From NCBI GenBank assembly GCA_017557435.1, contig JAFYYR010000009.1, positions 1 to 61,984 on the forward strand: DNA of 61,984 nucleotides. Direction: 5' to 3'. Positions 1 through 61,984 of the stretch are shown here, piece by piece; position 1 is the first letter of the stretch; each line of letters begins with the position of its first letter. The position numbers were made by a program, and so were the translations under genes. This stretch comes from Pseudobutyrivibrio sp. GTDB taxonomy: Bacteria; Bacillota; Clostridia; Lachnospirales; Lachnospiraceae. A model generated the notes under the pieces. That model was not told where the DNA came from. It saw only the letters and a list, made by a program, of their open reading frames with translations, and made no database searches.

Positions 1-79
1 ATATTTGCAGCTGCCGCTAGGACGGCGGCAGCAGTGGTCACGCTGAGACACGATGTCGAATGTGCCACGGTGCAAATAT
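1..79. other. Unidentified three-way-junction-like fold
   Basis: Positions 1-9 (ATATTTGCA) pair perfectly with 71-79. Inside are a GC-rich hairpin (10-17 with 25-32) and a second arm (34-37 with 65-68, 39-41 with 62-64, and 47-50 with 54-57). The result is a compact fold in otherwise AT-rich DNA. I do not recognise it as a known riboswitch or ribozyme, and it may continue beyond the left edge. Strand and function are unknown. Confidence 0.35.
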
Positions 80-352
80 ATACAAAACCTGCTTTTTAAT
101 TTTTCTTAGTGAATGTATCATGAGCCCCAAACACCCTCTTAAGAATCATTTTGTAAAACTGCCATTGAACCCCAACAAGTGTCCGCACAGCTTAGCTACA
201 TTTTTGAAAACAATGTATTCTTAAAAAGACGCATGCTAGATGTTCACTCTTTGCATATTGAAAAACTATAATATTCGCAAAATTGTTACCGCTGCAGGGT
301 GGTGGCGGGCGGGGCCAGGGGCAGGGCGCGGCCAAAAATAATAAAGGGCAGC
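80..352. other. Non-coding stretch with a G-run cluster
   Basis: I see no convincing gene here. Positions 297-326 hold five closely spaced runs of three or four G on the plus strand (297-299, 307-309, 311-314, 318-321, 324-326). This fits a G-quadruplex motif and is strongly out of line with the AT-rich surroundings. Confidence 0.4.
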
Positions 353-379
353 AAAAAGCCCCACATAAAAAGTGGGGCT
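353..379 (-). terminator. Terminator of the O-acetylation operon
   Basis: An 8-bp perfect stem (357-364 with 72-79 of the same hundred, AGCCCCAC/GTGGGGCT) is followed on the minus strand by TTTTT. It lies just after the stop of the DHHW/AlgX-like gene. Confidence 0.85.
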
Positions 380-383
380 GAAT

Positions 384-1679
384 TTACTTAGATAGGATGT
401 TGATGGTGCGCTGGACGGTGGCGAAGGCCTCGTAGTCGTAGCGTTCCACGGCCTCGATGACGATGATGTCCGCGGCCTTTATGTCGGCCTTGACGCTGGT
501 CATGTAGTCACGGTGGGCGAAGGTGCAGTTGGTGAAGTCCTTGGCGATGTATGGCATCATGTTCACTCGGAAGCTGTCGCCTATGAGGCACAGCTTTCTC
601 TGGTTGGCACCGTCGCTTGTGGTACGGCAGACCATTGCGTTAGGGTCTAGTCCATTGACGGTTATCTCAGGGCGGTAGTCCATGATGTATTCGGTGTCAT
701 CGTGGGTGATGCTGTCGTCGGTCATGCCCATTAAGGTGTAAAGCTCATATTTTTCTGCGTCGCCGGTGCCTACTATCCACTGGGTTGGGTCCGTCTGCTC
801 TACTCCCATGGCGGCATAGAGTGCATTGGTGCCATAGAGGGCTCCAAAGTGATTCCAGTGGCTGTCGTACTTGTAGTAGGTCTGGTAGGCTGAGGCTGCC
901 CCTAGGCATTCTGTCAGCGGATAGATAAATGGTGTTGAGCAGTTTTCTGATAGATAGGCATGGAGTCTCTGCTCTCGTTTGTACGTATTTACGATTTCCA
1001 CTGTAGGCATGTATTTGCTGAATACCTGGGATTTGTTAGGTGCTATGAAAATATATAGCTGCTTGCCCTTGGCGTTACATATATTTTGTAGTTCATTGAG
1101 CTTGTTGGCGTAGCTTACCATGGCTTCATCAGAAAGTATGTTGGAGCCCTGATAGCATTCTATTTCGTTTTCCCCGTATAAAAATAGCCAGCCCTCTCGG
1201 CCTATGATTACATCCTGATAGACAGCCAGTGGATAAAAGTTAGGGTCCTCCTGTGCAGGCTCTTCCACCTCAGGAATGAATTCTGTCACAGGAGCACTTT
1301 CATCTACAGGGGCTTCCTCAGGTACGGTAGCTACCACAGGAGCCGGCTCCTCCACTGGTGTGTACAGAGCTTGTCCTATCCTGGTGGCTGCTATCTGGTA
1401 TTTCTCATCTGCAGCATCGTTTAGCTGCTTGTACCATGAAATCATTGAGTATCTAAATGGTATACGGTCATCGATGTAGCCAGAGAGACTTTCTCCTGTG
1501 TCCATCAGCTCCTCTACATTGACCTGCTGAAGCTGGCGATTTTCAGTTGCCACAATTGATAGCTTTTCAAATAAAGAAGGCGCAAAAAGTCTTAGGAGTC
1601 CTCCTCCTACCCATGGAAAGACCAGGATTCCTAGAAAAACAAATATAAAAATTTTGTTTTTGATAGTTGTAAAATTCAT
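384..1679 (-). CDS. DHHW/AlgX-AlgJ-like SGNH protein (polysaccharide O-acetylation)
   Basis: This is probably the extracytoplasmic partner of the MBOAT acyltransferase encoded 11 nt upstream. In alginate-type systems such a protein receives acetyl groups and passes them to a surface polysaccharide. The 431-residue protein has an N-terminal signal anchor (about 10-30), a Pro/Glu-rich linker (about 107-147), and an SGNH-like domain with DSHWNHFG at 272-279 and GDSF at 367-370. These are the catalytic Asp-His and Ser signatures of the AlgX/AlgJ/DHHW families. It is the last gene of a four-gene operon ending in the terminator at 353-379. The family call is good; the polymer that is acetylated is unknown. 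Confidence 0.85.
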   Translation of the reverse strand: MNFTTIKNKIFIFVFLGILVFPWVGGGLLRLFAPSLFEKLSIVATENRQLQQVNVEELMDTGESLSGYIDDRIPFRYSMISWYKQLNDAADEKYQIAATRIGQALYTPVEEPAPVVATVPEEAPVDESAPVTEFIPEVEEPAQEDPNFYPLAVYQDVIIGREGWLFLYGENEIECYQGSNILSDEAMVSYANKLNELQNICNAKGKQLYIFIAPNKSQVFSKYMPTVEIVNTYKREQRLHAYLSENCSTPFIYPLTECLGAASAYQTYYKYDSHWNHFGALYGTNALYAAMGVEQTDPTQWIVGTGDAEKYELYTLMGMTDDSITHDDTEYIMDYRPEITVNGLDPNAMVCRTTSDGANQRKLCLIGDSFRVNMMPYIAKDFTNCTFAHRDYMTSVKADIKAADIIVIEAVERYDYEAFATVQRTINILSK

Positions 1680-1690
1680 TTTGCCTCTTC

Positions 1691-3157
1691 CTAAAACTGA
1701 TAATAAATAAATGGATTATAGGTTCCGTTGACCATAAATAATAAGCTCAAAACTAAAATAGCTAGGCATACTAGTGCATTTCCCTTTACAGCCTTTACGC
1801 TCATATGGGCTTGGACAAATCCAGCACATAGCAACGCAAATAGGATTGCTATTACACTGATGCCTGATAGATAGTTAAATAGATTAAGTACCTTTATTCC
1901 ACCTGCAAACATTCTAGAAATAAAGATGCCTGCATCCATTATGGTGTCTGCTCTAAATACAACCCATAGGATTGTTACGATTATAAAAATAAGTATCCTG
2001 TTTAAAAATTTAATAGGATTTTTCTCAAGAATTTTTCCAAACCATAGACGCTCAAAGATCAAAAGCAGTCCATATACAAGGCCCCATACCAGGAAGGTAA
2101 AGTTCGCTCCATGCCAGATTCCAGTCAAAAGAAATACAAGGAAAATATTTCCGCAGGTTTTTCTCATGCTGCATCGGCTGCCTCCTAGTGGGATATACAC
2201 ATAGTCTCTAAACCAGCTGGAAAGAGAAATGTGCCAGCGTCTCCAGAATTCTCTGATGGACTCAGAGCGATATGGATGGTTAAAGTTTTCCTTGAAATCA
2301 AATCCAAACATCTTGCCAAGTCCAATGGCCATGTCTGAGTATCCACTGAAATCATAGTAAATCTGGAATGTATAGCATATAGCTGCAAGCCATGCGGTAG
2401 TAGCATCTAAACTTGTTATGTCCATTTCCCAAACTCTATCTACTATCACAGCAAGTGTATTTGCAATAAGCACCTTTTTACCTAATCCAAAGCAGAATCT
2501 CTTGATTCCCTCGGCAAAGCCTGAGGAGCTCACCACTCTGTCTGTAATCTGTCCGGACACATCCTTGTAGTGGATAATAGGTCCTGCTATAAGCTGTGGA
2601 AAGCAGACAATGTATAGGGCAAAAAAGAATAGATTACTCTGAATTTCTGCATTATCTCTGTAGATATCAATTACATAGGACAGTGCCTGAAAAGTAAAAA
2701 ATGAGATACCTACAGGAAGAACTATTTCTCCTATTCCAAGAGCTCCAGTGCCTACACCAGAGAAGATTCCACTGACCTTTTCTCCTAGAGAGAGTCTGTC
2801 CCCGAAGAAAATGTTTTCAATTATAGCGATGAAAAGGCTGAAATATTTAAAGAAAAAAAGTGCTCCCAAATCACATAGGATTGCCCAAATTAGGCCAATC
2901 CTACGGACAACAATCCCATGTCGGGAAGCAGAGCACAAAAAACCTGCGGTCCAGTTTATCAAAATAACTGCAGCAATAAGCAGCAGATATTTCACTCCAC
3001 CGAAGGCGTAGAACAATAGGCTAAAGCCTAGAAGTATATAGTTAGATACGATTATTTTGCGCTGAGCTCCACAGAATGTAATCTTTGGTATACCGTAGTA
3101 GAAAAGAAGACATACTGGGAGAAAAATAGTGCAAAATATCAATGAACTAAAAACCAA
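1691..3157 (-). CDS. MBOAT family membrane-bound O-acyltransferase
   Basis: This is a polytopic membrane acyltransferase of the AlgI/DltB type, expected to move acetyl groups across the membrane to the DHHW partner. Of its 488 residues, RRWHIS at 306-311 followed by WFRDYVYIPLG is the classical MBOAT signature, and WHG at 348-350 holds the invariant histidine. About ten hydrophobic segments span the protein. It sits between an acyltransferase-3 gene (12 nt upstream) and the DHHW gene (11 nt downstream). With no dlt genes nearby, polysaccharide O-acetylation is more likely than D-alanylation of teichoic acid. Confidence 0.92.
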   Translation of the reverse strand: MVFSSLIFCTIFLPVCLLFYYGIPKITFCGAQRKIIVSNYILLGFSLLFYAFGGVKYLLLIAAVILINWTAGFLCSASRHGIVVRRIGLIWAILCDLGALFFFKYFSLFIAIIENIFFGDRLSLGEKVSGIFSGVGTGALGIGEIVLPVGISFFTFQALSYVIDIYRDNAEIQSNLFFFALYIVCFPQLIAGPIIHYKDVSGQITDRVVSSSGFAEGIKRFCFGLGKKVLIANTLAVIVDRVWEMDITSLDATTAWLAAICYTFQIYYDFSGYSDMAIGLGKMFGFDFKENFNHPYRSESIREFWRRWHISLSSWFRDYVYIPLGGSRCSMRKTCGNIFLVFLLTGIWHGANFTFLVWGLVYGLLLIFERLWFGKILEKNPIKFLNRILIFIIVTILWVVFRADTIMDAGIFISRMFAGGIKVLNLFNYLSGISVIAILFALLCAGFVQAHMSVKAVKGNALVCLAILVLSLLFMVNGTYNPFIYYQF

Positions 3158-3169
3158 ACCATTCTCCCT

Positions 3170-4267
3170 TTAGTTTCTGATAATGAGTTTGTTTATTAGG
3201 TGTAACTTTTTAATTCCATCAACAACAAGGCCGCAAATTTGCGCGCCTACAATTGTAATCACTGTGCAAAGAACCACCTTTCCTGTAAGACTGATTTCAG
3301 AAAATACCTCCTGCACAAATCTGATTGCGTAGAATTGATTTAAGTAAATTAACAAACTGATTCTGCCAAACTTTGCAAATATCGGCTTGTCAAAAACCTT
3401 GTGACATGGATTGATATCAGAAAATGTAAGTATAAGTCCTAACCACATCACAAAAATAACTGGGAAACTATATTTAGCATCCACTTCAGTACATGCGTAT
3501 CTAAATACAATTAGATAGCATATTACCTCAAGTATTCCCAAAACAAATTTACCTAGCTTTGTAAAATTATATTTATTGAACTGTCTGGTGAGACTGTATG
3601 TACAGCAACCGAGAGCCATCTCAGAAAGACCTCTCAAGAAGCACTTGTAGAACATACCTGTCCATCCATCTATACCTGCTATGCCATCATACTCATGAGC
3701 CATGTAGCCAAGTACAAATAGTGCCAGAAGCGGACATATTATCTTTACGAAAACATCATAGTGTTTTCTAAGGAATGGGTAGAATATGAATGTAACCATG
3801 AGCCATACATCTATATACCATGTAAGCTTGTTCACCCATGTACTGTCGAAACCAAATACCTGTAAAAAGAAAATAGATGCCCAGGAATCCACCAAGTAAT
3901 ACCATCTGTCTACCATGGTCTTTTCCAAAAAATACGCATTTACGATAATAGTAAGCATTGTTGCAAATAGATGATATGGAAAAATATTCCAAAACTTCTT
4001 CTTCATCATAAGGGCTGTCTCAGAGCCAATAAGCTCAGGCTCCCCCTTTGAATTCTTGGCATATGCTGAAGATGCAAGTAAATATCCAGAAACTATAAAG
4101 AAGAACTCAACTCCAATATATCCTCTGGAAAAGAAATTGAAATCCGTATTTCCTATCGGAATAATACTATCATCTACAAATCGCTTGCTAATATGAAAGA
4201 AAAGAATCCCCAAAGCAAAAATAAAACGTAATAACTCCACCCGTCCATTTTTCTTTGTATTATTCAT
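3170..4267 (-). CDS. Acyltransferase family 3 membrane protein
   Basis: This is an integral membrane acyltransferase of the Acyl_transf_3 (OafA/WecH-like) family, 365 residues with about ten transmembrane segments. The first segment carries the family histidine (FFHISKRF, H25), and FFIVSGYLL at about 57-65 is typical of the family. It probably acetylates a cell-surface glycan. Its neighbours in the same tight operon (MBOAT and DHHW) also point to glycan acetylation, so two independent acylation routes may be encoded together. The exact acceptor cannot be told from sequence. Confidence 0.85.
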   Translation of the reverse strand: MNNTKKNGRVELLRFIFALGILFFHISKRFVDDSIIPIGNTDFNFFSRGYIGVEFFFIVSGYLLASSAYAKNSKGEPELIGSETALMMKKKFWNIFPYHLFATMLTIIVNAYFLEKTMVDRWYYLVDSWASIFFLQVFGFDSTWVNKLTWYIDVWLMVTFIFYPFLRKHYDVFVKIICPLLALFVLGYMAHEYDGIAGIDGWTGMFYKCFLRGLSEMALGCCTYSLTRQFNKYNFTKLGKFVLGILEVICYLIVFRYACTEVDAKYSFPVIFVMWLGLILTFSDINPCHKVFDKPIFAKFGRISLLIYLNQFYAIRFVQEVFSEISLTGKVVLCTVITIVGAQICGLVVDGIKKLHLINKLIIRN

Positions 4268-4272
4268 TATTC

Positions 4273-4662
4273 TTATAAAACTCCATCATGCAATTCATCA
4301 TCGTCCATGTCCTCGGCGCCGCCCATGAACTCTCTACCTACAACACGCTTCGCCTCTCTCTGCTGTTCTACTAGAGTAGAAAGCTTTTCCTTAACATTGG
4401 CTGAATCCTTTACATTTCTGATCTCAAATTTGCCAAGGCTCTTATCAGATGATGTAACGATAATTGAACCCACACCAAAAATTCTCTGTCCAAGACTTCT
4501 CTTAAGCTGTAAATCGAGAATTCTATATAATCTCACTTCATTCTGCTCCAGATTTAAAAGTCCTGTCTCTACAAAAAGTCTGTCCTCGCTTAAGCTGTAC
4601 TTTGTAAAGCTAAGTGGAAGACCAAAATATCTCTTTCTATCCTGCCATAATATATTTGCCAT
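4273..4662 (-). CDS. PH-domain (bPH2-like) protein
   Basis: This is a cytoplasmic protein of about 129 residues with the beta-rich pattern of bacterial PH domains (YdbS/bPH2-like). In that family GLLNLEQNEVRLYRILDLQL-like strands precede a short C-terminal helix. The C-terminus is acidic (DMDDDELHD). I start it at 4662 because AAGGAGGA lies 5 nt before this ATG; an upstream in-frame ATG has no such site. It is the first gene of the O-acetylation operon, 5 nt before the acyltransferase gene. Its role there is unknown. Confidence 0.65.
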   Translation of the reverse strand: MANILWQDRKRYFGLPLSFTKYSLSEDRLFVETGLLNLEQNEVRLYRILDLQLKRSLGQRIFGVGSIIVTSSDKSLGKFEIRNVKDSANVKEKLSTLVEQQREAKRVVGREFMGGAEDMDDDELHDGVL

Positions 4663-4712
4663 AACATCCTCCTTCTTATATATAACCATTATAACCATTT
4701 TACCCCACAAAG

Positions 4713-4739
4713 TAAAAAGAAGAGGCCCTAAGGCCTCTT
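4713..4739 (-). terminator. Terminator of the GntR-ABC operon
   Basis: The inverted repeat AAGAGGCC/GGCCTCTT (4720-4727 with 4732-4739) is followed on the minus strand by a T-rich tract. It lies just past the stop of the last permease gene. Confidence 0.8.
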
Positions 4740-4742
4740 AAA

Positions 4743-5411
4743 TTATTCAGCTATTGAACTAACTGATATTTTTCTAAAAAGAATCCAATGGACTATTAAT
4801 GCTACAAATATTACCCCAAGCATAGAAGACCAATATGCGCCTTGGCTTTGGTTAGAAAAAACCATTCCTTCTGCTATTTTAACAAGGGCATTTCTCACTG
4901 GAGGCACAAATTGTATAAGCTTTGGTAATCCTAGAAATACAACAATTATTCCTATATAGCAAACCCAATAACCTGTTTTGCCAAATTTTATAACCAGATT
5001 TCCACAGATAGCCTCAAGCCAAGAGAAAAATGCAAATGCAAGCACTGCCAATTTAAATACCAAAAGGTACTTTCCTCCTGGCAATAAAATAGCACAAATT
5101 ACTGCCAATCCTGCTATCTCTAAAAAATCCATTATTTTTTCAAGGATAAGTGTATCCCTTCTTGTCATCCCAAATAATACCGCCCTTTGAGTCTCCATTG
5201 AGTAGTACACAATCTTAAAAAATAGGCTTATAGAAAAGTAAACAGATGCACCTCCAATTACGGCTGCATTTCTTAAGCCATCAATATCTTTTCCGTCCAT
5301 TGCAAAGAAAGCAAATATAATTCCAAATACCATAGCAATGAGAAAAATTCCATAACTAAGTAGAATGCTATCTTTTCTCACTTGAAACATTGCCTTAAAT
5401 TTATGTCCCAT
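4743..5411 (-). CDS. ABC-2-like membrane protein (permease subunit)
   Basis: This 222-residue protein has six predicted hydrophobic segments and no recognisable catalytic motif. It is the last gene of a GntR / ATPase / membrane protein / membrane protein operon, the layout of YtrA-type ABC exporters. It includes a cytoplasmic SMETQRAVLFGMTRRDTL-like stretch between segments 2 and 3, as is common in ABC-2 permeases of this group. The permease assignment rests mainly on context. The substrate is unknown; cell-envelope stress or antibiotic response is plausible from YtrA operons elsewhere. Confidence 0.7.
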   Translation of the reverse strand: MGHKFKAMFQVRKDSILLSYGIFLIAMVFGIIFAFFAMDGKDIDGLRNAAVIGGASVYFSISLFFKIVYYSMETQRAVLFGMTRRDTLILEKIMDFLEIAGLAVICAILLPGGKYLLVFKLAVLAFAFFSWLEAICGNLVIKFGKTGYWVCYIGIIVVFLGLPKLIQFVPPVRNALVKIAEGMVFSNQSQGAYWSSMLGVIFVALIVHWILFRKISVSSIAE

Positions 5412-5428
5412 ATATTTCCTCCAATCTA

Positions 5429-6076
5429 TTATTGAACCATCGCCTTGCTACATAGTCTGTGCACAAAAATCTGTAACACAGAATATATACCTACAGCAAC
5501 AAGTATAAATAACACCATGGAAGCACCACCACTTGGTAGTAAATCTGATATATTTTTTCCTAATCCAGAAAAGATGCTGGCTGCTGCAGCTGAAAATCCT
5601 GCTACTAAAGCAATAATAACAACTGCTACTCTACCATTCTTTCTAATCTTATGGCCAATAATCCGTGCCATCCCTGTAAATGGCAACGAACCAACCATTA
5701 TATAAACTGATGCAGGAATCATCTCTGGTGTTCCATAAATCACATAGATTACACTGACAAGAATAACCCCCATTAAAAGAAATAGGATTTCTTTAATTAT
5801 AGAGCCCCAGAAAATATCTTTTCTCCTGCCTCCCATGGCAAGCACATTGGCATCATACCAATTTGGGCTGTACATAGCGTACATTGGGTTTAACATAGCT
5901 ATAAACATGACCAAAATCGCCACAGCCATTCTAAATGCTGTTCCAAAAGCGTCCGCCTCACCTGAATGTATAAAAAGAAATTCAACAAAAATCAACGCTC
6001 CTATACCCACAGCATATCCAAAGTACTGGAGACTACTTTTTAAATAATATGTTAAAGATCTAGCTGCTAAACTCAT
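5429..6076 (-). CDS. ABC-2-like membrane protein (permease subunit)
   Basis: This is the second membrane subunit of the GntR-linked ABC system, about 215 residues with six hydrophobic segments. I start it at 6076 because AAAGGAGG lies 5 nt upstream and the ATG overlaps the TAA stop of the ATPase gene by one base (TAATG), a usual sign of translational coupling. It shares the loop after the second segment (NVLAMGGRRKDIFW) with the pattern in its neighbour, so the two permeases are probably distant paralogues forming a heterodimer. Confidence 0.72.
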   Translation of the reverse strand: MSLAARSLTYYLKSSLQYFGYAVGIGALIFVEFLFIHSGEADAFGTAFRMAVAILVMFIAMLNPMYAMYSPNWYDANVLAMGGRRKDIFWGSIIKEILFLLMGVILVSVIYVIYGTPEMIPASVYIMVGSLPFTGMARIIGHKIRKNGRVAVVIIALVAGFSAAAASIFSGLGKNISDLLPSGGASMVLFILVAVGIYSVLQIFVHRLCSKAMVQ

Positions 6077-6954
6077 TATGCCTCCTTTCTGCCATCTACA
6101 CACATGGCATAGAAAAGATTCTGAAGTGATATAGGCTCAACCTGAACAGAATCAGAGAAATTATCAACTGGTGAATCAGCAAGAACTGTAACAGCCTTGT
6201 TTCGGCCTACTGATTCTGGATGATATACCTTTAATCCACTGACTGCTTCATCAACCTGGACATCCTCTCCGCTGACTCTATATGCTCTTGCTAAAAGATC
6301 ATCTGTATTTTCTTCAATAACAATCTGTCCATCATCTATCATGATTACCTTTTCAAATAGAGAAGCTGCCTCCTCAATGATATGGGTACTGATGATAAAT
6401 GTACGTCCTGTGCTAGCGTATTCCTCAATAACAAGCTTGTAAAACTGCTCTCTTGCAATTACATCAAGTCCTGCTACTGGCTCATCTAAGATTGTAATCT
6501 CAGCCTTGCTGGCAAGGGCAAGAATAATTGTTACTGCTGAAAGCATTCCCTTTGAAAGCTTATGTACTCTCTTCTTAACATCGAGATTGAACATCTTAAT
6601 AAGCTCATCTGCATATTCCTGATCCCAATTCTTATAAAATGTCTTACCAAGCTTTAAATAATCCTTAACCTTAAGTGTATTAGGTCCAAACATGGTAACA
6701 GGTGAAATCTCTCTTGAATAGCAAATTCTAGAAAGAGATGCCTCATTCTCCCATACTGGCTGACCATCAAGTGTAATCTCACCCTCTGTAGCAGGATTCT
6801 GAGCTGTAAGAATAGATAAAAGTGTAGTCTTACCTGCTCCATTTCTACCTATCAAACCATAAATCTTTCCTGTCTCGATATCAATGTTAACGTTCTTAAG
6901 AACTGTGTCCTTACCATATTTTTTTACAATATTTTTTCCCGATAATGTTGCCAT
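6076..6954 (-). CDS. ABC transporter ATP-binding protein
   Basis: This is the cytoplasmic ATPase that drives the two membrane proteins encoded downstream. Of 292 residues, the Walker A is GRNGAGKTT (about 37-45), the signature is LSKGM (about 134), and the Walker B/D-loop region reads TILDEPVAGLD with H-loop STH. The C-terminal 70 residues form the extra domain usual in YtrB/EcsA-like ATPases. Spacing to the GntR gene is 15 nt, so regulator and transporter are cotranscribed and autoregulated. Confidence 0.93.
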   Translation of the reverse strand: MATLSGKNIVKKYGKDTVLKNVNIDIETGKIYGLIGRNGAGKTTLLSILTAQNPATEGEITLDGQPVWENEASLSRICYSREISPVTMFGPNTLKVKDYLKLGKTFYKNWDQEYADELIKMFNLDVKKRVHKLSKGMLSAVTIILALASKAEITILDEPVAGLDVIAREQFYKLVIEEYASTGRTFIISTHIIEEAASLFEKVIMIDDGQIVIEENTDDLLARAYRVSGEDVQVDEAVSGLKVYHPESVGRNKAVTVLADSPVDNFSDSVQVEPISLQNLFYAMCVDGRKEA

Positions 6955-6969
6955 ACTTCCTCCTTTTAT

Positions 6970-7338
6970 TTACATATCTAAGTTACTATCAATCATTTTT
7001 TTTAGCTCTTCCTTGCTGATGCCAATTAATTTGGCTTCGCTGATAATCGCCTTTACATAATTGTCATAGAAACCTTTTTTCCTAGTCTCTTGAATGCTTT
7101 TCTTAGCCCCTTCTCTCACAAACATACCTATACCTCGCTTCTTGTACAATATGTCCTTGTCTACCAGAAGATTGATTCCCTTTGCCGCAGTAGCTGGATT
7201 AATCTTATAGAACTTGGAAAGTTCTGTTGTACTAGGCACCTGCTCCTCTTCTCTTAAAATGTCCCTTAGTATTTCATCCTCTATCATTTCACTAATTTGG
7301 ATATAAATGGATTTATCTTCCCCAAGATTCCCTTGCAC
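6970..7338 (-). CDS. GntR family regulator, YtrA subfamily
   Basis: This is a short (122-residue) GntR-type repressor: an N-terminal winged helix (about 10-80, with TELSKFYKINPATAAKGINLL as recognition region) and only a short C-terminal dimerisation tail, the YtrA arrangement. The start codon is GTG, set by GGAGGTGAT 3 nt upstream. It heads the ABC operon. A 24-bp palindrome lies between its promoter and its start (7361-7384) and is the likely operator, so it should repress its own operon until an effector binds. Confidence 0.9.
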   Translation of the reverse strand: MQGNLGEDKSIYIQISEMIEDEILRDILREEEQVPSTTELSKFYKINPATAAKGINLLVDKDILYKKRGIGMFVREGAKKSIQETRKKGFYDNYVKAIISEAKLIGISKEELKKMIDSNLDM

Positions 7339-7360
7339 CTAATCACCTCCTGAGTAAGTT

Positions 7361-7384
7361 GGTTAATTACTTGTGTAATTAACC
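7361..7384. promoter_or_regulatory. GntR operator (perfect palindrome)
   Basis: The arms GGTTAATTAC and GTAATTAACC are perfect inverted repeats with a 4-bp centre. The site overlaps the -10 box and the transcription start of the GntR operon, an ideal position for repression. Confidence 0.8.
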
Positions 7385-7410
7385 ATAGCACTATATCACC
7401 TTTTTGTCAA
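7382..7410 (-). promoter_or_regulatory. Sigma-A promoter of the GntR-ABC operon
   Basis: On the minus strand the -35 box is TTGACA (7405-7410) and the -10 box TATGGT (7382-7387), with a 17-bp spacer. Confidence 0.8.
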
Positions 7411-7430
7411 ACAATTTAAATAAATTTCAT

Positions 7431-7461
7431 AAAAAAAGACTCCTGCGAGATGCAGGAGTCT
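7431..7461 (-). terminator. Terminator of the phosphoglucomutase gene
   Basis: The 10-bp stem AGACTCCTGC/GCAGGAGTCT (7437-7446 with 7452-7461) is followed by TTTTTTT on the minus strand. Confidence 0.9.
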
Positions 7462-7482
7462 TTCAATAAACTGTATTCTGTA

Positions 7483-9165
7483 TTATTTAAATATAGGCTT
7501 TAAAGCATCAGCAAGCTTCTCTTTCATTGCCTGTGCCTCATCAAGGTCCTTACCCTTTGTAGTAAAGTATGTCTTGATCTTAGGCTCTGTACCTGAAGGA
7601 CGAACTACAACTGTACATCCATTTTCCAAACTATAGATAAGTACATTAGCTGAAGGAAGTCCTGTCTCAGCTGTATTCTTGTAATCTGTTACCTTTGAAA
7701 TCTTGATTCCGGCAAAATCAACTGGTGGCTTCTCACGAAGTGAGCTCATGATACCAGCCATTGTGTCCATGCCTGAAAGTCCAGGGAACTCAAATGAGTC
7801 TACCTTGTTGAGGTAACGGCCGTACTCTGCATAAATCTCCTCAAGGCGCTGCTTAAGTGAGCTGCCAATGCTGCGATAGTAAGCTGCCATCTCGCAGATA
7901 AGCATAGAGCCAATAACTGCATCCTTATCACGTACATAAGGACCAGCCAAGTATCCGTATGATTCCTCGAATCCAAAGATAAATCTATCTACCTGACCAT
8001 CTGCTTCAAGACCTGCAATCTGGTCACCAATCCACTTAAATCCAGTAAGAACTGAACGAAGCTCTACACCGTAGTGCTCTGCCACAGCATCAGCAAGTGG
8101 TGTGGAAACAATTGACTTAACTGCAACTGGGTTCTTAGGCATTGTGCCCTTTTCAATACGACCTGCTGCAATGTAATCAAGAAGAAGTACACCTACTTCA
8201 TTACCAGAAACAAGCTCGTAAGAACCATCTGGACATTTCATTGCGATACCAACTCTATCTGCATCTGGGTCAGTTGCAAGCATAAGATCTGCCCCTTCCT
8301 TCTCTGCAAGCTCAAGGCCAAGCTTAAGTGCATCAAAAATCTCAGGGTTAGGATAACTACATGTAGTGAAGTAGCCGTTAGGATACTCCTGTTCTGGAAC
8401 TATTGTAATATCGGTGATACCGATGTCGTTAAGTACGCGTGTAACTGGAACTAAGCCTGAGCCGTTAAGTGGGCTGTATACAAGCTTAAGTCCTGCTGTC
8501 TTGCAAAGGCCTGGACGAACCTGGCGCTCCTCGATAGCTGCATAGAATGCGTCCTTGCAATCATTGCCTACGAACTTGATAAGTCCCTTCTCAACACCCT
8601 CTGCAAATGAAATGACTTTTGCACCTGTAAGTACATCTGTCTTTTGAATCTCAGCGTATACAATAGCTGCTGCATCATCAGTCATCTGACATCCATCTGG
8701 ACCGTATGCCTTGTAACCATTGTATTTAGCAGGGTTGTGTGATGCTGTAACCATGATACCTGCATTACACTTGTAATATCTGGTAGCGAATGAAAGTGCT
8801 GGAACTGGCATAAGTGCATCGTAAATACGTACATTAATGCCATTGGCTGCAAGTACTCCTGCTGCCTCCTTAGCAAATACATCACTCTTAAGACGGCTAT
8901 CGTAACTGATAGCAACTGTCTGATTGCCACCCTGAGTCTTAACCCAGTTAGCAAGTCCCTGTGTAGCCTGACGAACTACGTAAATATTCATTCTATTTGT
9001 ACCTGCTCCAAGTACACCACGAAGTCCAGCTGTACCAAATGCAAGTGCAACAGCGAATCTATCTTTTATCTCTTCTTCATTCCCGCCAATCTTAGAAAGC
9101 TCTGGCTTAAGATCACAGTCTTCTAAGTCTGCTGCAAGCCAACGCTCATATTCCTTCATATACAT
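7483..9165 (-). CDS. pgcA: Phospho-sugar mutase (phosphoglucomutase)
   Basis: It interconverts glucose 1-phosphate and glucose 6-phosphate (or the mannose phosphates), feeding glycogen and cell-wall sugar nucleotide synthesis. The 560-residue length and order fit the alpha-D-phosphohexomutase family: GTAGLRG near residue 46, the phosphoserine loop TASHNPAKYNG at about 140, the metal loop DPDADR at about 302, the sugar loop GFEESYG at about 400 and a C-terminal phosphate-binding RPSGTEPK. It has its own ribosome site (AAGGAG) and terminator, so it is probably a single-gene unit. The gene symbol follows the Firmicute PgcA type. Confidence 0.93.
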   Translation of the reverse strand: MYMKEYERWLAADLEDCDLKPELSKIGGNEEEIKDRFAVALAFGTAGLRGVLGAGTNRMNIYVVRQATQGLANWVKTQGGNQTVAISYDSRLKSDVFAKEAAGVLAANGINVRIYDALMPVPALSFATRYYKCNAGIMVTASHNPAKYNGYKAYGPDGCQMTDDAAAIVYAEIQKTDVLTGAKVISFAEGVEKGLIKFVGNDCKDAFYAAIEERQVRPGLCKTAGLKLVYSPLNGSGLVPVTRVLNDIGITDITIVPEQEYPNGYFTTCSYPNPEIFDALKLGLELAEKEGADLMLATDPDADRVGIAMKCPDGSYELVSGNEVGVLLLDYIAAGRIEKGTMPKNPVAVKSIVSTPLADAVAEHYGVELRSVLTGFKWIGDQIAGLEADGQVDRFIFGFEESYGYLAGPYVRDKDAVIGSMLICEMAAYYRSIGSSLKQRLEEIYAEYGRYLNKVDSFEFPGLSGMDTMAGIMSSLREKPPVDFAGIKISKVTDYKNTAETGLPSANVLIYSLENGCTVVVRPSGTEPKIKTYFTTKGKDLDEAQAMKEKLADALKPIFK

Positions 9166-9241
9166 ATTTTCATCTCCTTGTATATTTACTTAAAACCTCT
9201 TTAATTTTAAGTTTTTAAGTTAGGCATGTCAAATCAATAAT

Positions 9242-9262
9242 GGCCACCTGATATAGGTGGCC
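9242..9262 (-). terminator. Hairpin after the mtnN gene
   Basis: The perfect stem GGCCACCT/AGGTGGCC follows the stop of the nucleosidase gene. The minus-strand tail (ATTATTGATTT) is only moderately T-rich, so this is a likely but not ideal terminator. Confidence 0.6.
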
Positions 9263-9268
9263 AAGAAT

Positions 9269-9955
9269 TTATTTAAGCTTTTTAATTACGTCAAGTACGA
9301 TTGCAATAGACTGTTCTGCGGCCTTACCTGCAAATGTATTGTAATCCATGGCACTGCCGTCTGCATCAGAGATGGAACGAATCAGTGTAAATGGAATGTT
9401 GTTAATGTAGCAAACATGGGCAATAGCACCGCCCTCCATATCTGCTGCAATAGCATTGAATTTAAGATGGATGTTCTGGCGCTGTCTGTCTGTATCTACA
9501 AATAAATCTCCAGATGCAATAACGCCTGTCTCAAAAGGAATCTCTCTAGCCTTAAGCACATCTACAACCACGCTTCTAAGTTCTGCATCAGCATCAAAAT
9601 TAATAACATTGATTCCTGATACAAGACCAGCTGGATCTCCAATAGCTGTAGTGTTCATGTCGTGCTGAACTGCTGATTCTGCAACTGCCACATTAAGTAC
9701 CTTAAGATCCTTAACAAGTGAACCTGCAACTCCAATATTGATAATCTTTTCAACTCCAAAATGGAGAATCATAATCTCACTACATACTGCAGCAAATACC
9801 TTACCAATGCCACTAACTGCAGCAACTACTTCGATACCATCGATTTTGCCAGATATAAACTCTATGCCGCTGATAACCTCTACCTTAGCTCCCTTAATGG
9901 ATGGCTTAAGATTCTCGATCTCAATCTGCATAGCGCCAATAATTCCTATTTTCAT
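9269..9955 (-). CDS. mtnN: 5'-methylthioadenosine/S-adenosylhomocysteine nucleosidase
   Basis: It hydrolyses methylthioadenosine and S-adenosylhomocysteine, giving S-ribosylhomocysteine, the LuxS substrate. The 228-residue protein has the family start MKIGIIGAMQIEIENL with the catalytic Glu at 12, the purine/ribose site AADMEGGAIAHV (about 170-180), and the catalytic Asp in SISDADG (about 197). luxS lies directly upstream (38-nt gap), so the two steps of the activated-methyl cycle are encoded together. Confidence 0.95.
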   Translation of the reverse strand: MKIGIIGAMQIEIENLKPSIKGAKVEVISGIEFISGKIDGIEVVAAVSGIGKVFAAVCSEIMILHFGVEKIINIGVAGSLVKDLKVLNVAVAESAVQHDMNTTAIGDPAGLVSGINVINFDADAELRSVVVDVLKAREIPFETGVIASGDLFVDTDRQRQNIHLKFNAIAADMEGGAIAHVCYINNIPFTLIRSISDADGSAMDYNTFAGKAAEQSIAIVLDVIKKLK

Positions 9956-9993
9956 ATAAGCTCTCCTTTACAGTGATTATTTTGTCTCGTCAA

Positions 9994-10458
9994 TTATTTT
10001 GTTGGATATGTAAATTCCATATTAGTCCATGAATTAAGAACTTCTAAGTACTTAGCACACTCAGTCTTAGCAAGATTAATATCTAAGTTCTCATAGTGAC
10101 CACACTCGATGGCTGATTTTCCAAAAACATCACCCTCGTGATCAACTGTCTGCTTAAACACCTTCTTAACTACCTCAAATGTCTTAACAGAATCAACACC
10201 CTTAACAACAAGGTAAAAACCGGTCTGACATCCCATTGGTCCAAAGTAGATTACATGATCTGCAATCTCAGAATTGCGGATATATGTGGCAATCATATGC
10301 TCAACAGAATGCATTGTTCCATTATCCATGTAGTCACCAGCATTAGGCTTTCTAGTACGAAGATCATAAGTGATGATATCTCCATCATCTACTCGTGAAA
10401 TGTAAAATCCTGGTGTAAGTACATTGTGGTCGATTGTAAAGCTCTTTATTTTTTCCAT
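9994..10458 (-). CDS. luxS: S-ribosylhomocysteine lyase
   Basis: LuxS cleaves S-ribosylhomocysteine to homocysteine and DPD, the precursor of autoinducer-2. The 154-residue protein carries the metal-binding HSVEH at 50-54 and a Cys near 79 in FGPMGCQTGFY. The third metal-binding residue lies in the ECGHYENLD region near 119. It is followed by mtnN, completing S-adenosylhomocysteine recycling. Whether the cell uses AI-2 as a signal cannot be told from the sequence. Confidence 0.96.
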   Translation of the reverse strand: MEKIKSFTIDHNVLTPGFYISRVDDGDIITYDLRTRKPNAGDYMDNGTMHSVEHMIATYIRNSEIADHVIYFGPMGCQTGFYLVVKGVDSVKTFEVVKKVFKQTVDHEGDVFGKSAIECGHYENLDINLAKTECAKYLEVLNSWTNMEFTYPTK

Positions 10459-10492
10459 TTTAAGTCCTCTTTCTAATGCCTATATCAATAGG

Positions 10493-11050
10493 CTATATTT
10501 CTTGTTTATAAACTACAGACTTTGCTATCTTATCTGCCGCCTCAGCTCCTTGGAATGTCTTAATAATCTCAAGGGCAAATGGTATGGCTGTGCCAAGTCC
10601 TCGGCTTGTGATGATATGACCATCGTGGCAAACTGCATCAGTTGATACATTAGCGCCTAGCAAATCACCCTCCATACCTGGATAGCATGTAGCCTTTTTG
10701 CCCTGAAGCAATCCAGCCTTGCCAAATACTGTAGGAGCTGCGCAAATTGCAGCAAGTCCCTTCTTAGATGTATTAAATCCATGTACCTGATCCATAAGAG
10801 GCTCGCAGAGCTCAAGATTGAGAGTACCTGGCATACCTCCTGGAAGTACAAGCATATCTGCACTATCAAAATTAACCTGCTCAATAAGCTTGTCGCAAAC
10901 TGTCATAATGCCATGACTTCCTGGAACCCGCTTATTGCCAGTGATAGATACCATATCTATTTCAATTCCTGCACGTCTAAGTAAATCGACAACTGTAAGG
11001 GCTTCGATTTCCTCGTGGCCCTCTGCCATAAAAATCAATACTTTACTCAT
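10493..11050 (-). CDS. DJ-1/PfpI family protein
   Basis: This is a 185-residue protein of the DJ-1/ThiJ/YajL class. The conserved glutamate lies in MAEGHEEIEAL (E15 region) and the nucleophile elbow reads AAICAAPTVFGKAG (Cys about 101), followed by GKKATCYPGME. Proteins of this class act in carbonyl or oxidative stress repair. It sits 34 nt upstream of luxS on the same strand and may be cotranscribed with it. A second, more distant DJ-1-like gene lies at 38162-38674. Confidence 0.85.
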   Translation of the reverse strand: MSKVLIFMAEGHEEIEALTVVDLLRRAGIEIDMVSITGNKRVPGSHGIMTVCDKLIEQVNFDSADMLVLPGGMPGTLNLELCEPLMDQVHGFNTSKKGLAAICAAPTVFGKAGLLQGKKATCYPGMEGDLLGANVSTDAVCHDGHIITSRGLGTAIPFALEIIKTFQGAEAADKIAKSVVYKQEI

Positions 11051-11152
11051 AGCTACCTCCCGTCTACAAAAATATCATAGGTCTATTATATATAGTATTT
11101 ATGCATTAAACAAACACTTTTACCATTCTTATACTTATTTCTTTCTCAATAA

Positions 11153-11728
11153 CTATTTTCTGGTAATAATCAAATAAATAACCAAACCAATCAATACTGC
11201 AAGCCAAAGTACAATTGCCATAGTTGCAATCCTTTTAAACCTAGTATTGGTATATAGATATCCACCAAATGGAAGGGATAGAATAAAGCTATCCACATCT
11301 ACATATTTGGATACTCCATCCACTAGCTCGTCTATTACAGGGAATTTCACTCCCAGCTTTTCCTCCTCGCCTACGTAGTCAAATAGGCTCACAAGCTCAT
11401 TAGGATTTTTTCTGACCTCTGACATAGCCTTTTTACATAATTCCCGGGAGGCGTTTATGCGCTTTTCTTCCTCATCAAGCGAATCAAGCTGGCTACTTAT
11501 AGCCTCAGAAATGCTGATATCCTCATTCAAAACATCTGTAATGGTCTCTATTGTTACACCCATTTTTCTGAGAACTATTATCTGCTTAAGTTCATTAATA
11601 TCCTCATCACTGTAATTTCTGTATTTGCTTTCCTTATCTCTATCAGGTCCTATCAGTCCCTTCTTCTCGTAAAATCTAATATTGCTGACAGATATTCCCA
11701 AAGCCTCAGATACTTCTCCTATTTTCAT
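11153..11728 (-). CDS. Membrane-anchored MerR family regulator
   Basis: The N-terminus is a normal MerR winged helix (MKIGEVSEALGISVSNIRFYEKKGLI, about 1-70) followed by a helical dimerisation stretch. The C-terminal 25 residues (about 165-188, WLAVLIGLVIYLIITRK) form one clear transmembrane helix. There is no cysteine metal-binding loop. This makes it a one-component, membrane-tethered DNA-binding protein, an uncommon MerR layout. Its ATG overlaps the 3' end of the MutS-like gene by 23 nt, so the two are translationally coupled. Target genes are unknown. Confidence 0.85.
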   Translation of the reverse strand: MKIGEVSEALGISVSNIRFYEKKGLIGPDRDKESKYRNYSDEDINELKQIIVLRKMGVTIETITDVLNEDISISEAISSQLDSLDEEEKRINASRELCKKAMSEVRKNPNELVSLFDYVGEEEKLGVKFPVIDELVDGVSKYVDVDSFILSLPFGGYLYTNTRFKRIATMAIVLWLAVLIGLVIYLIITRK

Positions 11729-13226
11729 TTAGGTAACTCCTTGCATTTGTAATGATTTCACTTGGATACTGTAAATATTCTAACAGTGCAATAGCATTTT
11801 TACTACTGCTTACCCCTTCATGAATCCTGTAATCAAAGACAATCTCATTCTCAAGAATCTGACTGTCAAAATGGAAGTTTATATACCCCTTTTGAGATGT
11901 AAGCTCCATATCGTGGGTGGCTATAATCACATACACATCCCTTTCTGATAAATATGTGAGAATGGCCTTTGATGCTGCAATCCTCTCCTTGGTATTCGTT
12001 CCCTTTAAAATCTCATCTATTACTATAAAAAGCTTGTCATTTGACTGCTGCACTTCCTCTAGGATGCGCTTTATATAGTTGGCCTCCCTATAGTAATAAC
12101 TCTCATGACTTATCACATCATCTCTAAGTGCCATACAGGTCATAACCTTCATTTTAGGCAGGACAAATCTATTTGCTGTAACTGTATTTATAGATTGAGC
12201 AAGAATTGAGCCTATGGCCACGGCCTTTATAAAAGTAGATTTCCCTGCTGCATTAGGACCTGTGATTATAATTTTTTCATCTATAGTAAGCTCATTTTCA
12301 ACTGGCTTATCTATAAGAGGATGCACGAGCCCCTCCATTTTAAAACTGCTATCAGAAAATCCCGGTATACACCATCTATCTACTCGGCTTCTATATTCTG
12401 CTATATTCATGGCGCAATCTATCCTTCCAATCATTTGCAAAATCAGAAGTACATCCTGCTCCTTTTTATATATGCCCTTCATCACAAGATTATAGATAGC
12501 TATGTCATATAGTAAGACACCATAAATATATTCCACCATCATCACTACCACCTCTCCAGTGAAGCTGGCTCTTTTTCTAGAAATCACCCCCGCCATGATT
12601 CTACTAAGATTTTTAATATTCTGATACGCTCTTTTCTCTGGCTCCGAAATATATCTGCTAAGAGTCTGATTTTTAATCAAAGTTCCTGCATTATCATATA
12701 TTTCCTTAAAAGACATCATAGTATTGATAAATATCTCGTACTTTCTCTTTACAAATAAATATATTGTGAGATTAATAAGGCCGTTAATCACAAGAGCTGC
12801 TATAAAAAACGGATTCTGGGTTACCATAGCGATAATTCCAAAAACAATCAGCGTCACCTGAAGCAGGTGGATAACCCATCCTTTATCTAAAAGTAGCATG
12901 TCGCTGTCCTTAAGTAGTTCGTATAAATAATAGCTTTCTGTGACTTTTCCTATCTTCCTAAGCCTATCCTTTACAGATCTTTTCAGCTTGCTCTCTTTTT
13001 CAAATTCTTCTATTAAATCTTCTGAGATTTTATCCTCCGGACAATGGAGCAGGTGATACAGATACTGCTCTCCTAAGAAACTCTGCCCATGATTAATCTC
13101 AAGAAACACCTGATCCATTTCTAAATCATTCCATGTAATATCATCAACCTTTCCGGGGCTCATGTTCTCATGCATTCTTCTAACCAAATTCATCCTATCC
13201 TTTGCATCATAATAGAATTCTTTCAT
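11706..13226 (-). CDS. Membrane-associated MutS-family ATPase
   Basis: The C-terminal half is a MutS domain V ATPase: Walker A GPNAAGKST (about 322-330), Walker B FIVIDEILKGTN (about 400), and an ATHD H-loop region. The usual mismatch-recognition domain I is missing. Two hydrophobic segments at about 113-155 (VIHLLQVTLIVFGIIAM and FFIAALVINGLINLTIYLF) suggest membrane association. At 506 residues it is far shorter than MutS. It is therefore not the mismatch-repair MutS, and its role is unknown. It is coupled to a membrane-anchored MerR downstream. Confidence 0.82.
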   Translation of the reverse strand: MKEFYYDAKDRMNLVRRMHENMSPGKVDDITWNDLEMDQVFLEINHGQSFLGEQYLYHLLHCPEDKISEDLIEEFEKESKLKRSVKDRLRKIGKVTESYYLYELLKDSDMLLLDKGWVIHLLQVTLIVFGIIAMVTQNPFFIAALVINGLINLTIYLFVKRKYEIFINTMMSFKEIYDNAGTLIKNQTLSRYISEPEKRAYQNIKNLSRIMAGVISRKRASFTGEVVVMMVEYIYGVLLYDIAIYNLVMKGIYKKEQDVLLILQMIGRIDCAMNIAEYRSRVDRWCIPGFSDSSFKMEGLVHPLIDKPVENELTIDEKIIITGPNAAGKSTFIKAVAIGSILAQSINTVTANRFVLPKMKVMTCMALRDDVISHESYYYREANYIKRILEEVQQSNDKLFIVIDEILKGTNTKERIAASKAILTYLSERDVYVIIATHDMELTSQKGYINFHFDSQILENEIVFDYRIHEGVSSSKNAIALLEYLQYPSEIITNARSYLNENRRSI

Positions 13227-13304
13227 ATCTGTACCTCCTGTTTTAACAGGGATTTTAAAGTATGAACCAGGTTTAGAGTCAATGATTTATATAATTTTTT
13301 TCAT

Positions 13305-13333
13305 AAAAAAAGGCCATGGACGTACCATAGCCT
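13305..13333 (-). terminator. Terminator of the Cys-rich MarR operon
   Basis: The stem AGGCCATGG/CCATAGCCT (13311-13319 with 13325-13333, one G-U pair) is followed on the minus strand by TTTTTT. It closely resembles the hairpin at 15772-15800. Confidence 0.85.
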
Positions 13334-13361
13334 AATAATCTATAAACAATTCTTTGAATAC

Positions 13362-13685
13362 TTAGCCAACCAACAATTCTTTTAAACTGTTTTCATCAAT
13401 ACCCTTATTGCATGCAATAACATTATCATCAACTACAATAGCAGGCTTGCTAATTATTCCATATTCACTTGCAAATTCAATGCTGTCCGTATATGAAAGC
13501 TTTACTGCAACATTTAATTCCTGAACCTTTTCCTTTAATTGCTCATATAAATTGTAACCGCTTTTGCAACAGCTGCTTCCTACCACAACAACATTCTTTA
13601 GTTCACAGCCTTCTACCATATTTACAAATTCCGTTTCGATATCACAACATTCTTTTTGCTTGCTCAATAAATCGAATAAATTCAT
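13362..13685 (-). CDS. Thioredoxin-fold protein with a CC motif
   Basis: This 107-residue protein has a thioredoxin-like fold. VVVVGSSCCKSGYN places a vicinal Cys pair at 39-40 where thioredoxins carry CxxC, and the cis-proline loop is ISKPAIVV. Another Cys pair sits at 13-14 and single Cys residues occur at 27 and 98. Related 'redox-active disulfide' proteins accompany UPF0718/ArsP-type permeases, as here (10-nt gap). A role in reducing or handing over a thiophilic substrate such as an arsenical is inference. Confidence 0.75.
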   Translation of the reverse strand: MNLFDLLSKQKECCDIETEFVNMVEGCELKNVVVVGSSCCKSGYNLYEQLKEKVQELNVAVKLSYTDSIEFASEYGIISKPAIVVDDNVIACNKGIDENSLKELLVG

Positions 13686-13695
13686 TTTTCTGTCC

Positions 13696-14706
13696 TCAAA
13701 TTAGTAATATATTTTGTATTATGTTAAACATGTATCCAACAATCATAATTCCCACCAAGCATATTGCCAGGAAGGCAAAAAACAGCTTTCCTTTTACTAT
13801 TTTTTTCAGCATTATAAGTGATGGCAAAGAAAGTGTAGTGATAGACATCATAAATGCCAAAATCACACCAAGGTATGCTCCTTTTTTCAATAAGGCCTCT
13901 GCAATTGCAATGGTCTGAAATATGTCCGCATATACAGGTGCACCTAATATAGTTGCTATGAATACAGCAAAAGGATTTCCCTTACCAAGAATTCTCACCA
14001 CCAATTCCTTAGGAATCCAATTATGAATAAATGCACCTACGCCCACTCCAATGATTATAAAGATCCATATATTCTTAATTGTATTTAAAGCCTCTCTCAG
14101 CCCAATTTTTATTCTATCTTTTTGTGTCTGGTTTAAAAGCTGTACCTGAGTAGACTTTACTTTATTTCTAACAAATTCTTCTACTTCATTCTCCATATGA
14201 AGAGCTCCAATAATCCAGCCTCCTACGATTGCAATTATCAGCCCTGTAACAATATAGACAATGGCAACCTTCCATCCAAAGATGCTTGCTAATAATACGC
14301 ATGACGCTATATCAACCATTGGGGAAGATATTAAAAAGGAGAATGTAACTCCCACAGGTAGTCCTGCATTAGTAAACCCTATAAATATAGGAATAGATGA
14401 ACAAGAACAAAAGGATGTAACAGTTCCAAATAATGCAGCTACAATATTAGCCCATAAACCATTAAGTTTATCCAAAACAGCTCTCGTTTTTTCAGGAGGA
14501 ATATACGTATCAATATAACCGAAGATTGAAATCAAACTAAAAAGCAAAATCATAATTTTAATTGTGTCGTAAACAAAAAAATGTATGCTCCCTCCAAGCT
14601 TGCCTTCAATATCGATACCAATCATTGTAAGAAGTCTCCCGGTGCATGTAGCCAACCACTCCATTCCCAACAATTCATCCTGTACAAATTTTAGTATTTT
14701 TCCCAT
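13696..14706 (-). CDS. UPF0718/ArsP-type permease
   Basis: This is a polytopic membrane protein of 336 residues in the PF03773 family. The second main segment carries SFCSCSSIPIFIGF, with Cys at 100 and 102; the family CxC motif lies in the transport core. Characterised ArsP proteins export trivalent organoarsenicals. The gene is flanked by a CC thioredoxin-fold gene and a PAT-like acetyltransferase gene, under a Cys-rich MarR, which fits export of a thiol-reactive compound. Metal specificity is not proven by sequence. Confidence 0.82.
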   Translation of the reverse strand: MGKILKFVQDELLGMEWLATCTGRLLTMIGIDIEGKLGGSIHFFVYDTIKIMILLFSLISIFGYIDTYIPPEKTRAVLDKLNGLWANIVAALFGTVTSFCSCSSIPIFIGFTNAGLPVGVTFSFLISSPMVDIASCVLLASIFGWKVAIVYIVTGLIIAIVGGWIIGALHMENEVEEFVRNKVKSTQVQLLNQTQKDRIKIGLREALNTIKNIWIFIIIGVGVGAFIHNWIPKELVVRILGKGNPFAVFIATILGAPVYADIFQTIAIAEALLKKGAYLGVILAFMMSITTLSLPSLIMLKKIVKGKLFFAFLAICLVGIMIVGYMFNIIQNILLI

Positions 14707-14720
14707 TATGTCTCTCTACT

Positions 14721-15206
14721 TTAAACTATCATTTGACTTCTTTTTTCCATCAATGTTGTATCTTGCCAAATTCCAAATTTATCTTTTGCTATTTTTTCTC
14801 TGGTTCCAATAACTCTAAAGCCACATTTTTCATGTAATTTAATGCTGCTCTCATTTATAGAGAAAATTGCAGAATACAGACTCCAATATCCATTCTTTTC
14901 GCTTTCAGAACATAAATGTGATAAAAGAGTTGTTCCTATTCCTTTATTCTGCCAAGCTTCATCTACATAAACACTGACTTCCACAGCTCCCTTGTAAACG
15001 CATCTGCCTGATATAGGTGCAATAGTAATCCAACCACATACAATGCCATCTTCCTCATAAACATATCTGCATTCTTTGCAATGTGCTGAATCCCATTCTT
15101 CAAATGAAGGACTCTGAGTATTAAATGTGGAAATCCCTCTTTCTAATGCCTGCTGGTATATTTCCTTAACTCTGTTCCAATCTTCATGTCTCATCTCTCT
15201 AATCAT
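14721..15206 (-). CDS. GNAT acetyltransferase, PAT/ArsN1-like
   Basis: This 161-residue acetyltransferase resembles phosphinothricin N-acetyltransferases: start MIREMRHEDWNRVKEIYQQ, the family GISTFNT loop, VEVSVYVDE, and the acetyl-CoA loop WQNKGIGTTL. The related ArsN1 enzymes inactivate arsinothricin, an arsenic-containing glutamate analogue. Its place directly before an ArsP-like permease makes that reading attractive, but substrates of this family vary (methionine sulfoximine, phosphinothricin). Confidence 0.82.
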   Translation of the reverse strand: MIREMRHEDWNRVKEIYQQALERGISTFNTQSPSFEEWDSAHCKECRYVYEEDGIVCGWITIAPISGRCVYKGAVEVSVYVDEAWQNKGIGTTLLSHLCSESEKNGYWSLYSAIFSINESSIKLHEKCGFRVIGTREKIAKDKFGIWQDTTLMEKRSQMIV

Positions 15207-15239
15207 AGCAATATACCTCTTTTCTTTTTGTGACGTCTG

Positions 15240-15668
15240 TTACTTTGAAGCTTCTAAAGCTGAATTTATCAACTCCAATGATTCTAATACTTGTTTTTGC
15301 TTGTCTTTCGGTATCTTACTGCAGATATCTGCAAACTTATCATCCATGGATTTTTCTATTTTTTCAAAACGCTCAATACCCATGTCGGTAAGACTCAATT
15401 CCACAAATCTCCTGTCAATCTCCGAAGGTTTACGAACCACATAACCTTTTTTTACTAAATCATCGACAGTTCGACTAACCACACTCTTATCCGAATGAAG
15501 TCTGTCTGCAAGATCTTTCACAGATATGCCTGGAGCTCTTCCAATTTCGACCAACGCAAAGCACTGCTGCTTATTTACGCTACAGCAACAACAATCCTCT
15601 GCATCCACACTGTCTAGAAGGAATTCCAGTTGTCTCACTTGTTCTCTAAAATTTTTTGAATAACTCAT
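15240..15668 (-). CDS. MarR family regulator with a four-cysteine cluster
   Basis: This 142-residue MarR repressor has a winged helix at about 45-105 (VKDLADRLHSDKSVVSRTVDDL) with the wing DRRFVELSLT. Four consecutive cysteines at 26-29 plus C36 lie in the N-terminal helix region, which is unusual and suggests thiol-based sensing of a soft metal or metalloid or of oxidants. It heads the GNAT/permease/thioredoxin operon, with a 33-nt gap to the GNAT gene. A palindrome overlapping its own -35 box (15712-15726) is the likely operator. Confidence 0.87.
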   Translation of the reverse strand: MSYSKNFREQVRQLEFLLDSVDAEDCCCCSVNKQQCFALVEIGRAPGISVKDLADRLHSDKSVVSRTVDDLVKKGYVVRKPSEIDRRFVELSLTDMGIERFEKIEKSMDDKFADICSKIPKDKQKQVLESLELINSALEASK

Positions 15669-15696
15669 ATCCTTCCTCCTTTAAAATGTTGAACTT

Positions 15697-15725
15697 ATTC
15701 TACACTTAATCGTTGCGTTTTGCAA
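15697..15725 (-). promoter_or_regulatory. Promoter of the Cys-rich MarR operon
   Basis: On the minus strand the -35 box is TTGCAA (15720-15725) and the -10 box TAGAAT (15697-15702), with a 17-bp spacer. Confidence 0.75.
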
Positions 15726-15726
15726 C
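15712..15726. promoter_or_regulatory. Likely MarR operator
   Basis: The inverted repeat GTTGC/GCAAC with a 5-bp centre overlaps the -35 box. A looser TTGC...GCAA pair with a wider centre lies about 15 bp further upstream. Confidence 0.65.
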
Positions 15727-15771
15727 TATTTATTTTTGCATCTATTGTATATCGCAACAAATTCAAATCAT

Positions 15772-15800
15772 TAAAAAAGGCCATGGACTTGCCATGGCCT
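15772..15800 (-). terminator. Terminator of the 118-residue orphan gene
   Basis: The perfect stem AGGCCATGG/CCATGGCCT (15778-15786 with 15792-15800) is followed by TTTTTT on the minus strand. Confidence 0.9.
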
Positions 15801-15815
15801 AAAATACATATTCAA

Positions 15816-16172
15816 TTATGCGAATGCATCTATTCTACTGCCTACCATTCCGTAGGAATTACCTACACCTGAATTATTGTAGCTGGTCTTGATGGAAGAA
15901 AACTTAGCTGCTATGTCATTGAACTGGCTAGCTGTGCGCTTCTTCTCCTCAAGCATAGCAGTAGGATCAATCAGTCTGCTCTCCTCAGTCTCCTCTACCT
16001 TAGCATTAGGGTACTGAACTGGAGCTGTACCTGTAACTGCTGCACCGCCTTTAACTGATTCAGTATTATATACATCAGAAAATCCTGCTGTATTTTCAAC
16101 TGCATAGTTCATAGGCTGAACGCTTGCTACTGGGCTATATGTAGTTAATCCACTAATAGGTGCTATAGCCAT
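15816..16172 (-). CDS. Hypothetical small protein
   Basis: I do not recognise this 118-residue protein. It has no signal peptide or membrane segment. The first half is low in charge and rich in Ala, Val, Ser and Thr (VASVQPMNYAVENTAG). The second half has a short charged helix (AMLEEKKRTASQFNDIAAKF) before a Gly/Ser/Asn tail. The profile suggests a small cytoplasmic or exported filament-associated protein, but that is speculation. It is a single gene with its own ribosome binding site and terminator. Confidence 0.6.
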   Translation of the reverse strand: MAIAPISGLTTYSPVASVQPMNYAVENTAGFSDVYNTESVKGGAAVTGTAPVQYPNAKVEETEESRLIDPTAMLEEKKRTASQFNDIAAKFSSIKTSYNNSGVGNSYGMVGSRIDAFA

Positions 16173-16298
16173 ATCCTACCTCCACTAGATGTGTAGATAT
16201 ATAATATCATATTCCACCAGGATATGGACTAAAAACACAAATTTTTCAGTGATACTCAAAGATAGGTTTTTCGACCTTTTTCACCCTACCTTTTCATA

Positions 16299-17759
16299 CT
16301 AAACATGATGCATCATTTTCATATGTGGTGTAGTTTCATGCTGCTTTTGTGTTGCTCTGATAAATAATCCAAGGAATACTGCTGCTGCAATTATTCCTAC
16401 TGGATATGCCACTGTTATTGCCAGATTCAAACACTCTGGTGCACAGAAGAAATATGTGACAGAAACAGCTGACATAAATGTGGCTGGAACTGCTGTAAGC
16501 CAGTAATTCTTGGCATTCTTATATAGATACATAGATGCAGTCCAAAGAGCTATCATTGCAAGTGTCTGATTTGACCAGCTAAAATATCTCCAGATTACTC
16601 CGTAATTTAACTGGCTGATAAGTGCTCCTGATGCAAGAAGTGGAACACAAATATAAAGACGACTGCGATATGGCTTCTGGTCAATTTTGAACCAGTCAGC
16701 AATTACTAGTCTAGCAGAACGGAATGCTGTATCACCTGATGTGATAGGACATGCAATAACACCAAGCATTGCAAGAACTATTCCAAATCCACCCATTGTC
16801 TTTGTACAAATATCGTATACGCAAGTTGCCTGTCCATTTGCAAGCATCTCTGTAAGTCCTGTAGTAAGTCCGCCTGTAGTTGCATAAATTGCGCTACCTG
16901 CTGCTGCCCAAATGAGGGCTATGATTCCTTCACTAACCATGGCACCGTAAAATACCATGTGGCTTTCCTTTTCTGACTGACAGCAACGAGCCATAAGTGG
17001 CGACTGGGTTGCATGGAATCCTGAAATAGCACCGCAGGCAACTGAAACAAACATCATTGGCCAAATTGGTGTATTTGCTGGATGCAAGTTAGAAAGTTGA
17101 ATCTCTGGAATTGTATAGCCATGTGTAAATATACCTACAGCAACGCCGATAGCCATCACTATAAGGCAAATACCAAATACTGGATAAAACTTTCCGATGA
17201 TTTTATCGATTGGAATAAATGTGGCAATGAAATAGTAAATTAAAATGATTGCCAACCAGAAGTATGTGTTAGTAAGAAGGCCTGAGCCACCCTGATTTCC
17301 AATCAAAAGAGATATAAGACCTGCAGGACCTACTGCAAACACAGTACCAACCATTATAAGAAGTACTACGCTAAATATACGCATTACTGTCTTCATAATG
17401 TTACCAAGATACATTCCTGTCAGCTCTGATACGCTGGCACCATCATGACGCATGCTCATGAACCCCACTGAAAAATCATGAACACCGCCGGCTAAAATGG
17501 TTCCAAGTGTAATCCAAAGGAATACTGATGTACCCCACTGAGCTCCTGCTAAGGCTCCGTAAATTGGACCAAGTCCTGCAATGTTAAGAAGTTGAATTAA
17601 AAACAGTTTCCATTTCGGCATGACTACAAAGTCAACACCATCATTAATCCGCACTGCTGGTGTTTGTCTATCATCTGGTCCGTAGATTCTCTCTACCACC
17701 TTTCCATAGACAAAGTACCCACCGATAAGTACCGTCAAGCAAATAATAAAACTAATCAT
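16299..17759 (-). CDS. cstA: CstA family pyruvate/peptide transporter
   Basis: This is an integral membrane transporter of the carbon starvation protein A family, about 486 residues, the short Firmicute/Geobacter form rather than the roughly 700-residue enterobacterial one. FVVMPKWKLFLIQLLNIAGLGPI and GALAGAQWG, then GGVHDFSVGFMSMRHDGAS, are hallmark CstA segments. E. coli members (BtsT, CstA) import pyruvate or peptides. I prefer the second ATG (17759): GGGGGT lies 9 nt before it, against 3 nt for the ATG at 17765. The upstream region carries a LytTR-type double site and a sigma-A promoter. Confidence 0.9.
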   Translation of the reverse strand: MISFIICLTVLIGGYFVYGKVVERIYGPDDRQTPAVRINDGVDFVVMPKWKLFLIQLLNIAGLGPIYGALAGAQWGTSVFLWITLGTILAGGVHDFSVGFMSMRHDGASVSELTGMYLGNIMKTVMRIFSVVLLIMVGTVFAVGPAGLISLLIGNQGGSGLLTNTYFWLAIILIYYFIATFIPIDKIIGKFYPVFGICLIVMAIGVAVGIFTHGYTIPEIQLSNLHPANTPIWPMMFVSVACGAISGFHATQSPLMARCCQSEKESHMVFYGAMVSEGIIALIWAAAGSAIYATTGGLTTGLTEMLANGQATCVYDICTKTMGGFGIVLAMLGVIACPITSGDTAFRSARLVIADWFKIDQKPYRSRLYICVPLLASGALISQLNYGVIWRYFSWSNQTLAMIALWTASMYLYKNAKNYWLTAVPATFMSAVSVTYFFCAPECLNLAITVAYPVGIIAAAVFLGLFIRATQKQHETTPHMKMMHHV

Positions 17760-17815
17760 ATACATTTACCCCCAATACATTTATTTGCCCTCTCCTAGGA
17801 CATCTCTTAATTTGG

Positions 17816-17844
17816 AGTATAGTATCTGAATATAGTAGTAACAA
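17816..17844 (-). promoter_or_regulatory. Promoter of cstA
   Basis: The -35 box TTGTTA (17839-17844) and the -10 box TATACT (17816-17821) have a 17-bp spacer. A weak -35 directly behind an activator site fits an activated promoter. Confidence 0.75.
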
Positions 17845-17851
17845 TAAGTCC

Positions 17852-17878
17852 GGACTGAAATGCTAAAATTGGGGACTG
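17852..17878 (-). promoter_or_regulatory. LytTR-type direct-repeat site upstream of cstA
   Basis: CAGTCC occurs twice on the minus strand (17873-17878 and 17852-17857) with a start-to-start distance of 21 bp, two helical turns. That is the usual geometry of LytTR-domain binding sites. The second copy ends 8 bp before the -35 box. Confidence 0.7.
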
Positions 17879-17880
17879 TT

Positions 17881-18891
17881 TTACATGCTATAATAGTCCC
17901 TTATTTCATGGATTACCTTTCGGCTAATTGGAATAATTGTGTGGTTTTCATCCTTCATGCAAAGGGCGTATCCATTGTTGGCATCTGGCTGCAGAGATTC
18001 TCCCTTAGTGAGATTGGCAATGTAGCTTCTATGAATCCGCACAAATGTATTATCCCCTGAATCTAATTTCTTTTCCCACTCAACCAGTGGTTCATTGCTA
18101 TAAAATGCCTGATCCTTGCAATAGACTTTTGCCCCCTTGTGAATAGCTTCTATATAGTAAATATTGTCAGCCTCCACCAACTCTGTGTGGTCACCTGCCT
18201 GTAGTCCAAATGGCCCCACCTTTGGCTTTGACTTAGACTTTTCTATCAGGTCGTTATTGAGAGTCTCAAGTCTCTCATTATCTGCCTCAAGCATCTGCAT
18301 CATATACACGTCTTTAAAAATAGAAAAGAACAGAAGCATCCCAATGGAATTAATAATAACCATTGGTACTGTTAGAGTCTTCACAATATCCACAGCCATA
18401 GCAAAAGGCTTCACAAATATCAACAAATTCACCATATGAACCGCCTCAGCCGCGGCCGTAATCAAAAGAAGCTCCGTCCATCTCAGTGTATGGTTTTTCT
18501 TCTTCAAATACTGATAAATGCCCGCTGCAAAAAAACCTTCTAGCAAAGTAGAAAAAGCACAGGCAAATGTAGTAACCCCATGAGGGTCAAACAAAAATCT
18601 ATGAACAGCTCCAATAACCCCAGCTGTTATTCCCACAATTGGGCCGCAAAGCAATCCACCAGCCAGAACTCCGAGCACTCTCGTATTTGGAATAGCTCCT
18701 TGCACCACACCGCCAGTACATGTGGAAATAATACAAAAGCCTCCAAAAATAGCTCCAAGCACAAACTGTCCTAGCTTTGCCTGACCGCTCTCCTGACACA
18801 GAGTATGCTCCACCAGTGGAATCCTTGTCAGAGCAATAGCTATCAATACCAAAAGCCCAATGTTAATAACCATGTTGTAACATAATTCCAT
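17881..18891 (-). CDS. 5TMR-LytTR one-component membrane regulator
   Basis: The N-terminal half (about 1-190) is the five/six-helix 5TMR-LYT receptor seen in LytS/BtsS kinases, including ARRIP-like NTRVLGVLAGGLLCGPIVG. The C-terminal 100 residues (about 235-336) are a LytTR DNA-binding domain (NIYYIEAIHKGAKVYC, VRIHRSYIAN). No kinase or receiver domain lies between them, so sensing and DNA binding are on one chain. It lies directly upstream of cstA, mirroring the E. coli BtsSR-BtsT pyruvate system in a shortened form. Control of cstA is inferred from the direct repeats between the genes. Confidence 0.88.
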   Translation of the reverse strand: MELCYNMVINIGLLVLIAIALTRIPLVEHTLCQESGQAKLGQFVLGAIFGGFCIISTCTGGVVQGAIPNTRVLGVLAGGLLCGPIVGITAGVIGAVHRFLFDPHGVTTFACAFSTLLEGFFAAGIYQYLKKKNHTLRWTELLLITAAAEAVHMVNLLIFVKPFAMAVDIVKTLTVPMVIINSIGMLLFFSIFKDVYMMQMLEADNERLETLNNDLIEKSKSKPKVGPFGLQAGDHTELVEADNIYYIEAIHKGAKVYCKDQAFYSNEPLVEWEKKLDSGDNTFVRIHRSYIANLTKGESLQPDANNGYALCMKDENHTIIPISRKVIHEIRDYYSM

Positions 18892-18980
18892 AAACTACCC
18901 CCTTTTACCTAATCTAATTTTACGTCCCAATGCCACAAGTTGCAACAATGTGTGTTATTATCCATTAATCAATCACAAAA

Positions 18981-19019
18981 TAAAGCAGGGAAACAAGGAC
19001 TCTATCCTTGCCTCCCTGC
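18981..19019 (-). terminator. Terminator of the chemoreceptor gene
   Basis: A long stem (GCAGGGA...TCCCTGC, continued by CAAGGA/TCCTTG) at 18985-19019 is followed by TTTATTTT on the minus strand. Confidence 0.88.
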
Positions 19020-19032
19020 CTTACAACTGTAT

Positions 19033-21084
19033 TTAATCAATGTTAAATTGATTAATAGCAACACGTAAGTCTTTGGCATTTCCTTTGGTGTCTTCCGCCA
19101 GTTTTTCTATATTTTCGGAAACTTCATTGGTCTCCTCGTTCTTACCTAGGATATTTGAGACTCCATCAGTGTTATTAATAGACGCATCTGTTACTGAGGC
19201 AATCTGTCTTGCAATCTCATCCACTGAATTAGAAAGCGAGTTCATGGCATCTCCAATATCAGCAACTGCCTGCTTTATTGTGGATACGCCTTCATCGTAG
19301 TGCTGGCCCTGTTGTGAGAATGCCTCATAGCTTGCGATGATATCGTTTCTAATAAAGTCTATTAACTTTTCAACCTGCTCTCGTACATTAGTAACTGATG
19401 CATTGCTGGCCGCTACGATTTCAGTAATATCCATTGCTGTGTTCTTTGACTGCTCTGCCAGCTGGCCTATCTCATCTGCAACTACCGCAAAGCCTCTGCC
19501 GGCTTCGCCTGCACGGGCTGCCTCAATAGAAGCATTAAGAGATAGCAGGTTAGTCTGTGAGGTGATGGACATAATGTCCTCTGCCAATACATTAATCTGC
19601 TCAACAGCCTTTAGACTCTCAAGGGCTTCTTGCATGGTTGCCATTGTCTGCTGCAATGTAGCCATATTGTTGTCGATTTCCTGATTGATTTGTGCATTGA
19701 TGTCTGTGGCTGACTTAATTAATTCTGCCGAATCACTTTGGCCTGTTTCCACCTTTTCAGATACTATCTCTACCTGAGAAACTATATTTTCTATTTCTGC
19801 ATGTATCAATTCAATGGCATCGTTGGTCTCATTTATCTTTACAGACAAGTTGTTAGCAATGCTTTGATTCTCAGCGGTAATATCAGATAGTACCTTTGAT
19901 GCTTCGTTGAGATTACCGGAATTCTCATCCAAAACATGACTATATTCCTTGAAGACTCCCACAGCTCCCTTTAGATTGTAGATAACACTCTTTGTATCTA
20001 CTGCCAGTTTTCCTATTTCGTCTGCTCTATTTTCAAATTTCTCAATCTCAGCATTATCTGTTAAATCCAAATCAGCCACTCTAGTAAGGGCCTTTTGAAT
20101 CTTAGTAATTGGCTTAATTAGATATCCTATGATAAATGCCAAAATCACAGCTATAACTGCAACTACTATTAGGCCAAATATGTAAATCTGACGTGAGGCA
20201 TTTCTAGCATGGCCATAAAGCTCTGTTGTATCAGCGCCTACAAATAAGAGCCAGTCTCTCTCTGGCAGATATTTATAGTAACCATACATTGGAGTCTTGG
20301 TTCCAGCCTGAGAATATTCAAGCATTCCCTCTTCCTCTGAAGAAACTCCCTCTAGCTTTTCCATAACAGATAATACAGCTGGATTTTCTGTTTTTAATGT
20401 TATTTCATCTGCATTGCTTGAATAATAAACAACTGGATTGCGCACACCTGTTAGTACCACATCCTGATTGTTTGTTACATGGATTGCACTTACAAGCAAA
20501 TCATAAAATTCTGTTTTATCTATTTCTACAGATGAATAACCTGCTGGCTGCCCATTTGATTTATAGGAAGAACGGGCAAAGACCAAACTGATATCGTTTG
20601 TTGCAGGAGAAACTGCCGCAACGCTGTTATAAACTGTGGTGCCTTCTGGATTATAATAGAGACCCTGAATCATTTTTATTCGCTCAGGATCATTCTGAAA
20701 TCCTATCATTTCAGGTTTTGTATGTACCAGTACCTTTCCATCATATTCAACGTAAAACATACTTTTCATATTTGGAACTACAGTAGCATAGTACTTGGTG
20801 TAATTTATAGCATCTGCCCTGGCCTCTTCATCCTCTGGGCTTTCAATAAGTTTTGCCATATCAGGGGAAATCATATATCCATCAAGATACGCATATTCTT
20901 TTTCAATATAAGCTGAAAGACGTGCAGTTGTCTGCTCCACGATTCCTTTAAGCTCTATCTCGGCCTCGTTTTCCATGATGTTGAGCATACTGATTGAAGT
21001 AACAAAGCTTTGTGCGAGAATACCGATTGTGGTAGCAATAACAATAAAAACTGTTATTCTTAGCGATAGCTTTTTAAATCTCAT
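19033..21084 (-). CDS. Methyl-accepting chemotaxis protein (dCache-HAMP-MCP)
   Basis: This is a membrane chemoreceptor of about 683 residues: an N-terminal transmembrane helix, a periplasmic-side double Cache domain (about 35-270, with the [12 protein letters not shown] and [15 protein letters not shown] segments), a second transmembrane helix, HAMP, and a cytoplasmic signalling tip with [21 protein letters not shown] start it at 21084 because GGGAGG lies 4 nt upstream; the 11 residues before it in frame lack a ribosome site. It implies a chemotaxis and motility apparatus elsewhere. The ligand is unknown. Confidence 0.93.
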
Positions 21085-21190
21085 AAAACCTCCCACAGTT
21101 GTGTCTTCTGTAGACAATACCCCATTAAATCATTTCTAACTATAGCAAAGAAGTTAGACTAAACTATTTATAAAATGTGTTTTTTGTATT

Positions 21191-21224
21191 AAAAAAGAGA
21201 GAACCGAATACTCGATCCTCTCTT
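21191..21224 (-). terminator. Terminator of the SufC/SufB pair
   Basis: The stem AAGAGAG/CTCTCTT (21195-21201 with 21218-21224) with an inner CGA/TCG helix is followed by TTTTTT on the minus strand. Confidence 0.88.
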
Positions 21225-21237
21225 GGATTAACCTATA

Positions 21238-22161
21238 TTATCTAAGGAAGCCTGCTACGATCTGCTCCTCAGCCTCTTCTTCAGTAAGACCAAGTGACAT
21301 AAGCTTAATAAGCTGGTCCCCTGCAATCTTTCCGATGGCTGCCTCATGGATAAGTGCTGCATCTACATTTTTAGCGTCAAGCTTTGGAATTGCTACAACA
21401 TGTGCATTGCCCATGATGATTGCATCGCAGGCAGCGTGTCCGTTACATGCGCAATCACCTTCGATTGAAACTTCAAAGATCTGCTCTGAATCGTCCTTAG
21501 CAACTGAACGGGATACAACGTCGGCGCTAGAGCCTTCGCCCTGAAGCAGTACCTTGTAGTCTGATGTAGCCGACTGTGAGCCGTGAGTCATAAGTGCCTC
21601 GTGGATTAAAAGTGTGGCTCCCTCTTTAAGCTCTGCAAGATTGGTACGTACTGTAGAGTCAACACCCTTAATCTGTACCATCTCCATCTCTACGTAGCTG
21701 CCCTCTTCCTGGTATACATTAGTAACTGGGTTAAGGATGCGGGCTCCCTTGCCGTCGCCCTCGCCGTAATGCTTTTCCACGTACTTAATCTTGGCATTCT
21801 TGCCTACGTGGAATGTATGAATACCATCATGCTGGGAATCCTGGTCTCCGCAATTTGAGATACCACATCCAGCAACGATAGTTACATCTGCGTCTTCTCC
21901 AATGTAGAAGTCATTGTAAACCATATCCTTAAGACCGCTCTCTGTGAGAACTACAGGAATATGAACGCTCTCGCCCTTTGTACCTGGCTTGATAATGATA
22001 TCGATACCTGGCTTGTCTTCCTTTGTGACAATGTCGATATTGGCAGTTGTGTTTCTGCCAGCGCTAGTACCATTGGCACGGATATTATATGCGCCCTGAG
22101 GTATACCGTCTAGGTCAGCAACCTCATGTAAAATATTCTTCTGAATTGCATCAAGAGCCAT
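21238..22161 (-). CDS. SufB/SufD-like Fe-S scaffold (SmsB-type)
   Basis: This is the beta-helix scaffold subunit of an Fe-S cluster assembly machine. At 307 residues it is much shorter than SufB (about 470), as in the two-gene minimal SUF-like (SMS) systems. The C-terminal core has the SufBD pattern NVDAALIHEAAIGKIAGDQL and a GLTEEEAEEQIVAGFL end. Cys residues in AGCGISNCGD and GDCACNGHAAC could bind clusters. The ATG overlaps the SufC stop by one base (TAATG). No sufS or sufU lies nearby. Confidence 0.88.
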   Translation of the reverse strand: MALDAIQKNILHEVADLDGIPQGAYNIRANGTSAGRNTTANIDIVTKEDKPGIDIIIKPGTKGESVHIPVVLTESGLKDMVYNDFYIGEDADVTIVAGCGISNCGDQDSQHDGIHTFHVGKNAKIKYVEKHYGEGDGKGARILNPVTNVYQEEGSYVEMEMVQIKGVDSTVRTNLAELKEGATLLIHEALMTHGSQSATSDYKVLLQGEGSSADVVSRSVAKDDSEQIFEVSIEGDCACNGHAACDAIIMGNAHVVAIPKLDAKNVDAALIHEAAIGKIAGDQLIKLMSLGLTEEEAEEQIVAGFLR

Positions 22162-22901
22162 TACTGATCACCTCCTAACATCTCGCAAGCAATGCTTGCT
22201 GCTGCAGAGGTACCAAGAAGTCCTGGAAGGATTTCATCCTTTGGCCCCTTAGCCTTTACCTTGCCATTTTCGATGACAACGATTTCATCGGCAATATTAA
22301 GTATGCGCTCCTGATGAGAGATAACGATAATTGTACCGTTAATTGTCTTGCGCATATTCTCAAATACTTTTATTAAGTTCTGGAAGCTCCAAAGGTCAAT
22401 ACCTGCCTCTGGCTCATCAAAAATAGAAAGCTTAGTTCCACGAGCTAAAACTGTGGCAATCTCAATTCTCTTAAGCTCTCCACCTGAAAGTGAAGAATTC
22501 ACCTCTCGATCCACATAATCCTTAGCACAAAGGCCTACCTTTGAAAGATATTCGCAGGCTTCTGCAACAGAGATCTTCTCTCCTGCTGCAAGTCTAAGCA
22601 AGTCAATTACGCGAATGCCCTTAAAATGAACTGGTGCCTGGAAAGCAAAACTGATTCCCATTTTTGCACGCTCTGTAATATTTTTCTCAGAGATATCCAC
22701 ACCATCTAAAATAATCTGGCCAGATGTCAACTGATTAACGCCCATAATGAGCTTGGCCAATGTGGACTTTCCTCCACCATTGGGACCAGTGATGACAATA
22801 AATTTGCCATCTTCTACCGTAAGGTCGAGACCATCGATGATTTCTTTTGTACAATCACCCTCATCATCAACCCTATAAGTAAGGTTTTTGATTTCAAGCA
22901 T
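22161..22901 (-). CDS. SufC-like ATPase (SmsC-type)
   Basis: This is the ABC-type ATPase that energises Fe-S cluster assembly with the SufB/D-like partner. Of 246 residues, the Walker A is GPNGGGKST (about 39-47), the signature SLSGGELKRIEI, and the Walker B LSIFDEPEAGIDLW; the Glu-Ala-Gly-Ile-Asp D-loop is typical of SufC. AGAGGAG lies upstream of the ATG. It forms a two-gene operon with smsB. An ordinary transporter ATPase is unlikely because no membrane subunit is encoded. Confidence 0.9.
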   Translation of the reverse strand: MLEIKNLTYRVDDEGDCTKEIIDGLDLTVEDGKFIVITGPNGGGKSTLAKLIMGVNQLTSGQIILDGVDISEKNITERAKMGISFAFQAPVHFKGIRVIDLLRLAAGEKISVAEACEYLSKVGLCAKDYVDREVNSSLSGGELKRIEIATVLARGTKLSIFDEPEAGIDLWSFQNLIKVFENMRKTINGTIIVISHQERILNIADEIVVIENGKVKAKGPKDEILPGLLGTSAAASIACEMLGGDQ

Positions 22902-23051
22902 ATTTAATTACTCCTCTAACAAAACAACAAAATACTAATATGAAAAAATAGGGATTATCGTGCCAGCGATATTTACCCTATAAACATTAGGTCTTTAACA
23001 TGCTCTATTATAATAACATGATTTTTTCAAAAGAAAAGGACAAAGGACCAA

Positions 23052-23085
23052 AGAAAAAAGCTACTGAGAAATCTTCTCAGTAGCC
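23052..23085 (-). terminator. Terminator of the SGNH hydrolase gene
   Basis: The near-perfect stem GCTACTGAGAA/TTCTCAGTAGC with a 3-nt loop is followed by TTTTTTCTTT on the minus strand. Confidence 0.92.
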
Positions 23086-23101
23086 TATATAAACTAGATA
23101 T

Positions 23102-23896
23102 TTAATACGCTGGAACTGGCTCCTGTGGCACTACAGCAACCTCAGGAGCAGGCTGTGTAGCTGAAAGTGCTGCCGCGTATGCCTTCTCTGTTTTGTCACT
23201 AAGGATGCTCTGACCAATAAGACTGTATATTGTCTTATATGTGCCTCGTGAATAATGGATTCCATCGCTAGATGAAACCTTGCCAAGTACCTGTGAATAA
23301 GTGTCAATGTAAGTTACATTAGCGCTAAGTCCAGATTTCATTCTAGAGTTCCATGACTCAATTACTGAATTAGTAATTCCTGGATATGAACTTGTCTCAA
23401 ATGCCATTGGATTAACTGATACATAATATACGCTAGCTCCAAGTGCTGTCCATGTGGCTGCCTTTTCATTGATATATGATGCGTACTTGCTAGTGTATGA
23501 AAGGCTTCGTACGTCATTGACACCCATGAGAATAACCACATCAGTGTTTGAGTTAATGCTGGCCTCTACCTGTGGTACGCCAGTGCTCTTCATCCACGAA
23601 TATCCCATTCCGATTTTAGCTGACCAGATATTGCCATCTTTTCCAACGGCACTCTTCATACCAACTGTTCTGGAATCACCTATGAAAACTAATTGTCTTG
23701 TAGCCTGTGTTACACTTACCTCTGCAGCTGTCTGATTGTAAAGCTGCGCCTCTGGCGATACATACTCTGCCGGAGCAACCTCTACAGGAACAGCCTCTGT
23801 AACCGGTGCTATCTCCTCAGCATTAACAATTACAGATGGTGCAAAACAAACTAGCGCCATTGCTAATGCCATAATACCCTTTAATTTCTTACACAT
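23102..23896 (-). CDS. Secreted SGNH/GDSL hydrolase
   Basis: This 264-residue exported protein has a Sec signal (MCKKLKGIMALAMALVCFAPSVIVNA, about 1-26). An SGNH domain follows: block I FIGDSRTVG (about 71), block III GVND (about 125), and block V DGIHYSRG with the catalytic Asp-His. A Pro/Val/Glu-rich segment after the signal and a Pro-rich tail look like spacers. It probably deacylates a surface carbohydrate or lipid outside the cell. It is a single gene; the substrate is unknown. Confidence 0.88.
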   Translation of the reverse strand: MCKKLKGIMALAMALVCFAPSVIVNAEEIAPVTEAVPVEVAPAEYVSPEAQLYNQTAAEVSVTQATRQLVFIGDSRTVGMKSAVGKDGNIWSAKIGMGYSWMKSTGVPQVEASINSNTDVVILMGVNDVRSLSYTSKYASYINEKAATWTALGASVYYVSVNPMAFETSSYPGITNSVIESWNSRMKSGLSANVTYIDTYSQVLGKVSSSDGIHYSRGTYKTIYSLIGQSILSDKTEKAYAAALSATQPAPEVAVVPQEPVPAY

Positions 23897-24017
23897 AAAA
23901 ATAGTTCCCTCTTGTGTATAACCAAAAATCTATTGCATTCTATTACAAATTTGCGTCTAAATTGTGACGAGCAAACTATTTTCATTATTTTACACATTTT
24001 ATCAAAAAATGCAAATC

Positions 24018-24653
24018 CTAATTCTTCAAATAGAAAATTGCAAGCTGTGTACGGTCTCTAAGCTCCAGTTTTTCAAGGATTGTAGACAGATAGTTTCTAA
24101 CAGTTCCCTCAGATAGGAAAAGCTTCTGGGCTATCTCCTTGTTAGAAAATCCCTCAGCCACAAGCTGAATTACCTCATATTCCTTTTCCGTAATATCCTT
24201 GTCCTGATAATTAAATCCGCTGGCCTTATCAGCCTTATTCATCAGGGCTGGAAGCTTATCCACAATGGCTCCTCCAAATACACTCTGCCCATCAATGGCT
24301 GCATGCAGCGCCACTGGAAGTGACTTGTAATCCTGCTTTAACAGGTATCCCTTCACCCCAAGCTTAAGGGCCTTTACTATATACTCATCATCTGAAAATG
24401 TAGTCAAAAACAAAATCGTAGCATCCGGATGCTTTTCTAAAATTACCTCTGCCGCCTCCAGTCCATTCATATCAGCCATACGAATGTCCATAAGCAAAAT
24501 GTCAGGGTTCAACTCATCATAAAGCTTAACCGCTTCCTTTCCACTATTTCCCTTGCCTACAACCTGAAAATCTTCCTCTGCGGAAATAATCATCTCCAGG
24601 GACATTGTTATAAGCTCATCATCGTCAATAAGTAAAATTCTTTTCTTGTCCAT
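24018..24653 (-). CDS. NarL/LuxR family response regulator
   Basis: This 211-residue response regulator has a receiver domain (phospho-acceptor Asp about 54 in DILLMDIRM, with acidic pocket DDDE near the start) and a C-terminal LuxR helix-turn-helix (EYEVIQLVAEGFSNKEIAQKLFLSEGTVRNYLS). It follows the histidine kinase gene by 15 nt in an exporter operon. It most likely controls that operon, as LnrK does for the linearmycin-type exporter in Bacillus. Confidence 0.92.
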   Translation of the reverse strand: MDKKRILLIDDDELITMSLEMIISAEEDFQVVGKGNSGKEAVKLYDELNPDILLMDIRMADMNGLEAAEVILEKHPDATILFLTTFSDDEYIVKALKLGVKGYLLKQDYKSLPVALHAAIDGQSVFGGAIVDKLPALMNKADKASGFNYQDKDITEKEYEVIQLVAEGFSNKEIAQKLFLSEGTVRNYLSTILEKLELRDRTQLAIFYLKN

Positions 24654-24668
24654 ATCTTCTCCAAAATA

Positions 24669-25685
24669 CTAATTTTTACCACCAAATGGTAGTCTGGCAT
24701 ACACTGTAAAGCCCTCGTCCGTATAAAAATATGCATCGCCTCCAATAGAGCGAGCTCTGCTGCTAATATTGTTAAGGCCTATTCCATCGTAATCTTCTGT
24801 CTGCAGCTTTCTCTTAGTCTCCTCAGAAACTGTACCATTGTCAGTTATAGACAGAGTGCAAAAACTATAATTCTGCTGCATGATTATTTTTACTGCATCC
24901 CCATTTGAATGCTTTAATATATTGGTCACTGCCTCCTTTAAAATACCAATTAAAGTCAACTTTATATTAGTAGGAATTGCTTCATCCAAATCTAAATCCG
25001 TATTTACGGTGAAGTTCTTAAGCTCTCCTATTATTTCCTCAAAGTTCTTTTTCAAATCAATTGAATCGTCATGTAAATCATGTACAGATGAGCGCATTTT
25101 CGCCATGGATTCATCCAGGGTATCTGCCAACATTTTAAGCTGTGGCTCAAGCTTTTCATCCTTATTGACAGTGGTGATAGCTCCAAGTAATAAAATAGCT
25201 CGAGATAATAAATGCCCTACATTGTCATGTATTTCTCTTGCAATTCGATTTCGCTCTGCCAGTGTTGCAAGGTGTACCTGCTGGTCCTGCTCCATCAAAA
25301 GCCTGCGGTTTTTATTTTCCAAAACATTTTCTAATTCTCTGCTGTCGTCCTTAGTCCTGTTTAATTGCTCCTGATAATTAAGCATTTTCCTATAGAGTAT
25401 CAGGGCTATTGCTGTAAATGCTGCAAGAATCCCAACTGCCCACATCATAAGGGACCTCACTGAACTGCTGTAGTCACTCCATTTTGATATAGCCCACTCT
25501 GTATATAAAAAAGGTATTGCAGTCAGGCAAATATCCAAATATCTATTTTTGAACAAAAGACTTACTTCCATAAATAAAAAAATGCAAATAGACACTACAA
25601 CTGAAGTAGTTGTAATGCCCTTTGCATTAGTAATTAAAGTTAGTCCCATAGCTGCCAATAAGCGAACTATTACATCAAATAGCAT
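24669..25685 (-). CDS. NarL-type sensor histidine kinase
   Basis: This 338-residue kinase has about four to five N-terminal transmembrane segments with little extracellular sequence (an intramembrane-sensing style), then a HisKA_3 dimerisation domain (ERNRIAREIHDNVGHLLSRA, phospho-His about 155) and an HATPase_c domain ending in GIGLNNISSRARSIGGDAYF. The ATG overlaps the preceding permease gene by 11 nt. Together with the response regulator it probably senses the compound exported by the adjacent ABC transporter. Confidence 0.92.
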   Translation of the reverse strand: MLFDVIVRLLAAMGLTLITNAKGITTTSVVVSICIFLFMEVSLLFKNRYLDICLTAIPFLYTEWAISKWSDYSSSVRSLMMWAVGILAAFTAIALILYRKMLNYQEQLNRTKDDSRELENVLENKNRRLLMEQDQQVHLATLAERNRIAREIHDNVGHLLSRAILLLGAITTVNKDEKLEPQLKMLADTLDESMAKMRSSVHDLHDDSIDLKKNFEEIIGELKNFTVNTDLDLDEAIPTNIKLTLIGILKEAVTNILKHSNGDAVKIIMQQNYSFCTLSITDNGTVSEETKRKLQTEDYDGIGLNNISSRARSIGGDAYFYTDEGFTVYARLPFGGKN

Positions 25686-26841
25686 ACTGTTCCTTTTTCT
25701 TTGAGATAATCATTCCTGCTGCAAAAAATGCGAATGCAAATAATATTTCAATAAGTAAATACATTCCAAATTGCTTGCATAGGATATTGCTTGTTGCTGT
25801 ATTGTTTATAAATTTAATTGCTGCCACGTACCAATATAATGGAAGGAAATGTGCAGCCTTTATAATCGACTCTGATAAGAACTGTATATCAACAAATACT
25901 CCGCATAAGAAACTCATTGATATGATAAACATATTTGAAAGCATATTGATGAGGTTCTCGCTTGATGTAATTGTGCTGAATAAATAAGCCACTCCAAGTC
26001 CTACAAACATAAGCACGTAGGCATTGATTGCATAATATATAAGCTTGTCGTTGGCATATTCGCCACTGGCTATATGAATTACAAGAATAACAACTGTTGT
26101 AAGTACAAATCCAAATAGTGCAACTGCACCAATTACTGCAAGATTTCTCTTTTTAAATGTCATTCCACTGACAGAAATTCTGTTGCTTACATCCTTGTCC
26201 TTTGTAAAGCTGATAAGGGCTGTGCTGACACAGATACAGAGAATCATCATCATGCTATATCCGTTAAATGTAAACATTCCTGTATAGAATGAACGGTGAT
26301 TTTCATCGGATTTGTCGTTTACAATAGCCTTTGTATCGTTAAGCTTAATCATCTGCTCATGAGTCAGCTCTATGGCTTCATTTTCAGTATAACCATTCTC
26401 CAAATAAATCACAATGTCATTCAAATAGTCGCTTATTTTCTGGGTCAAAAGGTACTCAGATGCTGATGTACCTGGTGCAATGTATTCTAATTCCTCTTTA
26501 CCGTCTCCTGCCTTAATAGACTCCCCAAAGCCCTCTGGGATTATGATTGCATACTGGTAAATGCCAAATCTTACATTTTCATTTATTGTCTGTGGTTCCT
26601 CACTCTGAGGGTCAACCACATTTTGAGTCTCCTCTAAATATGACACCACTGCATTACTGATTGCTGAGTTATCATTATCTGTCACCGCAACACTCATTGT
26701 CACCTCTTCAAAAATTGTGTCTGTTGTGGTGACAGTTGCTCTAGCAGTTATGTTTCCAAAGAATGCAAATATGGAGAAATATACGATTATATTTATTATG
26801 TTAGACCTGATAGATTTGATTATTGCCTTAAAGACTGACAT
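25675..26841 (-). CDS. ABC-2 type permease, second subunit
   Basis: This 388-residue permease has one N-terminal transmembrane helix, a large extracytoplasmic domain (about 45-180), and five C-terminal transmembrane helices, the YhgE/LnrN-like ABC-2 layout. Its start overlaps the end of the first permease gene by 14 nt and its end overlaps the kinase start. It should pair with the 380-residue permease to form a drug or lipid exporter. Confidence 0.87.
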   Translation of the reverse strand: MSVFKAIIKSIRSNIINIIVYFSIFAFFGNITARATVTTTDTIFEEVTMSVAVTDNDNSAISNAVVSYLEETQNVVDPQSEEPQTINENVRFGIYQYAIIIPEGFGESIKAGDGKEELEYIAPGTSASEYLLTQKISDYLNDIVIYLENGYTENEAIELTHEQMIKLNDTKAIVNDKSDENHRSFYTGMFTFNGYSMMMILCICVSTALISFTKDKDVSNRISVSGMTFKKRNLAVIGAVALFGFVLTTVVILVIHIASGEYANDKLIYYAINAYVLMFVGLGVAYLFSTITSSENLINMLSNMFIISMSFLCGVFVDIQFLSESIIKAAHFLPLYWYVAAIKFINNTATSNILCKQFGMYLLIEILFAFAFFAAGMIISKKKEQYAI

Positions 26842-27970
26842 ATTTTCTCCTCCTTAAAAACATTGCACTTATAATAAGGCAAGCTGCAATTAATACTAGC
26901 ATTGTAAAAATATCTCTGTAGTAAACATCTGTCTTTCCGTATGTAGCTCTCACAAACAGACAATCTGTTAAAAGTGCCGCTGGGTTAATTCTGTTTATAA
27001 TTGGCATATGATACTCGATCATTTGTCGAATCTGATGCCACATGAGACCGCTTAAAAATGAGCATGTCATAGAAAAGCAAAGTGGAATAGCCACAAGCAA
27101 ATTCTTATTCTTGCATAGTGATCCAATAAGGACTCCAAATGCGATACCAAGTGCACTTCCAAGTGTTGTTATGGCCAGTACATTTAAAAGTGGAATACCA
27201 AAATCAATTCCTAATACTTTTTCCACATAAAATACTACGATTCCATTTGAGATAGACTGCAGTACTACACCTGCTAAAATTCCTGCCACAATTGATGGAA
27301 GCTTATATACTGGCGCGCACTCAAATCTCTTACCATTCTCGGAAAGATTTGCACACATTCCCTCTAACATACTGGTACTTATCCACGAACTGAAAAGAGA
27401 TGACATAGCTATCAGTGAAAAATAGTATTGCAGGTATGGAGATGTGTTTGATCCAAAGTCATATTCCTTTAAAACAGACTTATTAATCTCCATCATCTTA
27501 ACTGCATTCATTACATTTTCAGGATGATCTTTGGCTATAGTCTCGATTACGACCTTACCATTTTCATACTCTCTTACAATCTGATTTAGTGTGGTAGATA
27601 CAAGACCGTTGGCAGGCACTATAGTTTCTACACTGCCATTTTCTTCTATATAAATACCTTCTACTTCATCCCCATCAAGTGCCGATTTTGCATCATCCAC
27701 GTCACTAAATTTATGTACTTTAAGTACCCTGATTCCATCATTTTCCTTAGATAGACTTGAAAGCACCATGGAAAAAGGACTTGCCTGGCCATCCGTATTT
27801 ACGTAGCCCACTTCAATAGTCTTAAAGGCATCTGGGTCATCTTTTATCATATTTCCAAATCCAAGGAAAAAAGCTGTTGCAAGTACAAGTGGAAATACCA
27901 AGTTCCAGCCAAGCAATGTACGATTTCTGGAAATCTCTTTTATTTTATAGAAAAACATTCTTATGAACAT
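26828..27970 (-). CDS. ABC-2 type permease, first subunit
   Basis: This 380-residue ABC-2 permease has an N-terminal helix, a long extracytoplasmic region (about 40-180) with EGIYIEENGSVETIV, and a C-terminal block of about six helices. Overlaps of 10 nt with the ATPase gene and 14 nt with the next permease show a tightly coupled operon. The architecture matches the LnrM/LnrN pair of linearmycin-resistance-type exporters. Confidence 0.87.
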   Translation of the reverse strand: MFIRMFFYKIKEISRNRTLLGWNLVFPLVLATAFFLGFGNMIKDDPDAFKTIEVGYVNTDGQASPFSMVLSSLSKENDGIRVLKVHKFSDVDDAKSALDGDEVEGIYIEENGSVETIVPANGLVSTTLNQIVREYENGKVVIETIAKDHPENVMNAVKMMEINKSVLKEYDFGSNTSPYLQYYFSLIAMSSLFSSWISTSMLEGMCANLSENGKRFECAPVYKLPSIVAGILAGVVLQSISNGIVVFYVEKVLGIDFGIPLLNVLAITTLGSALGIAFGVLIGSLCKNKNLLVAIPLCFSMTCSFLSGLMWHQIRQMIEYHMPIINRINPAALLTDCLFVRATYGKTDVYYRDIFTMLVLIAACLIISAMFLRRRKYVSL

Positions 27971-28911
27971 TTGTCTCTAAGCTCCTTTCCTGTGATTTCA
28001 AGGAATACGTCGTTAAGTGTTGGTAACTCTGTGGATACACGGCCAAATGGTACGTTGTTGTCTGTGAGATAGCTTAAAATATGTACCAGATTATGCTCAC
28101 CACCATTGCAATTAATGATAATGTCATCTCCCTCTTCCTTTGTCTTATATACATGGTTGATTTCTCTAATTCCCTCTAAAATCTTCTCTGATTTTCCAGG
28201 AAGACTGATTCTGATTGTCTCTCGATTCATAAGTGTTGACTTAAGCTCTGCAGAAGTTCCATTTGCCACATTTTTTCCGTGATCCATAATTACAACTCTT
28301 GTACAAAGCTCCTCAACCTCTTCCATATAGTGTGAGGTGTAGATGACTGTGGCTCCCTGGCGATTCATCTTTTTAATTCCCTCTAGGATTGCATTTCTAC
28401 TCTGTGGGTCAACTGCAACTGTTGGCTCATCAAAGATAATAAGCTTTGGCTTGTGAGCAATACCGCAGGCGATATTTAATCTTCTAAGAAGACCTCCGGA
28501 AAGCTTTCTTGGCTTATACTTTTTGTATTCTGTAAGTCCTGTGAACTCTAGAGCTTCTTCCACGTACTGCTTTCTTAATTTCTTATCTGTAATGTAAAGT
28601 CCGCAGAAGAAATCTACATTTTCATATACGGTTAATGTTTCTATAACTGCCACATTCTGAAGTACCACACCGATTTTTGACTTGATGTCATATTTATCTG
28701 GTGCCATCTTTTCTCCGAATATTGTTATCTCTCCCTTGTCAAAAGTTAAAAGTGAAAGAAGGCAATTGATTGTTGTTGTCTTTCCTGAACCATTTGGTCC
28801 AAGTAGACCAAGGATTTCTCCCTCCTCAACCTCTAGAGAAAAATGGTCAACAGCCAGCTTATCCCCATATCTTTTAACCAGATTTTCTATCTTTACTATT
28901 TTCTCGCTCAT
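27961..28911 (-). CDS. ABC exporter ATP-binding protein
   Basis: This is the ATPase of a two-permease exporter, about 316 residues: Walker A GPNGSGKTT, signature LSGGLLRRLNI, Walker B LIIFDEPTVAVDPQ, H-loop TSHYMEE, then a DrrA/CcmA-like C-terminal domain. I start it at 28911, where GGAGAGGAG lies 6 nt before the ATG. The longer open frame to 29034 runs through the preceding terminator and is not likely to be translated. It is the first gene of the ATPase-permease-permease-kinase-regulator operon. Confidence 0.92.
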   Translation of the reverse strand: MSEKIVKIENLVKRYGDKLAVDHFSLEVEEGEILGLLGPNGSGKTTTINCLLSLLTFDKGEITIFGEKMAPDKYDIKSKIGVVLQNVAVIETLTVYENVDFFCGLYITDKKLRKQYVEEALEFTGLTEYKKYKPRKLSGGLLRRLNIACGIAHKPKLIIFDEPTVAVDPQSRNAILEGIKKMNRQGATVIYTSHYMEEVEELCTRVVIMDHGKNVANGTSAELKSTLMNRETIRISLPGKSEKILEGIREINHVYKTKEEGDDIIINCNGGEHNLVHILSYLTDNNVPFGRVSTELPTLNDVFLEITGKELRDKCS

Positions 28912-28983
28912 ATTTTTCTCCTCTCCATTTCTTATATATGATTCCTGGGAAAATGCTTTTTCTTTTCTATGATTGAATAGTAA

Positions 28984-29017
28984 CAAAAAAAGACAGCCCT
29001 CATAAGTGAAGGCTGTC
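28984..29017 (-). terminator. Terminator of the ABC-F gene
   Basis: The stem GACAGCC/GGCTGTC (28992-28998 with 29011-29017) is followed by TTTTTTTG on the minus strand. Confidence 0.88.
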
Positions 29018-29066
29018 ATCATGTGAAATGACATTTGTCATTTATTATTTTTCAATTTTGCATATA

Positions 29067-30632
29067 CTATATGGTCTTTGTAGTCCAAGCGCTGCAATCC
29101 CACACATCAGTGGCAAGTCCCTCATAGAACTCAGGCTCGTGACATACCATAAGTATGCTGCCATTGTATTCCTTAAGTGCACGCTTAAGCTCATCCTTGG
29201 CATCCACATCCAGATGGTTAGTAGGCTCATCCAAAAGGAGAAGGTTAGTCTCACGATTAAGGAGCTTACAAAGTCTCACCTTTGCCTGCTCACCACCGGA
29301 AAGTACACGGCAAAGTGATTCGATGTGCTTTGTAGTAAGTCCGCACTTTGCAAGGGCAGCTCTTACCTCGTTTTGATTATATGATGGAAACTCGTTCCAA
29401 ATCTCCTCGATACAAGTTGTGGAAATATGCTGGTCCATCTCCTGCTCGAAGTATCCGATTTCAAGAAACTCTCCCTGATAAACTGTACCTGAAAGTGGTG
29501 GGATGAGGCCAAGTATACTCTTTAAAAGTGTAGTCTTTCCAATACCATTGGCTCCAGTGAGAACTATCTTTTGCTTACGCTGCATCTCTAAATTAAGTGG
29601 CTTTGATAGAGGCTCATTTTTATCGTAGCCTATAATCAAATCCTTTGTGGAGAATATTACTCTACTTGGAGTGCGAGCTTCCTTAAAGTAAAACTCTGGC
29701 TTTGGCTTTTCTGCTGCAAGCTCAATCATGTCCATCTTATCAAGCTTTTTCTGACGGGACATGGCCATATTTCTTGTAGCTACATTGGCCTTGTTTCTAG
29801 CTACGAAATCCTTAAGCTCTGCTATCTCCTTCTGCTGTCTATTGTATGCTGCCTGCAGCTGACTCTGCTTCATAGCATATACTTCCTGGAACTTATCGTA
29901 GTCACCTACGCAGCGATTCAACTGCTTGTTGTCCATGTGGTAAATCAAGTTGATAACCGAATTTAAAAATGGCACATCATGGGAAATAAGAATAAATGCA
30001 TTCTCGTAGTCATTGAGATAGCGCTTAAGCCACTCAATATGCTCCACATCTAGGTAGTTAGTAGGCTCGTCAAGAAGCAAAATGTCAGGCTTTTCAAGAA
30101 GAAGCTTCGCCATAAGTACCTTGGTACGCTGTCCACCAGAAAGCTCAGTTACATCCTTATCAAGACCTAGCTCCAATACGCCAAGTGCTCTGGCAACCTC
30201 TTCCACTTTTGCATCTATCATATAAAAATCATGCATTGTAAGAAGGTCTGCTATGGTGCCGGCCTCCTCCATAAGCTTATTCATTTCCTCATCATCAGTC
30301 ACATCACCAAGACTGGCATAGATGTCATTCATCTCCTGCTCCATCTCATATAGGAAATCAAAGGCGCTGTGAAGAACACTTCCGATAGTCATTCCCTTTT
30401 CAAGAACAGTATGCTGATCCAGGTAACCAACTCTTACCTTTTTAGACCACTCAATTTTTCCCTCATCTGGCTGTAGCTTGCCTGTGATTATATTCATAAA
30501 TGTGGACTTACCCTCACCATTGGCTCCAACAAGTCCGATATGCTCGCCCTTTAAAAGTCTAAATGACACATCTTCAAATATTGCTCTATCTCCAAAACCA
30601 TGGGATAAATGCTCTACGTTTAAAATACTCAT
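29067..30632 (-). CDS. ABC-F family ATPase
   Basis: This soluble 521-residue protein has two ABC domains and no membrane segments. The first has Walker A GANGEGKST and signature LSGGQRTKV with DEPTNYLD; the second has GANGIGKTT and LSGGEQAKVRL with DEPTNHLD. A charged linker of about 80 residues (about 235-310) lies between them. ABC-F proteins act at the ribosomal E site; some protect against antibiotics and others aid translation. It may be of the Uup/YbiT housekeeping kind or a resistance type; sequence alone does not decide. A stable hairpin sits just before its ribosome site. Confidence 0.92.
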   Translation of the reverse strand: MSILNVEHLSHGFGDRAIFEDVSFRLLKGEHIGLVGANGEGKSTFMNIITGKLQPDEGKIEWSKKVRVGYLDQHTVLEKGMTIGSVLHSAFDFLYEMEQEMNDIYASLGDVTDDEEMNKLMEEAGTIADLLTMHDFYMIDAKVEEVARALGVLELGLDKDVTELSGGQRTKVLMAKLLLEKPDILLLDEPTNYLDVEHIEWLKRYLNDYENAFILISHDVPFLNSVINLIYHMDNKQLNRCVGDYDKFQEVYAMKQSQLQAAYNRQQKEIAELKDFVARNKANVATRNMAMSRQKKLDKMDMIELAAEKPKPEFYFKEARTPSRVIFSTKDLIIGYDKNEPLSKPLNLEMQRKQKIVLTGANGIGKTTLLKSILGLIPPLSGTVYQGEFLEIGYFEQEMDQHISTTCIEEIWNEFPSYNQNEVRAALAKCGLTTKHIESLCRVLSGGEQAKVRLCKLLNRETNLLLLDEPTNHLDVDAKDELKRALKEYNGSILMVCHEPEFYEGLATDVWDCSAWTTKTI

Positions 30633-30647
30633 ATTACCTCACAATGA

Positions 30648-30729
30648 AGAACTCCCATTGATAATTTGCCTTCGACAAATGGGAGTTCTGTATATCAAGA
30701 AATCTTCCCTAAAGGGCCCCTCCTTGATA
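30648..30729 (-). promoter_or_regulatory. Two stem-loops in front of the ABC-F gene
   Basis: A 12-bp perfect stem AGAACTCCCATT/AATGGGAGTTCT (30648-30659 with 30678-30689) and a TATCAAG/CTTGATA hairpin (30693-30699 with 30723-30729) fill the space between the LiaF-like stop and the ABC-F start. Neither has a good T-tract. They may act as a leader/attenuator or as processing sites. Confidence 0.5.
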
Positions 30730-30731
30730 CA

Positions 30732-31448
30732 TTATTCAAAATAAATATCTGTTGAACCAAGACCATTATCTACATTTGCATAAACGATTGGCTGGTTCTC
30801 ATCCTTGGAGCCTTCTCCGTGGATGTTGATTTTTCCAAGTCCGTTCTCTGTCTTAAATACCACTCTAAATTCCTTTGGGAAATAGATAGAAAGCTGTCCC
30901 AAGCCATTGTCGATATCAAGCTTTGCTCCCTCAGGTGCAATTGTTGTGCCATTCATGTAAACAGTAAGCTGACCAAGTGCATTGTCGATGTTACCTTGTC
31001 TTAGGTTCTTGATATTAACATACTGTGTCTTTGTGCCCATGTTATTATCTAGGTCAAATCTGTCTGTATCCTCAGTATACTCTGAACCGCCAGCATCACA
31101 GAATTTATCGTGAGCGTTCTCGTAAATCTTAGTATATTTCTTTTTACCAAATATAAGTGTCAATCCAATTCCAATTAAGACAAATGCAAGAATAATGACA
31201 ATGTAACTTACATTTCCTAGGCCAAGCTCATTTTGGAATAGGCATGCTGCAATACCAAGTGGGAAACATACGCCAAGCCAGCTTCGCTCAAAAAGTGACT
31301 CAATAAAAACTATAGCTAAGATAATGCACATTCCAATTTTTACCATTGGATATGTCTGAAATGCTGCTGTTTTGCTAAGAAGTAAACATACCGCAAATGC
31401 GATAATTGCAAGTCCTCTGACTACTGCTTTAATTCTATAATCTTTCAT
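30732..31448 (-). CDS. LiaF-like membrane protein
   Basis: This 238-residue protein has four N-terminal transmembrane helices (about 10-130, the LiaF transmembrane domain) and a C-terminal domain of repeated beta strands (DNALGQLTVYMNG, DNGLGQLSIYFP, ENGLGKINIHG, DNGLGSTDIYF) typical of the cell-wall-active-antibiotic response family. In Bacillus, LiaF restrains the LiaRS envelope-stress response. Here it is coupled (ATGA overlap) to a LytTR regulator, so a comparable sensor-inhibitor role towards that regulator is likely. Confidence 0.83.
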   Translation of the reverse strand: MKDYRIKAVVRGLAIIAFAVCLLLSKTAAFQTYPMVKIGMCIILAIVFIESLFERSWLGVCFPLGIAACLFQNELGLGNVSYIVIILAFVLIGIGLTLIFGKKKYTKIYENAHDKFCDAGGSEYTEDTDRFDLDNNMGTKTQYVNIKNLRQGNIDNALGQLTVYMNGTTIAPEGAKLDIDNGLGQLSIYFPKEFRVVFKTENGLGKINIHGEGSKDENQPIVYANVDNGLGSTDIYFE

Positions 31449-31906
31449 CTTTTCAACCTCTTTTCGTCCATGATTTCTATTAATGCTTTAATATAGTTTC
31501 TTGATGCATAAGCTTTTTTTATGGAGTTTCTAAAGGATATCTCGCTTGCTCCTGTAATGTTCTTTTTAATAGAAGCAATCAGTTCCGTATTTACGATAGT
31601 TGACTTAGATACTCGTAAAAAATCCCTCGGTAGTAGCTCCTCAAGCTCATATAATTTTTGTCTAACCCTGTAGATTGACTTTGCTGTGTGGACAGATATG
31701 TAATTACCATCAGCCTCCAAAAACAATATTGTTTTCACATCCACATAGTACTCTGTGTCGTCTATATAGGCTGATATCTTTTGCCCGCCCGTCTGCTTCT
31801 GTGATAACAGTCGCTGCAGCTCTAATATCTCATCTGTTATCTCTTTGCAATGGATGGTTATCATGTCCTGCTGTAAAGAATCATCTACGTCAATATTTAT
31901 CTTCAT
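31445..31906 (-). CDS. LytTR family DNA-binding regulator
   Basis: This 153-residue protein has a C-terminal LytTR domain (about 50-150: YYVDVKTILFLEADGNYISVHT, LRVSKSTIVNTELIASI) and an N-terminal helical stretch instead of a receiver domain. Such stand-alone LytTR proteins are usually cotranscribed with the membrane protein that controls them, here the LiaF-like gene overlapping by four bases. AGGAGG lies 11 nt before the ATG, which is rather far. Confidence 0.85.
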   Translation of the reverse strand: MKINIDVDDSLQQDMITIHCKEITDEILELQRLLSQKQTGGQKISAYIDDTEYYVDVKTILFLEADGNYISVHTAKSIYRVRQKLYELEELLPRDFLRVSKSTIVNTELIASIKKNITGASEISFRNSIKKAYASRNYIKALIEIMDEKRLKR

Positions 31907-32057
31907 AACTATTGGCGCCTCCTATGATTATAATTTTACATATCTTTTTTCCCCATACAACAATTTGGGATAAGAGGTGAATTTTATCTCCTGAGAGGTA
32001 ATAATTGATGCTTGAAATACATTCAAACAGACTCTCTACTTCTATTTTATATGGAAA

Positions 32058-32411
32058 CTATTTTGTCAGAGCACTCCATATCTCTTCCTTAAATCCTGGC
32101 ATTACGCCCTTGTCAGTTATCAAAAGAGGTCTTTTTACAAGCATTCCATCTGATGCAAGAAGCTTGTACATTTCTGTCTCGCTCATATCAGGAAGCTTCT
32201 TTGAAAGCTCCATTTCTCTATAAAGCATTCCACTTGTATTGAAGAATTTCTTAAGTGGGAGTCCACTTTTCTTGTGAAGCTCCTTAAGAGTCTTCTCATT
32301 TGGATGATTCTCTTTTATATCAATAACCTCATGCTTGATCTTATTGTCCTCAAGCCACTTGATAGCTTTTTTACATGTTGAGCATTTTGAATAGCAATAT
32401 ACTTTAATCAT
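32058..32411 (-). CDS. ArsC/Spx-family protein
   Basis: This 117-residue protein has the thioredoxin-like ArsC fold. The N-terminal active loop is YSKCSTCKKA, a CxxC motif (Cys 10 and 13) as in Spx and the YffB-type reductases. LLVKRPLLI with the conserved Arg-Pro follows at about 95. Candidates are a glutaredoxin-linked arsenate-reductase-like enzyme or an Spx-type RNA polymerase-binding regulator. The CxxC and length do not separate them. No ars genes are adjacent, so I do not call it arsC. Confidence 0.82.
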   Translation of the reverse strand: MIKVYCYSKCSTCKKAIKWLEDNKIKHEVIDIKENHPNEKTLKELHKKSGLPLKKFFNTSGMLYREMELSKKLPDMSETEMYKLLASDGMLVKRPLLITDKGVMPGFKEEIWSALTK

Positions 32412-32476
32412 AGTATCTCCTCTCTTGTGAAGCTTTTCCGTTAAATATTGTTATCATTTTCTCATATTTGTGACCA

Positions 32477-32510
32477 GAAAAAAAGCTTCTGAGAACTAAT
32501 CCCAGAAGCT
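32477..32510 (-). terminator. Terminator of the YczE-like gene
   Basis: The stem AGCTTCTG/CAGAAGCT with a further two base pairs is followed by TTTTTTTC on the minus strand. Confidence 0.88.
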
Positions 32511-32514
32511 AATA

Positions 32515-33189
32515 CTATGCTTTCATTATTTTAAATGATTCAACTATATTCTGATGCTTTATATCTGTGGCGTTAAATCTAACTGTATAGAATGCAAACT
32601 GCATAATAGGGCCGGCGCCAAAAGCGCAGATAAATGTACCTATTCCAACTGGTCCTCCTAAAAGCCATCCAATAAATGTGGCTGTTGCAAGAAGCCCTAT
32701 GCTAACAAGGCCGATTGGTATCCCTTTAGTCTTTCTAGTAAGTCCTATAAGCAAAGTATCTCTCGGTCCACAGCCCAATGATGTATTCATATAAAAATAC
32801 TGGGTGTAAGCCATGATAATAAGCCCTAGTATCATCACTGGAATAGCAGTTTTAAATGAATCACACTTTTCCACAGCACCTATTCTATTGAAGAAATCCA
32901 CTGATTTTCCTACCACTATGGCATCGATAATCATGGCAATTCCAATTGCTTCCTTCATGAGAATATCGATTCCTAAAATAGTAAATGACACTAAAATAGA
33001 TGCGGTTCCATACAGTATGCCAAAAGTATTGGATAATCCCAGATTAAGCACATCCCAAGGGCTTGCGCCTATATTAGCCTGAATAGTAAGATACACTCCA
33101 AATCCATTTACAAACAGGCTCACCGCTGCAACCACCATATTTATAATGATTGCCTTGATGGTGAGATTATCTCTATATTTTTTTAACAT
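32515..33189 (-). CDS. YczE/YyaS-like membrane protein
   Basis: This 224-residue membrane protein has five predicted helices. FVNGFGVYLTIQANIGASPWDVL and the related second half YFYMNTSLGCGPRDTLLIGL show the internal repeat of the YczE/YyaS/YitT family. Family members are poorly characterised. The gene is monocistronic with its own terminator. Confidence 0.82.
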   Translation of the reverse strand: MLKKYRDNLTIKAIIINMVVAAVSLFVNGFGVYLTIQANIGASPWDVLNLGLSNTFGILYGTASILVSFTILGIDILMKEAIGIAMIIDAIVVGKSVDFFNRIGAVEKCDSFKTAIPVMILGLIIMAYTQYFYMNTSLGCGPRDTLLIGLTRKTKGIPIGLVSIGLLATATFIGWLLGGPVGIGTFICAFGAGPIMQFAFYTVRFNATDIKHQNIVESFKIMKA

Positions 33190-33269
33190 CAGGTTGTACC
33201 TCTAATTACAAAATTAATCCGCATTCATTATCCCAGATACTGAAATAAAATCAAGCATTAATTTTGCTA

Positions 33270-33908
33270 TTAGAAGCCTAAAGAATCATTTACTAGAATT
33301 ACGTGCATTCTGTCATTATGTCTTGAATATCTAGTGATTAAGAACTGGCAGCAAATAGTGTCAGGTGACTTACAATTCATGCAAGCACCAGTTTTAGAGC
33401 ATGGAGTTGTAAGGCCAAATCTCTGGGCATTAATAGGTGCAGCCACATTTCTTGCACGCTTCATAGCTCCATCCACGTCGTTACATACCTTATTCATACC
33501 CACAATAAAGATAACATGCTTTGGTCCGTGGGCAATAAATGAAACTCTATTTGAATTGCCATCAATATTGATCATTACGCCATCTTCTGTAATAGCGTTG
33601 GCACTAGAAAGGAAATAGTCTGCATCATATCCCTTTAATATGGCAGCTCTCTTCTCCTCTGGTGTCTCGGCATTTTCTCTCTCGATAAAATTGTAATTTC
33701 CCTTTTTCAGTGCATCTACCAGACCTATCTCTCGTGCAGACATAGCACCGCCCATAGTAACTGATGATGTCTCTGGAATTAAATCAAGGGCAATCTTAAG
33801 TGCCTCTTCCTTTGTAGCTGCATAGTAGCCTTTCATGTTTCTTGATTCAAGCCCCTTGATAACCTTCTGTGCCAGCAGTTGGTTACGCTTTGTGATATTT
33901 TCGTTCAT
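33270..33908 (-). CDS. LUD-domain protein (lactate utilization C-like)
   Basis: This 212-residue protein contains the LUD domain found in LutC/YkgG proteins: TSSVTMGGAMSAREIG, ALTEDGVMINIDG-like ANAITEDGVMINIDGNSNRV, and a C-terminal Cys-rich stretch (CSKTGACMNCKSPDTICC) that could hold an Fe-S cluster. LutABC oxidises lactate, but no lutA or lutB is near. Stand-alone LUD proteins are common in clostridia and their role is open. Confidence 0.85.
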   Translation of the reverse strand: MNENITKRNQLLAQKVIKGLESRNMKGYYAATKEEALKIALDLIPETSSVTMGGAMSAREIGLVDALKKGNYNFIERENAETPEEKRAAILKGYDADYFLSSANAITEDGVMINIDGNSNRVSFIAHGPKHVIFIVGMNKVCNDVDGAMKRARNVAAPINAQRFGLTTPCSKTGACMNCKSPDTICCQFLITRYSRHNDRMHVILVNDSLGF

Positions 33909-33947
33909 ACCGACTCCTTCCTTTTGTTTAAGTGGTCTTTTACATTA

Positions 33948-35897
33948 TTAACTCTGCTTTCTCATCCTATTTAAATATGAAGATGCTGCAGTTGTATATG
34001 ATTTCTTCGGTGTTTCCCTTACTTCTTTTTCCTCTTCTTTGTCCTCTGACTCTTGTCCCAATTCTTTTATAAAGATAGATTGCTTATTTAAATATTGAAA
34101 TATAGTAAGCTTTTCTTTGGCGCGAGTCATACCCACATAAAAGATTCTTCTTTCCTCTTCAAAATCTTTTTTCTCCTGGGCTGACGCTCTAGAATTTTTC
34201 CTAATAACTTTATTTGGAAAAACTCCATTTATTACATCCATAAGAATCACACTATCGTACTCTAAGCCCTTGCTTGAGTGGATTGTGGCCAGCACAAGCT
34301 TTTCTCTTTTTTCATTTTGCTTTTCAGATAGAATCTGCCGCAGCTCGTATAATCGATTGATGAATGATGGAATATTAGGCTCCTGCTTTGCAAGCATTTT
34401 GAGAATAAACAACTTATTCTTATCCAGATTATTAGAAGTCATATATTCTCCATATCCCATATATTTTTCTATTCTAATCAGGGCTTTATATGGGTCCTCA
34501 TTTACCATGTTTTTAAAATGAGTATCGAGAGATCTGCAATTACCTATGACGCGGCCATTAATATTTATCAGCTCAGCCGCCTCTAATATAGATGAGCGAT
34601 TCCGCTCTGCTATCCTGCACATGTCTATTGCATTTTGCTTACTAAGATATGACTGGAACTTGAAATATATCTTCATGAATATTTCCTCGTCCATTGGCAC
34701 AAATGCAAACTGAAGGATATTTAAAACATCAAGCACCACTTTGTTTGTAAAAAATGCCATGTCCACATTTTTAATCGTGTATGGAAGTGACTGTCGCTCT
34801 AGCAAATCCACTAATGGTAAAATGCTTTCATTATCTCGATACAGAATAGCTGTCTGATTCTGAATATTCGCAGCCACCTTAAGCAAGTAATTGTACTGAT
34901 TATCTCGCTTAATCTGGACAAAATTAATCTCAGATGTACCCTCTCTTGTGGCACAAATATGCTTTTCATATCTATCTTTGTTGTGTTGTATAAAAATATC
35001 AGCGGCCTGGATTATTTTCGCATTAGAGCGATAGTTTTTGTCCATGTACAAAACTTTGGCCCCAGGGTGGTCCTTTTCAAAATTTAAAAGAGCATCTGGG
35101 TAAGCAGCTCTGAATCCATATATACTCTGGTCCTCATCACCAACCATGAAAATATTGCCATCGGCTTTCGCCAATAAATTGATTATCATGTGCTGTATTT
35201 TCGAGGTATCCTGAGCCTCATCAACACAGATATATCTATACTGCTTCTGATAATAATCCAGCACAAATTTCGAACCCTTTAAAATCCTATAGGCGTAAAC
35301 CATCTGGTCGTCATAGTCCATGAGACTTCTAGATTTAAGAGTATTATTATAGGTTTCGTATATACGGAGTAAATCCAGGTCTTCATCCTCACCTAGTTTC
35401 TTAATCTCCGATTTATCCAAACACATATTTTTACAATATGTAATCAGCGTCCTAATATTTTTAATGTCACTTTCAGTTGGATACTCGCCTACTATATTTA
35501 AATAGATGCTTCCAATAAGACCTGCTATCTCTTTTTCATCTGTACATAATTCAAATGAAGGCTTATCGATTAGTCGCCCGTAGTAAGCGATTATCTTAGC
35601 GCAGATTCCATTAATGGTTCTAAACTCTAGTCTGTCTGATATATCCTCACCAAATATATTTTTAAATCTAGCCGCCATATCCTTTGTGGCTGCTACCGTA
35701 TATGTCAATGTGAGAATGTTTTCTGGGGCAATCCCTTGACAGTAGAGCATGTATCCCAAGCGATTAACTAGCACTGTGGTCTTTCCACTTCCTGGAACTG
35801 CCAGTAAAAGCACAGGGCCCTCAACAGTCTTCACTGCCTCCTGCTGCTGAGGATTTAGCCCCTTGCCATATGTTTCAAAAAATTCCTGTTGGGTCAT
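33948..35897 (-). CDS. UvrD/PcrA-like superfamily 1 DNA helicase
   Basis: This 649-residue SF1A helicase has the Walker A VPGSGKTT near residue 34, motif II YICVDEAQDT (about 228), motif III GDEDQSIYGFRAA, motif IV MDKNYRSN, and motif V/VI IHSSKGLEYDSVILMD with VGMTRAKEKLT. It unwinds DNA in repair or replication restart. It is shorter than PcrA (about 740) and lacks the usual C-terminal PcrA tail, so it may be an accessory paralogue rather than the housekeeping gene. Confidence 0.9.
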   Translation of the reverse strand: MTQQEFFETYGKGLNPQQQEAVKTVEGPVLLLAVPGSGKTTVLVNRLGYMLYCQGIAPENILTLTYTVAATKDMAARFKNIFGEDISDRLEFRTINGICAKIIAYYGRLIDKPSFELCTDEKEIAGLIGSIYLNIVGEYPTESDIKNIRTLITYCKNMCLDKSEIKKLGEDEDLDLLRIYETYNNTLKSRSLMDYDDQMVYAYRILKGSKFVLDYYQKQYRYICVDEAQDTSKIQHMIINLLAKADGNIFMVGDEDQSIYGFRAAYPDALLNFEKDHPGAKVLYMDKNYRSNAKIIQAADIFIQHNKDRYEKHICATREGTSEINFVQIKRDNQYNYLLKVAANIQNQTAILYRDNESILPLVDLLERQSLPYTIKNVDMAFFTNKVVLDVLNILQFAFVPMDEEIFMKIYFKFQSYLSKQNAIDMCRIAERNRSSILEAAELININGRVIGNCRSLDTHFKNMVNEDPYKALIRIEKYMGYGEYMTSNNLDKNKLFILKMLAKQEPNIPSFINRLYELRQILSEKQNEKREKLVLATIHSSKGLEYDSVILMDVINGVFPNKVIRKNSRASAQEKKDFEEERRIFYVGMTRAKEKLTIFQYLNKQSIFIKELGQESEDKEEEKEVRETPKKSYTTAASSYLNRMRKQS

Positions 35898-35943
35898 ATA
35901 TCTTTGATACTAACTCCTAATATGTATATTTCCTGGCCTTCGG

Positions 35944-36183
35944 CTATTTCTTAGGAACGTCCTGCAACTCAAATCTATATTTCTGCTCCACCTCAGGATA
36001 CTTTTCATGGTCTACTTCCGACAAGAACATATCAAGTGGTCTCACCCAAAGTGAACCATCATCATATAATTTTCTATAAATTACCATATCCTCCTGTGTC
36101 TCTGAATGCTTGCACACATCCTCAACCAAATAATAATTTCCTTTAAAATGCTTATAAATTCTGTGTAATTGTAATTCTTGCAT
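35944..36183 (-). CDS. DUF1653 domain protein
   Basis: This small 79-residue protein is almost entirely the DUF1653 domain ([31 protein letters not shown] and WVRPLDMFL). The family is widespread and its function is not established. AAGGAG lies 8 nt before the ATG. It lies 46 nt upstream of the helicase gene and may be cotranscribed with it. Confidence 0.85.
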
Positions 36184-36226
36184 GATTATTCTCCTTATTA
36201 TTTCAATAGATATATAATACTGTTTT

Positions 36227-36721
36227 CTACAGCGCTATTCTAGTAAAAAACTCTTTATCATTCTCATGATGTATGTAGGCCCCATTGTTCTGCTGAACTT
36301 TCAAGCTGGCAGGATTATCTTTGTTAACCGATAGATAGGCCTCACTGATTCCAATTTCTCTAGCCTTTTCAATTGCCAACTTAAGACCTGCAGTGGCGTA
36401 GCCCTTGCCTCTATATATTTTTGATATGCAATATCCAATATGTCCTGGGCCTTCTCTTAAGAAATCATTTAAACAATGCCTTAAGTTAAATACTCCAACA
36501 TATTTGCCTTCATCCACAAGCACGTATGTAGTATCTGGGACAAATCCCTCTGGCAATTCTTCTCCCTTAGACCACTTTCTCTTCAGCTCTATCCAGTCAA
36601 GAAATCTATCGTAGTCGTAACCATACACATTATTAATATATCCATTCTCGTTTTCGGGAAATGTCATGTAAAGCTCATATGTTTTCTTGTAATCTGAATC
36701 TTGTACTCTAACTAGTTCCAT
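36227..36721 (-). CDS. GNAT family N-acetyltransferase
   Basis: This 164-residue acetyltransferase has the central strand [21 protein letters not shown], which forms the acetyl-CoA pyrophosphate loop (YRGKGYA), and the conserved [19 protein letters not shown] helix-strand pair. It resembles uncharacterised GNATs of clostridia that act on small molecules. The substrate is unknown. Confidence 0.87.
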
Positions 36722-36740
36722 AACAATTCCTCCTAATGTA

Positions 36741-36792
36741 AAAAAATATAAAGTAAGAGCCTTACCGAATCTAGTGGGATTTGGTAAGACTC
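36741..36792 (-). terminator. Probable terminator of the PAP2 gene
   Basis: The stem GAGTCTTACC/GGTAAGGCTC (minus strand; one G-U pair) has a T-rich tract starting about 10 nt after it, so it is a somewhat loose terminator. Confidence 0.6.
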
Positions 36793-36798
36793 AAATTA

Positions 36799-37752
36799 TT
36801 ATCTTTTCGATTTAAGTGATTCTATCCTTGTAAACACAAGTGGCGCCATAAAGAATGTTCCAAAATAAAATATTACATTCTCTGCAAAGCCTTTTATCCA
36901 TCTCACAGATATTATTGAACAAAGATATTCTGCCAATAGAGCGCATATATAATAGAATGCAATCCCTATAATTGCTCGCAGTAATTTATCTTTTATGCTC
37001 AAGTTATCAGTACTAAAAGCTATATATTTTTCTTCTAGTATCCAAGCGGTAAAAATTCCTGTAATTAATCCAGCTTTATTAGCATAGGATTTAATAGCTC
37101 GCGCAGGCTTATATATAACTTTCCCTGCACTATTATAATCAATAGGATAGTTTTTAAGCACCATAAATGCAGTAACAACTATAATAACTGCAACCACTAT
37201 ACAATAGAAAATCATCCGATTTTTTTCTGAATCCCCTATTTTCTTTTGAATAAAGGTTGTGAGACAAATCACTGCTATGGCTTCTAGTATAGCTACTGTG
37301 ACATCCTGAGGAGTATGAACCCCAAGATAGTTCCTTGAAAAAGCAACCAAAAGCACTAGACATATAAAGACAGCACATACCACTTTTTTCTTACGGTAAA
37401 CATAGGCAATAGAGCCATAAGAAGAAGCACTTCCCTGTGTATGACCACTAGGGAATGAATATCCTCCCGCTCCATCAATGGCTTCTTTTGTAGGTTGCAC
37501 CAACTCAGAACGCATCCATGGTCTATATATGCAAAAAATATTCTTAAGTATCCCATTCAAAAATGAGCCAATAGAATAGGAGATTAACACAAATTCTCCT
37601 TTCTTCTTGTCTATACAGAAGAATACTATCATCGGTATCAATACAAGCAGACTCCCACCTGCTGTATCAGTTATAAATTGTATTAGCTCATTGAACCACT
37701 CGGGAGCGTTCATTCTGATATCCTGCAAGAATAACAAATAACTAATATCCAT
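36799..37752 (-). CDS. PAP2 family membrane phosphatase
   Basis: This 317-residue integral membrane phosphatase has the three PAP2 signature parts: KNIFCIYRPW (Arg of motif 1), YSFPSGHTQGSAS (motif 2 His), and SRNYLGVHTPQDV (motif 3 His). Such enzymes dephosphorylate lipid phosphates, for example undecaprenyl pyrophosphate or phosphatidic acid. Its extra C-terminal membrane region (about 200-317) is longer than in BcrC-type enzymes. Confidence 0.9.
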   Translation of the reverse strand: MDISYLLFLQDIRMNAPEWFNELIQFITDTAGGSLLVLIPMIVFFCIDKKKGEFVLISYSIGSFLNGILKNIFCIYRPWMRSELVQPTKEAIDGAGGYSFPSGHTQGSASSYGSIAYVYRKKKVVCAVFICLVLLVAFSRNYLGVHTPQDVTVAILEAIAVICLTTFIQKKIGDSEKNRMIFYCIVVAVIIVVTAFMVLKNYPIDYNSAGKVIYKPARAIKSYANKAGLITGIFTAWILEEKYIAFSTDNLSIKDKLLRAIIGIAFYYICALLAEYLCSIISVRWIKGFAENVIFYFGTFFMAPLVFTRIESLKSKR

Positions 37753-37777
37753 TTATACCTGCCTTTCTATAACCCCT

Positions 37778-38101
37778 TTAACTCCTATGCTTTTTATAGT
37801 AATAATGAAAATCTATTATAATTAGTGGTGCTAGTGTACAAGCCACCAAAGCTGCGCCTATAATAATCAATAAATCATTTCTTATCGCATTTCCTATTAT
37901 TAGCACTATTAGGCCAACTGTACTTATTCCGCGGGCTATAAGATATTTCTTTTCATACTTCCATTCTTCTTTTTTATCTCTTATATATAGTAAAAAAACT
38001 CCATAAATAAGAGTAAACATCCATATTGAGCCCTCAAATAACTTGACCGCCAATACCATAGATATAGTACTCCCAATAATCGCTAATCCCTTGTTGCTCA
38101 T
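37778..38101 (-). CDS. Small membrane protein, unknown function
   Basis: I do not recognise this 107-residue protein. It has four hydrophobic stretches (about 6-24, 26-40, 55-70, 75-95), a charged loop RDKKEEWKYEKKYL between the second and third, and a basic C-terminus. It lies 25 nt upstream of the PAP2 gene on the same strand and may be cotranscribed with it. Confidence 0.65.
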   Translation of the reverse strand: MSNKGLAIIGSTISMVLAVKLFEGSIWMFTLIYGVFLLYIRDKKEEWKYEKKYLIARGISTVGLIVLIIGNAIRNDLLIIIGAALVACTLAPLIIIDFHYYYKKHRS

Positions 38102-38161
38102 ACATTATCCTTCCACAAATATCATCTATATATTTAAAAGTCTATAATTCATTAATGCCTA

Positions 38162-38674
38162 TTATAAAGTCTTATGGAATTTCCAGAAATCTATGGTCTC
38201 CTGTAAATCTGCCTCATCTACAAACAAATTCATCTTCTTTCCAATAGCTATTGCCATATCAACGTACATATTTGCTCTTGCAGTAATAACATTCTCTCCA
38301 ACAACCAAAGGCTCATTAATAGAATGGGTGGATTCGATTCCCTTCAATATTCCTGCATTATCAAGTTCATCTACTCCATTACAAATACCAGCAACTAAAC
38401 TCTTATTATCTACAACTGCGCGAATAAATGAATATACCTCTTCATTAGCAATAGATGAAATATCTCCACCTGGAATTAGAAGTAGCTCTACTTCTTTGGG
38501 ATCTATTTCTCTTAGTGGGCAAGTCGCATTCATTGAAAACTGCTCTTGAGCCTTAACAGCAACTCCATCAATTGTAGCAAATACTATTTCATGACCTGTA
38601 CACTGTAAAAAATAATTTGTAATTACGATTTCGTATATACAACATGACTCATATAGTAATACTACAGTCTTCAT
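38162..38674 (-). CDS. DJ-1/PfpI family protein
   Basis: This 170-residue member of the DJ-1/PfpI superfamily has the nucleophile elbow LVAGICNGVDELDNAG (Cys about 96) and the ELLLIPGGD strand. It diverges clearly from the first DJ-1-like protein of this window and from ThiJ. The activity is unknown; a glutamine-amidotransferase-like or carbonyl-stress role is possible. Confidence 0.78.
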   Translation of the reverse strand: MKTVVLLYESCCIYEIVITNYFLQCTGHEIVFATIDGVAVKAQEQFSMNATCPLREIDPKEVELLLIPGGDISSIANEEVYSFIRAVVDNKSLVAGICNGVDELDNAGILKGIESTHSINEPLVVGENVITARANMYVDMAIAIGKKMNLFVDEADLQETIDFWKFHKTL

Positions 38675-38845
38675 ATTATCCCCCCTATTCTTTTCCTTTA
38701 ATATGGGGTTATTCTAACAAATAGAATGTACTTAAGCAACAATATTTAAATTTTCGTATAATAAGTGTTTTTTTGATGCGCCAATCCATTTGATTAACAT
38801 TGATTGTGCACTTTCAATAGCTTCCTCCTTTAGTTTACCTATTTT

Positions 38846-38979
38846 GACTAGACACTCCCAGATTTGCTAAGCAAATCTGGGAGGTACCGTCTGTCGACGA
38901 TACTACATGTAAATAAAAAAGTCCTAGATAGGAAATAAATTTCCATCTAGGACTTTTATTATTTACATTTTGTCTAGTC
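38846..38979 (-). ncRNA. Structured 3'-UTR module, copy A
   Basis: On the minus strand an outer stem (GACTAGACA/TGTCTAGTC, 38846-38854 with 38971-38979) encloses three hairpins. First comes a terminator-like one (38908-38967, with stem AGTCCTAGAT/ATCTAGGACT flanked by TGTAAATAA/TTATTTACA). Next is a short GTACCGTC/GACGATAC hairpin (38884-38903), and last a CTCCCAGATTTGC/GCAAATCTGGGAG hairpin (38855-38883). The same plan recurs at 39064-39191 and 60406-60525 with different sequences. It lies downstream of the displaced tuf tail. The type is a proposal. Confidence 0.55.
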
Positions 38980-39063
38980 TCGTTACTCGCGACTAGTATA
39001 ATTTGGGTTGGGCTGTTCAATTAAAATAATTAATTGATTTTTTCATTTTATCTCCTAACTATC

Positions 39064-39191
39064 CACGAACTCAGATTGCTTCGCAATCTTCATGTTCGCG
39101 TCTGTCGCCGCAAACAATCATGAAATAAAAAATGCTCAGCTTCAAGCAAGCTTGTGCTGAGCATTTTAATTATTTCATTAATTAGTTCGTG
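39064..39191 (-). ncRNA. Structured 3'-UTR module, copy B
   Basis: The outer stem CACGAACT/AGTTCGTG (39064-39071 with 39184-39191) encloses a terminator hairpin (AATGCTCAGC/GCTGAGCATT, 39131-39140 with 39156-39165, T-rich tail on the minus strand), a small hairpin with GCGACAGACGC, and a GATTGC/GCAATC hairpin. It follows directly after the stop codon of the displaced tuf fragment, so it is probably the native tuf terminator region. Confidence 0.58.
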
Positions 39192-39206
39192 TCTCGTTAC
39201 TCGCGA

Positions 39207-39260
39207 CTATTCGATGATTGTAGCAACACGACCAGAACCTACTGTTCTACCACCCTCACG
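39207..39260 (-). pseudogene. tuf: Displaced 3' end of tuf
   Basis: This codes for the last 17 residues of EF-Tu ([17 protein letters not shown]) and a TAG stop. It is identical over 50 bp (39211-39260) to the end of the intact tuf gene at 47562-47611. After that the two differ: here GAA TAG, in the intact gene GAG TAA. Upstream of 39260 the sequence is not tuf. It is the original chromosomal tuf tail separated from the gene by element integration. Confidence 0.92.
39211..39260. repeat. Left attachment-site direct repeat
   Basis: This 50-bp sequence is a perfect match to 47562-47611. It starts within the penultimate sense codon region of EF-Tu and ends at an Arg codon. It is the integration core or contains it. 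Confidence 0.9.
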
Positions 39261-39363
39261 ATTCACTCCTTAGTTTATCGTGATTATAAATGGCGTTTTT
39301 TCGGTGTTTCTTTTGATGTGATTATTCATATTCGCATCATTTTCTATGGTTTTTAGAATTTTT

Positions 39364-39384
39364 GGTACCAAAACAGTACCAGAG
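39364..39384. promoter_or_regulatory. Candidate integrase arm-type sites, left end
   Basis: GGTACCAAA and AGTACCAGAG lie about 100 bp inside the left core. AGTACCAGAG recurs exactly (inverted) at 47405-47414, and AGTACCAGAA occurs twice nearby at the right end. Confidence 0.5.
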
Positions 39385-39407
39385 CTAAACAAAAAGTCTC
39401 ATATATA

Positions 39408-39454
39408 AGAAAAAGACTCTGGGCCCTTCGCTAAATCCAGCGATGGGTCGAGTC
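39408..39454 (-). terminator. Terminator of the nuclease gene
   Basis: A long imperfect stem with GACTC/GAGTC ends and an inner TCGC/GCGA helix (39415-39454) is followed by TTTTTCTT on the minus strand. Confidence 0.75.
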
Positions 39455-39501
39455 CTATCTTGACTATAGAATATCATAAATTCAGAAAATGTCAACTTCC
39501 T

Positions 39502-39894
39502 CTACTTTGGTGGATACTTTAAAAGCTCCCCATTCTTTCTGATCACATACAATTTCTTTAAATATGGGCGTGAGTAAAACTCTTTCTCTAATTGGGATAT
39601 ACATTGCTTCTCTGGCAATTTAGTATGTCTCAAATCAAATATGATGTATTTTGATTGCTGTACAGCCTTTCTAAAGTTATCCTCAATAGTTCTTTTTCCA
39701 TTACCAAAAGGACACTTCATTTCCCATTCAACACCTTCCATTCTAATGTCTGGTGTATGATTTCCAGGTATACTACTAGGTTTTAGAAATGTAATATTCT
39801 TACCTAATTCTGCGAAGTATTTAGCCATTTCAAACTCATGTTTTTCTGGCGGTGTATTTAAAGCTGATATATCAATTCTGCCCACATTTGACAT
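39502..39894 (-). CDS. PD-(D/E)XK nuclease-like protein, CdiA-CT type
   Basis: This 130-residue protein resembles stand-alone CdiA C-terminal tRNase domains: helix FEMAKYFAELGKNITFL, then TPDIRMEGVEWEMKCP, whose PD...E-x-K is the nuclease core, then KAVQQSKYIIFDLRHTKL. In contact-dependent inhibition this domain cuts tRNA. Here it has no export domain and no recognisable protein immunity gene beside it. A short RNA gene with tandem hairpins and a terminator lies just upstream on the same strand (39962-40084). AAGGAG is 13 nt before the ATG, a weak start. Toxin activity is inference. Confidence 0.68.
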   Translation of the reverse strand: MSNVGRIDISALNTPPEKHEFEMAKYFAELGKNITFLKPSSIPGNHTPDIRMEGVEWEMKCPFGNGKRTIEDNFRKAVQQSKYIIFDLRHTKLPEKQCISQLEKEFYSRPYLKKLYVIRKNGELLKYPPK

Positions 39895-39961
39895 ACTTAA
39901 GTGAATTCTCCTTTATATAACGTTTTATCAGTTTACAAATAATAGAATGAAAAATCAAGTA

Positions 39962-40084
39962 CAAAAAAATGACGGGGTAAATCCCCGTCAGCCGGTGGAC
40001 CAGAGTCTTTCGACTAGCCCTAAATATTTGACGGGCGTCCTGCCCGCGGATATGTGGACCCGGGTCTTTCAACCAGTCCTAAGT
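39962..40084 (-). ncRNA. Tandem-hairpin RNA upstream of the nuclease gene
   Basis: Two 59-nt units lie head to tail. Each has a 24-nt hairpin with a GAAA loop (40056-40079 and 39997-40020) followed by a GC-rich hairpin (40030-40046 and 39971-39989). Both GAAA hairpins fold identically: 5 bp, a 2-nt bulge, then 4 bp, with a compensatory G-C to A-T change. The last hairpin with TTTTTTT is a terminator. A promoter stands at 40091-40119. The transcript would be about 120 nt. Confidence 0.7.
39963..39989 (-). terminator. Terminator at the end of the tandem-hairpin RNA
   Basis: The perfect stem GACGGGG/CCCCGTC with a 5-nt loop is followed by ATTTTTTTG on the minus strand. It lies about 70 nt before the nuclease start, so some readthrough may express that gene. 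Confidence 0.88.
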
Positions 40085-40090
40085 GATATA

Positions 40091-40119
40091 ATAATATCAA
40101 GCATTATATACTTATTCAA
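40091..40119 (-). promoter_or_regulatory. Promoter of the tandem-hairpin RNA
   Basis: On the minus strand the -35 box is TTGAAT (40114-40119) and the -10 box TATTAT (40091-40096), with a 17-bp spacer. The expected start is about 40084, just before the first hairpin unit. Confidence 0.65.
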
Positions 40120-40264
40120 TACAAAATATGAATCTTTAAAAACTTATACTTTTAAAAATGATATTCCCACATATATTTAATGTCATCTTTACCAAATACA
40201 AATATTACACATTTTTCTTGTAAAATTTTATAAATAAATGTTCCTAAAACACGGAGGTCAATAT

Positions 40265-40717
40265 ATGAGTCAAACGAAAAGAAATATTTGTATATTTCTT
40301 ATTATCCTTTTTTCTCTCGGAATTATAGCATCCATGGGAATATATTATGCACATAACTCCGACTATATTATAGAACGAGGAAATGTAGCACAGCTAAACG
40401 TTCATAGTATTTTAGCGGGGAATCTCTATGCTGACTACTCATCTAGGAAATTAGAAGCATTAGAAAAAGAACGAACTATATGTAAAGTTGTTGCTATTAC
40501 TAGCGCTATAGGTTTAATTATTACAATCATAGTAATAGCCTCATCTAAAAAAAGTGTATCAACAACCATTTCCAACGAATCATCCGAATCCAACACTTTA
40601 GATAGTAGTTCCTCTCCTCTTAGCATCAAACTAAACGAGATAAACGATTTAAAAGAACAAGGATTAATAACCGACGAGGAATATACTGCTTTACGAAACA
40701 AAATACTAAATTTGTAA
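40265..40717 (+). CDS. SHOCT-domain membrane protein
   Basis: This is one of only two plus-strand genes. The 150-residue protein has two transmembrane helices (about 8-28 and 74-96), an extracytoplasmic segment between them, a Ser-rich cytoplasmic linker and a C-terminal SHOCT motif (LNEINDLKEQGLITDEEYTALRNKIL). I start it at 40265, where CGGAGGT lies 6 nt before the ATG. It is divergent from the tandem-hairpin RNA and nuclease. Function is unknown; SHOCT tails often mediate oligomerisation. Confidence 0.75.
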   Translation: MSQTKRNICIFLIILFSLGIIASMGIYYAHNSDYIIERGNVAQLNVHSILAGNLYADYSSRKLEALEKERTICKVVAITSAIGLIITIIVIASSKKSVSTTISNESSESNTLDSSSSPLSIKLNEINDLKEQGLITDEEYTALRNKILNL

Positions 40718-40740
40718 CAACTAAATTATATATGAAAATA

Positions 40741-40775
40741 AAAGCTACGGCACCAATCTGTGTCGTAGCTTTTAA
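40741..40775. terminator. Bidirectional terminator
   Basis: The stem AAGCTACG/CGTAGCTT with an inner CAC/GTG helix has T-rich tails on both strands. It serves the SHOCT gene (+) and the zinc-ribbon gene at 40783 (-). Confidence 0.85.
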
Positions 40776-40782
40776 TCTATCT

Positions 40783-41484
40783 TCAATCGCCTGTCCAAAT
40801 GCCATCTAGTATCATATTAGCCTGTTCTAAGTCACTAATATCATCTGCCGTCCTAAGTATGTCTTCAGCTTTTACTATGCTTTCTTCAAATTCAGAAACC
40901 ATCCCTTTGTACATTGAAACAGCCATTTTCATAGTTTTATCATCACTATCCTCATATTCAAGAATAATACTATCGTAAGCATAACAAGTTGCCCATGATT
41001 TCCAGAATTTCATTATCAATGCTGCATATTGTTCTTCTTCCTCTGTAGGGCTCTTGCCTACATCTACTTCGTATGAAACCGCATCTACAACCTTATATAT
41101 TTCTACCATTGGAACATCCATATGCTCTAAGGTATAACCCATAGTTACTTCCTTCATCTTCGTAGATTTCATATCATCCAGATATTCCATTCCTTGATCG
41201 TAGACATCCTTTGATACCCCTTTTATTGGAGATGTTTGTGATTGGAATAATATAATAATTCCAACAATAAAAGCTAAAGCAACTATCAAAGCCGCAACAA
41301 TTAACTTAATTGGAAACGTTTTGTTCTTATTAATTCTCTTGCCACAATTAGGGCAGAAAACTGTGTCCCCTGAAACTTCTATACCACATGAAGGACATTT
41401 ATATTCTTTTTTTAATCTCGTTCCGCATTTCATACAGAATTCTGAATCATCCGGCATATTACTTCCACATTTATTACATTTCAT
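40783..41484 (-). CDS. Membrane protein with two zinc ribbons
   Basis: The N-terminus holds two treble-clef/zinc-ribbon units (CNKCGSNMPDDSEFCMKCG and CPSCGIEVSGDTVFCPNCG, about 3-52), followed by one transmembrane helix (about 62-84) and an extracytoplasmic helical domain of about 150 residues. It is probably a membrane-anchored protein with a cytoplasmic metal-binding end. A GTG two codons earlier is an alternative start. Last of a row of three zinc-ribbon genes in the mobile element. Function is unknown. Confidence 0.75.
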   Translation of the reverse strand: MKCNKCGSNMPDDSEFCMKCGTRLKKEYKCPSCGIEVSGDTVFCPNCGKRINKNKTFPIKLIVAALIVALAFIVGIIILFQSQTSPIKGVSKDVYDQGMEYLDDMKSTKMKEVTMGYTLEHMDVPMVEIYKVVDAVSYEVDVGKSPTEEEEQYAALIMKFWKSWATCYAYDSIILEYEDSDDKTMKMAVSMYKGMVSEFEESIVKAEDILRTADDISDLEQANMILDGIWTGD

Positions 41485-41500
41485 ATGCACCTCACTTTAA

Positions 41501-42373
41501 TTATTCAGCACTGTTATTTTCCAAATCAGTAAATGCTTTTTCAGCTTTCTCTTTCTTAGCTTTATAATCTTTATTATTTGCCGCTTCCTCTTCTAGATAT
41601 TTTGCAACATGGAAATTTCCATTAAACATAAAATCATACCTAGCATCATATGCATCAACAAAATCATCCATGGCATCTTTTAAATCTTTAATTTCTTCTT
41701 CATTGCAGTTTAAATCTTTAATTTCTTTAACTAACTTGTCAACTTCTTTTTTTCTATTTTTCTCTTGAGTAAAATCTGATGGACACTGACTTTCAGCAAA
41801 TGAAACGTACGCTGATGGAGTAACTATACCAGTTGTATCCATAAAACATGAAATTCCAATAACATCACTTATTTTCGTAATTGTGTTTTCTCCATCAACG
41901 ATTTTATCAAATAATTCTTTTTCCTTCTCTTTAAAATCTGCAATTAGCTCTTGTCTCGCTTCCTCTGCTAATCGCTCTTGCTCTATCTGTTCCTGTACAT
42001 TTTTCTGATGTATATAATAACCTCCTCCAGCTACAGCAACTGCAATAATACAAATTATAATACATACTATCGCGATACCTCTCTTGCTTTTCTTTCCATC
42101 AACTTTTTTACCACACTTTAAACAAAACTGTGCGCCCTCAGCTAATTCAGCTCCACACTTAGGACATATCTTTTGCGCTGCTTTATTTTCCTCGAAGTTC
42201 CATCCACATTTACTGCAAAATTTCATATCTAACGGAATTATCGTTTTACAATTAGGACATGTTTTATTATTATCAGCATGGATTTCACTTGTAATAGCAA
42301 CTAGCGAGTTACCACAATTTGGGCAAGTAATAGTATTATCAGCAACTTCTTTACCACAAAATTTACAAATCAT
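41501..42373 (-). CDS. Membrane protein with three zinc ribbons
   Basis: This protein of about 290 residues has three CxxC-x(n)-CxxC units in the first 95 residues (CKFCGKEVADNTITCPNCG, CPNCKTIIPLDMKFCSKCG, CPKCGAELAEGAQFCLKCG). One transmembrane helix (about 105-127) and a charged helical external domain follow. I start it at 42373, with AAAGGTG 6 nt upstream; the longer frame to 42415 overlaps the next gene. It is clearly a relative of its downstream neighbour in layout. Function is unknown. Confidence 0.75.
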   Translation of the reverse strand: MICKFCGKEVADNTITCPNCGNSLVAITSEIHADNNKTCPNCKTIIPLDMKFCSKCGWNFEENKAAQKICPKCGAELAEGAQFCLKCGKKVDGKKSKRGIAIVCIIICIIAVAVAGGGYYIHQKNVQEQIEQERLAEEARQELIADFKEKEKELFDKIVDGENTITKISDVIGISCFMDTTGIVTPSAYVSFAESQCPSDFTQEKNRKKEVDKLVKEIKDLNCNEEEIKDLKDAMDDFVDAYDARYDFMFNGNFHVAKYLEEEAANNKDYKAKKEKAEKAFTDLENNSAE

Positions 42374-42404
42374 AAAAATCACCTTTCCCAACACAATTAA
42401 TCTA

Positions 42405-42800
42405 CTAATCGGCATCTATAACATCTACTTCGGTTATTCTAAAAGTGGCTAACCAATGTATGCCCATATCTTGTATTAATGAATATTTTTTCTTTGGTTC
42501 CACTGTTCCTTTTACAGGATTAGCCCAACCTCCTAAATTAATAATAATCGATGTTGGCTTATCAATCGTAAAACTTGCGTTTTCTCCATGCTCACCAGAC
42601 CATAGAGTATTACCGTAGTCATCACTTATAGTTGCGTTTCTAGATGAAAATGCGCCAACAATTCCCTCTATAAATGTTGGCATCTTTATTCTTACCAAAC
42701 CACTTGGAGATGCATCGGCAATTGGGCACCCACAATTAGGGCAAGAACTTGCTTTATCTGATACTTCTTTTCCACATTCAGGACACTGAATTAATGCCAT
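42405..42800 (-). CDS. Zinc-ribbon protein with a beta-rich domain
   Basis: This 131-residue cytoplasmic protein has one zinc ribbon at the N-terminus (CPECGKEVSDKASSCPNCG, about 6-24). A beta-rich domain of about 95 residues follows (NATISDDYGNTLWSGEHGENASFTIDKPTSIIINLGGW), similar in outline to carboxypeptidase-regulatory or PEGA-like sandwich folds. It has no membrane segment. It is first of the three zinc-ribbon genes. Function is unknown. Confidence 0.72.
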   Translation of the reverse strand: MALIQCPECGKEVSDKASSCPNCGCPIADASPSGLVRIKMPTFIEGIVGAFSSRNATISDDYGNTLWSGEHGENASFTIDKPTSIIINLGGWANPVKGTVEPKKKYSLIQDMGIHWLATFRITEVDVIDAD

Positions 42801-42903
42801 AATACACTTACCTCCATTCTAAAACTCAATTTATAGCAATTATTATACAAAGTAATTGTTAAGAAACTGAGAAAGGTTCATATTTCTATATTTAGATGTT
42901 GCC

Positions 42904-43989
42904 TCAAATCTCATGTTCTATATTCTTGTTTTTTCTTTTTGAGTGTAACAATTGCACTTTCTCTTCTTCCTTACTTTGTGATATTCTATTAAGCTTTGCA
43001 ATAATACTTTCCCGTGTTTCTTCTTTAACAGTAATTCTTCTATTTATGTTCCACCATTCTTTAAATTTCTTAAATGCTGTTGAGACAATCTTACCAATTG
43101 GAGTCCTTGGTTCATCCAGTAATGCATATCTCATAAACTCTTTCTTCATTTCCGTATCTGCCATTTTTTCAACTACTTCATCCACCATCTTATCGGTTGC
43201 GTTTATAATCTCATTTTGAGTTTCAATCAGATTATCTCGTTCAACTTCAAGCTTTGTTATTTCCTCAGATATTTCTTCGTACTGCTTTTGCTTCATCCGG
43301 ATATAGAACTCTTTTGACATATCATTATTTCTTCCCTTTTCCTTTGGCTTTAAAGTTTCATCTCCAAAAATCTCTGGATGCTCTTGGATTAGTTTTTCGG
43401 CTTGATCATGTAGTAAATCCTGAAGCTGTTCCATTCTTTCTTTTGTGAATACTTTTGTTTTGGCTACCTGTTTTTTCATTCCTCTCTGATATCCAGTTGC
43501 TACCGGTACTCCTACAACCTGCATATGAGGTGATGATTCATCAAAGTGTATAACAGCAGACGCCACTTTGAATTCAGGAACTGCAGCTTTAAAAGCTTCC
43601 AGTTGCTCCTTCAAAAGTGGCGTCATTGCTTTCCATTCTTCTATTGTTTTCTGTCCCCAAAATTCTCTATCACCAATTTGCAGAATCACTTCTGCAGCTA
43701 CATCATTCTTTTTACTATCGGAGACATACTTTAAATAATCCTTTATTTGTCTATCCGCTCTCTTACCTTCATTGTACTCCTTCAACACTTCTGAGAATTC
43801 ATCTTTATAGATTTGTTTTACTTCATTGAGAATGCTTGTACCACTGCCCTCAACTATTTCAATAAGGTCAACATTGTATTCACTTTGTTGAGTATATAGC
43901 CGCAGGTTGTGTTTACTTGCTGCGGTGATTGAATGAGTTGTGGTCAGTGCATGTTTTTTATTGGACAAATGACATGAACAAGATATCAT
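42904..43989 (-). CDS. MobV-family relaxase (Pre/Mob)
   Basis: This 361-residue plasmid-mobilisation relaxase nicks oriT and starts strand transfer. It has the MobV motif III, HFDESSPHMQVVGVPV (about 148-163, the metal-binding histidine triad), an N-terminal TAASKHNLRLYT region, and a C-terminal coiled coil (EEISEEITKLEVERDNLIETQ). AAAGGAG lies 9 nt before the ATG. It lacks mating-pair genes around it, so it must use a helper conjugation system. Confidence 0.9.
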   Translation of the reverse strand: MISCSCHLSNKKHALTTTHSITAASKHNLRLYTQQSEYNVDLIEIVEGSGTSILNEVKQIYKDEFSEVLKEYNEGKRADRQIKDYLKYVSDSKKNDVAAEVILQIGDREFWGQKTIEEWKAMTPLLKEQLEAFKAAVPEFKVASAVIHFDESSPHMQVVGVPVATGYQRGMKKQVAKTKVFTKERMEQLQDLLHDQAEKLIQEHPEIFGDETLKPKEKGRNNDMSKEFYIRMKQKQYEEISEEITKLEVERDNLIETQNEIINATDKMVDEVVEKMADTEMKKEFMRYALLDEPRTPIGKIVSTAFKKFKEWWNINRRITVKEETRESIIAKLNRISQSKEEEKVQLLHSKRKNKNIEHEI

Positions 43990-44040
43990 GTAAAATCACT
44001 CCTTTCATTTGGACAATTGAGCCGTCGGCAGACCCCTCGG

Positions 44041-44105
44041 AGAGCCCCCGTATAATGACATCTATGTCATTATACCTAGGGGGTTACCCATAACGACACG
44101 TTATG
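44041..44105. other. Candidate oriT
   Basis: Directly upstream of the relaxase gene lie two perfect inverted repeats: TATAATGACA/TGTCATTATA (44051-44074, 4-bp centre, flanked by CCCCC and GGGGG) and CATAACG/CGTTATG (44089-44105, 3-bp centre). Small clustered palindromes next to a MobV gene are typical of its origin of transfer. The nick site is not assigned. Confidence 0.6.
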
Positions 44106-44125
44106 CGGTAAGCTCGCTCCGCTCG

Positions 44126-44956
44126 CTATGCTATTGCCGCTTTTAATTCTTCCTGATTCCATTTACTGATTTGCTCCCTTATTGATTCATCTGGAAAAGT
44201 TAACTGGTAACTTTTTTCTTTTATTCTGTTTTTAATTCGCTCATCGTAATTTGTATTATCAATAGCCATGTTGCTTGTATAAATCGTAATCAGGTTATTC
44301 ATGTATCGCTCATTTATGATTTGATAAAATTTTTCCTGCGTCCAATCCTTCGGTGTTTCAGTATCAAAATCATCAATTATCAATACATCAACTCTGGTTA
44401 ACCCTTCAAGAAGCTGCTGCTCGGTGTATTCATAATCCTTATTCCAGGTCGCTCTGATTTCATTTAAAATTTCAATTGATGTTGCAAACTTCACTGAACA
44501 TTTTTCCATTTTCAATAATTCGTTTGCTAGAGAAATTGCAAATCTCGTTTTCCCACACCCCTTTGTTGGCGAATAAAGATAAAAACCCATTCCAGCTGTT
44601 TTCATTCTTTCTAAATTCTCTAACCACCATTTAGCAGCTGTTAGATTCTTCTCGATTATTATTTGCGATTGCTCCTTTTCATAAATATCCTTACTAAAGT
44701 TTTCTAACCAATAGTCCTTAAAACCTTCTGGTATATTGGCAAAAGCTACACGCTCCTTTTTAATAAGCTTTTGGCGGATTCCACAACTACAATCTCTTGT
44801 AAAAGGACGTCCGTGATCATCCTCGTAAAACTCATAACCAGTGCCTTTACATATTGGGCAAACATCAGAATCCATATAAATCAAGTTCTTCTTTTGTCCA
44901 ATTACTCTGTCCTTGAGTTCCTGAAACTGCTGTTCCATAATGTCCTTTACTTCCAT
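44126..44956 (-). CDS. DnaC/IstB-like AAA+ ATPase (helicase loader)
   Basis: This ATPase of about 276 residues has an N-terminal zinc-binding region (CPICKGTGYEFYEDDHGRPFTRDCSCG), the Walker A SPTKGCGKTRFA, the Walker B VLIIDDFDTE, and a sensor TSNMA. Such proteins load the replicative helicase on elements with their own replication. I start it at 44956, where AGGGGG is 9 nt before the ATG. It overlaps the end of the upstream initiator-like gene by 92 nt in another frame. Confidence 0.87.
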   Translation of the reverse strand: MEVKDIMEQQFQELKDRVIGQKKNLIYMDSDVCPICKGTGYEFYEDDHGRPFTRDCSCGIRQKLIKKERVAFANIPEGFKDYWLENFSKDIYEKEQSQIIIEKNLTAAKWWLENLERMKTAGMGFYLYSPTKGCGKTRFAISLANELLKMEKCSVKFATSIEILNEIRATWNKDYEYTEQQLLEGLTRVDVLIIDDFDTETPKDWTQEKFYQIINERYMNNLITIYTSNMAIDNTNYDERIKNRIKEKSYQLTFPDESIREQISKWNQEELKAAIA

Positions 44957-45392
44957 TAGCATCGTCCCCCTTTAAATATTTTTGTTTTTTATATTTTTTA
45001 GTTTTATATTCTTTAGTATTATATTGTGTCGACTTTTCCGTAACCGGTTTTCCCGTTGACGGATTTACCGTAAACGGATTTTCCGTCTGCGGTGAAAACG
45101 TTGGATTATCGTGCACTTCAACAACTAGTTCACCAAACGCTCCACCACTTTTCCTTTCTTGATACCTTGACAAGTATCCCATATCTTCCAAACGTTTTAG
45201 ACCTGCTCGTATGCTATCTCTTCCATCTGGAAGTATTGCAGCTAATCCATTTACAGAAAAATCCCATTGATCAGGTAACCCTAACAGGGTAGCCATTAAT
45301 CCTCGTTCCTTTAGTGGTAAATCTCTATTCCTTAATATGCCATTATTAACCATTGTGAAATTACCTTGTGTCTTGTTCTTTAATACTGGCAA
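44865..45392 (-). CDS. Helix-turn-helix replication initiator-like protein
   Basis: This 175-residue protein has an N-terminal winged-helix domain (NFTMVNNGILRNRDLPLKERGLMATLLGLPDQWDFSV, then SIRAGLKRLEDMGYL), as in phage and plasmid replisome organizers (DnaD/RepA-N-like N-terminus). A Lys/Thr/Tyr-rich linker and a short tail NWTKEELDLYGF follow. It starts inside the integrase 3' end (13-nt overlap) and runs 92 nt into the DnaC-like gene. Together with that gene it suggests autonomous replication of the excised circle. Confidence 0.75.
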   Translation of the reverse strand: MPVLKNKTQGNFTMVNNGILRNRDLPLKERGLMATLLGLPDQWDFSVNGLAAILPDGRDSIRAGLKRLEDMGYLSRYQERKSGGAFGELVVEVHDNPTFSPQTENPFTVNPSTGKPVTEKSTQYNTKEYKTKKYKKQKYLKGDDANGSKGHYGTAVSGTQGQSNWTKEELDLYGF

Positions 45393-46462
45393 TCAATATT
45401 CCCCCTTTCCTTTTGCAAATCATCAAGCAAAGATGCTACCTTTCGTTGTTCGCTAGGATATAGATGTCCGTAGGTGTTTAGTGTAATCTTGATATCCTTG
45501 TGTCCTAATCTTTCCTTGATAATCAACGGCTGTACTCCCTGATGAATCAAATAAGCACAATGGCTATGCCTTAAATCATGAACCCTAATCTTTTTAACAT
45601 CTGCTTTTTTGATATGTCGCTTCATCAATTCCTGCAAAGCCTTTGCTGTCATTCCAAACAACCTTTCATTATTGGGATAACGATACAATCGTTTGTAATA
45701 ATCCAGTATTTCTTCAACAAGAAATTTGGGTAGGTCAATACTTCGCACCGAGTTTTGCGTCTTTGGAGTTGTGATAATATCCTCACCATCTATCCTGTAA
45801 TACGTCTTTGTAATATTCAGTTTATGTTGAGGAATATCTATATCATTCTTTGTTAAGGCTAAAAGCTCTCCTTCACGTATACCCGTCCAAAACAGAATCT
45901 CAAACATCAGTCTATGCATTGACCCAAGCTCAAATGTATCTATAAATTGTTGATATTCTTCTATCGTCCAGAAGTCCAAACTCCTATCATCAGATGAACC
46001 CATTTTCTTAACTCGCTTACAAGGATTATCTTTTAACCCATATATCCTCTCTGCATGTGTGAATAAAGCTGTTAATTGATTTTGCAACATCCTGAGATAA
46101 GCTTCCGAGAATTTATTATTCTTCTTGATATCATTTTGCCAAGCAATGATATCTGATGGAGATATCTGGTTGATAGCTTTCTCTCCAAAATATGAAACCA
46201 CATAAGCATCAATCATATACCTTTTATTCTTCTTTGTTCTTTCTTTCAGCTCATGCTCCTTGTCTGTGAAATAAATTTCTACAAAATCTTTTAACCTCAT
46301 AGACATATCTGCTCTTGCTGCAAGCTTGAAGTTCGCTTCAAATTGCTGAGCTTCTTTTTTCGTTTTAAAATTCCTTTTGTGCTTTTTCTTTGATGCTCCT
46401 GTCCAATCTTTGTAATAGAAGGAGCAAAACCACATACCATTATCGTCTTTGTATACTGGCAT
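45380..46462 (-). CDS. int: Tyrosine site-specific integrase
   Basis: This recombinase of about 360 residues has an N-terminal AP2-like arm-binding domain (MWFCSFYYKDWTGASKKKHKRNF), a SAM-like core-binding domain (about 55-150), and a catalytic domain with Arg in TGIREGELL, HDLRHSHCAYL (His-x-x-Arg), GHKDI, and the Tyr in LNTYGHLYP. I start it at 46462: AAGGAGGG is 5 nt upstream. It should recombine the 50-bp tuf-end sites. Confidence 0.93.
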   Translation of the reverse strand: MPVYKDDNGMWFCSFYYKDWTGASKKKHKRNFKTKKEAQQFEANFKLAARADMSMRLKDFVEIYFTDKEHELKERTKKNKRYMIDAYVVSYFGEKAINQISPSDIIAWQNDIKKNNKFSEAYLRMLQNQLTALFTHAERIYGLKDNPCKRVKKMGSSDDRSLDFWTIEEYQQFIDTFELGSMHRLMFEILFWTGIREGELLALTKNDIDIPQHKLNITKTYYRIDGEDIITTPKTQNSVRSIDLPKFLVEEILDYYKRLYRYPNNERLFGMTAKALQELMKRHIKKADVKKIRVHDLRHSHCAYLIHQGVQPLIIKERLGHKDIKITLNTYGHLYPSEQRKVASLLDDLQKERGNIDCQY

Positions 46463-46472
46463 TTTTCCCTCC

Positions 46473-46670
46473 TTAGATTGCAACATTCATTGTGTTGTAT
46501 CCATAAAACTTTGTTTCCCAATAAGCTTTTGGGATTTTACCTGCTACTACTATGAATCCCTGTTTAGACAACTCTTCATTTAACTCTCTAATCACCTTAT
46601 ATGCATGTCCCTTTGAAACACCTAATTCAGCAGATACCTCTTCAACGCCTATCATATAATTAGATTTCAT
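46473..46670 (-). CDS. xis: Excisionase-like winged-helix protein
   Basis: This 65-residue protein is a single helix-turn-helix (MIGVEEVSAELGVSKGHAYKVIRELNEEL) with a C-terminal hairpin (GFIVVAGKIPKAYWETKFYGY), the usual form of small excisionases that precede integrase genes in Firmicute elements. AAAGGAG lies upstream of the ATG, and the gap to int is 10 nt. It is driven by the promoter at 46733-46761. Confidence 0.8.
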   Translation of the reverse strand: MKSNYMIGVEEVSAELGVSKGHAYKVIRELNEELSKQGFIVVAGKIPKAYWETKFYGYNTMNVAI

Positions 46671-46712
46671 ATCCTTCTCCTTTCTTGATTTATTATGTAC
46701 ATAATTTTATGA

Positions 46713-46729
46713 TTTACGATTTTCGTAAA
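46713..46729. promoter_or_regulatory. XRE operator O1
   Basis: The perfect palindrome TTTACGA/TCGTAAA with a TTT centre lies just downstream of the -10 box of the xis-int promoter. Confidence 0.7.
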
Positions 46730-46732
46730 TTT

Positions 46733-46761
46733 AATATACCATTCGCTATTCATTTTGTAAA
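46733..46761 (-). promoter_or_regulatory. Promoter of the xis-int-rep operon
   Basis: On the minus strand the -35 box is TTTACA (46756-46761) and the -10 box TATATT (46733-46738), with a 17-bp spacer. Operators lie on both sides. Confidence 0.75.
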
Positions 46762-46768
46762 TACTAAA

Positions 46769-46785
46769 TTTACGATTTTCGTAAT
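46769..46785. promoter_or_regulatory. XRE operator O2
   Basis: TTTACGA/TCGTAAT with a TTT centre differs from O1 in the last base only. It lies directly upstream of the xis-int -35 box. Confidence 0.68.
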
Positions 46786-46810
46786 TAATTTTTGCTTTTT
46801 ATATTTTTCA

Positions 46811-46840
46811 TTGTTATGTTTTTCGTAAATATGATAGAAT
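46811..46840 (+). promoter_or_regulatory. Promoter of the XRE gene with operator half-site
   Basis: The -35 box is TTGTTA (46811-46816) and the -10 box TAGAAT (46835-46840), with an 18-bp spacer. A TCGTAAA half-site (46823-46829) lies within the spacer, suggesting autoregulation. Confidence 0.65.
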
Positions 46841-46875
46841 GATTATTGTAATACTGATTATTGGAGGTATTAATA

Positions 46876-47355
46876 ATGGGAGATGGAAAGAACTTAAAAG
46901 AACTTATTGATGCAAAAGGCACCAATGTTAGACAGCTTGCCAAAGCTTCTGGATTGAAGGCATCCACACTATATTCAATAATTCAAAAAGATACCAATAT
47001 AAGATTTGATTATGCCTTAAGAATTGCTAATGAACTTGGAGTAGATGTAAATGAAGTTTGTTCAGCAAGTCCATTCTCAGGTGAATTAAAAGAAGATGAA
47101 ATCTATATGACCGTAAAAGACCACACTGGTTTATTAGATAAGTCTCGTGTCAAAGACTATCTGTTATATTCAATGTATCCTTTAATGATGTTGTATGGAA
47201 AAAATGCTATGCCTGATGTAGATAATCTATTAACATCTTTCTACCAGCTTGATGATGAAGCACGAAACGAAATAGTTGATACTATAAAAGTAAAACTTCA
47301 ATATCACCGTGATCAAAACCGTGCAGAAGAAATAAAAAATATAAAGAAATGGTAA
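46876..47355 (+). CDS. XRE family transcriptional regulator
   Basis: This 159-residue regulator has an N-terminal HTH_3 domain (LKELIDAKGTNVRQLAKASGLKASTLYSI, about 5-60) and a helical C-terminus that probably dimerises. GGAGGT is 7 nt before the ATG at 46876. It is divergent from xis-int across a region with three copies of its likely operator. It is probably the immunity repressor keeping the element integrated. No ImmA-type protease is encoded beside it, so the route of derepression is unclear. Confidence 0.88.
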   Translation: MGDGKNLKELIDAKGTNVRQLAKASGLKASTLYSIIQKDTNIRFDYALRIANELGVDVNEVCSASPFSGELKEDEIYMTVKDHTGLLDKSRVKDYLLYSMYPLMMLYGKNAMPDVDNLLTSFYQLDDEARNEIVDTIKVKLQYHRDQNRAEEIKNIKKW

Positions 47356-47364
47356 TTTTTTTTT

Positions 47365-47398
47365 AAGACTTTTTCTCTTAGAGAAAAGGTCTTTTTTT
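47365..47398 (+). terminator. Terminator of the XRE gene
   Basis: The stem AAGACtTTTTCTC/GAGAAAAGGTCTT is followed by TTTTTTTATT on the plus strand. Confidence 0.85.
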
Positions 47399-47404
47399 AT
47401 TATG

Positions 47405-47450
47405 CTCTGGTACTAAACCTTCTAAAAATAGTACCAGAATAGTACCAGAA
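47405..47450. promoter_or_regulatory. Candidate integrase arm-type sites, right end
   Basis: There are three copies of the AGTACCAGA motif: inverted at 47405-47414, direct at 47430-47439 and 47441-47450. They lie about 110-160 bp inside the right core and match the motif at the left end. Confidence 0.55.
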
Positions 47451-47488
47451 ACCATTTTTCAGTCACTTAGTTTACATATTTATACATG

Positions 47489-47520
47489 AAAAAAGGCTCC
47501 CGAGGAAATCCTCGGAAGCC
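47489..47520 (-). terminator. Current terminator of tuf, carried by the element
   Basis: The stem GGCTcCCGAGG/CCTCGGaAGCC with a 4-nt loop is followed by TTTTTTC on the minus strand. It lies on the element side of the right att core, so tuf now ends at a terminator brought in by the element. Confidence 0.85.
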
Positions 47521-47557
47521 TTGATTTTACTATTTGGGTTGGGCTGTTCGCTCGTTA

Positions 47558-48745
47558 TTACTCGATGATTGTAGCAACACGACCAGAACCTACTGTTCTA
47601 CCACCCTCACGGATAGCGAATGTAAGACCCTGCTCCATAGCGATTGGGTGGATGAGCTCGATTGTCATCTCTACGTTATCGCCAGGCATGCACATCTCTG
47701 TACCTGCTGGAAGCTCGCAAACACCTGTAACGTCTGTTGTTCTGAAGTAGAACTGTGGACGATAGTTGTTGAAGAATGGAGTATGACGACCACCTTCATC
47801 CTTTGTAAGAACGTAAACCTGAGCTGTAAACTTTGTGTGGCATGTTACAGTACCTGGCTTAGCAAGTACCTGTCCACGCTGGATCTGGTCACGGTTAACA
47901 CCACGAAGAAGTGCACCGATGTTATCACCAGCCTGAGCCTCATCAAGAAGCTTACGGAACATCTCGATACCAGTTACAACAGTCTTCTGTGTATCTTCCT
48001 TGATACCGATGATTTCAAGTTCGTCGTTAAGGTGAAGAACACCACGCTCTACTCTACCTGTAGCAACAGTACCACGACCTGTGATTGTGAATACGTCCTC
48101 TACTGGCATAAGGAATGGCTTATCTGTCTCACGCTGTGGATCTGGGATGTACTCATCAACTGTGTTCATGAGTTCCATGATCTTGTCGCCCCACTCGCCG
48201 TTTGGATCCTCAAGAGCCTTAAGAGCTGAACCCTTAACGATTGGACAATCGTTGAAGTCATACTCCTCAAGCTGCTCTGTAACTTCCATCTCTACGAGCT
48301 CGATAAGCTCCTCATCATCAACCATATCACACTTGTTAAGGAATACTACGATGTAAGGTACACCTACCTGACGTGAAAGAAGGATGTGCTCCTTTGTCTG
48401 AGCCATAACACCGTCAGTTGCAGCAACAACGAGGATAGCACCATCCATCTGAGCAGCACCAGTGATCATGTTCTTTACATAGTCAGCGTGGCCTGGGCAG
48501 TCAACGTGTGCATAGTGTCTCTTCTCTGTCTGGTACTCAACGTGAGCTGTAGAGATTGTGATACCTCTTTCTCTCTCCTCTGGAGCCTTATCGATGTTCT
48601 CGAAGTCTACCTTTGCGTTACCAGATACTCTCTCTGCAAGTACCTTTGTGATAGCTGCTGTAAGAGTTGTTTTACCGTGGTCTACGTGTCCGATAGTACC
48701 GATGTTACAATGTGGTTTGGTTCTGTCAAAATGCTCTTTTGCCAT
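47558..48745 (-). CDS. tuf: Elongation factor Tu
   Basis: EF-Tu is the GTPase that delivers aminoacyl-tRNA to the ribosome. The 395-residue length is normal; the G1 motif is [10 protein letters not shown]3 DCPGHADY, and G4 NKCD. It is last in the str operon and has its own promoter (48813-48841). The final 16 codons are part of the 50-bp attachment repeat, so the C-terminus now present may derive from the integrated element; the protein is unchanged. Confidence 0.99.
47562..47611. repeat. Right attachment-site direct repeat (within tuf)
   Basis: These 50 bp are identical to 39211-39260 and cover the last 16 sense codons of tuf and two bases of the Glu codon. Outside the repeat the sequences diverge at once on both sides. 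Confidence 0.9.
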
Positions 48746-48799
48746 TTTTAAAAATCCTCCTTAATATAATGCCCTAACCGGGCTGTTTAGTTCTAAACT

Positions 48800-48832
48800 C
48801 TCGGTATTTCCGATTATAATAGAAATACCGAG
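48800..48832. promoter_or_regulatory. Inverted repeat centred on the tuf -10 box
   Basis: CTCGGTATTTC/GAAATACCGAG is a perfect 11-bp inverted repeat with an 11-bp centre that contains the tuf -10 box. On the plus strand it is followed by TTTTTT and could work as a terminator for antisense transcription; on the minus strand there is no T-tract. Confidence 0.65.
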
Positions 48833-48841
48833 TTTTTTCAA
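48813..48841 (-). promoter_or_regulatory. Internal promoter of tuf
   Basis: On the minus strand the -35 box is TTGAAA (48836-48841) and the -10 box TATAAT (48813-48818), with a 17-bp spacer, in the fusA-tuf gap. Confidence 0.75.
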
Positions 48842-48851
48842 CTATTTAGAA

Positions 48852-50969
48852 TTACTTTGAATGATTAGAGATAATCTGTTCCTGAACGTTCTTTGGTACT
48901 GGCTCATACTTCTCGAAGAACATTGAGTAGTTACCACGACCCTGTGTTGATGAACGAAGCTCTGTTGAGTATCCGAACATCTCTGCAAGTGGAACAAGTG
49001 CTCTAACGATCTTGCCGCCGCCAAGATCATCCATAGACTGGATCTGACCTCTCTTAGCGTTGAGAGATCCGATTACATCACCCATGTATTCCTCAGGCAT
49101 AGTAACTTCAACCTTCATGATAGGCTCAAGAAGTACTGGAGCTGCCTTAGCCATAGCTTCCTTGAAGCACATTGAACCAGCAATGTGGAATGCCATTTCT
49201 GATGAATCGACTTCATGGTAAGAACCATCGTAAACGTCTGCTTCTACACCAAGAACAGGGAATCCGCAAAGGATACCAGCCTTAGCTGCTTCCTCAATAC
49301 CCTCACCAACAGATGGGATGTATTCCTTAGGAATAGCACCACCAACTACTGAAGACTTAAATCTGAATGTCTCCTCAGCGTTAGCATCCATTGGAGTAAA
49401 TCTAACCTTACAGTGACCGTACTGACCACGACCACCTGACTGCTTAGCATACTTGTATTCCTGATCAACAGGCTTTGTAAATGTCTCCTTGTAAGCAACC
49501 TGAGGTGCACCAACGTTTGCCTCAACCTTGAACTCTCTAAGAAGACGATCAACGATGATCTCAAGGTGAAGCTCACCCATACCAGCGATGATTGTCTGAC
49601 CTGTTTCCTGATCAGTGTGCTGACGGAATGTAGGATCCTCTTCAGCAAGCTTTGCAAGAGCCTCGCCCATCTTCTGCTGACCAGCCTTAGTCTTAGGCTC
49701 GATAGCAAGCTCGATAACTGGCTCTGGGAATTCCATAGACTCGAGGATTACTGGGTGCTGCTCGTCGCAGATTGTATCACCAGTTGTTGTAACCTTAAGA
49801 CCTACAACAGCTGCGATATCACCAGAGTAAACCTTATCTAACTCTGTACGCTTGTTAGCGTGCATCTGAAGAATACGACCTACACGCTCCTTCTTATCCT
49901 TTGTAGCGTTAAGGCAGTATGAACCTGAGTTCAATGTACCTGAGTATACACGGATAAATGCGAGCTTACCAACGAATGGGTCAGCCATAATCTTAAATGC
50001 TAAAGCTGCGAATGGCTCTTCGTCTGAAGAGTGCTTCTCAACTGGGTTGCCATCCATATCTACACCCTGGATAGCTGGTACGTCTGTAGGAGCTGGCATG
50101 AACTCAAGGATAGCGTCAAGAAGCTTCTGAACGCCCTTGTTTCTGTAAGCTGAACCACAGCATACTGGGATAGCACGACACTCGCAAGTACCCTTACGAA
50201 GTGCTGCCTTAAGAGCATCTACTGAAGGCTCCTCACCCTCAAGATACTCCATCATAAGATCATCATCTAACTCACAGATCTTCTCAACGAGCTCTGTGTG
50301 ATAAAGCTCAGCATCCTCTGCCATATCAGCTGGGATGTCTGTGATAGAAATATCATCACCCTTATCATCGTTATAGATGTATGCTTTCATCTCGAAAAGA
50401 TCGATGATTCCCTGGAAATCATCTTCCTTACCGATTGGAAGCTGAAGAACGATAGCGTTCTTCTTAAGTCTATCACGGATCTGATCAACAGCTCCGTAGA
50501 AGTTTGCACCAAGGATATCCATCTTATTGATGAAAGCCATTCTTGGTACGTTATATGTGTCAGCCTGTCTCCAAACATTCTCTGACTGTGGCTCAACGCC
50601 ACCCTTTGCACAGAAGACACCAACGGCGCCATCAAGTACACGAAGGGAACGCTCAACCTCAACAGTAAAGTCTACGTGGCCTGGTGTATCAATGATATTG
50701 ATACGGTGCTCTAAAGCACCCTTCTTAGGCTTGCAGTTTTCCTGCTCAGTCCAGTGACATGTTGTAGCAGCTGAAGTGATAGTGATACCTCTCTCTGCTT
50801 CCTGCTCCATCCAGTCCATGGTTGCAGTACCTTCGTGTGTATCACCGATCTTGTAGTTAACACCTGTGTAATAAAGAATACGCTCTGTAAGTGTAGTCTT
50901 TCCGGCATCGATATGAGCCATAATACCAATATTTCTGGTACGCTCAAGTGGATATTCTCTTCCTGCCAC
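48852..50969 (-). CDS. fusA: Elongation factor G
   Basis: EF-G is the GTPase that drives ribosomal translocation. The 705-residue protein has the G1 motif [10 protein letters not shown]3 DTPGHVDF and G4 NKMD in the N-terminal domain, and the usual domains II-V follow, including the [10 protein letters not shown] segment of domain IV. It lies 15 nt after rpsG in the str operon. Nothing is unusual. Confidence 0.99.
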
Positions 50970-50984
50970 TGTTAGCCCCTCCTA

Positions 50985-51455
50985 TTAGAATCTGTAATGA
51001 GCAAATGCCTTATTAGCCTCTGCCATTCTATGCATTTCTTCTTTTCTCTTAACAGCTGAACCTGTGTTACCAGCTGCATCCATAATCTCGTTTGCAAGAC
51101 GCTCTTCCATTGTCTTCTCAGTACGTGTACGTGAGAACATTGTGAGCCATCTAAGGCCAAGGGCCTGACGACGATCTGGTCTTACTTCGATAGGTACCTG
51201 ATATGTAGCACCACCGATACGTCTAGCCTTTACCTCAAGTACAGGCATAACGTTGTTCATAGCTTCCTCGAAAACCTCAAGTGCTGGCTTTCCAGTCTTT
51301 TCTGCGACTTTGTCAAATGCACCATATACAATCTTCTGAGCTACACCCTTCTTACCATCAAGCATGATGTTGTTGATAAGCTTTGTAACTACCTTGCTAT
51401 TGTATATAGGATCTGCCAAAACGTCTCTTTTTTGAGTATGTCCTTTTCTTGGCAC
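50985..51455 (-). CDS. rpsG: 30S ribosomal protein S7
   Basis: S7 organises the head of the 30S subunit and binds 16S rRNA. The 156 residues are of usual length, with the N-terminal [20 protein letters not shown] and the conserved [16 protein letters not shown] segment. It lies between rpsL (147-nt gap) and fusA. In other bacteria S7 represses its own operon; no such site is evident here. Confidence 0.99.
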
Positions 51456-51602
51456 GATACTTCCCTCCTTAACTAAAATTTGTTAGATCAACGGTACTCA
51501 CATGTAATACTGTGTGTTCGTGCAGTATTTATCTTAAGTAAAATAAAATACAACACTAACCAAAGTTTATGTGATATACAATAAATTAATACCTAAGCTA
51601 TC

Positions 51603-52022
51603 TTATTTTGCGTCCTTAGGTCTCTTAGCGCCGTACTTTGAACGTCCCTGCTTGCGGTTAGCAACGCCGGCTGTATCAAGTGTACCTCTGATTACGTGAT
51701 AACGTGTACCTGGTAAATCCTTAACACGGCCACCACGAATCAAAACAACGCTATGCTCCTGAAGATTGTGACCTTCGCCTGGAATGTATGAAGTTACTTC
51801 GATTCCGTTTGAAAGACGAACTCTGGCAATCTTACGAAGAGCTGAGTTAGGCTTCTTAGGTGTAGCTGTCTTAACAGCTGTACATACACCACGCTTCTGT
51901 GGAGAAGAAGTGTTTGTAGGCTTCTTCTTAAGAGAATTGTAACCTCTCTGAAGTGCTGGTGCTGTAGACTTCTTTACAGATGTCTGACGACCTTTTCTAA
52001 CTAGCTGGTTGAATGTTGGCAT
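51603..52022 (-). CDS. rpsL: 30S ribosomal protein S12
   Basis: S12 is the decoding-centre protein. The 139 residues start [12 protein letters not shown] and carry [11 protein letters not shown] and [13 protein letters not shown]. The lysines that change in streptomycin-resistant mutants are present, so the wild-type, sensitive form is expected. It is first in the str operon, behind the consensus promoter at 52094-52122. Confidence 0.99.
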
Positions 52023-52093
52023 TCTTTTTTACCTCCTAATTTATTCTTTTGCATGGAAATGGGCGCAATTACCCTATTAGCGCATGCTAGAAC

Positions 52094-52122
52094 ATTATAT
52101 TTCCAATAAATCATTATGTCAA
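52094..52122 (-). promoter_or_regulatory. Consensus sigma-A promoter of the str operon
   Basis: On the minus strand TTGACA (52117-52122) and TATAAT (52094-52099) are both perfect, with a 17-bp spacer, about 70 bp before rpsL. Confidence 0.88.
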
Positions 52123-52144
52123 GCGTAAAAATGTGAAAAAAACG

Positions 52145-52523
52145 TTACTATTCACAGTTATAAATATTTAAAGATCTATTCTTGTCATGCTTGCATGTAA
52201 GAGAATGATCTTTAAATATTTATAAACTGGAATCAGTGACTCCACCCACATGAATAATGTTAAGTGCTTTGGCACTGGGAAAGAAGTCTGAAAGACTTCC
52301 ATTATGAATGAGGGTGGAGGAACTGTGAATAGTAACTTCCAATAGTACTTAAATTTTAAAGATTAATTCTCGTCATGCTTGCATGTAAGAGAATGATCTT
52401 TAAATATTTATAAACTGGAATCAGTGACTCCACCCACATGAATAATGTTAAGTGCTTTAGCACTGGGAAAGAAGTCTGAAAGACTTCCATTATGAATGAG
52501 GGTGGAGGAACTGTGAATAGTAA
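52145..52523. repeat. Tandem 188-bp structured repeat with terminal inverted repeats
   Basis: Two head-to-tail units fill the rpoC-rpsL gap. The block 52184-52335 matches 52372-52523 with one difference seen (G/A). The outer ends are perfect 15-bp inverted repeats (TTACTATTCACAGTT at 52145-52159, its complement at 52321-52335 and 52509-52523). Inside are an 18-bp AT-rich stem (52159-52176 with 52207-52224), CCTCCACCC/GGGTGGAG arms, and small hairpins. It codes for nothing convincing. MITE-like DNA or a structured leader RNA are both possible. Confidence 0.8.
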
Positions 52524-52524
52524 T

Positions 52525-52555
52525 GAAAAAACTAGGGCCAATATAGGCCCTAGTT
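52525..52555 (-). terminator. Terminator of the rpoBC operon
   Basis: The perfect 10-bp stem AACTAGGGCC/GGCCCTAGTT with a 6-nt loop is followed by TTTTTTCATT on the minus strand. Confidence 0.92.
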
Positions 52556-52609
52556 CTATACATACTATATATAGTAGTTTCTATTTACGATGTTGAATAA
52601 TCTTGATGA

Positions 52610-55600
52610 TTATTCAACATCTACTAATTCATCTGAAGTTGTAAGCTCTTCTGTCTCAGCTTCTCCCTCAAATTCCTGAGCTAATGCTGCATTTGCAATA
52701 TCAGCATCTGTAGAAAGTGGAATGTTAGAGTATCTCTTCATACCAGTACCAGCTGGGATTAAGCGACCGATGATAACGTTCTCCTTGAGGCCGTTAAGTG
52801 GATCAACCTTACCCTTGATAGCTGCATCAGTAAGAACCTTTGTTGTCTCCTGGAATGAAGCTGCTGAAAGGAATGAGTTTGTAGCAAGGGCTGCCTTTGT
52901 GATACCAAGAAGTTCCTGTGTACCAGTTGCAACTGCCTTACCCTCTGCTTCCATCTGCTCGTTAGCTTCCTCAAAATCAAGCCAATCTACAAGTGAACCA
53001 GGCATGAATCCTGTATCACCAGCATCGTCGATTCTGATTCTCTTAAGCATCTGACGGCAAAGTACCTCAATATGCTTATCGTTGATATCAACACCCTGTA
53101 AACGATATACACGCTGTACCTCGCGGATAAGGTAATCCTGAACAGCTGCCTTACCCTTGATAGTAAGAATATCGTGTGGATTTACAGAACCTTCTGTAAG
53201 TTCATCACCAGCCTCAAGCTCCTGACCTGCAAGAACCTTGATACGTGAACCGTAAGGGATGAGATATTTCTCAACATCACCTGTCTCAGAGTTAGTTACT
53301 ACAACCTCTCTCTTCTTTGTCTTAGAATCCTCTTCGATTGAAACTGTACCAGCAATCTCTGTGATGATTGCAAGTCCCTTAGGCTTTCTAGCCTCGAAAA
53401 GCTCCTCGACACGAGGAAGACCCTGAGTAATATCGTTACCAGCAACACCACCAGTATGGAAGGTTCTCATTGTAAGCTGAGTACCTGGCTCACCGATTGA
53501 CTGAGCTGCGATAATACCAATTGCTTCACCAACCTGAACAGCACGTCCTGATGCCATGTTAGCACCGTAGCACTTAGCACAAACACCAACGTGTGAACGG
53601 CAGTTAAGAACGTTTCTGATCTTAACCTTCTTAATTGGCTGTCCCTTATCATCAACACCACGCTCAATAATAGCAGCTGCACGCTTTGGTGTAATCATAT
53701 GGTTAGCCTTAACAATCATCTCGCCATTTGCATCATAGATTGAATAGCAAGAGAATCTACCTGTAATACGGTCCTTAAGAGACTCAATCTCCTCACGACC
53801 ATCCATGAATGCGTATACCCACATACCTGGAATCTCACGATCTGTACCAGCTACACAGTCAGACTCACGGATAATAAGCTCCTGAGCAACGTCAACCATT
53901 CGACGTGTCAAGTAACCTGAATCGGCTGTACGAAGAGCTGTATCAGAAAGACCCTTACGAGCACCATGAGCTGACATGAAGTACTCAAGTACGTCAAGAC
54001 CCTCACGGAAGTTTGACTTGATAGGAAGCTCGATTGTACGACCTGTTGTATCAGCCATCAAACCACGCATACCAGCAAGCTGCTTGATCTGCTTATCAGA
54101 ACCACGGGCACCTGAATCAGCCATCATGAAGATGTTGTTGTACTTATCAAGACCATCAAGAAGGTCCTTAGTAAGCTCATCATCAGTATTCTTCCATGTA
54201 TCAACTACTTCACGGTAACGCTCTTCTTCTGTAATAAGACCACGCTTGTACTGACGAGTAATCTTATCTACAGTCTCCTCAGCTGCAGCAATAAGCTCTG
54301 GCTTCTGAGGTGGAACTGTCATATCTGAAATTGAAACTGTCATGGCAGCAATTGTTGAGTAGTGGTAACCCATAGCCTTGATATCATCAAGAACTTCTGC
54401 TGTCTTTGTAGCTCCATGTGTATTAATAACTTTTTCAAGGATCTGCTTTAACTGCTTCTTACCAACGTGGAAGTCGATCTCTGGAACAAGCTCATTCTCA
54501 GGCTTTGTACGGTCAATGTAACCAAGATCCTGTGGAATGATTTCGTTGAAGATAAGTCTTCCAAGTGTTGATGAAACATTACCAGTAACAACAGTACCAT
54601 CTGCTAATTTCTTAGACATACGTACTGTGATACGTGCATGCATTGTAAGTGCCTTGTTCTCGTATGCAAGAATAGCCTCGTTAAGGTTCTTGAATGCCTT
54701 ACCCTCACCTGGCTCTTCTCTTCCGTCACCTACTGTTGTACCACGCTCCTGTGTAAGGTAGTAAATACCAAGGACCATATCCTGTGAAGGAACGGCAACA
54801 GGACCACCGTCTGAAGGCTTAAGTAAGTTGTTAGGTGAGAGAAGCATAAATCTACACTCAGCCTGTGCCTCCTGTGTAAGTGGAAGGTGAACAGCCATCT
54901 GGTCACCGTCGAAATCGGCGTTGAAAGCTGTACATACAAGTGGATGAAGCTTAATAGCTCTACCCTCTACAAGAATTGGCTCGAAAGCCTGAATTCCAAG
55001 TCTATGAAGTGTAGGAGCACGGTTAAGCATAACTGGATGCTCTTTAATGACATCTTCAAGGATGTCCCAAACCTGTGGCTCGAACTTCTCAACCATCTTC
55101 TTAGCATACTTAATGTTGTGAGCCATACCATTGCCTACAAGCTCCTTCATAACGAATGGCTTGAAGAGCTCAAGTGCCATCTCCTTTGGAAGACCACACT
55201 GGTAAATCTTAAGCTCTGGACCTACTACGATAACTGAACGTCCTGAGTAGTCAACACGCTTACCAAGAAGGTTCTGTCTGAATCGTCCTGACTTACCCTT
55301 AAGCATATCTGAAAGTGACTTAAGAGGTCTGTTACCAGGACCAGTAACTGGACGACCACGTCTACCGTTATCGATAAGAGCATCTACAGCTTCCTGAAGC
55401 ATACGCTTTTCGTTACGTACGATGATATCAGGAGCGCCAAGCTCAAGAAGTCTACGGAGACGGTTATTTCTATTAATAATACGACGGTATAAGTCGTTAA
55501 GGTCAGATGTGGCGAAACGTCCACCATCAAGCTGTACCATAGGACGAAGATCTGGTGGAATAACAGGGATAACTGTCATAATCATCCATTCAGGTCTGTT

Positions 55601-56281
55601 TCCTGACTCGCGGAATGCCTCAACAACCTCAAGTCTCTTAATGATACGAGAACGCTTCTGACCAGTAGCGTTATCAAGTTCAATCTGAAGCTTTGTAGCC
55701 TCTTCATCAAGGTCAATTTCCTTAAGAAGCTCCTGGATAGCTTCAGCACCCATTCCTACTCTGAACTGGCTACCATAAGTCTCTCTAGCCTCCTGGTACT
55801 CAGCCTCTGTAAGAACCTGCTTATACATAAGAGCAGTATCACCTGCATCAAGTACGATGTATGATGCAAAGTAAAGAACCTTCTCTAATGTCTTTGGTGA
55901 AAGATCAAGAATAAGTCCCATACGTGAAGGAATACCCTTGAAATACCAAATATGTGAAACTGGTGCTGCCAACTCAATGTGGCCCATACGCTCACGACGT
56001 ACAGATGCCTTTGTAATCTCAACACCACAACGGTCACAAACTACACCCTTATAACGAATCTTCTTGTACTTTCCGCAGTGACATTCCCAGTCCTTGCTAG
56101 GTCCAAAAATCTTTTCGCAGAAAAGACCGTCCTTTTCAGGCTTCAGTGTACGATAGTTAATTGTCTCAGGCTTTTTAACTTCACCACGAGACCACTGTCT
56201 AATCTTTTCAGGTGATGCCAATCCAATCTGTATTGCGTCAAATGCTATTGGTTGATATGTCGCTTCTCTATTCTCTGGCAT
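52610..56281 (-). CDS. rpoC: DNA-directed RNA polymerase subunit beta'
   Basis: This is the catalytic subunit of RNA polymerase. The 1223-residue protein has the N-terminal zinc ribbon ([20 protein letters not shown]), the invariant Mg site NADFDGDQM, the second zinc site ([13 protein letters not shown]), and the trigger-loop region TMRTFHTGG. The length is that of Firmicute proteins without the long insertions of proteobacteria. It lies 19 nt after rpoB. Its 3' end itself forms a hairpin (GTTGAATAATC/GATTATTCAAC). Confidence 0.99.
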
Positions 56282-56300
56282 TTTCTAGCTCCCTTCCTAT

Positions 56301-59300
56301 TTATTCCTCATCAAAATCATCTGCAACGTCAGAAAAATCATCCTCGTCGTATGACTCTTCCTCGATTTCATCATCGTCTACGAGCTCGCCTTCATTGTCA
56401 AACTTCTTTGTCGAGAAGCCTGCCTGAGCAAATGAGCTGTCATCTTCGAATGCGAAGTTTCTATCGCTACCTGCAATGATTGCATTGAGGTCTGTATTTC
56501 CATATTCACTTGTTTCCATGAGCTCAACCTCTTCACGGTTCTCATCGAGAACACGTACATCAAGACCAAGTGACTGTAATTCCTTAAGTAATACCTTGAA
56601 TGACTCAGGAATTCCTGGCTCAGGGATATTCTCGCCCTTGATAATAGCTTCGTATGTCTTAACACGACCGATAACATCATCAGACTTCATTGTAAGGATT
56701 TCCTGAAGTGTATATGATGCACCATAAGCCTCAAGAGCCCAAACTTCCATCTCACCGAAACGCTGACCACCGAACTGTGCCTTACCACCAAGTGGCTGCT
56801 GTGTAACGAGAGAGTAAGGACCTGTTGAACGAGCATGGATCTTATCGTCAACAAGGTGGTGAAGTTTCAGGTAGTGCATGTGTCCGATTGTAACAGGACC
56901 ATCAAATGGCTCACCTGTACGACCGTCACGGAGCTGAACCTTACCATCTCTAGAAATAGGAACACCCTTCCAAAGAGCACGATGAGCGCGGTTAGTAGAT
57001 AAGTAATCCATAACATCCTCACGAAGTACATCTACGTACTTGTCGAAGAATGTCTCCTCGCCGTTTGTAGCCTCTTCCTTGTCAAATGGCATATTTACAT
57101 AGTCATTTGCAAGCTCAAGTGTATCCTGAATATCAATTTCCTTTGCACCATCAAATACTGGTGTCTCAATATCAAATCCAAGAGCCTTAGCAGCAAGTGA
57201 AAGGTGAATCTCAAGGACCTGACCAATGTTCATACGTGAAGGAACGCCAAGTGGGTTAAGTACGATATCAAGTGGACGTCCGTTTGGAAGATATGGCATA
57301 TCCTCTACTGGAAGTACGCGGGAAACTACACCCTTGTTACCATGACGACCAGCCATCTTATCACCTACACCAATCTTTCTCTTCTGAGCGATGTAGATAC
57401 GAACTGACTTATTAACACCTGGTGAAAGCTCATCACCGTTCTCACGTGTAAATACCTTAGCATCAACTACGATACCATAAGCTCCGTGTGGTACACGAAG
57501 TGAAGTATCACGAACTTCTCTAGCCTTCTCACCGAAGATTGCAAGAAGAAGTCTCTCTTCAGGAGTACGCTCTGTCTCTCCCTTAGGTGTAACCTTACCA
57601 ACAAGGATATCACCTGCACGAACCTCAGCACCGATACGGATAATACCGCTCTCATCAAGATCCTTAAGAGCATCATCACCTACACCAGCAACATCACGTG
57701 TGATCTCCTCTGGTCCAAGCTTTGTATCACGAGCATCGATTTCGTACTCTTCAATATGAATAGATGTATAAACATCATCCTGTACAAGTCTTTCTGAAAG
57801 AAGAACCGCATCCTCGTAGTTGTAACCTTCCCATGTCATGAATCCGATAAGTGGATTCTTACCGATAGCAAGCTCACCATTCTTTGTAGAAGGACCATCA
57901 GCGATAACCTCGCCAGCCTCTACATGGTCACCCTTGAATACGATTGGTCTCTGATTGTAGCAGTTAGACTGGTTAGAACGTGTAAATTTGAATAGGTTAT
58001 ACTCATCTCTTGTACCGTCCTCATCAGCCTTGATGATAATACGCTTTGTCTCAGACATCTCAACGATACCAGCACGCTTAGCAACTACGCAAACGCCTGA
58101 ATCGACAGCTGTCTTTGGCTCCATACCTGTACCAACAACTGGTGCCTCTGTAGTAAGAAGTGGCACTGCCTGACGCTGCATGTTAGAACCCATGAGGGCA
58201 CGGTTAGCATCATCGTTCTGAAGGAATGGAATAAGTGCAGTAGCAACTGAGAATACCATCTTAGGAGATACGTCCATGTAATCAAACATCTTCTTATCGT
58301 ACTCCTGTGTCTCCTCACGGAAACGACCAGATACGTTCTTTCTCATAAAGTGGCCTTCCTCGTCAAGCTTGACGTTAGCCTGTGCTACATGATAATTATC
58401 CTCTTCGTCAGCAGTCATATAAACTACTTCGTCTGTTACACGAGGATTCTCTGGGTCTGACTTATCAATACGTCTGTATGGTGCCTCAATAAAACCATAC
58501 TCATTGATACGAGCATAGCTTGCAAGAGAGTTGATAAGACCGATGTTAGGTCCTTCAGGAGTCTCGATAGGGCACATACGTCCATAGTGTGAGTAGTGAA
58601 CGTCTCGAACCTCGAATCCGGCACGATCTCTTGAAAGACCACCAGGACCAAGTGCTGAAAGACGTCTCTTATGTGTCAACTCTGAAAGTGGGTTGTTCTG
58701 ATCCATAAACTGTGACAACTGTGATGAACCAAAGAACTCTTTGATTGCAGCTGTAACAGGCTTAATGTTGATGAGGTTCTGTGGAGAAATGTCCTCAAGG
58801 TCACGAGTTGTCATACGCTCACGTACAACCTTCTCAAGACGTGAAAGACCAATTCTATACTGGTTCTGTAATAACTCACCAACTGCACGGATACGACGGT
58901 TACCAAGGTGATCGATATCGTCATCCTTACCAATGCCGTACTCAAGGTGCATATTATAGTTAATAGATGCAAATACATCCTCTACTGTGATGTGCTTTGG
59001 AATAAGATCAGCTACTGATCTCTCGATTGCATCTTCGATATCTTCTTTTGTAGTATTCTCCTCAAGAATTCTCTCAAGTACTGGATAGTATACAAGCTCA
59101 GTAATACCAAGAGCCTTAGCATCACAATCAACAAACTTTGTGATGTCAACCATCATATTAGAAAGAACCTTGACATTGCGTGTCTCAGTCTGGATGAATA
59201 CATGAGTAACAGCTGCATTCTGGATAGTATCAGCCATCTCAAGTGTTACCTTATCACCAGCCTTAGCAATAATCTCACCTGTTGTTGTATCTACAACATC

Positions 59301-60209
59301 CTCAGCGAGAATATGACCTGTGATACGGTTTCTTAACATAAGCTTCTTGTTAAACTTATAGCGTCCAACCTTTGCAAGATCATAACGACGTGGGTCGAAG
59401 AACATACCGTGGATAAGAGACTCTGCGCTATCCTTAGCAAGAGGCTCACCTGGACGAAGCTTACGGTAGAGCTCTAAAAGACCTCCCTCATAGCTACCCT
59501 GTGGGTTCTTCTCAGTGATAGCTGGATCCTTAGCAAATGTAGCAAGAATCTTTGGCTCCTCACCAAATACATCTATAATTTCCTGATTTGTTCCTAAACC
59601 AAGGGCACGAATAAGAACTGTAACAGGTACCTTTCTGTTACGGTCTACACGTACATAAAAAACGTCATTGGAATCTGTCTCATACTCAAGCCATGCACCA
59701 CGATTTGGAATAACTGTGCATGAATAAAGTTCCTTACCAATTTTATCATGTCCGATTGCATAGTAGATGCCTGGTGAACGGACAAGCTGAGATACGATAA
59801 CACGCTCTGCTCCATTGATAACAAATGTACCTGTCTCAGTCATAAGTGGCAAGTCACCCATGAAAATCTCGTGCTCCTGCATATCGCCGGATTCCTTGTT
59901 AACAAGGCGCACTTTTACCTTTAAAGGTGCTGCGTATGTTGCATCTCTCTCCTTGCACTGAGGAATAGTATATTTCACCTCATCCTTGCATAGTGCAAAG
60001 TCAACAAAATGCAACTCAAGCTGATTTCCTCGATCCTGAATAGGTGAGATATCTGCAAATGCTTCTTTTAATCCATCCTTAACGAACCAGTCATAACTGT
60101 TCTTCTGGACCTCGATTAAATTAGGCATCTCAAGAACCTCTTTTTGTCTCGAGTAACTCATACGCAAGTTCTTTCCAGCTTTCACTGGACGTATTCTGTT
60201 TTTCTCCAT
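56301..60209 (-). CDS. rpoB: DNA-directed RNA polymerase subunit beta
   Basis: This beta subunit has about 1302 residues. The rifampicin pocket [30 protein letters not shown] has the wild-type residues at the common resistance positions (Asp in MDQNN, His in THKRR, Ser in RRLSA), so rifampicin sensitivity is expected. I start at [12 protein letters not shown] (60209), with AGAGGTGG 7 nt upstream, rather than 11 codons earlier. An acidic C-terminal tail ([17 protein letters not shown]) is longer than usual. It has its own promoter after rplL. Confidence 0.98.
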
Positions 60210-60305
60210 TGACGTTCCACCTCTCATTTTATTTGTCAACAAAACAGCGATTTTAAAGCACTTCGCCGAAATGTTGCAATGTTTTATTGTCGAATTTCAT
60301 TGCCA

Positions 60306-60363
60306 TGAAAAAAGGCATAGCAATGCACACTGCACCACAATAGTGCAACCTACATTCTATGCC
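60306..60363 (-). terminator. Terminator between rplL and rpoB
   Basis: GGCATAG/CTATGCC (60314-60320 with 60357-60363), extended by AATG/CATT and capped by an inner TGCAC/GTGCA hairpin, is followed by TTTTTT on the minus strand. Its 5' arm overlaps the -10 box of the rpoB promoter. Confidence 0.75.
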
Positions 60364-60383
60364 AAATGCAACCCTAAAGTCAA
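60354..60383 (-). promoter_or_regulatory. Promoter of rpoBC
   Basis: On the minus strand the -35 box is TTGACT (60378-60383) and the -10 box TAGAAT (60354-60359), with an 18-bp spacer. Transcripts starting here lack the 5' arm of the overlapping terminator and so should pass it. Confidence 0.72.
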
Positions 60384-60405
60384 GGGCAAATTATATTGTT
60401 TTTTT

Positions 60406-60525
60406 AGCAGAACATAAATGCCTGCTACGCAGACATTTATTAGCGACTGCGTCGCACAATAAATAAAAAAATAGTATCTCATTGAGATAAATCTCAGAGA
60501 TACTATTTTTATTATTTACTCTGCT
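60406..60525 (-). ncRNA. Structured 3'-UTR module, copy C
   Basis: This module follows the rplL stop. The outer stem AGCAGA/TCTGCT (60406-60411 with 60520-60525) encloses a terminator-like hairpin (ATAGTATCTC/GAGATACTAT, 60471-60506, flanked by AAATAAAAA/TTTTTATTATTT), a GCGAC/GTCGC hairpin and an AAATGCCTGC/GCAGACATTT hairpin. The order and spacing match copies A and B after tuf, while the stems differ in sequence. Confidence 0.58.
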
Positions 60526-60541
60526 CGTACAAAAGTCTTTA

Positions 60542-60919
60542 TTACTTAAGAGTAACCTTTGCACCGATCTCCTCAAGCTGAGCCTTGATTGACTCTGCTG
60601 TAGCCTTGTCAGCTGCTTCCTTGATTACCTTTGGAGCGCCATCAACGAGCTCTTTTGCTTCCTTAAGACCAAGGCCAGTTGCCTCACGAACAACCTTGAT
60701 AACCTTAACCTTCTCAGAACCTACCTCTGTAAGCTCTACATCAAACTCGTCCTTCTCCTCGCCTGCTGCTGCGCCGTCGCCAGCTGCTGCTGCAACTACA
60801 ACGCCTGCTGCTGCAGAAACGCCGAACTCTTCCTCACATGCCTTTACAAGGTCATTTAACTCTAATACGCTAAGCTCTTTGATAGCTGCGATAAACTCTT
60901 CTGTTGTCATCTTTGCCAT
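60542..60919 (-). CDS. rplL: 50S ribosomal protein L7/L12
   Basis: L7/L12 is the stalk protein that recruits translation GTPases. Its 125 residues have the N-terminal dimerisation helix ([29 protein letters not shown]), an Ala/Gly hinge and the C-terminal domain with [25 protein letters not shown]. It is second in the rplJL unit, 59 nt after rplJ, and is followed by structured module C. Confidence 0.99.
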
Positions 60920-60978
60920 GATTATTTTCCTCCATTAAAAAATTATAAATCAATGTATATTGGTTTGAGTATTCTAAA

Positions 60979-61563
60979 TTACTCTGCTGGAGCCTCAGCT
61001 GGCTCTTCTGCTGGTGCCTCTGCCTCTGCTGCTGGAGCTTCCTCTGCAGGAGCTGCTTCTGCTGCAGGTGCCTCTGCTGCACCACCCTGCTCTGCAATCT
61101 GGTTGAGAACGCGAGCGAAATTTGTGATTGGAGACTGTAAGCTTCCAAGTAACTTTGAAAGAAGCTCCTCTCTGCTTGGTACTGAAGCAACTGCTGCCAT
61201 ACCCTTTGCATCGTAGAATGTACCCTCTACGACACCAGCCTTGATTTCAAGGTTAGATGCTGTCTTAGCAAACTTAGAAAGGATTCTAGCTGGTGCTGTA
61301 GCATCTTCCTTTGCAACTGCGATTGCAGATGGTCCTTCAAGAACATCATCAAGCTGAGCAAAGTCAGTACCCTCGAAAGCACGCTTCATAAGTGTGTTCT
61401 TATATACCTTGTAAGTAACACCAGCTTCACGAAGCTGCTTACGTAACTGTGTGTCTTCTGCAACTGTAAGTCCACGAGCGTCAACTACTACAACTGATGC
61501 TGCATCTTTAACCTGAGCTGAAATCTCGTCAACGATAGGCTGCTTTAATTCAACTTTTGCCAC
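60979..61563 (-). CDS. rplJ: 50S ribosomal protein L10
   Basis: L10 is the base of the ribosomal stalk and the autogenous repressor of its operon. It has about 194 residues. I start it at the GTG at 61563 (VAKVELKQPIVDEI), with AAGGAGG 8 nt upstream; the longer open frame runs into the leader terminator. The C-terminal 25-30 residues are an Ala/Glu/Pro repeat (APAEEAPAAEAEAPAEEP), longer than in most L10 proteins and probably disordered. Confidence 0.96.
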   Translation of the reverse strand: MAKVELKQPIVDEISAQVKDAASVVVVDARGLTVAEDTQLRKQLREAGVTYKVYKNTLMKRAFEGTDFAQLDDVLEGPSAIAVAKEDATAPARILSKFAKTASNLEIKAGVVEGTFYDAKGMAAVASVPSREELLSKLLGSLQSPITNFARVLNQIAEQGGAAEAPAAEAAPAEEAPAAEAEAPAEEPAEAPAE

Positions 61564-61611
61564 GAATTTTTCCTCCTTATAATTTTTAGTGTTGCTTATA
61601 TGAGGATAAGT

Positions 61612-61745
61612 AAAAAAACCTCTATGCCATGAAGACATAGAGGTTGATTAATCGATAAATACTTAATCGTCCTCGGCTGGTAGAGATAATCTCTTTACGG
61701 CTAACGCCACCTGCTGTCTTCGGCAACAACTTTATGCATTATATC
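61612..61745 (-). ncRNA. Ribosomal L10 leader with attenuator
   Basis: The region upstream of rplJ contains the conserved L10-leader element (GCCGAAGACAGCAGGTGGC on the minus strand, about 61705-61723, followed by the GTAAAGAGATTATCTCTAC arm). It ends in a perfect terminator hairpin (AACCTCTATG/CATAGAGGTT, 61618-61645) with TTTTTTT. Binding of L10-L12 to the first part is known to favour repression of rplJL. Confidence 0.88.
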
Positions 61746-61770
61746 ATTTTGTATATTGGACTGTCAACTA

Positions 61771-61984
61771 TTAGTTAGAAACCTTAGCAACATTAAGCTT
61801 AACGCCAGGTCCCATTGTAGGAGCAAGTGAAATGCTCTTAATATACTGACCCTTTAAGCTTGATGGCTTAGCCTTGTTGATAGCGTCCATAAGAGTCTGG
61901 AAGTTGTCCGCTAACTGCTCCTCTGTGAAAGAAGCCTTTCCGATAGGTACATGGATAATGTTTGTCTTATCAAGTCTATACTCA
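61771..61984 (-). CDS. rplA: 50S ribosomal protein L1 (3' part)
   Basis: The last 71 codons of L1 are present; the start lies beyond the right edge. The end reads [23 protein letters not shown] and VAKVSN before TAA, and [14 protein letters not shown] is also typical of L1. It precedes the L10 leader, as in most Firmicutes. Confidence 0.97.

Follow-up and report, generated by a model that had tools for sequence, protein, structure and literature searches.

A CdiA-type nuclease gene of Pseudobutyrivibrio and the conserved hairpin RNA behind it as a candidate RNA-antitoxin module

The window, a stretch of 61,984 nucleotides from Pseudobutyrivibrio sp. (assembly GCA_017557435.1, contig JAFYYR010000009.1), carries on its minus strand a gene for a PD-(D/E)XK nuclease and, directly behind it, a hairpin RNA of about 55 nt (the 3' RNA). 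These two probably constitute an RNA-antitoxin module, in which the nuclease would be the toxin and the RNA its antitoxin. An earlier, sequence-only reading of the same DNA had described a promoter, two tandem hairpins, a strong terminator and the nuclease gene, an order that is borne out on the minus strand, and had proposed the upstream hairpins as the RNA partner. The pairing of nuclease and RNA is supported, with another layout: the partner is the 3' RNA and not the upstream hairpins. That reading had passed over a promoter-like sequence, TTGATT-17-TAAACT, and the second hairpin RNA just past the nuclease stop codon. The parts lie as follows:

40091-40119, minus strand: promoter of the DUF3800-XI RNA unit, TTGAAT-17-TATTAT, kept in the relative L079
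40033-40080, minus strand: DUF3800-XI RNA copy 1 (RF02975, 36.8 bits, E 1.8e-6, 1 bit below the gathering score)
39974-40021, minus strand: DUF3800-XI RNA copy 2 (RF02975, 54.5 bits, above the gathering score of 37.8)
39963-39989, minus strand: intrinsic terminator of the DUF3800-XI RNA unit, stem and T run
39930-39958, minus strand: possible promoter of the nuclease gene, TTGATT-17-TAAACT, between terminator and ATG
39502-39894, minus strand: stand-alone PD-(D/E)XK nuclease, 130 aa, CdiA_C domain PF18451, candidate toxin
39468-39495, minus strand: TTGACA-16-TATTCT, promoter-like, for the 3' RNA; it begins 7 nt past the stop codon of the nuclease gene
about 39408-39461, minus strand: 3' hairpin RNA, candidate RNA antitoxin, with its own T-run terminator (model match 39405-39456; 5' end, 39461, placed from the promoter)

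The description of the protein as a CdiA-CT-like PD-(D/E)XK nuclease holds, since the 130-aa ORF matches CdiA_C (PF18451) with E 1.3e-15 and contains the motif P48 D49 ... E58 x K60. PF18451 is the sole Pfam family in 31 of 31 members. The predicted structure clearly finds its best fold match in CdiA-CT (4G6V, 1026b type), and a second look at the Foldseek results encountered no ToxN-type structures among the matches listed. With PADLOC, the window nuclease has no match and one of the 31 aligned members matches weakly (E 0.0013); NCBIfam gives no match for the window nuclease, and a PDB sequence search gives no credible one. The CdiA_C nuclease family is known from polymorphic toxins with protein immunity. 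The set-up of contact-dependent inhibition, with the domain at home in a large CdiA protein and accompanied by a CdiB transporter and a CdiI immunity gene, was not found here, the gene being a stand-alone ORF of 130 aa with no shared protein neighbour of at least 60 aa. Because no protein cluster (at least 60 aa) within 2.5 kb is common to more than 5 of the 36 nuclease loci, the 3' RNA is the sole constant partner seen. An HTH-like protein of about 105 aa is encoded directly before the nuclease in L088, L090, L093, L096 and L099.

Homologues of the nuclease were found at 35 loci in a collection of draft-genome contigs, from 34 draft genomes. These include close relatives (L092/L094/L095/L097 and L088/L093/L099), so that there are fewer independent lineages than loci. 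Five survey loci (L059, L060, L061, L062, L064) have coordinates that agree with those of L088, L092, L099, L103 and L100, and were therefore taken as duplicates and counted once. The gene is carried by rumen bacteria. No relatives were found among plasmids, nor among viral contigs at the sensitivity of the search tool used there. Nuclease-like stretches occur in 11 phage records, all from Streptococcus phages and at most 34% identical; the features concerned are called minor capsid protein in one record and hypothetical protein in ten. A phage minor head protein in L037 (1492-3081) ends in a related nuclease domain as its C-terminal part, and the 3' RNA is absent from its vicinity.

Each of the 35 nuclease loci has the same hairpin behind the gene, with a core that begins 27-85 nt past the stop codon. 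In the window and three relatives, the 62 bases past the stop codon are identical (0/62 changes); the nuclease gene differs from that of the window at 24, 68 and 65 of 393 positions in these relatives, mostly at third codon positions. The RNA follows the pattern GGCUC-GA-CCC-A-CUGCU-GGAU-AGCGG-A-GGG-CCCA-GAGCC-UUUUU, with conserved letters in the internal loop (GACCCA / AGGGCCCA). When 36 sequences (29 of them distinct) are aligned, 96.0% of cells pair, compared with 41-52% when the partners are slid. Changes on both sides are seen in 8 of 13 pairs, and none of five measures was reached by any of 500 shuffles. The divergence of the RNA is correlated with that of the protein (28 loci compared; Mantel rho 0.651, 0 of 999 permutations).

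A covariance model of the 36 sequences was built from the 35 loci and the window, so its matches there are expected; it also matches L034, which was outside its training set. A model of 12 RNAs recovers the 3' RNA at 25 of 26 other nuclease loci, the training RNAs being hand-chosen and some of the held-out loci being close relatives of training loci. The locus missed, L113, scores 30.2 bits with the 36-sequence model that contains it, and L106 is weak with the 12-RNA model (E 0.013). L170 is a further nuclease carrying its 3' RNA. Most loci have a single unit, as does the genome of the window, which holds one copy; further copies lie near the nuclease in L090, L091, L099, L103, L106 and L109, and extra copies such as G643:C19 were examined in part. 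Rfam 15 gives no match to the 3' RNA, either in the window (E limit of 1) or in L091, L102, L108 and L109 (E limit of 10). A skipping-rope RNA (RF02924) is located in L109 at 485-564, about 60 nt ahead of a further 3' RNA copy.

The 3' RNA looks like a gene of its own, judged from what precedes it. Across 36 loci, a sigma-70-like promoter before the RNA reaches a mean best score of 9.75 out of 12, against 8.1 for shuffles that keep single letters only, and in 28 of the 36 the -10 element ends 10-11 nt ahead of the start of the RNA model. For 3' RNAs free of the nuclease, the mean is 9.09 against 7.83 for shuffles (11 scored of 12, L149 being left out as it starts at a contig end), and 4 of these 11 have no clear promoter (L164, L171, L175, L190). 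Before the nuclease gene, the hexamers of TTGATT-17-TAAACT are kept in four aligned relatives (TTGAAT in L080), two of which lack the upstream RNA. In the two that lack it, however, the stretch as a whole has changed at 20-21 of its 65 positions, and the score of 8/12 is about that of other upstream stretches after shuffling, so that 39930-39958 is described as a possible promoter.

Which of the two partners occurs without the other was also assessed. The 3' RNA is present in 5 of 250 genomes of the same family and in 7 of 382 of the class (own genome included in both); surveys over 40 genomes using RNA models applied stricter filters, and counts from them are therefore lower bounds. Half of the 16 distinct places of the 3' RNA have the nuclease inside the 3-kb locus and half do not. 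Three genomes with a 3' RNA and no nuclease nearby (G034, G080, G360) have no nuclease at E 1e-3, a result that for G034 and G080 assumes the same draw of 250 genomes. The sole homologue in G116 is 36% identical and located elsewhere, and that in G487 is a partial match of 38%. Nuclease-RNA pairs are present as well in G506 and G382, the extra RNA of G506 lying about 2.5 kb from one pair. Shortened nucleases retain the RNA, as in L034 (internal deletion), L111 (residues 5-83 only) and the remnant in L090. Conversely, among the nucleases found in the surveys, none with at least 46% identity lacks the 3' RNA. It is absent at distant homologues with at most 38% identity (L035, L036, L037, L063), so the RNA is not a general requirement of the CdiA_C domain family. 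A toxin not seen alone and an antitoxin sometimes alone is a distribution that resembles that of a toxin-antitoxin pair, the nuclease-free RNAs being few in number.

As to how the RNA might act, pairing with the nuclease mRNA was considered. Across 35 loci, duplex energies have a mean z of 0.16 at the start region and of 0.06 over the entire mRNA, with z < -2 at 0/35 and 1/35 loci, respectively (the shuffles keep single letters only). A type I toxin-antitoxin system with an antisense 3' RNA was rejected on these energies, which are like those of shuffled mRNA. Because the 3' RNA shows no antisense match, binding to the nuclease protein is the likelier route. Mimicry of a tRNA T-arm by the GGUUCGACCC-like 5' arm was dropped as well, because the motif U is paired and covaries from U-A to C-G.

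Altogether, a two-gene module is proposed, consisting of a nuclease with a CdiA-type fold and, immediately behind its gene, a hairpin RNA that would be transcribed from a separate promoter. Most likely, the RNA holds the nuclease inactive by binding to it. Its position and its own promoter could yield an excess of RNA without read-through of a terminator. If the supply of RNA were to stop, through loss of the island or a block of transcription, for example during phage attack, the nuclease would be set free and would cut a nucleic acid target, possibly tRNA.

Hairpins of the same kind are also found in three viral contigs (L194 at 3616-3656, L196 at 181-221, L195 at 9526-9574). L194 and L196 carry phage-like genes and their hairpins have no T run; the first lies just ahead of a gene, the second inside or before an open frame where the contig ends. 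The hairpin of L195 has a T run and is near a homing endonuclease gene; a tRNA-like stretch after it was confirmed by neither ARAGORN nor Rfam. A broader pattern search of viral contigs gave nothing further. These copies may be decoys or regulatory sites, on a sample of three contigs.

As an alternative to a separate antitoxin, the 3' RNA could belong to the nuclease mRNA and act in cis, as a terminator, stabiliser or autoregulatory site. It is found at the 3' end without exception and has the form of an intrinsic terminator, and the hairpins of L194 and L196, placed ahead of or within genes, would suit a regulatory site. However, a promoter-like sequence precedes the RNA, copies exist without the nuclease, and a plain terminator need not keep the letters of its internal loop, which makes this explanation unlikely, if still worth considering. 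It is less probable still that the nuclease is an RNA-dependent enzyme with the 3' RNA as cofactor or guide. A ribonucleoprotein would likewise account for the constant pairing and the strong conservation, but the alignment contains no variable guide segment, some copies of the RNA have no nuclease beside them, and the RNA persists next to shortened nucleases. Moreover, the CdiA-CT toxin with the closest fold is not known to need an RNA cofactor.

The hairpins upstream of the gene are a known Rfam family, DUF3800-XI (RF02975), the usual neighbour of which is a DUF3800 gene. The two units, 59 nt apart, both score against this family (54.5 and 36.8 bits), and their region folds with z -2.71 relative to shuffles (2 of 200 equally good). 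RF02975 is present in 38 of 250 genomes of the family and in 12 of 391 of the class (own genome included in both). From 68 places in all, two are the window copies, two adjoin the nuclease, two were left out (G120:C6:133558, G089:C242:2102) and 62 were examined. A profile for DUF3800 was built from neighbours of other DUF3800-XI copies, three full-length neighbours matching Pfam PF12686 (DUF3800). At these 62 nuclease-free places, a DUF3800 gene downstream is full in 23, a fragment in 16 (three of which, L015, L017 and L019, are possibly cut by a contig end) and absent in 22, and the contig ends too soon in 1. Hence a full or partial gene follows 39 of 62, and a directly downstream DUF3800 gene is usual and not universal. 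The window copies share the family match of typical RF02975 members and differ in what follows, as the profile search found no DUF3800 gene in the 1.5 kb after them. DUF3800 is likewise fragmentary or absent at L004, L006, L011, L014, L030, L032 and others, and this would fit an antitoxin-like half of that pair.

The sequence-only reading had interpreted these tandem RNAs as the type III antitoxin of the nuclease, with read-through of the terminator setting the ratio. In the window, promoter, two copies, terminator and gene do follow in that order, as for AbiF with its two motif copies (PMC12373285). With a covariance model of 38 DUF3800-XI RNAs, none adjoining the nuclease, a search beside the homologues detects the RNA upstream at 5 of 35 loci (L079, L088, L090 with a weak 27.9 bits, L093, L099), where a rough estimate expects about 0.005 matches within 1 kb upstream at the 35 loci. 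In L079 (Pseudobutyrivibrio xylanivorans DSM 14809), changes in the first copy relative to the window mostly keep pairing. However, the RNA is missing at the other 30 of 35, within the upstream stretch fetched, which is the outcome named beforehand as speaking against the proposal, and 19 of the 34 draft genomes with nuclease homologues have no match anywhere. Two close relatives, L080 and L081, whose proteins are 88 or 90% identical, have an intact gene and no DUF3800-XI nearby. The gene that precedes RNA and nuclease in L079 also precedes the nuclease in L081 (Pseudobutyrivibrio sp. MD2005), where the RNA unit is absent and the nuclease ORF complete. The closest relatives without the RNA in cis (L080, L081, L082) do have RF02975 at 1, 3 and 1 places elsewhere in their genomes, with DUF3800 absent at 4 of these 5 (L128, L129, L137, L141), so for L080 and L081 action on the nuclease from a distance is still conceivable. 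At L059 (the same place as L088), an HTH-like gene lies in between. Together with DUF3800 as the usual neighbour of the RNA, this makes a type III antitoxin upstream very improbable. The upstream hairpins would rather be a separate DUF3800-XI unit, here lacking its DUF3800 gene, that is itself cargo next to the nuclease module.

The nuclease module is cargo at one edge of an element that has integrated at the tuf 3' end. Two direct repeats of this end (39207-39233 and 47558-47584) enclose the element of about 8.4 kb, in which integrase, HTH, DnaC-like, Mob, zinc-ribbon and replication genes are found. Repeats ending in TCTCGTTACTCGCGACTA are located at 38956-38995 and 39170-39209, with a strong inverted repeat (38917-38957) beside one of them, and an ordinary ribosomal protein L10 leader lies at 61604-61741. 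A hot spot of this type, with nuclease-free copies of the RNA elsewhere, might suggest that the 3' RNA, as some mobile or repeat-like element, came to lie behind the nuclease by chance, an idea that is scarcely credible given a core 27-85 nt past the stop codon at 35/35 loci with differing flanking genes.

The two RNA families are close together in the window with L079, in L088/L090/L093/L099, in G487, where the 3' RNA is located 3' of a DUF3800 unit, and in G080, where they are divergent and about 150 nt apart. In L066/L186 (G487) and L055/L182 (G080), a nuclease-free 3' RNA adjoins complete units of DUF3800-XI RNA and DUF3800. From these G487 and G080 neighbourhoods it follows that the families co-locate in several lineages, which either shared islands or a functional link would explain. 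A broader and more tentative proposal is a new class of RNA antitoxins in Lachnospiraceae and related Clostridia. The 3' RNA would hold a CdiA-type nuclease, lone RNAs and phage hairpins could be antidotes or decoys, and DUF3800-XI might be a second, orphan antitoxin against DUF3800 toxins on the same island.

If the module acts as proposed, RNA antitoxins would extend to a nuclease family known from polymorphic toxins with protein immunity, and an antitoxin RNA would need to be neither upstream nor repeated; searches limited to the region upstream of toxins would then miss such modules. A role is also suggested for DUF3800-XI RNA, found beside intact, fragmentary or missing DUF3800 genes. Among the literature matches listed, no title or abstract opening describes the pair of 3' RNA and nuclease, a statement whose scope leaves aside the tables of a survey of thousands of candidate RNAs (PMC8040213).

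Compared with known systems, the module is like ToxIN, CptIN and TenpIN in combining a small RNA with a nuclease, in that the RNA is thought to bind the protein, and in having no shared protein partner. Its nuclease has a predicted CdiA-CT-like PD-(D/E)XK fold, which ToxN is not known to share. In type III toxin-antitoxin loci, one promoter is followed by an upstream RNA antitoxin, a terminator and the toxin gene (PMC5086642). This layout is not kept across the homologues; the window itself has the elements in that sequence, plus a possible additional promoter ahead of the gene. Because the constant RNA lies 3' of the gene and behind its own promoter-like sequence, the conserved layout is not that of type III; nor is a tandem-repeat antitoxin seen, a single 3' RNA unit being present at most loci. 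CdiA-CT 1026b is a tRNase (PMC9086364); for the window nuclease, tRNA is a possible target. Unlike CdiA-CT PD-(D/E)XK toxins (4G6V), the nuclease here is a stand-alone gene with an RNA neighbour and no large carrier protein. In ToxIN, AbiF/RCd22 and AvcID, the RNA acts by binding the toxin protein (PMC5086642, PMC12373285, PMC10511110). RCd22 lies upstream of its gene, has two motif copies and shares a promoter with it (PMC12373285), AvcD is a deaminase (PMC10511110), and neither AbiF nor AvcD is a CdiA_C nuclease. The module would nevertheless resemble AbiF/RCd22 and AvcID, two systems whose toxins are not related to ToxN and are inhibited by a structured RNA (PMC12373285, PMC10511110).
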